IMG/VR virus record: IMGVR_UViG_3300028837_000826
Location: 1 to 21,356 of that record
Direction: 5' to 3' (one strand)
Length of the DNA stretch: 21,356 bases
Source of the DNA: a virus
The notes below the pieces were generated by a model. The model did no database searches. It saw only the letters and a program-made list of their open reading frames with translations, and was not told the DNA's origin. Shown one piece after another: positions 1-21,356 of the stretch. A program made the translations under genes and the position numbers. The stretch's first letter is position 1; the number at the start of each line of letters is the position of its first letter.

Positions 1-1
1 A

Positions 2-265
2 TCCGGGGCCAACCTATCTGGGGCGATCAAAATAAAGGGAAAAACCAAGGTCTATCAACTTCTTGGGTTTATATATCCAGTAGTCATTTTTATTGATGAA
101 GAAAAAACAGTGATGAAAATAGGATGTGAAGTTAAGACATTGAAAGATTGGAAAAAAATAAAAGACAAAACAATAGAAGAAATGCACGGAAAATCTTCTA
201 TGAAAGAATGGAAGAAAAAAAAGCATATTATCTTTAATTTTTGTGATATGATAAAGAAGGGATAG
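2..265 (+). CDS. Hypothetical phage protein, 5' truncated by window edge
   Basis: An open frame enters from the left edge and ends at TAG 263-265, leaving 87 C-terminal residues; the start lies outside the window. The visible part is very lysine-rich, with a hydrophobic stretch around residues 19-31 (YQLLGFIYPVVIF) followed by a charged helical tail containing lysine runs. The next gene starts 6 nt after the stop in the same direction, which fits a tightly packed phage operon. I do not recognise the family. The continuous frame, the composition and the spacing to the next gene are the only support. Confidence 0.5.
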   Translation, partial: SGANLSGAIKIKGKTKVYQLLGFIYPVVIFIDEEKTVMKIGCEVKTLKDWKKIKDKTIEEMHGKSSMKEWKKKKHIIFNFCDMIKKG

Positions 266-271
266 GTTTTT

Positions 272-463
272 ATGAGTAGAACTTATGGGCATGGGACCGG
301 AAATAAAAGAAATGGGGTGAAGCGTCCTTATTTTGAGTACTGGAGTAGGAGGCCAGGCCCGATAGATCCAACTAAGAAAAGTAGGATTATTACGCACAGA
401 ATAGAAAGAGCCAGAGAAAAAATGATGATAAAGAAAATATTAAAAGAAGGATTATTTGAATAG
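272..463 (+). CDS. Small basic hypothetical protein
   Basis: A 63-residue, strongly basic protein rich in Arg, Lys and Gly. The N-terminal half is Gly/Arg/Tyr-rich (MSRTYGHGTGNKRNG, then YWSRRPGPIDP) and the C-terminal half should form a basic helix (RIERAREKMMIKKILKEG). It follows the previous stop by 6 nt, with only a weak ribosome site (GAAGGG) upstream. The next gene starts 14 nt later behind a good GAGGAGG. Charge and size would fit a nucleic-acid-binding or virion-associated peptide, but that is a guess; no family was recognised. Confidence 0.55.
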   Translation: MSRTYGHGTGNKRNGVKRPYFEYWSRRPGPIDPTKKSRIITHRIERAREKMMIKKILKEGLFE

Positions 464-477
464 AGGAGGGGCGTCTT

Positions 478-702
478 ATGAACGTAAGATATGAAAAACA
501 GGACGAAGCAATAGCCTCTCGGCATAATGAGATTAAGGAAGAGGTTAAGGCATTTTTGAGAAAACCGAGAACTCAAAAAGAAATAATGAAACGTTTCAAT
601 TGGGGAAAAGAACAATTCAAAACTTGGCTTGTACATGCAAGTATGTATTGGCCCATATGGGAAGAGTTTGGATACCCAAAGAAATATGGCTGGTTGATGT
701 AA
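478..702 (+). CDS. Small winged-helix-like hypothetical protein
   Basis: A 74-residue protein starting at ATG 478, preceded by GAGGAGG around 463-470. Residues 29-60 (KPRTQKEIMKRFNWGKEQF and following) read like a short winged helix-turn-helix: a 'K-P-R-T-x-K-E-I' helix, a turn, and a second helix ending in LVHA. It could therefore bind DNA, but there is no second recognisable domain and the match is by eye only. It sits in a run of small genes upstream of the head module, where phages often carry small regulators. A small structural protein is an alternative. Confidence 0.65.
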   Translation: MNVRYEKQDEAIASRHNEIKEEVKAFLRKPRTQKEIMKRFNWGKEQFKTWLVHASMYWPIWEEFGYPKKYGWLM

Positions 703-713
703 AGGAGGATAGA

Positions 714-896
714 ATGAGTTGGGGTGAAAGAAGTTGTGCGAATGGGTTAGATTCGACTGGAAAAGTATGTGAATACAATCCAACTATGGCTACTTGTAAT
801 GTAGATTGTCCAGGATATGTATGGGATGGGATAACAGAACCTGATAGCATAAAGAAAATGAACATAACAGATATGCTTAAAGATTTTGGTAAATAA
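714..896 (+). CDS. Small cysteine-containing hypothetical protein
   Basis: A 60-residue protein. The frame is open further upstream, but the start is set to ATG 714 because AAAGGAGG at 701-708 lies at ideal spacing; upstream ATGs in this frame fall inside the preceding gene. It has four cysteines (C8, C19, C28, C32, the last two as C-x3-C) plus several Trp and Tyr, so a small zinc-bound or knotted fold is possible. The C-terminus (MNITDMLKDFGK) looks helical. It is the last gene before the promoter at 902. No family was recognised. Confidence 0.6.
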   Translation: MSWGERSCANGLDSTGKVCEYNPTMATCNVDCPGYVWDGITEPDSIKKMNITDMLKDFGK

Positions 897-901
897 AGGA
901 G

Positions 902-929
902 TTGACAAATAATAAAAAGAGTGTATAAT
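902..929 (+). promoter_or_regulatory. Consensus sigma70-type promoter (P1)
   Basis: A perfect -35 TTGACA (902-907) and a perfect -10 TATAAT (924-929) are separated by 16 bp. Transcription should start near 936. It lies in the 160-nt gap between the small genes and the head genes and points toward the head operon. Confidence 0.8.
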
Positions 930-935
930 ATTAGA

Positions 936-1026
936 CAATAGACAGTTAGGTAAGTTGTAAAAGACACCTATTATATTTTATATCCGGGGAATACTCGGGT
1001 TTGAAGTATAATAGGTGTTTTTTTTT
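936..1026 (+). ncRNA. Predicted short leader or small RNA between P1 and its terminator
   Basis: The segment from the predicted P1 start to the end of the terminator T-run is about 90 nt with no open frame. It would either end as a short RNA or act as an attenuated leader for the head operon. TAGGT at 947-951 repeats the TAGGT in the 3' arm of the terminator (1012-1016), so it could pair with ACCTA (966-970) and compete with terminator folding. The existence of the RNA is inferred from promoter plus terminator only. Confidence 0.4.
964..1026 (+). terminator. Intrinsic terminator / attenuator upstream of head genes
   Basis: A perfect 12-bp inverted repeat (ACACCTATTATA 964-975; TATAATAGGTGT 1007-1018) is followed by an uninterrupted T9 run (1018-1026). 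The 31-nt loop holds a second small hairpin (CCG 984-986 with CGG 996-998). It lies directly upstream of the protease-scaffold gene, so transcripts from P1 or from upstream genes must read through it. Confidence 0.75.
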
Positions 1027-1056
1027 GTACTTATAAAAATCAAGAGGAGGGCTGTA

Positions 1057-2946
1057 ATGGCTAAAACAGAAGTACAGGTAGAAAAGAAAGAGTTTAATCC
1101 GAAAGAGGCAATTAAGTTGGCAGCAAATGGATTGAAAAAACATGATTCTCATGTCTCGTATAAAAATGAGGAAATAGAGGAAATAATAGGTAATCGGTTC
1201 ATTAAACTGATGGAGAGACCGGGCGGTATTAATCCCAGAGAAGCTGCTGCCGACTGTGCAAACAGGGTAGGAGTAGAAGACGCACATTTTAGATTTGATA
1301 AATATAGGCCCTTTTCAAAAGATGAGGTGGTAAAATATAATCTTACTGGACATGATCCGCGGCAATTAAAGAAGTCGCTTGATAAAATAAGGGCAAATGA
1401 ACGAAAAACCAAGAAAGCAGAATGGGACAAAAATCGCCGGGCAGAAATCAAAGTGTTTAGCCAATACTTCATGTATTGGTTGGAAAAGACTTTTGGGAAG
1501 CATATCGAGAATAAGATGGGAATATTAGAGGGAATCGTGGATAGAGACACAAAGAATGTTTTGGCCGCATGTTTTATTGCGAAAAAGGTGGAAAAATTAT
1601 TTGATGAAGCTATCTCAACAGCTTCATGGGCCGCTGTAGATAAAACAAAATTGCCTGAAAAATGTTTTTTGTGGGTAGAAGATCCGAATAAAAAAAAGAC
1701 CTGGCATCTTCCATACCGGGAAGGTGAAGGGGCTATTGATCCAAAAACCGGGATGTACGAAAGCCCAGGACCTGTAAATATAAATGCTTTACGAGCTATT
1801 GCAGGAGTAATAGCAGGAGCGCGAACTGGTGAACCTATGAATTTGCCGGATGAAATAAAAAGTAAGATAAACCGATTATTAAAAAAATATAAAGTAGGTG
1901 ATTACAATAAACAAGAGGGGAAAAAGATGGGAAGTGAATATCATGATTTTGTGGAAAGTGTTTTTGCGAATAGTGGATTAAAGCATGATAAAGAGAAATG
2001 TATAGTACATGGGATGGCGATACTTGGGGCTACTTCTGTTAATTGTTCAAAGGAATACAAGGGTGGTAAAGGCAGGAGATATAGTGAACAGGCCTTAAAT
2101 TCAACTGCAAGATTAATAAATGGTGCTAAGTCTTATATAAATCATGCAACAAGACAGGAATTGGAAGAGAGGGGAGGCGTTCGTGATATAAGAGATTTGC
2201 TAGGATATTTTGAAAATGGAAGAGTAGACGGTAAAACAGTAAGGGCAGATTTCCATTATCATCCCACACATAAAGAATGGTTTGGCTGGATAGTTGAGAA
2301 CATGGCAGATAAGATCGGTGGTTCAATACATGCCTTTGGACCATCTGTTTTTAATAAAAGCGAAATGATGGAAGAGGTAGAAGATATTAAATATCTTCAA
2401 TCTGCTGACATCGTACCCGAACCAGGATCGACAACAAATTTATTTGAATCTCTAAGGAGGGATAAAGAAAAAGATATGGATATGACAACAATTAAACTTT
2501 CCGATCTAAAAGAAAGTAGACCGGACCTTATTGCTGAAATTACAAAAAGCATTAAGGAGAGTACGGAAACAAAAGACTTGTTAGCGGCTAAAGATGAGAA
2601 GATAAAAACTCTCGAAGAGCAGAATAAAAAATTAACTACAGACCTTGATAGTTTGCAGGTAAAAGAAGCACTCGCAAAGAAAGAATCTGTGATTAATGCA
2701 AAGATAGAAGAGAGTAAACTTCCCAAAGAAGTTGTTACAGAAGTTTTCCGAAAGACCTTGAAAGAGGCAAAAGATGAAACTGCTATAGACGAACTTATTG
2801 AAGATAGAAAAAAGCTCGTGGCAGAAAGCAAAACAGTAAAAGGAATGGGTGATGAAAATGACCCGGATAAAAAGAAATCATTCGAGGAAAATAAGAAAGA
2901 CTACACAGAATGTATTGAAGGGTACAAGGAGAATAAAGATAAATAA
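1057..2946 (+). CDS. Prohead protease fused to capsid scaffold
   Basis: A 629-residue protein. ATG 1057 is chosen because of GAGGAGG at 1044-1050; an in-frame GTG further upstream falls in the terminator. Residues about 195-285 form a module with KTWHLPYREG and an Ala/Arg-rich helix, a combination I associate with phage capsid protease fusions (DUF6582-like). Residues about 310-465 form a serine-protease-like prohead protease domain. Candidate catalytic residues are H363 in SYINHATR and S423 in GGSIHAFG. Residues about 474-629 are a charged coiled coil of scaffold type. The protein should assemble and then proteolytically mature the procapsid with the capsid proteins encoded just downstream. 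The N-terminal 190 residues are not recognised. The large size reflects fusion of several functions. Confidence 0.8.
   Translation: MAKTEVQVEKKEFNPKEAIKLAANGLKKHDSHVSYKNEEIEEIIGNRFIKLMERPGGINPREAAADCANRVGVEDAHFRFDKYRPFSKDEVVKYNLTGHDPRQLKKSLDKIRANERKTKKAEWDKNRRAEIKVFSQYFMYWLEKTFGKHIENKMGILEGIVDRDTKNVLAACFIAKKVEKLFDEAISTASWAAVDKTKLPEKCFLWVEDPNKKKTWHLPYREGEGAIDPKTGMYESPGPVNINALRAIAGVIAGARTGEPMNLPDEIKSKINRLLKKYKVGDYNKQEGKKMGSEYHDFVESVFANSGLKHDKEKCIVHGMAILGATSVNCSKEYKGGKGRRYSEQALNSTARLINGAKSYINHATRQELEERGGVRDIRDLLGYFENGRVDGKTVRADFHYHPTHKEWFGWIVENMADKIGGSIHAFGPSVFNKSEMMEEVEDIKYLQSADIVPEPGSTTNLFESLRRDKEKDMDMTTIKLSDLKESRPDLIAEITKSIKESTETKDLLAAKDEKIKTLEEQNKKLTTDLDSLQVKEALAKKESVINAKIEESKLPKEVVTEVFRKTLKEAKDETAIDELIEDRKKLVAESKTVKGMGDENDPDKKKSFEENKKDYTECIEGYKENKDK
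2454..2484 (+). promoter_or_regulatory. Candidate internal ribosome site for a nested scaffold protein
   Basis: AAGGAGG at 2454-2460 lies inside the protease-scaffold gene, exactly at the protease/scaffold boundary. In-frame ATG codons follow at 2476 and 2482. Initiation at 2476 would give a free 156-residue scaffold ending at 2946. The SD-to-ATG spacing (15 nt) is long, so efficiency is uncertain. The arrangement resembles lambda Nu3 nested in gene C. Confidence 0.45.
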
Positions 2947-3416
2947 TGGCAAATGTGAATCGTTACAGATATGGTCCAAAGGTAGAGCTTGCGCTCAAAA
3001 AGACCGGGACCGTGGCAATATCAGTTGGTGATCTTGTCAAAATAGTAGGATCGAATGGCAGAATACAGAGGGTAACTGCTTCTTCAGATGCCACAGCGTT
3101 AATCGGTGTAGCTATGACAGCTTCTCCAACTACAGATCCAACGGCAACCGTGGTGAAAGTATTACAGACAGGATTTGGAACAGTATTTGAGTTTACCGCT
3201 GCTGCCGGGTATACTTATAGATATGGGCATACATTCAAATTAACTTCTGCTGAACCGCAACAGCTTACAAAAGCTTACACAAATACAGTGAATATTAATG
3301 TGTCTGCTTCAAACGTAGTGGCTGTGTGTGCAAAAGAACTTGAATCTACAGGGACAATAGTCCGTGTAACATTTCTCGGAAATAAATTCAATAAAACAAT
3401 AGTGGATGGTGCATAA
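2946..3416 (+). CDS. Putative head decoration / capsid stabilisation protein
   Basis: A 156-residue protein whose ATG overlaps the TAA of the scaffold gene by 1 nt, so translation is probably coupled. The sequence is beta-rich with Gly, Thr and Val. It carries the pattern AISVGDLVKIVGSNG followed by IGVAMTA, typical of phage capsid-decorating or stabilising proteins placed between scaffold and major capsid genes (DUF2190-like or gpD-like position). It would bind the outside of the mature capsid. The assignment rests on position, size and this pattern. A minor structural protein of other function is the main alternative. Confidence 0.6.
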   Translation: MANVNRYRYGPKVELALKKTGTVAISVGDLVKIVGSNGRIQRVTASSDATALIGVAMTASPTTDPTATVVKVLQTGFGTVFEFTAAAGYTYRYGHTFKLTSAEPQQLTKAYTNTVNINVSASNVVAVCAKELESTGTIVRVTFLGNKFNKTIVDGA

Positions 3417-4558
3417 TGGGAAGAATAAATTGGGATGCAATGAAAACTCGCTATGATTCAGATGGCGAAAGAAAATACGCAAATGCAGTAATTAGTCTTA
3501 TCAACGAAGGCGCAATAGACGAAAGTAATTTCTCTCTTAAGGGTCTATGGGAATCAATGGGGAAACCAAATCTTACAAAAGATCGTGAACTTGGTAAGAT
3601 GATTTCCGAGGCTGAGTTCTCAGAAGGATTAAATTCTACGATGTTTCCGGTAGTAACTGGGTCCTTGATAAACAAGACAGTACAGAAAGCATATGATCAA
3701 GCTTATGCAATAGGTGACAACCTGGTCACAGTATTGCCGTCTTCAGTAAAAGATGAAACTATAGTTGGCTTCACAGCGGCTGATGTCCTCGAGGAAGTCC
3801 ATGAGGAAATGCCGTATGTGGAAGGTAACTTTGGGGAAAAGTACCACAAAATTTATAACTCGAAGTATGGAAGAATTATAACTCTGTCCGAAGAGGCAAT
3901 TAAATTTGATCAGACTGGACAGTTTATCATGCGGGCAAAAAATCTTGGACAAAACGCCAGGGCAAAAAAAGAAAGGATAATAATGGAAGCGGTGTTGGAA
4001 AATGCAAGTACCGGTGTACATGCATCATGGAGACCGGCTGGAACTTCTACAACTTTGTACTCCAATACTTCTACCGATCCATATACTACAGCAACCTTAG
4101 ACAATGTTATTGCTGATAATTTGGCAGATGAAACTGACATAAATGCAGCTATGACACTTTTTGCAGGATATACAGATGAGGTAGCAGAATTTATTACAGT
4201 TGTTCCTAATATTTTGCTAACGTCTATGGCTTTGGTATCAACAGCGAAAAAAATTATCAATTCAGCAGCAAGTCTTGTGGCTACGTATAGTTCCGGCGTA
4301 ATCAATCCGTACAAAGGTGATTTCATGCCAATGGCAAGTCCTTTGGTCGATAATTTGAAGGGTGCAAAGTATTGGTTTTTAGGAGACTTCAAAAGCCAGT
4401 TCATTTACACCGAAGTTTTTCCAATTGGAACTTACCAGGCAAAACCCGGGAACGAAGATGAATGGAAACGGGATGTGATGTTTGGATTTAAAGTCCGCCT
4501 CATGGGTGGTTGTGGAGCAATCTCGAATAGATATGTCGTGATGAGTACAGGAACATAA
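3416..4558 (+). CDS. Major capsid protein (HK97 fold predicted)
   Basis: A 380-residue protein whose ATG overlaps the previous TAA by 1 nt. Its length and position (protease-scaffold, decoration, this gene) are those of a major capsid protein. Residues about 80-190 contain alternating strands with acidic and Tyr residues (VHEEMPYVEGNFGEKYHKI), followed by a long helix (TLSEEAIKFD, QNARAKKERIIME), as in HK97-fold spine helices. The C-terminal part has WKRDVMFGFKVRLMGG, close to the usual 'R-x-x-x-x-G-x-x-V-x-x-x-G' ending of phage coat proteins. It forms the icosahedral shell and is probably trimmed by the protease encoded upstream. Whether it is Mu gpT-like or another subgroup cannot be told by eye. 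Confidence 0.8.
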   Translation: MGRINWDAMKTRYDSDGERKYANAVISLINEGAIDESNFSLKGLWESMGKPNLTKDRELGKMISEAEFSEGLNSTMFPVVTGSLINKTVQKAYDQAYAIGDNLVTVLPSSVKDETIVGFTAADVLEEVHEEMPYVEGNFGEKYHKIYNSKYGRIITLSEEAIKFDQTGQFIMRAKNLGQNARAKKERIIMEAVLENASTGVHASWRPAGTSTTLYSNTSTDPYTTATLDNVIADNLADETDINAAMTLFAGYTDEVAEFITVVPNILLTSMALVSTAKKIINSAASLVATYSSGVINPYKGDFMPMASPLVDNLKGAKYWFLGDFKSQFIYTEVFPIGTYQAKPGNEDEWKRDVMFGFKVRLMGGCGAISNRYVVMSTGT

Positions 4559-4559
4559 T

Positions 4560-4814
4560 ATGGCTGCGTCTGATATGGTTGCTACAATCGATGCTCTTAT
4601 CACTGACTTGCTTGCTGATTTTGCCAATATAACAACTTACAAAATGGCAAACAAGGAAGTAGAAAAAACAGAAGCGTTAAGGGCCTTGACAGATTTACGA
4701 GCACAATATCTTGCAGAATCCGAAAGTGAACCATTTGAGGACATAAGACATATAGCATATGATTTTGATAGGCTCGGAAGAGATATAAGTGAATATATTG
4801 GGGATTATGAATGA
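4560..4814 (+). CDS. Putative small head-completion / head-tail joining protein
   Basis: An 84-residue acidic protein, mostly helical. It follows the capsid gene after 1 nt and has no strong ribosome site, so it is probably translated by coupling. The sequence has an N-terminal helix (MVATIDALITDLLADF), a short KMANKEVEKTEAL strand-turn segment and a second helix (LTDLRAQYLAE), as in gpW-like head-completion proteins, which are about this size and sit here. It would plug or extend the portal for tail joining. The match is by pattern only. A small virion protein of another kind remains possible. Confidence 0.5.
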   Translation: MAASDMVATIDALITDLLADFANITTYKMANKEVEKTEALRALTDLRAQYLAESESEPFEDIRHIAYDFDRLGRDISEYIGDYE

Positions 4815-5155
4815 GTTGGGCGGATGATACTAATACAATATTAGAGGATAGTGGTAGTGTGACAATGATTGTCTATTCGGCATCATTCAGTCATGCTACC
4901 ATTCCCCCAACGGAGACTGAAACTCTTATAGAGTCGTCAACCGTATATATGTTTCCGCGGGCAGGTGATCTTGAGAAGGATGAGCGTGGGCAAGTTATCG
5001 GAGCATTAGATTTGATAATTTTTCCACAGACGACATCTGTAGCAGTTACAAACCGGGCGTATGAGTCCGGGAGTGTAAATTATTTTGAAGTAAAAAGAGT
5101 TGATAATTTGCTTGGACATACGGAAGTCCATGCGAGGAAGGTGAATGGAAGATGA
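4811..5155 (+). CDS. Putative head-closure / stopper protein
   Basis: A 114-residue protein whose start overlaps the preceding stop in an ATGA junction. It is beta-rich. The end, YFEVKRVDNLLGHTEVHARKV, is the kind of short beta-barrel ending seen in phage head-closure (stopper) and adaptor proteins. Position between a head-completion-like gene and an HK97 gp10-like gene supports a role at the head-tail interface, where it would close the DNA-filled head. The identification depends mostly on gene order. Confidence 0.55.
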   Translation: MSWADDTNTILEDSGSVTMIVYSASFSHATIPPTETETLIESSTVYMFPRAGDLEKDERGQVIGALDLIIFPQTTSVAVTNRAYESGSVNYFEVKRVDNLLGHTEVHARKVNGR

Positions 5156-5403
5156 AACTACCAGGAAAGTTAACAGAAAGACATATCAAAGCGGCTATAG
5201 ACCGCAAAGATAAAGTGATGATATACCAGGGTAAACTTTTACGAGTAGAAGAAATATGGATACAGATACAAAAGGAGAAGAAAAATGCCGGAACAGACAG
5301 TAGACATCCTGGACTTTCAGATGGGATTAAAAAGGATAAAGGACTTCTCCGATCCGATACTTATAACAGCGATGGAGTTAGCACTAAACGTAGTAAGGGA
5401 TAG
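5152..5403 (+). CDS. Small hypothetical protein with long out-of-frame overlap
   Basis: An 83-residue protein starting in an ATGA overlap with the previous gene, with GAGGAAGG upstream. The first 44 residues (AAIDRKDKVMIYQGKLLRVE and onward) look like a compact beta-containing domain. The remaining 39 residues lie in the part that overlaps the next gene by 119 nt in another frame and are of low complexity (Lys, Ser, Gly, Asp). That tail may be a by-product of the overlap. Position suggests a small connector-region protein. No family was recognised. Confidence 0.5.
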   Translation: MKLPGKLTERHIKAAIDRKDKVMIYQGKLLRVEEIWIQIQKEKKNAGTDSRHPGLSDGIKKDKGLLRSDTYNSDGVSTKRSKG

Positions 5404-5695
5404 TGCTCAGGCAAATCATAAAAAAGCACCGCCAACAGGGCATCCTGATGATAGATATTATGATCGGTCAGGGAATTTAACAAAATCAATCAGAGCAGAT
5501 GATGTTAAAGTTAAAAACGATGTGTTAACTGGAGATGTATTAGCAGGAACTCCCAACCTTGTTGAATATGCAGAAGGTGTTGAAATGGGTACTCCTACAA
5601 GCAGGGCATATCCATTTTTGGGCCCAGCATTAAGTGAAAATGAAAATAAGATTATGATTATTTTGGATGCGGGAGTAAAAAAGGTAATTGGATAA
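5285..5695 (+). CDS. HK97 gp10-like tail-completion / head-tail joining protein
   Basis: A 136-residue protein with a very good ribosome site (AAAGGAGAAG, 5270-5279) a few nt before ATG 5285. The N-terminal helix (DILDFQMGLKRIKDF) leads into a long helix (ALNVVRDSAQANHKKAPP). A basic 'TGxLTKSI'-type segment (SGNLTKSIR) and the ending AYPFLGPALSENENKI follow. The pattern 'GT-x-x-R-x-Y-P-F-L-x-P-A' is characteristic of HK97 gp10-like proteins, which join head and tail. It overlaps the previous gene by 119 nt in a different frame, yet its own motif starts at its first residues, so this frame is clearly coding. Confidence 0.75.
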   Translation: MPEQTVDILDFQMGLKRIKDFSDPILITAMELALNVVRDSAQANHKKAPPTGHPDDRYYDRSGNLTKSIRADDVKVKNDVLTGDVLAGTPNLVEYAEGVEMGTPTSRAYPFLGPALSENENKIMIILDAGVKKVIG

Positions 5696-6108
5696 TGGCA
5701 AGAATGACAGATATGAAAACGGCCATAAGGAGTGTCTTAACAAGTGATACTACTTATATCGGACTGCTTGGTAATCCGACTACAGAGCCTTATAGAACAT
5801 ATTATATCTATCCGCCTACAACCCCAGTATTTCCGTTTGTTGTTTTTTCGATGAGGCCGGGTGTATCAGACAGTAGTACAGGAAAACTTATATTATCAAA
5901 AAAGATTGTGCTTGATTTTGTTGCTTGGGATCAAAGCGCAAATTATGAGGATATTGCCGAGAGAATTGTATATCTCTTGAATCAATATGGAAGTAGTGCT
6001 GGTTACCGTATCATTTACGATGCGGATAGATCAGAATTGTATGATAAAGAACTAAATGCTTACGGGCTTAGTTTTTCATTTAATGTTTTTCACAGGAGGG
6101 AACGATGA
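5695..6108 (+). CDS. Tail terminator / tail-completion protein
   Basis: A 137-residue protein overlapping the previous TAA by 1 nt. The sequence YPPTTPVFPFVVFSMRPG, then a central strand (KIVLDFVAWD), then a helix (EDIAERIVYLLNQ) and terminal strands follow the usual layout of siphophage tail-terminator proteins (DUF3168 and gpU-like groups). Its place between the gp10-like gene and the tail-tube gene is the standard one. It would cap the tail tube and fix its length before head joining. Alternative Met starts exist at residues 4 and 6. The first is chosen for its coupling overlap. Confidence 0.7.
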   Translation: MARMTDMKTAIRSVLTSDTTYIGLLGNPTTEPYRTYYIYPPTTPVFPFVVFSMRPGVSDSSTGKLILSKKIVLDFVAWDQSANYEDIAERIVYLLNQYGSSAGYRIIYDADRSELYDKELNAYGLSFSFNVFHRRER

Positions 6109-6887
6109 GTAGCGAAATGGTAAAAAAATTACCGATAGGTCCATGTAATACATATTGGAATGATGTAAGACTTGGATCTCCTAAAACGCAAGTAGCATTA
6201 AGAACCAATATTGAGAATGTAATGGTTACACTTGAAGACAGAAATGTAGAAGTTAATTCTCACAAAACAAAAGATATTGCCGAGATAGATATTGTTATTG
6301 CGGATTTTACTCCTGACCAAATCCGGTATGCTTGGGCACAGGCTATGAGTAAACTCAGCGGAACAACTATACAGGATGTCGGGTATAATTCGTCTGTTAT
6401 GTATGTTCATCGTTATAATGAATATCAGCATCTAACAGGAACAGTAACAGTAACAGTAGATGGGGCAGGATATGAAAGCGGAACGATAAAAGTTTTCAAG
6501 GGGGATCTTTCAAATGCTCCTGATGGATATACCCAAGGAACTGATTATACATCAACATCTTCTACCGGTATAATAAAGAGGATAGATGCTGGAAGTATAG
6601 GTGATCCAGAAGATGTTATTGTGGAGTATAATCAAAGCGCAACTTCGGCGGTCGCTTATTTTGGCGGAAAGCTGGCAGATTTCGAGGGAGAATTGAGAAT
6701 CTCACACAAGATGGATGACGGGAAATATCTAACTATTACTGCCAGCAGAGCAAAAAGAATTGGAGCAAGTGATATAGCAGTGGCGATGGCTGCTGAATTT
6801 GCTGGTATACCTATGACGTTTAAAGTTTTAGCGGATCTCACAAAAGCGCCAGGAAAACAATTAGTAGATGTTGGCGTAGAAACTTAA
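6105..6887 (+). CDS. Major tail tube protein
   Basis: A 260-residue protein with AGGAGG just upstream and a 4-nt ATGA overlap with the terminator gene. It is beta-rich. The N-terminal part (GPCNTYWNDVRLGSPKTQ, then LEDRNVEVNSHKTKDI) and the C-terminal part (AAEFAGIPMTFKVLADL) fit siphophage tube proteins that polymerise into the hollow tail. Residues about 112-180 (TGTVTVTVDGAGYESGTI and onward) look like an inserted Ig-like or surface domain rich in Thr, Ser and Gly; the DNA there has a short ACAGTA repeat near 6442-6460. No sheath gene follows, so the tail is probably non-contractile. Confidence 0.75.
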   Translation: MSSEMVKKLPIGPCNTYWNDVRLGSPKTQVALRTNIENVMVTLEDRNVEVNSHKTKDIAEIDIVIADFTPDQIRYAWAQAMSKLSGTTIQDVGYNSSVMYVHRYNEYQHLTGTVTVTVDGAGYESGTIKVFKGDLSNAPDGYTQGTDYTSTSSTGIIKRIDAGSIGDPEDVIVEYNQSATSAVAYFGGKLADFEGELRISHKMDDGKYLTITASRAKRIGASDIAVAMAAEFAGIPMTFKVLADLTKAPGKQLVDVGVET

Positions 6888-6903
6888 AAAAAAAGGAGTT
6901 AGA

Positions 6904-8007
6904 ATGAATTTACAAGTAAGGGAGTCAGAAAAATTAAAGGGTGAATTTATAGAGCAGACTCAGGAAGAACGAAACAGAGGAGTTCTATCCGGATGGTTGC
7001 CTATCTGGGTAAAAAATGCTTATGATAATTATGCACACATAATGCAAGAGGCAAAGTCTCAACATATGTGTGTGTCTACTTTGCGCAAGGTTAACAGAGG
7101 ACCGGCGATCATTATTGGTTCCGGTCCCTCTCTTGATGAAACAGTTCCTCTGATAGGTGATTGGAAAGGTGCTGTGTTCGCGTCCGGGTCTAATAGTTTG
7201 GTATGTGCGAGATGGGGTCATAAGCCGGAATACATTTGTGTATTCGACGGTGGTGACACTATGTATCAGAAGTTTATGGGTTATGACTGGGAGGGATCAA
7301 CTCTGTTATGCCATCCTTCTATCTCTCCGCTTATTCTCAAAAACTGGATATGGAAAAAAAGATATTATCTCATGGCTCATTTCGGAGTACAATGGTTCGA
7401 TGAAATAATGCCGATTGCTTACGGTGATTACCTACGATTTCCAGGGGATGCCCCTCCGTGTATTACCGTTGGTGTTGCTAACGCAGGCTGTACTGTGAAT
7501 AATGAAATACAACTTGCAAATTATTTGGGGTATGGTCCTTTGTTTCTTATCGGTGTCGACTTCGGATATCCGGAAGGAAAAGAAAGGTTCACCAGGTGGA
7601 TATTGGAAAAAGGAGAATGGAAAAAAGTAGGACCGGAAAAATACCGGGACAGAAAATTACATAAATCAGATAATGGAATTCTGACCACAGAAGAACAGAT
7701 AGAATATAAGAATGCTCTTCTTGCAGTCTACCGGCAAGACAAGCCTCAATTATTTGATTGTAGTAATGGGATTATAACAGAATTGCCAAAATTAGATTTT
7801 AAGGAGGTCGTAGAAACCAATGGAAAAGGATTTGAAGGACAATATAGGACAAGTGACGAAATTGACAGAGTCTGTATCAATTATGCAAATAGGAAAAAAG
7901 AATTACAGGATAAATTCTTTGCCGATAGGAAGAGTTCGGGATCTAATGATAAAGCTAAATGCGCTATTCCAGTTAATACAACAGAAGGCAACCAGGGAAA
8001 ATCTTGA
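6904..8007 (+). CDS. DUF115-family protein (MptE/Maf-like) in the tail module
   Basis: A 367-residue protein with AAGGAG before ATG 6904. Residues 68-79 carry IIIGSGPSLDE, the nucleotide-binding-like 'GxGPSL' motif of DUF115 proteins. Residues about 188-223 carry TVGVANAGCTVNNEIQLANY and then FLIGVDFGYP, the second signature of that family. Known DUF115 members include MptE pterin diphosphokinases and Maf-type enzymes linked to flagellin glycosylation with nonulosonic acids. The actual reaction here cannot be told. It lies between the tail-tube gene and the chaperone genes, so it may act on tail protein or on host surface sugars. Its last 62 codons overlap the next gene in another frame. Confidence 0.75.
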   Translation: MNLQVRESEKLKGEFIEQTQEERNRGVLSGWLPIWVKNAYDNYAHIMQEAKSQHMCVSTLRKVNRGPAIIIGSGPSLDETVPLIGDWKGAVFASGSNSLVCARWGHKPEYICVFDGGDTMYQKFMGYDWEGSTLLCHPSISPLILKNWIWKKRYYLMAHFGVQWFDEIMPIAYGDYLRFPGDAPPCITVGVANAGCTVNNEIQLANYLGYGPLFLIGVDFGYPEGKERFTRWILEKGEWKKVGPEKYRDRKLHKSDNGILTTEEQIEYKNALLAVYRQDKPQLFDCSNGIITELPKLDFKEVVETNGKGFEGQYRTSDEIDRVCINYANRKKELQDKFFADRKSSGSNDKAKCAIPVNTTEGNQGKS

Positions 8008-8320
8008 TTTTGATTCTGACAATTTAGAAGGGATGATTTTATTATTCAGTGATATTTTATTTCCTGGAATCACAGATATAATTAATTTAATTTTCAAAGT
8101 AAGAAATGATGATTTCAAAGAGTTTACTCAAGAGTTTGTCGAAGACAATTTCGGAATTCTTGAAATAAAAAATTTGTGTATGTTATTGGTTGAACAAAAT
8201 CAGTTGAGTAATTTGCTCCCTTTTTTTCGAGACTCTTTCCGGACTGTTTTCAAGAGTGCGATGTCAAGGAAAGTGAAGGAAGTGATAACAACCGCAAAGC
8301 AGGAGAGGAAGAAAGCCTAA
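7820..8320 (+). CDS. Tail assembly chaperone, upstream part (G-like)
   Basis: A 166-residue protein with GGAGG at 7803-7807, 12 nt before ATG 7820. It starts inside the DUF115 gene and overlaps it by 187 nt in another frame. It is helical and hydrophobic, with a beta segment early (MQIGKKNYRINSLPIGRVRD), then helices (LEGMILLFSDILFPG) and a basic end (TTAKQERKKA). Size, position directly before the tape measure, and the slippery T7 run at 8221-8227 match the first of the two tail chaperones of siphophages (lambda gpG type), which coat the tape-measure protein during assembly. Confidence 0.75.
   Translation: MEKDLKDNIGQVTKLTESVSIMQIGKKNYRINSLPIGRVRDLMIKLNALFQLIQQKATRENLDFDSDNLEGMILLFSDILFPGITDIINLIFKVRNDDFKEFTQEFVEDNFGILEIKNLCMLLVEQNQLSNLLPFFRDSFRTVFKSAMSRKVKEVITTAKQERKKA
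8218..8257 (+). other. Predicted -1 programmed ribosomal frameshift site
   Basis: The heptamer T TTT TTT (8221-8227) is in the correct zero frame (codons 8222-8224 and 8225-8227), with an overlapping C CCT TTT (8218-8224) that would give the same shift. Four nt downstream a 6-bp stem begins (ACTCTT 8232-8237; AAGAGT 8252-8257), a possible stimulator. A -1 slip joins the upstream chaperone to the frame that ends at 8577. Confidence 0.6.
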
Positions 8321-8346
8321 CAGTAAAAGAAATTTATCATCTTTTC

Positions 8347-8577
8347 ATGCAGGTGTATCCTTCATATACGATCTCTAAGATTGAGAAGGAATTAACCTGG
8401 AAAGATATTAAAGAAATGATGAGTTGTTGGGAGGATGAAAAAACTTCCTTTCTGCTTAGACAAAGAATGGATTTGTTTTTCCGAAAGGTGCATGGATTGA
8501 CGGTAGAAAAAAAAGTAAATGAAAAAATAAAAGATGAAATGTTAATGAATAATCTTTTTCAAATGGGGTTGCTATAA
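8347..8577 (+). CDS. Tail assembly chaperone, frameshift-expressed part (T-like)
   Basis: The 76 residues after ATG 8347 are listed, but this ATG has no ribosome site and the same frame is open from 8212. The residues just before the ATG (EEESLTVKEIYHLF) look like genuine protein and run smoothly into the next helix (SKIEKELTWKDIKEMMSCWE). The likely product is a fusion made by -1 frameshifting at 8221-8227: 136 residues from the upstream frame plus 116 from this one, about 252 in total. In lambda, the equivalent gpGT recruits the tail tube to the tape measure. The tape-measure gene starts immediately after the stop. Confidence 0.65.
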   Translation: MQVYPSYTISKIEKELTWKDIKEMMSCWEDEKTSFLLRQRMDLFFRKVHGLTVEKKVNEKIKDEMLMNNLFQMGLL

Positions 8578-11532
8578 GTGGGATTAGTAGGAAATCTTGT
8601 TGCGAGATTAAAGCTAGATAAAACGCATTATTCGTCCGGGTTAAAAACAGCAGACACAGAAGCTAGAGGTTTTTCTTCGTCTGGATCAAAAGCCTTTGGT
8701 GCTTTCAAAGTCGCCGCTGTTGCTGCTTTTGCTGCGGTTTCTGCTGCGGTAATAAAATCTGTTAAAGACGCAGCAGAATATGAAAACACTCTAGCGAATA
8801 TCTCTACTATGGTAGCTCTGGACGTTGTTCCTACCATGGCAATTTTTAACGATGCGCTTCTTGAGCAATCAAAATTATTAGGTGAAGATACTCAGTCTCT
8901 CGGGAAAGGGTTATACGATATACTTTCGGCGGGTATAACAGATACAGCTGATGCTCTCCATGTCTTGGAAACATCTGCAATAGCAGCAAAAGCAGGCATA
9001 ACAGATACAGGAGTAGCAGCTGATGCCTTGACCACAATTATTAATGCTTACGGGATGGAAGCCGGGGATGCTATGTCCGTAAGTGATCTGTTATTTACGG
9101 TGGTTCAGAGAGGAAAAACTACATTCAATCAATTAGCACCTGCGATTGGGAGAGTTGCAACTATTGCCTCACAAGCTGGGGTGGATATAGAAGAAATGGG
9201 AGCGGCATTATCCATAATGACTCGGAACGGAATAAGTACCGATGAGTCAGTGACAGCCCTTAGAGCAACGATAATGGGGTTCTTAAAACCGTCTGAGGAA
9301 TTGGCAGCAACTTTCGGAGAAAATGCAATACAGACCAGAGGGTTCACTGAAGTCATGAAAGAATTAGGTGAACTTCCTCCTGATATGATAGCAAAGTTGT
9401 TCCCGAACGTACGAGGAATGTTAGGTGTAATTACAGCAGCCAAAGAAATGACTACTGAGACACAGTACTTCATTGATACATTATCGGGTGGGACTCCTAC
9501 CATGGATGCCTTTGCAAAACAAACTGACACGTTCAATTTCAAGTGGGGACAGTTTACACAAACCATCAAGGCAGTAGGTATTGAAGCAGGACAAAAAGTT
9601 TTACCTGGGTTAACTGATGTCATAGAAGCTCTTACAGAGGTTGCAAATGATAACGCAGAAACTTTTCAGAATGTTGGTACAGCGATATCGGAAGTCTTAC
9701 GATTCGCTGGTAATTTAATAAAAACATTATCGGATTTAGGAGCAGAAGCAGAAAATACTGGGAAAAAATTTAATTTTTTTGACTCCTTAATGAAATTAGG
9801 CGGTACTGGTTTTCGTATTTTAGGATCGGTCATTGATGTGATGAAAGGAGTTTCGGACGAATTAGAAGAAAATGCAACAGCTCATCTTGATGCTGCTGAC
9901 GCAGCAAAAGCACAACGAGATGAATTGAATACACTTCTTACGCGATATGAAGAATTAAGAAAAAATGTTAAAAATCTCTCTAAAGAAGAAATTAGCGAAA
10001 TAGTAAATATTGGCAGAAAAATTAAAGAATACAAAGGGTTGGTTAGATATACTGATGGTTATACGGGAACTTTAGTTCTGAATACAAAAGCGATAGCGGA
10101 TCATAATAAAGAACTGGCAAAAACGGAATACGCTGAAATATTGAAGCAGATGGACAAAACAAAGCAAGGAACGAAAGAATTTACAGAGTTAAAAAAACGT
10201 GCAACTGAAATACAGAAGCAATATAACGTTTTAAATCGGAGTAGTGAAGATCTCGAGATAGAAGCTGCTGATGCTGCTAAAAAAGCCGCGGAGGAAAAGA
10301 AGAAAGCAAAAGAAGAAGAACTTAAAGTATTAGAAGAAATCAATAAAAGAAAATTAGAGGAAGAGAAAAGATTAGCAGAGAAAAATGCTGAAATACAAGA
10401 GGAGTTTCGGAGGGAACAACTAAGTATAAGAGAAAAAGAAATTGAAGATATTGAAAAACAGAAAGAAATATATATTGCTGCTGGTGTTGATAGGGTAGAA
10501 GCAGAGAGACAAGCGCAAGAACAAATTAAGGAAATTATTGACCAGTATCCAACTGATATTGAAATAGCTTATAATGAAGCGCAAGAAAAAAGAAAAGAAG
10601 CGCAAGAAAAAAGAAAAGAAGAAATAGAACGTCAAATAGAACTTGAACGAAAAAAAACTGACGCATTACTTGAATTGTATGGAACTGATGAAGAACGGTT
10701 TATGGAATCCATAAATAGAAAAGCAGAAGAGTATTCTCGATTACTTGAAGAGGATTTCGATGCAACAAAGTGGATCACAGATCAAAAAGAAGAATACATA
10801 AGAGGAAAAGTAGAGGAAAGTAGAAACTTAAAAGAAAAAGCGGCTAAAATCGTAGCAAAGGCAAACGAAGCGGCTGCAAAAAAAACAAAAGAAGCTTGGA
10901 AGAAAGCATATGATACTATTAAGGCAACAATTAATATTGCGATTAGTTCTATCACAGGTACTGTTGGGGCATATTATGACATGCAAGAAGCAGAGATTGA
11001 TGCTAATGTAAAAGATCAAAAAAAAGCCGAAAAGGAAAAGGCTAAATTAGCTAGGGACCAATTCAACTTCAATAAGATTGCAACTGTAGTTCAAATCGGT
11101 ATCTCTACGATAGAAGCTGCAATGAAAACATATGCAATGCTTGGATGGCCGTTTGGAATAGCAGGTGCTGCAATAGTAGGAAGTTTGGGGGCAGCACAGG
11201 CCGGAATGGTTTTGGCTACGAAACCTCCACCTTTGCCTTCTTTTAATCGCGGTGGTAAAGTTGAGGGAATGGCCGGAATTGACAATAATATTGCGAGAGT
11301 AAGTAACGGTGAATTTATTGTTAATTCCAGCGATGCACAAAAAAACATGGATGTATTAGAGGATATTAATTCAGGGGGGTCCGGAGTATCAGTTACTCTT
11401 GCTCCTACTACAATTAATATAATGACACCGGATGAACGAATAATAGGAACTGCCGATCTTGAGTACATTAAAGAGCAATCAAGGTTGGGTGGTATTATTA
11501 TCCATCCCAGGGCAATAAAGGCAATCGTATGA
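8578..11532 (+). CDS. Tail tape measure protein
   Basis: A 984-residue protein starting at GTG 8578, directly after the chaperone stop. An Ala-rich hydrophobic segment lies at residues 44-59. Residues about 65-290 (EYENTLANISTMVALD, then LSAGITDTADALHVLETSAI) match the PhageMin_Tail/TP901 core of tape measures. A long charged helix with coiled-coil character runs from about 554 to 775. A second hydrophobic segment is at about 847-880 (WPFGIAGAAIVGSLGAA). The end has FNRGGKVEGMAG and GEFIVNSSDAQK, usual at tape-measure C-termini. The protein fixes tail length; at about 0.15 nm per residue this predicts a tail near 150 nm (inference). Confidence 0.9.
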   Translation: MGLVGNLVARLKLDKTHYSSGLKTADTEARGFSSSGSKAFGAFKVAAVAAFAAVSAAVIKSVKDAAEYENTLANISTMVALDVVPTMAIFNDALLEQSKLLGEDTQSLGKGLYDILSAGITDTADALHVLETSAIAAKAGITDTGVAADALTTIINAYGMEAGDAMSVSDLLFTVVQRGKTTFNQLAPAIGRVATIASQAGVDIEEMGAALSIMTRNGISTDESVTALRATIMGFLKPSEELAATFGENAIQTRGFTEVMKELGELPPDMIAKLFPNVRGMLGVITAAKEMTTETQYFIDTLSGGTPTMDAFAKQTDTFNFKWGQFTQTIKAVGIEAGQKVLPGLTDVIEALTEVANDNAETFQNVGTAISEVLRFAGNLIKTLSDLGAEAENTGKKFNFFDSLMKLGGTGFRILGSVIDVMKGVSDELEENATAHLDAADAAKAQRDELNTLLTRYEELRKNVKNLSKEEISEIVNIGRKIKEYKGLVRYTDGYTGTLVLNTKAIADHNKELAKTEYAEILKQMDKTKQGTKEFTELKKRATEIQKQYNVLNRSSEDLEIEAADAAKKAAEEKKKAKEEELKVLEEINKRKLEEEKRLAEKNAEIQEEFRREQLSIREKEIEDIEKQKEIYIAAGVDRVEAERQAQEQIKEIIDQYPTDIEIAYNEAQEKRKEAQEKRKEEIERQIELERKKTDALLELYGTDEERFMESINRKAEEYSRLLEEDFDATKWITDQKEEYIRGKVEESRNLKEKAAKIVAKANEAAAKKTKEAWKKAYDTIKATINIAISSITGTVGAYYDMQEAEIDANVKDQKKAEKEKAKLARDQFNFNKIATVVQIGISTIEAAMKTYAMLGWPFGIAGAAIVGSLGAAQAGMVLATKPPPLPSFNRGGKVEGMAGIDNNIARVSNGEFIVNSSDAQKNMDVLEDINSGGSGVSVTLAPTTINIMTPDERIIGTADLEYIKEQSRLGGIIIHPRAIKAIV
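10576..10620 (+). repeat. 21-bp tandem duplication inside tape measure
   Basis: Two perfect 21-bp copies (10576-10596 and 10597-10617), followed by the first three bases of a third, encode EAQEKRK twice within the charged helix. The unit is a multiple of 3 and so keeps the frame. Each unit adds or removes seven residues, or two helix turns. Confidence 0.8.
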
Positions 11533-12665
11533 GTTTAATACATTACAAATATTTAAACGAAGTGGATCAGGGAAGTATAGTATATTATTCAAGTCAACTT
11601 GCCGGTCTGCCTGCTACAAATATTCAGAATTCAATTAAGTCAAAAGTGTGGAGAACAAAGTCAGATTTTATAATGACTGAGTATAACCGGGAATTCCCAT
11701 TTCTAAACACTGCAACCGGAGCGGTTTTAAATTATTCGATTCCTTCCGGGACTTATACGGGGTCAGGATTAGCAACAGTCATTCAAACAGGGTTAAATAG
11801 CGTAGGGTCGTATTCAGATCATTATGCTGTATATAATTCTGCAACTCAAAAGTTTAGATTTTACCGGGATGCAACCTCAACCGGAGTTTTCCAGTTAAAG
11901 TTTAATGATGCGACGTATAAAAATAATACTGTGGCTATAATTGCGGGTTTTGAACATGCCACAGATTATACCGGATCTTTTTCTTATACATCCACTTCTA
12001 CAAAAGGAAATGAGCATGAATTAATTGTGTCGTTCACCTCTACGCAATCGGTGAATACTTTTATTTTAGATAATCATAATTTTAATACGGGGACTGTTAT
12101 TAGATTGAGAGGTACCAGGGAAACATCTACTATTTTTTCCGGTGGGTGGAACGATACGGCATCTATCGGGTTAAGTTCAACGATTACATATAATTCAAGT
12201 ATTATTTCACTTGAGTTCACGGCTACGTCTATAAAGCATATGCAATTGTATTGGTATGATAGATCACAGAGGTATTCAGAGATAGGAAGAATATTTGCCG
12301 GAACATATTTTGAACCGGAACATGCAGTATCAAATGATATTACTTATCGTAAGAAAAAAATAGATAGAAGAACAAATCAAAAATTGTCTTATTCTGGTGT
12401 AACCTGGATTGATAGGAGAAGCAGTATTTTTGAATATCAAATTGGAATAGATCCGCTTGATCCATATTATAATCCGACTACAAAAACTAATTATGAAAAC
12501 ATGTTTGATTATGTTGGTACACATACACCTTTTTGGATAAGCCTTGATACTTCCCTGAACAGTCAGACAATATATGGATTATTGACAAAAGACACTAAGT
12601 ATGATAGAGTTAAGAATACTCCGGTAATTGAACCAGGAGTAATTACTTTCAGGGAGCAAAAGTGA
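11529..12665 (+). CDS. Distal tail / minor tail protein
   Basis: A 378-residue protein whose ATG overlaps the tape-measure stop in an ATGA junction. It is beta-rich throughout. Residues about 55-130 hold NYSIPSGTYTGSGLATVIQ followed by FRFYRDATS, a pattern (strand, 'P-x-G-x-Y-T', helix, strands) I associate with an inserted domain in phage virion proteins. The C-terminal third (DRRSSIFEYQIGIDPLDP, then YVGTHTPFWISLD) resembles tail-tip proteins that follow the tape measure. It would form the distal end of the tail tube or the hub ring. Exact homology to Dit proteins was not established. Confidence 0.6.
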   Translation: MSLIHYKYLNEVDQGSIVYYSSQLAGLPATNIQNSIKSKVWRTKSDFIMTEYNREFPFLNTATGAVLNYSIPSGTYTGSGLATVIQTGLNSVGSYSDHYAVYNSATQKFRFYRDATSTGVFQLKFNDATYKNNTVAIIAGFEHATDYTGSFSYTSTSTKGNEHELIVSFTSTQSVNTFILDNHNFNTGTVIRLRGTRETSTIFSGGWNDTASIGLSSTITYNSSIISLEFTATSIKHMQLYWYDRSQRYSEIGRIFAGTYFEPEHAVSNDITYRKKKIDRRTNQKLSYSGVTWIDRRSSIFEYQIGIDPLDPYYNPTTKTNYENMFDYVGTHTPFWISLDTSLNSQTIYGLLTKDTKYDRVKNTPVIEPGVITFREQK

Positions 12666-14557
12666 GTATAACTACATATGAGGAATTAATAATTACTCCA
12701 AACGCTAATAAAATTGCTCTGTTTGAAACACAACCTTCTGAGATAATTACTAACTGGGTTAATCATGCCGGGGATATATATTATGCAGTAATAGGAAATA
12801 TCCATGTATTAAGTTTTGAAGAAGACGGTACAGAATTAACGGAAGTGAGTACACTTGCTGAGGTAAGTGCCGGGGAATGGTTTTACGACGATTCGACCGG
12901 AAGGATATATATTGAGGTAACAGATTCCGGGACACCATATCAACATGATATGGTTGGAAATTATAAAATGTATTTTTGTAATGGAACAGGGGTTATTTTT
13001 AACGATAGATATTATGAACCTATGTTAATATCTATTCCGAAGATAAGCCAAGTCAAAGAAGATTCGTATTGGGGTGTTACGATATCTTCTCAGGGTTCAG
13101 TAAGTATTGCAAATGACAATGGATATTTTGATACCATATATGAGACATATGCTTGGAACAATAAACCGGCTAAAGTTCTGTGGGGCGGTGAAGATTTACC
13201 ATATTCTGAATACAAGACAATGTTTAATGGAATAATTTTTGATAAAAAATATAGTACTAATATGTTTGAGATTGCATGTGTCGACAAAAAGGAACAGTGG
13301 GACACAAATATTCCTCTGAATTCTTACAATCAGACAGACTACCCGAATCTTGAAGATGAAGACGTTGGAAAAGCTATTCCCTGGACATGGGGAATAGTGA
13401 CAAACCAGCCAGTCATATGTGTTACTCGCGTATTAGGAACAGCTACGAGTTTGCATACATTTAAGATAGCCGATACTTCTCTTGGGAGTATTATTTCGAT
13501 AGACCAGGTACGGGTAAAGGGCGTAAATGTTTCTCATTTATCAGGATCAATAGTTGATGCAAGTTTCAAGCTGGCTACATCTACATATAGTCCGGGGGAT
13601 GAAGTAACAGTAGATTTCCATGGATATGCTTCAGGGACTATTATTGAAAACCCGGTAATCATTACAAGAAAGATAGGTGAGCAAATAGGAGAAACTTACA
13701 CCTCAACTATTTGGAATCAGACTGCTATGAGTGCCGCTGTAATCGAGGCAAATGAATTTCCTGTAGGAGTGAGTGTTTTTGAGTTCACTAAGGCAATAGA
13801 TGTTGTTTCGGATTTGATGAAAAGTTGTCTCGGTAATTTCTATAACGATAATGATGGATTGTATTCTGTCTCAATATGGAGCCCCGACATAGAAGACGAT
13901 ATGTCAGAGGTCAATGAGATTGATATACTGGAAGGATCATTAAAAGCAGTTTCAAAAAATGATGATATTAGAAAAACTATATCTATCGGCTGGATGAAAA
14001 ACTGGGCTAATAATTCTTATGCATATACGCAAAATAGTAATGATGTCACAGAAAGATTGTATGGAATAACGAAATCAATAACTATTCCGACTCTGCTATC
14101 AACTATTGCAGGAGTTAATATTTACTTGGAGCGAGTTGCCCTGTTGCACAAAAATGCTACCATCAATATAAATTTCACGACAAAATTACAATTGTCGTTA
14201 AAAAATGTTGGTGATAGAATTATTGTGTCATTCAAACGGTTGTCTACAGATGATAATGTGTCTTGGCTTGACTATAAAATTATGGAAATAAAAGGGATAG
14301 ATAAAAATTTTATCAATAATACGGTAAAAGTTTTGTGTGATGATCTTAAAGGGATCGGAAGTGAGGTAGGAAACTGGACATCCGATACACCAGAATTCCC
14401 TCTTTCAATGGGGGGGGGATCTGCTACCCCATGGGATGCTTCATGGAGTTTAGAAAAGAAAATATACGCCAAGAACTTTTTCGGATACTGGACGGATGAT
14501 GATGGATTTATTGATTCAACAGATCCCGAAAGCTGGAAAGCGTCGATTTGGTGGTAA
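12662..14557 (+). CDS. Tail tip hub / tail-associated protein
   Basis: A 631-residue protein starting at GTG 12662 in a GTGA overlap with the previous gene. The N-terminal 130 residues form a beta-rich domain. Residues about 165-250 include NKPAKVLWGGEDLPYSEYK and DVGKAIPWTWG, a pattern found in large tail-tip or baseplate-hub proteins of siphophages. Residues about 330-560 look like a hub or receptor-facing region. No peptidase motif could be picked out. A run of nine G (14410-14418) near the 3' end encodes the glycines in SMGGGSATP. It should make up the tail-tip complex together with the previous gene's product. Confidence 0.65.
   Translation: MSITTYEELIITPNANKIALFETQPSEIITNWVNHAGDIYYAVIGNIHVLSFEEDGTELTEVSTLAEVSAGEWFYDDSTGRIYIEVTDSGTPYQHDMVGNYKMYFCNGTGVIFNDRYYEPMLISIPKISQVKEDSYWGVTISSQGSVSIANDNGYFDTIYETYAWNNKPAKVLWGGEDLPYSEYKTMFNGIIFDKKYSTNMFEIACVDKKEQWDTNIPLNSYNQTDYPNLEDEDVGKAIPWTWGIVTNQPVICVTRVLGTATSLHTFKIADTSLGSIISIDQVRVKGVNVSHLSGSIVDASFKLATSTYSPGDEVTVDFHGYASGTIIENPVIITRKIGEQIGETYTSTIWNQTAMSAAVIEANEFPVGVSVFEFTKAIDVVSDLMKSCLGNFYNDNDGLYSVSIWSPDIEDDMSEVNEIDILEGSLKAVSKNDDIRKTISIGWMKNWANNSYAYTQNSNDVTERLYGITKSITIPTLLSTIAGVNIYLERVALLHKNATININFTTKLQLSLKNVGDRIIVSFKRLSTDDNVSWLDYKIMEIKGIDKNFINNTVKVLCDDLKGIGSEVGNWTSDTPEFPLSMGGGSATPWDASWSLEKKIYAKNFFGYWTDDDGFIDSTDPESWKASIWW
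14410..14418 (+). repeat. Poly-G tract (G9) in the tail-tip gene
   Basis: Nine consecutive G in an AT-rich coding region, starting at the G of an ATG codon. Gain or loss of one G would replace the last 46 codons of the tail-tip gene. Such tracts slip readily during replication. Confidence 0.7.
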
Positions 14558-14566
14558 GGAGGTTAT

Positions 14567-14728
14567 ATGGCCCTAAAAGTTAAAGTATTCAATCATACTT
14601 GTGAGTGTGATATAATGGAAAATAAAATTAATGAATTTCTAACTGAGAAAGGAGTAGAGCAAGTAACGAATATTGCTTGTTCAGATATTCGGGGAGGAAT
14701 GCATGTCATTATAATATATAGAGACTAA
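14567..14728 (+). CDS. Small Cse60-like protein
   Basis: A 53-residue protein with AAGGAGG 4 nt before ATG 14567. The pattern LKVKVFNHTCECDIMENKIN, then a helix (INEFLTEKGVEQV), a strand and the ending HVIIIYRD follows the small Cse60/DUF2758 family ('KVKxF, EKxINxFL, I-I-Y-R'), named after a Bacillus sporulation-associated protein of about this size whose role is unknown to me. Two extra cysteines (C12, C14) and C38 are present. It lies between the tail-tip gene and the cupin gene. A sporulation role is not implied; a small structural or regulatory protein is equally possible. Confidence 0.6.
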   Translation: MALKVKVFNHTCECDIMENKINEFLTEKGVEQVTNIACSDIRGGMHVIIIYRD

Positions 14729-14739
14729 AGGAGTAAAGA

Positions 14740-15183
14740 ATGGAAAATGATTTAAAGGGGAAAAAAGTTGATATCCCGGATATGGTAACAGTAGATAGGC
14801 CGTGGGGATATTATACGATGTTTGCGGAGAATATGCCGTGTACTGCAAAAGTATTGCATATTAATAGACATGAAATGCTATCTTTACAGTATCATCGTAT
14901 GAGAGCGCAGGTATATTATTTACTGGATGAGTTTGATATTTATTTAAGTGATCGTCCGGTACCGAAAGAGATTGACGGTGATTTAAATTTATTGCAGGGA
15001 TTTGTCTTAAAGCACGTATTCAAAAAAAGTTATAAACGAGGTGAGGTAATATATATACCTCAATTTGTAATACATAGACCTACTTATATTGGGATGCAAG
15101 AAATAGGATGTATCGTTGACATGGCTTTCGGACATAATAAAGAAACAGACATAGTAAGAATCGAAGATAAATATGGGAGGTAA
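14740..15183 (+). CDS. Stand-alone type II mannose-6-phosphate-isomerase-like cupin
   Basis: A 147-residue protein with AAAGGAG before ATG 14740. It is a single cupin domain with the features of the C-terminal isomerase domain of bifunctional PMI/GMP enzymes: RPWGYYTMF (20-28), LSLQYHRMR (47-55), YIPQFVIHRP (105-114) and the terminal IVRIEDKYGR. Q50, H52 and H112 fit metal ligands. The family's usual Glu in 'R-x-E-x-W' is Gln here (Q57), and the following Trp is Tyr, so activity may be altered. PMI interconverts mannose-6-phosphate and fructose-6-phosphate. Placement among fibre genes suggests work on surface sugars or a sugar-binding structural role. Confidence 0.8.
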   Translation: MENDLKGKKVDIPDMVTVDRPWGYYTMFAENMPCTAKVLHINRHEMLSLQYHRMRAQVYYLLDEFDIYLSDRPVPKEIDGDLNLLQGFVLKHVFKKSYKRGEVIYIPQFVIHRPTYIGMQEIGCIVDMAFGHNKETDIVRIEDKYGR

Positions 15184-15186
15184 GAG

Positions 15187-15765
15187 ATGAGCGGTTTAGT
15201 CTCAATTTATAATTTACACCAATTTACGGATGATAATAACAGGAAAACTCTTCAAAAAATAGATTCCGAAGGAGGTTCGGGTGTTGTTATTAGTCACACT
15301 CATTATGAAATACATGAAGGGAATGCTTATTCATTCACTGCAAAAAAAGTAGACCTTGCAGATAGTGCAGAATACGCGATAACAATGACTCTTCCTGCGG
15401 GAGGGGTTATGCATTTTAAAAATCTTGACCCGTGGATGAATAACGCAAGAGGTGAGATAGATTTGGTTTCTGCTCCTACTTCATTCTCAGGAGGAAAAGC
15501 TGTAAGTATTTTCAACCACAATAGGACAGTAACAGCAACCACTGGAGCAGTAGTGAAAGAATCAGCTACATTTGCCGGGGGGACTGTAATAGACACCACT
15601 TTTTTGGGAGGTGGCGGAGCTAATGTTGCAGCCAAGGCTGGAGGGCAGAACAATACAGACATAGAATGGATACTAAATAGTGCAACTACATATGTGCTAA
15701 ATATGAAAAACTTTTCAGGCGCCGCGGCAACCATGACGTTAAAAGCATTTGGATATAAGGAGTAA
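15187..15765 (+). CDS. Putative virion surface / tail fibre-type protein
   Basis: A 192-residue protein with GGGAGG before ATG 15187. The sequence YEIHEGNAYSFTAKKVDL, a strand ending in LPAGGVMHFK, then FNHNRTVTAT and a Gly-rich segment (TFLGGGGANVAAKAGG) follow a pattern seen in phage and prophage structural proteins. That pattern combines 'IHxGxxY', a TP/LP-x-x-x-x-x-H segment and 'N-x-NR', and is often annotated as tail or virion protein. It is beta-rich and compact, with no enzymatic motif. Its place between the cupin and a fibre gene suggests a receptor-binding or capsid/tail surface component. The function is inferred from context. Confidence 0.55.
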   Translation: MSGLVSIYNLHQFTDDNNRKTLQKIDSEGGSGVVISHTHYEIHEGNAYSFTAKKVDLADSAEYAITMTLPAGGVMHFKNLDPWMNNARGEIDLVSAPTSFSGGKAVSIFNHNRTVTATTGAVVKESATFAGGTVIDTTFLGGGGANVAAKAGGQNNTDIEWILNSATTYVLNMKNFSGAAATMTLKAFGYKE

Positions 15766-15768
15766 ATT

Positions 15769-16752
15769 GTGGCAATACCTTCAAATCCCGTAAGCATAGG
15801 TGACACAACAAAAAAGTCATATTACGATACGTTATATGATAACGCTATACTGTGTGATACTGGAGGGGTGGCCGGGGGCGCACAAACTATTCCCGGGAAG
15901 AAAGATTTTACAAATGGAATAGGCGTTGATTATATAACTCCGTTATCGGCCGGAAATGTGATAGGGATCATAACGACAGACTCAGAGACATGGAATAGTG
16001 ATTATGGAAGTTTTGAATTTAATTATAACTCCATAGCGTGGGCACAAGCAAGTACTCAGTTATTTATATCAAATAATGCTTATAATGATAGTGCTGGGGA
16101 CTGGAAATTTAAAAAAACAGATCAAGCGTCGCAAATTACCATGGGCTCATCAGGAAATATTTTATTTAAAACTTCTGTTTCCGGCACAGAAGACACTGCA
16201 ATAACCTGGGTCAGTAAATTAAAAATAGACAATGCCGATGACATAATAGGTATAGGCGGATATGCGGGAGGTAGTAATCGAGATAGTTATATTTATCTAG
16301 CGAGTGATGCCTATATAAAGTGGAATGAAACCGAAGATAGAGTATATATTAATAAGAAAATGACTACCCAAGAAATACAACCAGCTGGAAACAAGGTATG
16401 GGATGTAGGTAATGCGACTTATGCATGGGATACTATGTATGCTGACGACTATACCAACGTAGCCGACTTTTATCATCTGGATTCGCATGATGACATAGCG
16501 GCCATAATGCAAATAAAAGGAAGGGGTGAAATAGATCCGAGATCGGGGCTTGAAATAATAGATGATGATACTCTCCCGGAATGGTTGTTACTTAAATCAA
16601 AGGATGGGAAAGAGATAGAAAGAACAGAAGATGGAAGACCATATTTATCTTTGAAAACTATAGATAGTTTGTGTATGGGAGCTATAAGACAACTTAACTT
16701 GAAGATAGAAGCTCAACAAATACAAATTAATGAACTTAAAGGAGTAAAATAA
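15769..16752 (+). CDS. Tail fibre with S74-like C-terminal region
   Basis: A 327-residue protein starting at GTG 15769 behind AAGGAG. The middle is beta-rich with short repeats ending in Trp/Tyr/Asp. Residues about 206-225 (VWDVGNATYAWDTMYADD) match the 'LG-x-x-x-x-x-W-x-x-x-Y-A' element that precedes intramolecular chaperone (peptidase S74-like) domains of fibres and spikes. The end, SLCMGAIRQLNLKIEAQQ and on to the stop, is a coiled coil typical of that chaperone. I did not find the usual S-D-x-R-L-K motif, so autocleavage is uncertain. The protein probably trimerises and binds the host surface. Confidence 0.65.
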   Translation: MAIPSNPVSIGDTTKKSYYDTLYDNAILCDTGGVAGGAQTIPGKKDFTNGIGVDYITPLSAGNVIGIITTDSETWNSDYGSFEFNYNSIAWAQASTQLFISNNAYNDSAGDWKFKKTDQASQITMGSSGNILFKTSVSGTEDTAITWVSKLKIDNADDIIGIGGYAGGSNRDSYIYLASDAYIKWNETEDRVYINKKMTTQEIQPAGNKVWDVGNATYAWDTMYADDYTNVADFYHLDSHDDIAAIMQIKGRGEIDPRSGLEIIDDDTLPEWLLLKSKDGKEIERTEDGRPYLSLKTIDSLCMGAIRQLNLKIEAQQIQINELKGVK

Positions 16753-16976
16753 TGTATGAAGCTAGAAAGAAAGAATTAAAAAAAATTAAAGATGAAAAGA
16801 GAAAAACTATTGAGGATATTCAGTATAAAATAAATGGGTTGAATCAAGCGTTACGAATCGCACTTGATGAGCATAATAGAGCTGCATGGTGCATAGAAGA
16901 ATTGGAACGGTTAGAAAAACCTACGGAAACTACAGATAAAGAACTGATTGAGGATAAGGAGCGGAAAAGTGAATAA
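16752..16976 (+). CDS. Small coiled-coil protein
   Basis: A 74-residue, highly charged protein whose ATG overlaps the fibre stop by 1 nt, with AAAGGAG at 16738-16744. It consists almost entirely of Lys/Glu heptad-like helix (KKELKKIKDEKRKTIEDIQ, then a second helix around ALRIALDEHN). It ends in KSE at the AGTGAATAA junction with the next gene. It could be a fibre-associated or assembly helper protein. The sequence alone gives no function. Confidence 0.6.
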   Translation: MYEARKKELKKIKDEKRKTIEDIQYKINGLNQALRIALDEHNRAAWCIEELERLEKPTETTDKELIEDKERKSE

Positions 16977-17454
16977 TCTATATATCTATTCTCCTGATGT
17001 TATCCTGAAAGGAGATCCGTGGGATTATAAAAAACTGGCAGTTGATGAAATGAAAAAGAATGGGGAGGAAAAAGATAAACAAAAGATTCATCAGGTATCA
17101 GAACCGTTTGAGTTTTTGAAAATAATTGAACTATTCAACCGGCAGACAGGACCGGTAGATAATCTTATAATTGCAGCGGAGATGTGGCCATATGGGATAA
17201 AGCTGCTTGCAGACGGAAAGCCAAAAGAACACTGGTTAACGATAGAGAATTTTCACGAGTATCCCCATCCTTGGAATATAGTAAATGTAAAATTGATCGG
17301 GTGTAACGTTAACAAAAAAATCAAAGAAGACCGGGAAACTTTTGCCGAGGCTTTGCTTGATATAGTTACCGGAAAAGTGGAATATTATAGATATCCTTTC
17401 ATAAATCATCTTTATGGAAGAGAATTTGAAAGTATCAAAAGACAGGAGGTTTAG
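16969..17454 (+). CDS. Hypothetical protein with GCN motif
   Basis: A 161-residue protein. GTG 16969 is chosen because AAGGAG ends 7 nt upstream, whereas the TTG seven codons earlier has no site. It overlaps the previous gene by 8 nt in an AGTGAATAA junction. Residues 68-130 (LIIAAEMWPYGIKLLADG, then VKLIGCNVNKK and FAEALLD) resemble the region of DUF4347/CHAT-type folds where a His-Gly segment precedes a 'L-x-G-C-N' cysteine segment, but the usual His is missing here (AEMWPYG). Any peptidase-like function is therefore very doubtful. Position between fibre and holin-like genes would also suit a fibre chaperone or accessory protein. Confidence 0.6.
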   Translation: MNNLYIYSPDVILKGDPWDYKKLAVDEMKKNGEEKDKQKIHQVSEPFEFLKIIELFNRQTGPVDNLIIAAEMWPYGIKLLADGKPKEHWLTIENFHEYPHPWNIVNVKLIGCNVNKKIKEDRETFAEALLDIVTGKVEYYRYPFINHLYGREFESIKRQEV

Positions 17455-17874
17455 ATGGGTGATACAAAAGACATCACAAAAAGATTTTTCGATAGCGATA
17501 TTATAACGAAATTGATTGTTTTGATTGGAATTATTGTTATCGCAGGGGTGTATATATATATAGAAAGTTTAAGCAATAAACAGGAGAATGAAACTCTTGT
17601 TGAGATGAAAAAGACAAATGATAATATAGAAGCTCTGCTGTCGCAATTAATACAGAATCAGGGAGAAATGAAAGTATTGACAAGATGTGTCAATAAGGCG
17701 ATAAATGAGGCTAAAGATACCTTCGATAATGATTTTACGATTGTTTTAGGTGAGACCTTAAGTAGTATCGGAATAAAAGGGTTTCCGCAAAAATTAAATC
17801 AATCATTTGCAAAATATAAAAGCAAGTTCGGAATGATTAAGGATTGCTTAATTTTCCCGGAAGATTTGAAGTAA
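17455..17874 (+). CDS. Single-TM protein, holin-like or lysis-region membrane protein
   Basis: A 139-residue protein with AGGAGG at 17444-17449 before ATG 17455. One clear membrane segment lies at residues 18-37 (TKLIVLIGIIVIAGVYIYIE), followed by a charged coiled-coil-like region (NKQENETLVEMKKTNDNIEA) and a C-terminal domain with two cysteines. The layout (short N-terminus, one TM, coiled coil) and the position after the fibres and just before a terminator fit a holin- or spanin-like lysis protein. No endolysin is adjacent. A membrane-anchored accessory (superinfection-exclusion-type) protein is an alternative. Confidence 0.5.
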   Translation: MGDTKDITKRFFDSDIITKLIVLIGIIVIAGVYIYIESLSNKQENETLVEMKKTNDNIEALLSQLIQNQGEMKVLTRCVNKAINEAKDTFDNDFTIVLGETLSSIGIKGFPQKLNQSFAKYKSKFGMIKDCLIFPEDLK

Positions 17875-17903
17875 CAGGCCTGATTCGATACTCCTTTATA
17901 GAT

Positions 17904-17939
17904 GCCCTGGGTGAAGTTTTCATACAGGGCGTTGTTTTT
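17904..17939 (+). terminator. Intrinsic terminator after late operon
   Basis: The stem GCCCTG (17904-17909) with CAGGGC (17925-17930), extended by a G-T wobble and A-T pairs, is followed by GTTGTTTTT. The T-run is interrupted by G, so termination may be incomplete. It closes the operon that runs from the head genes to the holin-like gene. Confidence 0.65.
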
Positions 17940-17984
17940 ATGGGTACTTTTTTAAAAAAAAATCAAAATAAATTAAAAAAACTC

Positions 17985-18013
17985 TTGACAAAAAATAATA
18001 AATCCCTTATACT
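17985..18013 (+). promoter_or_regulatory. Consensus sigma70-type promoter (P2)
   Basis: TTGACA (17985-17990) and TATACT (18008-18013) are separated by 17 bp, in a very AT-rich upstream region with A tracts (17951-17982) that may act as an UP-like element. It drives the small-gene unit starting at 18064; the predicted start is near 18020. Confidence 0.8.
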
Positions 18014-18023
18014 CTAGACATAA

Positions 18024-18043
18024 GATAATCAAAAAAGATTATC
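18024..18043 (+). repeat. Inverted repeat at P2 start (possible operator or 5' stem-loop)
   Basis: GATAATC (18024-18030) and GATTATC (18037-18043) form a perfect 7-bp inverted repeat with an A6 centre. Located immediately downstream of the predicted P2 start, it could be a repressor operator or a 5' stabilising hairpin. There is no T-run, so it is not a terminator. Confidence 0.55.
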
Positions 18044-18063
18044 GAGCCGGTAGGAGGGCGATT

Positions 18064-18423
18064 ATGAACGAAATAAGCGAATGTTTGAAAAAAGAAATTG
18101 GAATAATAAGAGATGAACTGGAAAAAGGTGAATATAGATATTACGGTCTTAGAAAAGACAGTCATTACGAGGAAGGCCAAGTATCAAGAATATGGGACGG
18201 CGAAACAGGTTACCCTACTCAAGATTATCTTGATGGTCTTTCTGTCATTTATATAACCCTCGACACGATAGAAAACGGACTAATTCTCATTAACAATTAT
18301 TTTATAGATAAGTCTAATGAGGAATGTCATATTTATCTGCTTGGCTCAGACAATGGTCAAGATGGAGAAGACGTTGGGGAAGCTATTTTATTTGAGCATG
18401 TAAAACTTGCTCAAATAAAATAA
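18064..18423 (+). CDS. Acidic hypothetical protein, first gene of small-gene unit
   Basis: A 119-residue acidic protein behind TAGGAGGG at 18051-18058, the first gene after P2. An N-terminal helix (CLKKEIGIIRDELEKGEYRY) leads into YYGLRKDSHYEEGQVSRIWD and then a beta-rich, acidic C-terminal half (NGQDGEDVGEAILFE). The pattern 'Y-x-G-L-R ... S-x-x-W-D-G-x ... L-D-G' recalls small phage proteins of unknown role. High acidity and position in a separately promoted set of small genes would suit an inhibitor of a host protein, but that is only an inference. Confidence 0.7.
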   Translation: MNEISECLKKEIGIIRDELEKGEYRYYGLRKDSHYEEGQVSRIWDGETGYPTQDYLDGLSVIYITLDTIENGLILINNYFIDKSNEECHIYLLGSDNGQDGEDVGEAILFEHVKLAQIK

Positions 18424-18435
18424 TTATATAATTAA

Positions 18436-18480
18436 GGTGACGGCAGCCCTCGGGCTGTAAACCGCAGTCCCCGTTCGGGG
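18436..18480 (+). ncRNA. Two GC-rich hairpins in leader of the next gene (copy 1)
   Basis: In an AT-rich setting, CAGCC (18444-18448) pairs with GGCTG (18453-18457), enclosed by CGG (18441-18443)/CCG (18462-18464) with a TAAA bulge. Next to it CCCCG (18469-18473) pairs with CGGGG (18476-18480). No T-run follows, so this is not a terminator. The element is repeated before the gene at 18817. Confidence 0.5.
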
Positions 18481-18510
18481 TCGTAGATAAATTATTTGGA
18501 GGTAATTATG
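18442..18510 (+). repeat. Paralogous hairpin leader, copy 1
   Basis: This copy runs from GGCAG through the 18-bp identical core GTAAACCGCAGTCCCCGT (18457-18474), CGGGG and TCG to an AT-rich spacer, GGAGG and the start codon. Compared with copy 2 it has an 11-nt hairpin-forming insert after GGCAG and a shorter second loop. Confidence 0.65.
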
Positions 18511-18768
18511 GGGATCATGCTTGGAAACTTTTCCATTGAAGCTATGGAAAATAAATTAAATATTAAGTTTCCAGAAGAATTAAAAGAAATCATGGTAAAC
18601 ACACGGCAGGAAGATGTAAGCCACAAGATCAAGGAAGGTAAATGGCATTGCTTCCATTTGCCTTTTGTTATTGTTTGTGGCAATAAAGATTTTGCGGTAA
18701 AGATTGCAGAGTATCTAAAACCGCTTGCCGAGGAAATGACCGGGACTATAGAAATAGCATGGCAGTAA
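18508..18768 (+). CDS. Small hypothetical phage protein
   Basis: An 86-residue protein; GGAGG (18498-18502) sets the start at ATG 18508, since the TTG four codons earlier lies inside the ribosome site. The sequence MGIMLGNFSIEAMENKLNIK, then a segment with WHCFHLPFVIVCG, and a C-terminal helix (KIAEYLKPLAEEMTG) recalls a small conserved phage protein type of unknown function (leading LGNFSIxxxE, central H-x-F-x-x-P-F). Its stop TAA lies inside the second hairpin-leader repeat. No function is assigned. Confidence 0.65.
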   Translation: MGIMLGNFSIEAMENKLNIKFPEELKEIMVNTRQEDVSHKIKEGKWHCFHLPFVIVCGNKDFAVKIAEYLKPLAEEMTGTIEIAWQ

Positions 18769-18819
18769 ACCGCAGTCCCCGTCCGAAGCCGGGGATCGAA
18801 AATTATGGAGGACAATATG
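18761..18819 (+). repeat. Paralogous hairpin leader, copy 2
   Basis: This copy runs from GGCAG through the identical 18-bp core (18765-18782), an extended loop, CGGGGATCG and an AT-rich spacer to GGAGG and the ATG at 18817. The hairpin here is TCCCCG (18776-18781) with CGGGGA (18790-18795). The upstream gene's stop codon is formed by the TAA at 18766-18768 within the core. Confidence 0.65.
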
Positions 18820-18972
18820 AGCAAAATAAAGGAAATTGATGTGTATGAATTAATTAAAAGTTTTGAGTTGACGTTTGAAGAAAAAAGGCAATTACTGATT
18901 AGATTAGCTGCCGATCTTCCTTGTGATACAAGGAGTATATGCGAGCGAATTGATTTACTACTTAATAAATAA
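18817..18972 (+). CDS. Small hypothetical protein (51 aa)
   Basis: A 51-residue protein with GGAGGA at 18807-18812 before ATG 18817, stopping at TAA 18970-18972. It consists of two predicted amphipathic helices (DVYELIKSFELTFEEKRQLL, then SICERIDLLLNK) with C36 and C42. It lies in the small-gene unit behind a copy of the duplicated hairpin leader. The good ribosome site and position support it. No family was recognised. Confidence 0.6.
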   Translation: MSKIKEIDVYELIKSFELTFEEKRQLLIRLAADLPCDTRSICERIDLLLNK

Positions 18973-18989
18973 AAACCAGGGAATCTAAC

Positions 18990-19062
18990 AGGAGGGCAAT
19001 AGCTAAGCTCTCCTAATTTTACTCGACCTCATACGTAGTGTGGGGTTGGGCGAAACACCCGG
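18990..19062 (+). ncRNA. Three-hairpin structured leader upstream of gene at 19092
   Basis: Three adjacent hairpins lie in the 119-nt gap: AGGAGGGC (18990-18997) with GCTCTCCT (19007-19014), 8 pairs with one wobble; ACCTCATAC (19026-19034) with GTGTGGGGT (19038-19046), 9 pairs with two wobbles; and TTGGG (19046-19050) with CCCGG (19058-19062), loop CGAAACA, sharing T19046 with the second stem. No known riboswitch or tRNA was recognised. Confidence 0.4.
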
Positions 19063-19091
19063 CTCCCAGGGTAAAGGGAAAGGAGATAAGT

Positions 19092-19229
19092 ATGAAAGAA
19101 AGACAAATTGAAAAAGCAGCAAAAGAAGCACTTAAAAATATTGTAGATTATCTTGGGTTAGACCAGACAATAAAAAGAAACGCGCAGTTGTTGTCTTACA
19201 TAGAATGGGCGATTCGTCAAAATATCTGA
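19092..19229 (+). CDS. Small helical hypothetical protein (45 aa)
   Basis: A 45-residue protein; ATG 19092 is used because AAAGGAGA lies just upstream, although the frame opens further 5' in a hairpin region. It is a Lys/Glu/Ala-rich helix pair (KERQIEKAAKEALKNIVDYL, then a helix with LLSYIEWAIRQ). It could be a small protein-interaction or DNA-mimic-like factor, but nothing in the sequence decides this. It is preceded by the three-hairpin leader at 18990-19062. Confidence 0.5.
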   Translation: MKERQIEKAAKEALKNIVDYLGLDQTIKRNAQLLSYIEWAIRQNI

Positions 19230-19280
19230 TTTTTATAACCAATGGCCGACGGGCTTAAAACGATAAGGAGAGATAAATAA

Positions 19281-19454
19281 ATGGAGATTTTAGCTTTAGT
19301 ATTTTTGTTAGAAATATCCGGTGCAGATGGATATAATGTGATGTATCAACCTGACAGTAAATATAATGGAGAAACTTATGAGATGACCGGATATATAGAG
19401 CTTGGGGTAACTGCAGAGTGGATTCTTAATGGGCTGGTTTTCGATAGGGTATAG
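19281..19454 (+). CDS. Small acidic hypothetical protein (57 aa)
   Basis: A 57-residue protein with AAGGAGAG before ATG 19281 and TAG at 19452-19454. The N-terminal ten residues are hydrophobic (MEILALVFLLEISG) but short for a membrane span. The rest is acidic with several Tyr (NVMYQPDSKYNGETYEMTGY). A small hairpin (GGCC 19243-19246 with GGCT) lies about 30 nt upstream. Function is unknown; it belongs to the P2 small-gene unit. Confidence 0.55.
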   Translation: MEILALVFLLEISGADGYNVMYQPDSKYNGETYEMTGYIELGVTAEWILNGLVFDRV

Positions 19455-19575
19455 ACATTTCTGTACGCATCCAGTAGCCCCTTACTATCAACCACGTAAA
19501 TTCTTAAGATTCTATGATGAAAGAGGAGGAGAAATATTTCTGCGATACGAAACAAAGAGACTTAAGGTATTTTAA
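19429..19575 (+). CDS. Small basic hypothetical protein, tentative (48 aa)
   Basis: A 48-residue frame starting at ATG 19429, overlapping the previous gene by 26 nt and ending at TAA 19573-19575. The upstream site is weak (GAGTGG). The protein is basic and rich in Arg, Phe and Tyr (APYYQPRKFLRFYDERGG, then FLRYETKRLKVF), a natural-looking composition. A competing 28-residue frame starts at 19514 but has no ribosome site. It fills an otherwise non-coding gap of about 140 nt, which is the main reason to propose it. Confidence 0.35.
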   Translation: MGWFSIGYRHFCTHPVAPYYQPRKFLRFYDERGGEIFLRYETKRLKVF

Positions 19576-19592
19576 GGAGGAAAGGAAAAATA

Positions 19593-19811
19593 ATGTATAA
19601 CACCTATTATCTTGTACTATTTCTATATGCATTCTCGAAATATTCCAGTTTATGGAATTACGAGAAGTGGATAATGGATGAAAAACATAAAAGGAGATAT
19701 AACGATAGACCGATATTAAAACCGGAATCATTCGTAACTTCTCCGGTAATAGTCAGAAGATCAAAAATGAAACCATCCAAACGTTTCAAAGGATGGAAGG
19801 GATCAAGATGA
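19593..19811 (+). CDS. Small basic hypothetical protein (72 aa)
   Basis: A 72-residue protein with AAGGAGG at 19574-19580, 12 nt before ATG 19593. A short hydrophobic and aromatic N-terminus (MYNTYYLVLFLYAFSKYSSL) is followed by a strongly basic tail (VRRSKMKPSKRFKGWKG). It may be peripheral membrane or nucleic-acid binding. It is the last confident gene of the P2 unit, just before the terminator at 19832. No family was recognised. Confidence 0.55.
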   Translation: MYNTYYLVLFLYAFSKYSSLWNYEKWIMDEKHKRRYNDRPILKPESFVTSPVIVRRSKMKPSKRFKGWKGSR

Positions 19812-19831
19812 TTGCATTTTTTTTGAACGGT

Positions 19832-19863
19832 AAAGCAAGGAATTTTATATTCTTTGCTTTTTT
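19832..19863 (+). terminator. Intrinsic terminator of the small-gene unit
   Basis: AAAGCAAGGAA (19832-19842) pairs with TTCTTTGCTTT (19850-19860), 11 pairs with one G-T wobble and a further T-A pair. T19858-T19863 form the T-run. The stem is AU-rich, so its strength is moderate. Confidence 0.7.
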
Positions 19864-19871
19864 AAATTTGC

Positions 19872-19900
19872 TTGACTTTTTTTTGTCAATAGTATATATT
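19872..19900 (+). promoter_or_regulatory. Sigma70-type promoter (P3)
   Basis: TTGACT (19872-19877) and TATATT (19895-19900) are separated by 17 bp, right after the previous terminator. The predicted start near 19907 begins the structured RNA that ends at 20019. Confidence 0.7.
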
Positions 19901-19906
19901 TATGTG

Positions 19907-20019
19907 CATGAGAGCAGCCCAGGTAAAAATAAAAAATATACTCCTTAATTTATTTTGTGTTTCTTCTTTGCTCTCTGCTGGGAGGGTGTTCCCCCAGAGG
20001 TATCCCTTCCAGCTTTTTT
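19907..20019 (+). ncRNA. Predicted structured small RNA / attenuated leader with anti-SD-like loop
   Basis: Between P3 and a strong terminator lies about 113 nt that folds compactly by eye. An outer stem GAGAGC (19910-19915)/GCTCTC (19970-19975) encloses an inner stem AAAATAAA (19926-19933)/TTTATTTT (19949-19956), whose apical loop contains CTCCTTA (19941-19947). The terminator hairpin follows directly. CCCAG (19918-19922) could also pair with CTGGG (19978-19982) of the terminator arm, an alternative antiterminator. Whether it is a free RNA or a leader of the following zinc-ribbon gene is open. Confidence 0.45.
19977..20019 (+). terminator. Strong GC-rich terminator / attenuator before zinc-ribbon gene
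   Basis: GCTGGGAGGG (19977-19986) pairs with CCCTTCCAGC (20004-20013), 10 pairs with one G-T wobble, followed by T6 (20014-20019). A smaller alternative hairpin (CTGGG 19978-19982 with CCCAG 19993-19997, plus GG/CC) uses the same 5' arm. The next ATG is only 4 nt after the T-run. Confidence 0.75.
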
Positions 20020-20023
20020 AGTT

Positions 20024-20248
20024 ATGCAATATGTAATAAAATCAGGTATTCAAATTGAATGTCCTGTATGCAATACAAAAAATGATGCAACTTTATTTGT
20101 AGGATTATTGAAAATTGAAGGAATTGGAATGAGGAAATGTTTGGAGTGCGGAAAAGTCCTATATTACACGGTGGAAATAACTTGCACGTTGAAAGACTCA
20201 CTTGATATGCTTAGGGAGGTTGAGTCAGAAGATGATTTGTCGTGTTGA
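20024..20248 (+). CDS. Small zinc-ribbon protein
   Basis: A 74-residue protein. C-P-V-C (13-16) and C-L-E-C-G-K (39-44) form a typical zinc-ribbon pair, separated by a Val/Leu/Ile-rich beta segment. The C-terminal part (TCTLKDSLDMLREVES) is a helix. It could bind nucleic acid or a partner protein through the zinc site. ATG 20024 lies just behind the terminator and has no ribosome site, so expression may depend on readthrough or be weak. An extended upstream frame is unlikely because it runs through the terminator. It overlaps the next gene by 17 nt. Confidence 0.6.
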   Translation: MQYVIKSGIQIECPVCNTKNDATLFVGLLKIEGIGMRKCLECGKVLYYTVEITCTLKDSLDMLREVESEDDLSC

Positions 20249-20411
20249 AGAGAATGGTGGAAGTGGTGATAGAGTCTCTCGCGGTCTTGATAATTATATG
20301 AGAGAAATGATTGAGTTGCAGGTAAGAAAAGAAATCCAGAAGTACATTATCAGGAAGAGGAAAGATAATTGGATTATGAGATATTTGGAGAGGAATGAAT
20401 TAAGTGAATAA
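20232..20411 (+). CDS. Small basic helical protein (59 aa)
   Basis: A 59-residue protein starting at ATG 20232, with AGGGAGG at 20213-20219 (12 nt upstream). The earlier ATG 20202 lies before that site. It overlaps the zinc-ribbon gene by 17 nt. The Gly/Ser-rich N-terminus is followed by a strongly basic helix (IELQVRKEIQKYIIRKRKDN). A nucleic-acid-binding role is possible but unproven. Its end, LSE, is part of the AGTGAATAA junction that starts the next gene. Confidence 0.55.
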   Translation: MICRVEENGGSGDRVSRGLDNYMREMIELQVRKEIQKYIIRKRKDNWIMRYLERNELSE

Positions 20412-20601
20412 AAAGGTCGAAAATATTATAAAAAAAAAGGATAAAATAATACAAGTACTTGCTAAATTATTATCAGACACCGGTGATTGTCCTGATTATG
20501 AACAGGAAAACAAATGTTTTCATGAAATGGGTGGACCGTCATGTCCTGATTGCTGGTTGAAGTACGCCATAGAAAGAGCAGAGGAGCAAGAAAGTGAATA
20601 A
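20404..20601 (+). CDS. Small Cys-rich protein (65 aa), possibly metal-binding
   Basis: A 65-residue protein starting at GTG 20404, which overlaps the previous gene's stop by 8 nt in an AGTGAATAA junction. The Lys-rich N-terminal helix (NKKVENIIKKKDKIIQVLAK) is followed by C29, C38, H40, C47 and C50 in DCPDYEQENKCFHEMGG and PSCPDCW, a likely zinc or other metal site. It lies directly upstream of the radical SAM gene, which it overlaps by 8 nt, so a joint function is plausible. No family was recognised. Confidence 0.55.
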   Translation: MNKKVENIIKKKDKIIQVLAKLLSDTGDCPDYEQENKCFHEMGGPSCPDCWLKYAIERAEEQESE

Positions 20602-21356
20602 AATCCCCAAACAAATAGCAATAGAGGTAACAAATAAATGTCAGCTTAAATGTGTCGGATGTTTTCAGAATCTCGGGTTAAAAAAACACGAAGACATGAA
20701 TATTGATTATGTGAAGTCGATAATTGACCGGAACACATTTGGAGCAACCATTATACCTTTTCTATGGGGTGAACCGATTTTATATTCACATATATATGAA
20801 ATGTTTGAATATATTGTTAAAAAAAAGCAAAGGGCTTATTTGACATCTAATGCACTTATATGGAACGATGATTTATTTGAATTGATTACTCAAAAGAATA
20901 GTGTATACCAAATGATATTTTCCATTGATGGTCTTCCCGGGTCCAGGTCAATAGAAGTATGCAGGCCGGGTTCGGATGCTACGACTATTTTACAGAACAT
21001 AATGAGATTCAAAGCGCTCAAAGAAAAGAACAGGAATAATATTGACTTGTGTCTTAAGATATGTCAACGCGGGCAGGACTGGGAAGAGATAGAAAACTTC
21101 ATTTATTACTGGTTGAAGCTGGGAATTGATTATATATGTGTGGGCAGGATGCTTAATCAGTCCGGAATGCTATTGAGGAAATACCCATGTCAGTATTTTA
21201 ATGACAAGTTTCTTTTAATCCGGGTAGATAAAGAAATCATCCCGTGTATGTATTGTGAAGAGGTTGCCATTAACAATTGTTTTGAAATCGGGAAACTTAA
21301 CGATACGGAAGATTTGGTGAAGGCATACAATAGACCTGTATTACAAGAGTTAAGAA
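20594..21356 (+). CDS. Radical SAM / SPASM-like protein, 3' truncated by window edge
   Basis: An open frame from GTG 20594 to the window end, 254 residues visible. It carries C16-x3-C20-x2-C23 (NKCQLKCVGC), which binds the [4Fe-4S] cluster that cleaves S-adenosylmethionine. A GEP element (59-61), TSNA (84-87) and SIDG (110-113) follow at the places usual for the radical SAM barrel. A C-terminal cysteine set (C199, C218, C221, C229) with VDKEIIPCMYCEE fits a SPASM- or Twitch-type auxiliary cluster region. Such enzymes often modify peptides or sugars; the substrate is not visible. It overlaps the previous gene by 8 nt at an AGTGAATAA junction. The end lies beyond the window. Confidence 0.8.
   Translation, partial: MNKIPKQIAIEVTNKCQLKCVGCFQNLGLKKHEDMNIDYVKSIIDRNTFGATIIPFLWGEPILYSHIYEMFEYIVKKKQRAYLTSNALIWNDDLFELITQKNSVYQMIFSIDGLPGSRSIEVCRPGSDATTILQNIMRFKALKEKNRNNIDLCLKICQRGQDWEEIENFIYYWLKLGIDYICVGRMLNQSGMLLRKYPCQYFNDKFLLIRVDKEIIPCMYCEEVAINNCFEIGKLNDTEDLVKAYNRPVLQELR

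Follow-up and report, generated by a model that had tools for sequence, protein, structure and literature searches.

The late leader of phage lambda, pR'-tR', consists of a strong promoter, a short terminated RNA, and an operon behind the terminator, and its regulator, Q, acts at the promoter. The phage locus described here shares the arrangement of strong promoter, short terminated RNA, and operon behind the terminator, but Q control at the promoter is lambda's own feature. Other systems of interest are small RNAs that act by base pairing. The C4 antisense RNA of phages P1 and P7 carries loops complementary to a ribosome binding site and blocks translation (PMC12197685), while the bacterial IsrR uses single-stranded C-rich tracts to pair with the Shine-Dalgarno (SD) sequence and the AUG and has a poorly conserved terminator (PMC9410917). 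DicF is a small prophage-derived RNA that base pairs with host mRNAs (PMC5069750, PMC12197685).

Like C4, the RNA that we predict from the sequence of this locus would be a phage RNA presenting the complement of a ribosome site in a loop, but the target of C4, the ant mRNA, belongs to the phage that encodes C4, whereas no phage target was found here. The resemblance to the C-rich-loop small RNAs of Firmicutes (IsrR and also RsaE, FsrA, and LhrC) lies in C-rich tracts that pair with SD sites in A/T-rich genomes. However, those RNAs are encoded on host chromosomes and the IsrR loop is conserved, while the present unit is phage-borne and its loop diverges. DicF is made from the dicB operon transcript, unlike this unit with a promoter of its own, and no relation between the two was found. 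Membership in the C4 family was considered and rejected because the Rfam covariance model did not match, and Rfam searches at gathering and relaxed thresholds gave no credible match to the unit. We have filed the locus as a candidate small regulatory RNA of a phage and claim no family membership for it.

The stretch of DNA that we analyzed (the window) is a viral contig of 21,356 bases with phage head and tail genes. A compact promoter-RNA-terminator unit had been proposed for positions 19872-20019, and this observation is confirmed: the unit is real, as borne out by its fold and by the same module at the equal place in two relatives. The unit and its surroundings comprise the following features:

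19832-19860, plus strand: upstream terminator-like hairpin of the intrinsic type, from a sequence scan
19872-19900, plus strand: sigma-70-type promoter TTGACT-17-TATATT with a match score of 10/12
19907-20019, plus strand: predicted RNA of ~113 nt, its start placed from the -10 position, supported by the fold and by the module kept in relatives
19910-19975, plus strand: outer stem (19910-19917 paired with 19968-19975) around an A/U-rich loop that holds an inner AU stem
19941-19947, plus strand: apical-loop CUCCUUA, the C/U tract of this RNA (from nt 35), exact sequence not conserved
19977-20019, plus strand: intrinsic terminator hairpin (19977-20013) and U-tract, from the fold
20024-20248, plus strand: zinc-ribbon ORF of 74 amino acids directly 3' of the terminator, without an SD site, with homologues at the equal place in the relatives L002 and L003
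20594-21355, plus strand: radical-SAM ORF, a downstream member of the overlapping operon headed by the zinc ribbon, open at the window end

The stretch from promoter to terminator folds at -42.4 kcal/mol (z = -4.23) with none of 200 shuffles equally good, and the predicted 113-nt transcript by itself reaches -34.9 (z = -3.8 against shuffles), with an outer stem of 8 bp at its 5' end and a strong terminator at the other. Single elements of the unit are less telling. Promoter-like matches in total are at shuffle level (22 found vs. 24.3 expected), and though the exact CUCCUUA occurs in just 1.6% of dinucleotide-shuffled loops, some 6-nt anti-SD match is seen in 27% of them, so that the anti-SD motif alone is weak evidence. 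The unit rises above chance because the whole module is kept at the equal place in relatives. The hairpin just upstream of the promoter insulates the unit. Elsewhere in the window, another promoter (17985-18013; TTGACA-17-TATACT, 11/12) lies before an ORF at 18064-18423 and is itself preceded by a GCCCTG...CAGGGC hairpin that has a T-rich tail.

The relatives were found by searching with the downstream radical-SAM protein and are a 45,450-base contig (L002, in the following also G1) and a contig of 61,623 bases that carries a 69-base terminal repeat (L003 or G2); with the window they share 61-66% identity in the major head protein and the tail hub. In both, a promoter (2305-2332 in L002; 1618-1646 in L003, the latter weak with 7/12), a stem at the RNA 5' end, an A/U-rich loop, and a terminator stand directly before a zinc-ribbon homologue of 30-34% identity, and BLAST found no DNA similarity between the window and either relative at the unit. 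Their outer stems are 12 and 10 bp long, fully paired, and different from the window stem at most equal positions, which would fit stem covariation as judged by inspection and not by a statistical test, on a small count of four units. The L002 unit has no inner helix at all. In both relatives the unit directly follows a gene for a 168-amino-acid protein, while the window holds ~2.4 kb of extra small genes between the two.

The four units compared come from these three phages (the window, G1, and two copies in G2, G2a and G2b), and the second copy in G2 was recovered by a scan for stem-plus-terminator units:

G2 contig, ~7858: G2b unit with promoter TTGACA-17-TATAAT (12/12), stem UGUGCGUG/CACGCACA, loop with AAAACCUCCUUGUAUAUAUG, and an 11-bp terminator

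G2b sits directly behind another terminator, folds with a z of -5.6, and lies 5' of an unrelated small gene. Since the loose module scan, which depends on the threshold, gives 0.1-2 chance units per shuffled genome, G2b alone is not decisive; what carries it is the perfect promoter, the strong fold, and the details shared with the other units, not the scan alone. Across the units, the folds reach z values of -3.8 to -5.6 against shuffles, the outer stem is paired every time although its base pairs differ at most positions, and the stem begins 6-9 nt after the -10 box, i.e., near the predicted RNA start, in four out of four.

The original prediction had seen in the CUCCUUA loop a copy of the anti-SD sequence at the 16S rRNA 3' end, and this is partly supported, for the kind of sequence exposed but not for its letters. 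In all four units a C/U tract, the complement of SD-like sequence, recurs at a similar position, beginning at nt 35, 38, 40, and 33 of the RNAs (with transcript starts inferred). Its unpaired probability is 0.67-0.99 across the units (0.99 for CUCCUU in the predicted window RNA), and the loop of G2b shows ACCUCCUU. The exact heptamer, however, is not kept: with stem and terminator persisting, the orthologues have UCUCCAACC in L002 and ACCUUUUUU in L003, which refutes CUCCUUA itself as the conserved element.

In three of the four units, reverse-complementing the loop yields a full start site composed of an SD sequence, 5-6 nt, and AUG (ACAAGGAGGUUUUCAUGAA for G2b, GGUUGGAGAUUUUAUGG for G1, and AAAAAAGGUUUGUCAUGC for G2a), while the window's own loop is without the CAU part. 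Such a pattern has a chance of 3-10% per loop when loops are shuffled, and three of four jointly amount to ~6e-4 by simple arithmetic, a figure that precedes any correction for the post hoc choice of the pattern. We regard the apparent complementarity to whole start sites as suggestive only.

Taking these observations together, we give roughly even chances to the reading that the unit is a phage gene for a ~113-nt small antisense RNA acting on translation initiation. A host-type promoter would produce an RNA that starts at the base of the closing stem and ends in the intrinsic terminator, and the large A/U-rich loop would offer its C/U tract in single-stranded form. This tract could pair with the SD region of one or few mRNAs, extending across the AUG in some units, and pairing at the start site would keep ribosomes off the target. 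The loop would differ between phages because the targets, probably host or competitor mRNAs, differ, whereas the scaffold is kept. Read-through past the terminator probably also yields some mRNA of the zinc-ribbon/radical-SAM operon. What the sequences show is the module, kept at one place, with its C/U tract exposed; transcription, pairing, and targets are inferred. A bolder version, to us a long shot, envisages a family of phage RNAs whose scaffold (closing stem at the 5' end plus terminator) stays fixed while the loop, an antisense version of an entire translation start site (SD, spacer, and AUG), changes fast, so that every phage would carry blockers reprogrammed against particular genes of its host or of competitors. 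Little is charted of the stand-alone small RNAs that uncultivated phages encode, and a scaffold kept in shape with a rewritten loop, if true, would amount to a programmable translation blocker of natural origin and would provide a simple rule for finding more.

The search for targets bears on a further claim, namely that a free RNA of this type could block the many AGGAGG sites of phage or host mRNAs. AGGAG(G) sites are indeed present in many window genes, but the predicted binding of the loop to start sites of its own phage does not exceed that of shuffled loops in three of four units (z of -0.6 to -0.7; G2b, -2.0), and the own-genome target search in the phage genomes gave no outstanding duplex, so that a general block finds no support there. 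With no target found among the phage's own mRNAs, those of the host or of competitors are likelier. An exact 20-nt stretch of the G2b complement has five matches in 84,980 genomes, located at the starts of unrelated genes. In each of the five, the predicted ATG opens a reading frame, which marks the complement as a canonical start site and not as the identity of a target; by estimate the number of matches is chance-like, and we see no target among them.

The main rival to a small antisense RNA is a cis-acting leader, in which the zinc-ribbon/radical-SAM operon would be transcribed from this promoter and gated by the terminator, with the short RNA as the default product and the operon expressed only on read-through, much as at the lambda late promoter. 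We consider this possible, though a good deal short of probable. It draws on the terminator lying directly before the zinc-ribbon ATG in all three phages, with the ATG close behind the U-tract, and on the organization of the operon, in which the zinc ribbon is the first of several overlapping genes with no strong promoter of the operon's own between them. The SD of the zinc ribbon is also the weakest among 29 genes tested in the window (+0.6 kcal/mol) and weak in G1 (-3.2), but a moderate SD-like site precedes the G2 homologue (-7.0). Moreover, no conserved alternative terminator/antiterminator pairing was seen by eye, a large unconserved loop exposing a C/U tract would be needless for a plain leader, and G2b precedes an unrelated small gene. 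The leader and the antisense RNA are compatible since read-through could feed the operon, and a gated leader, if true, would account for the control of a zinc-ribbon/radical-SAM operon that has no clear ribosome site.

The remaining readings fare worse. A general anti-SD decoy, whose loop would imitate the 16S rRNA 3' end and block AGGAGG sites at large, could invoke the exposed CUCCUUA of the window and ACCUCCUU of G2b, but the exact match is lost in L002 and L003, own start sites are bound no better than by shuffled loops in three of four units, and the phage's own SD-rich genes would be hit; we judge it improbable. Still less credible is the RNA antitoxin of a type III toxin-antitoxin pair with a terminator between RNA and toxin gene. 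Its layout of promoter, RNA, terminator, and small gene recalls toxI-toxN, but a reading of the RNA revealed no tandem repeats, and the 74-amino-acid zinc ribbon encoded downstream gave no toxin match. The structure predicted for this protein is of low confidence (pLDDT 65), and structure comparison turned up a weak, non-significant Elf1-like resemblance only. A 6S-like RNA that ties up RNA polymerase by imitating an open promoter would account for a closing stem with a large open region, but there is no Rfam 6S match even at an E value of 10 and the L002 unit is without any inner helix, so that we give this reading the least credence of all.

Profile searches with the zinc ribbon, the radical-SAM protein, the 168-amino-acid upstream gene, a coiled-coil gene, and the tail hub returned L002 and L003 as the only unit-bearing relatives, along with the distant radical-SAM phages L005, L006, L007, and L008 plus L027 and L028. 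The unit was not found in the scanned stretches of L005, L006, L008, L027 (which stops before the relevant region), and L028. The radical-SAM profile gave no relative among isolate genomes and hence pointed to no host, and neither a DNA search in phage records nor an exact DNA pattern in viral contigs matched the unit.

The radical-SAM protein of the window (20594-21355) has a CxxxCxxC motif and relatives in several otherwise different phages (L005, L006, and L008), some of which have further radical-SAM genes nearby. Among the tail genes, the window encodes an MptE-like protein (6904-8007; PF01973), with similar-looking proteins at the equal place in G1 and G2 and one adjoining a radical-SAM gene in L005. 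An intergenic element, GTAAACCGCAGTCCCCG...CGGGG, is present before small ORFs in two copies (18453-18510 and 18761-18819) that are ~75% identical by self-BLAST of the window. Another recurrent element resembling CCCCAGGGUUAAGGGGAGAAGGAG, a small C/G hairpin fused to an SD site, is located just before start codons in the window (19065-19091), in G1 (reverse complement, ~19485), and in G2, where at least 6 repeats are found (34723, 35333, 36019, 36218, 36446, 36759, and 39516 in the contig rotated by 40000).
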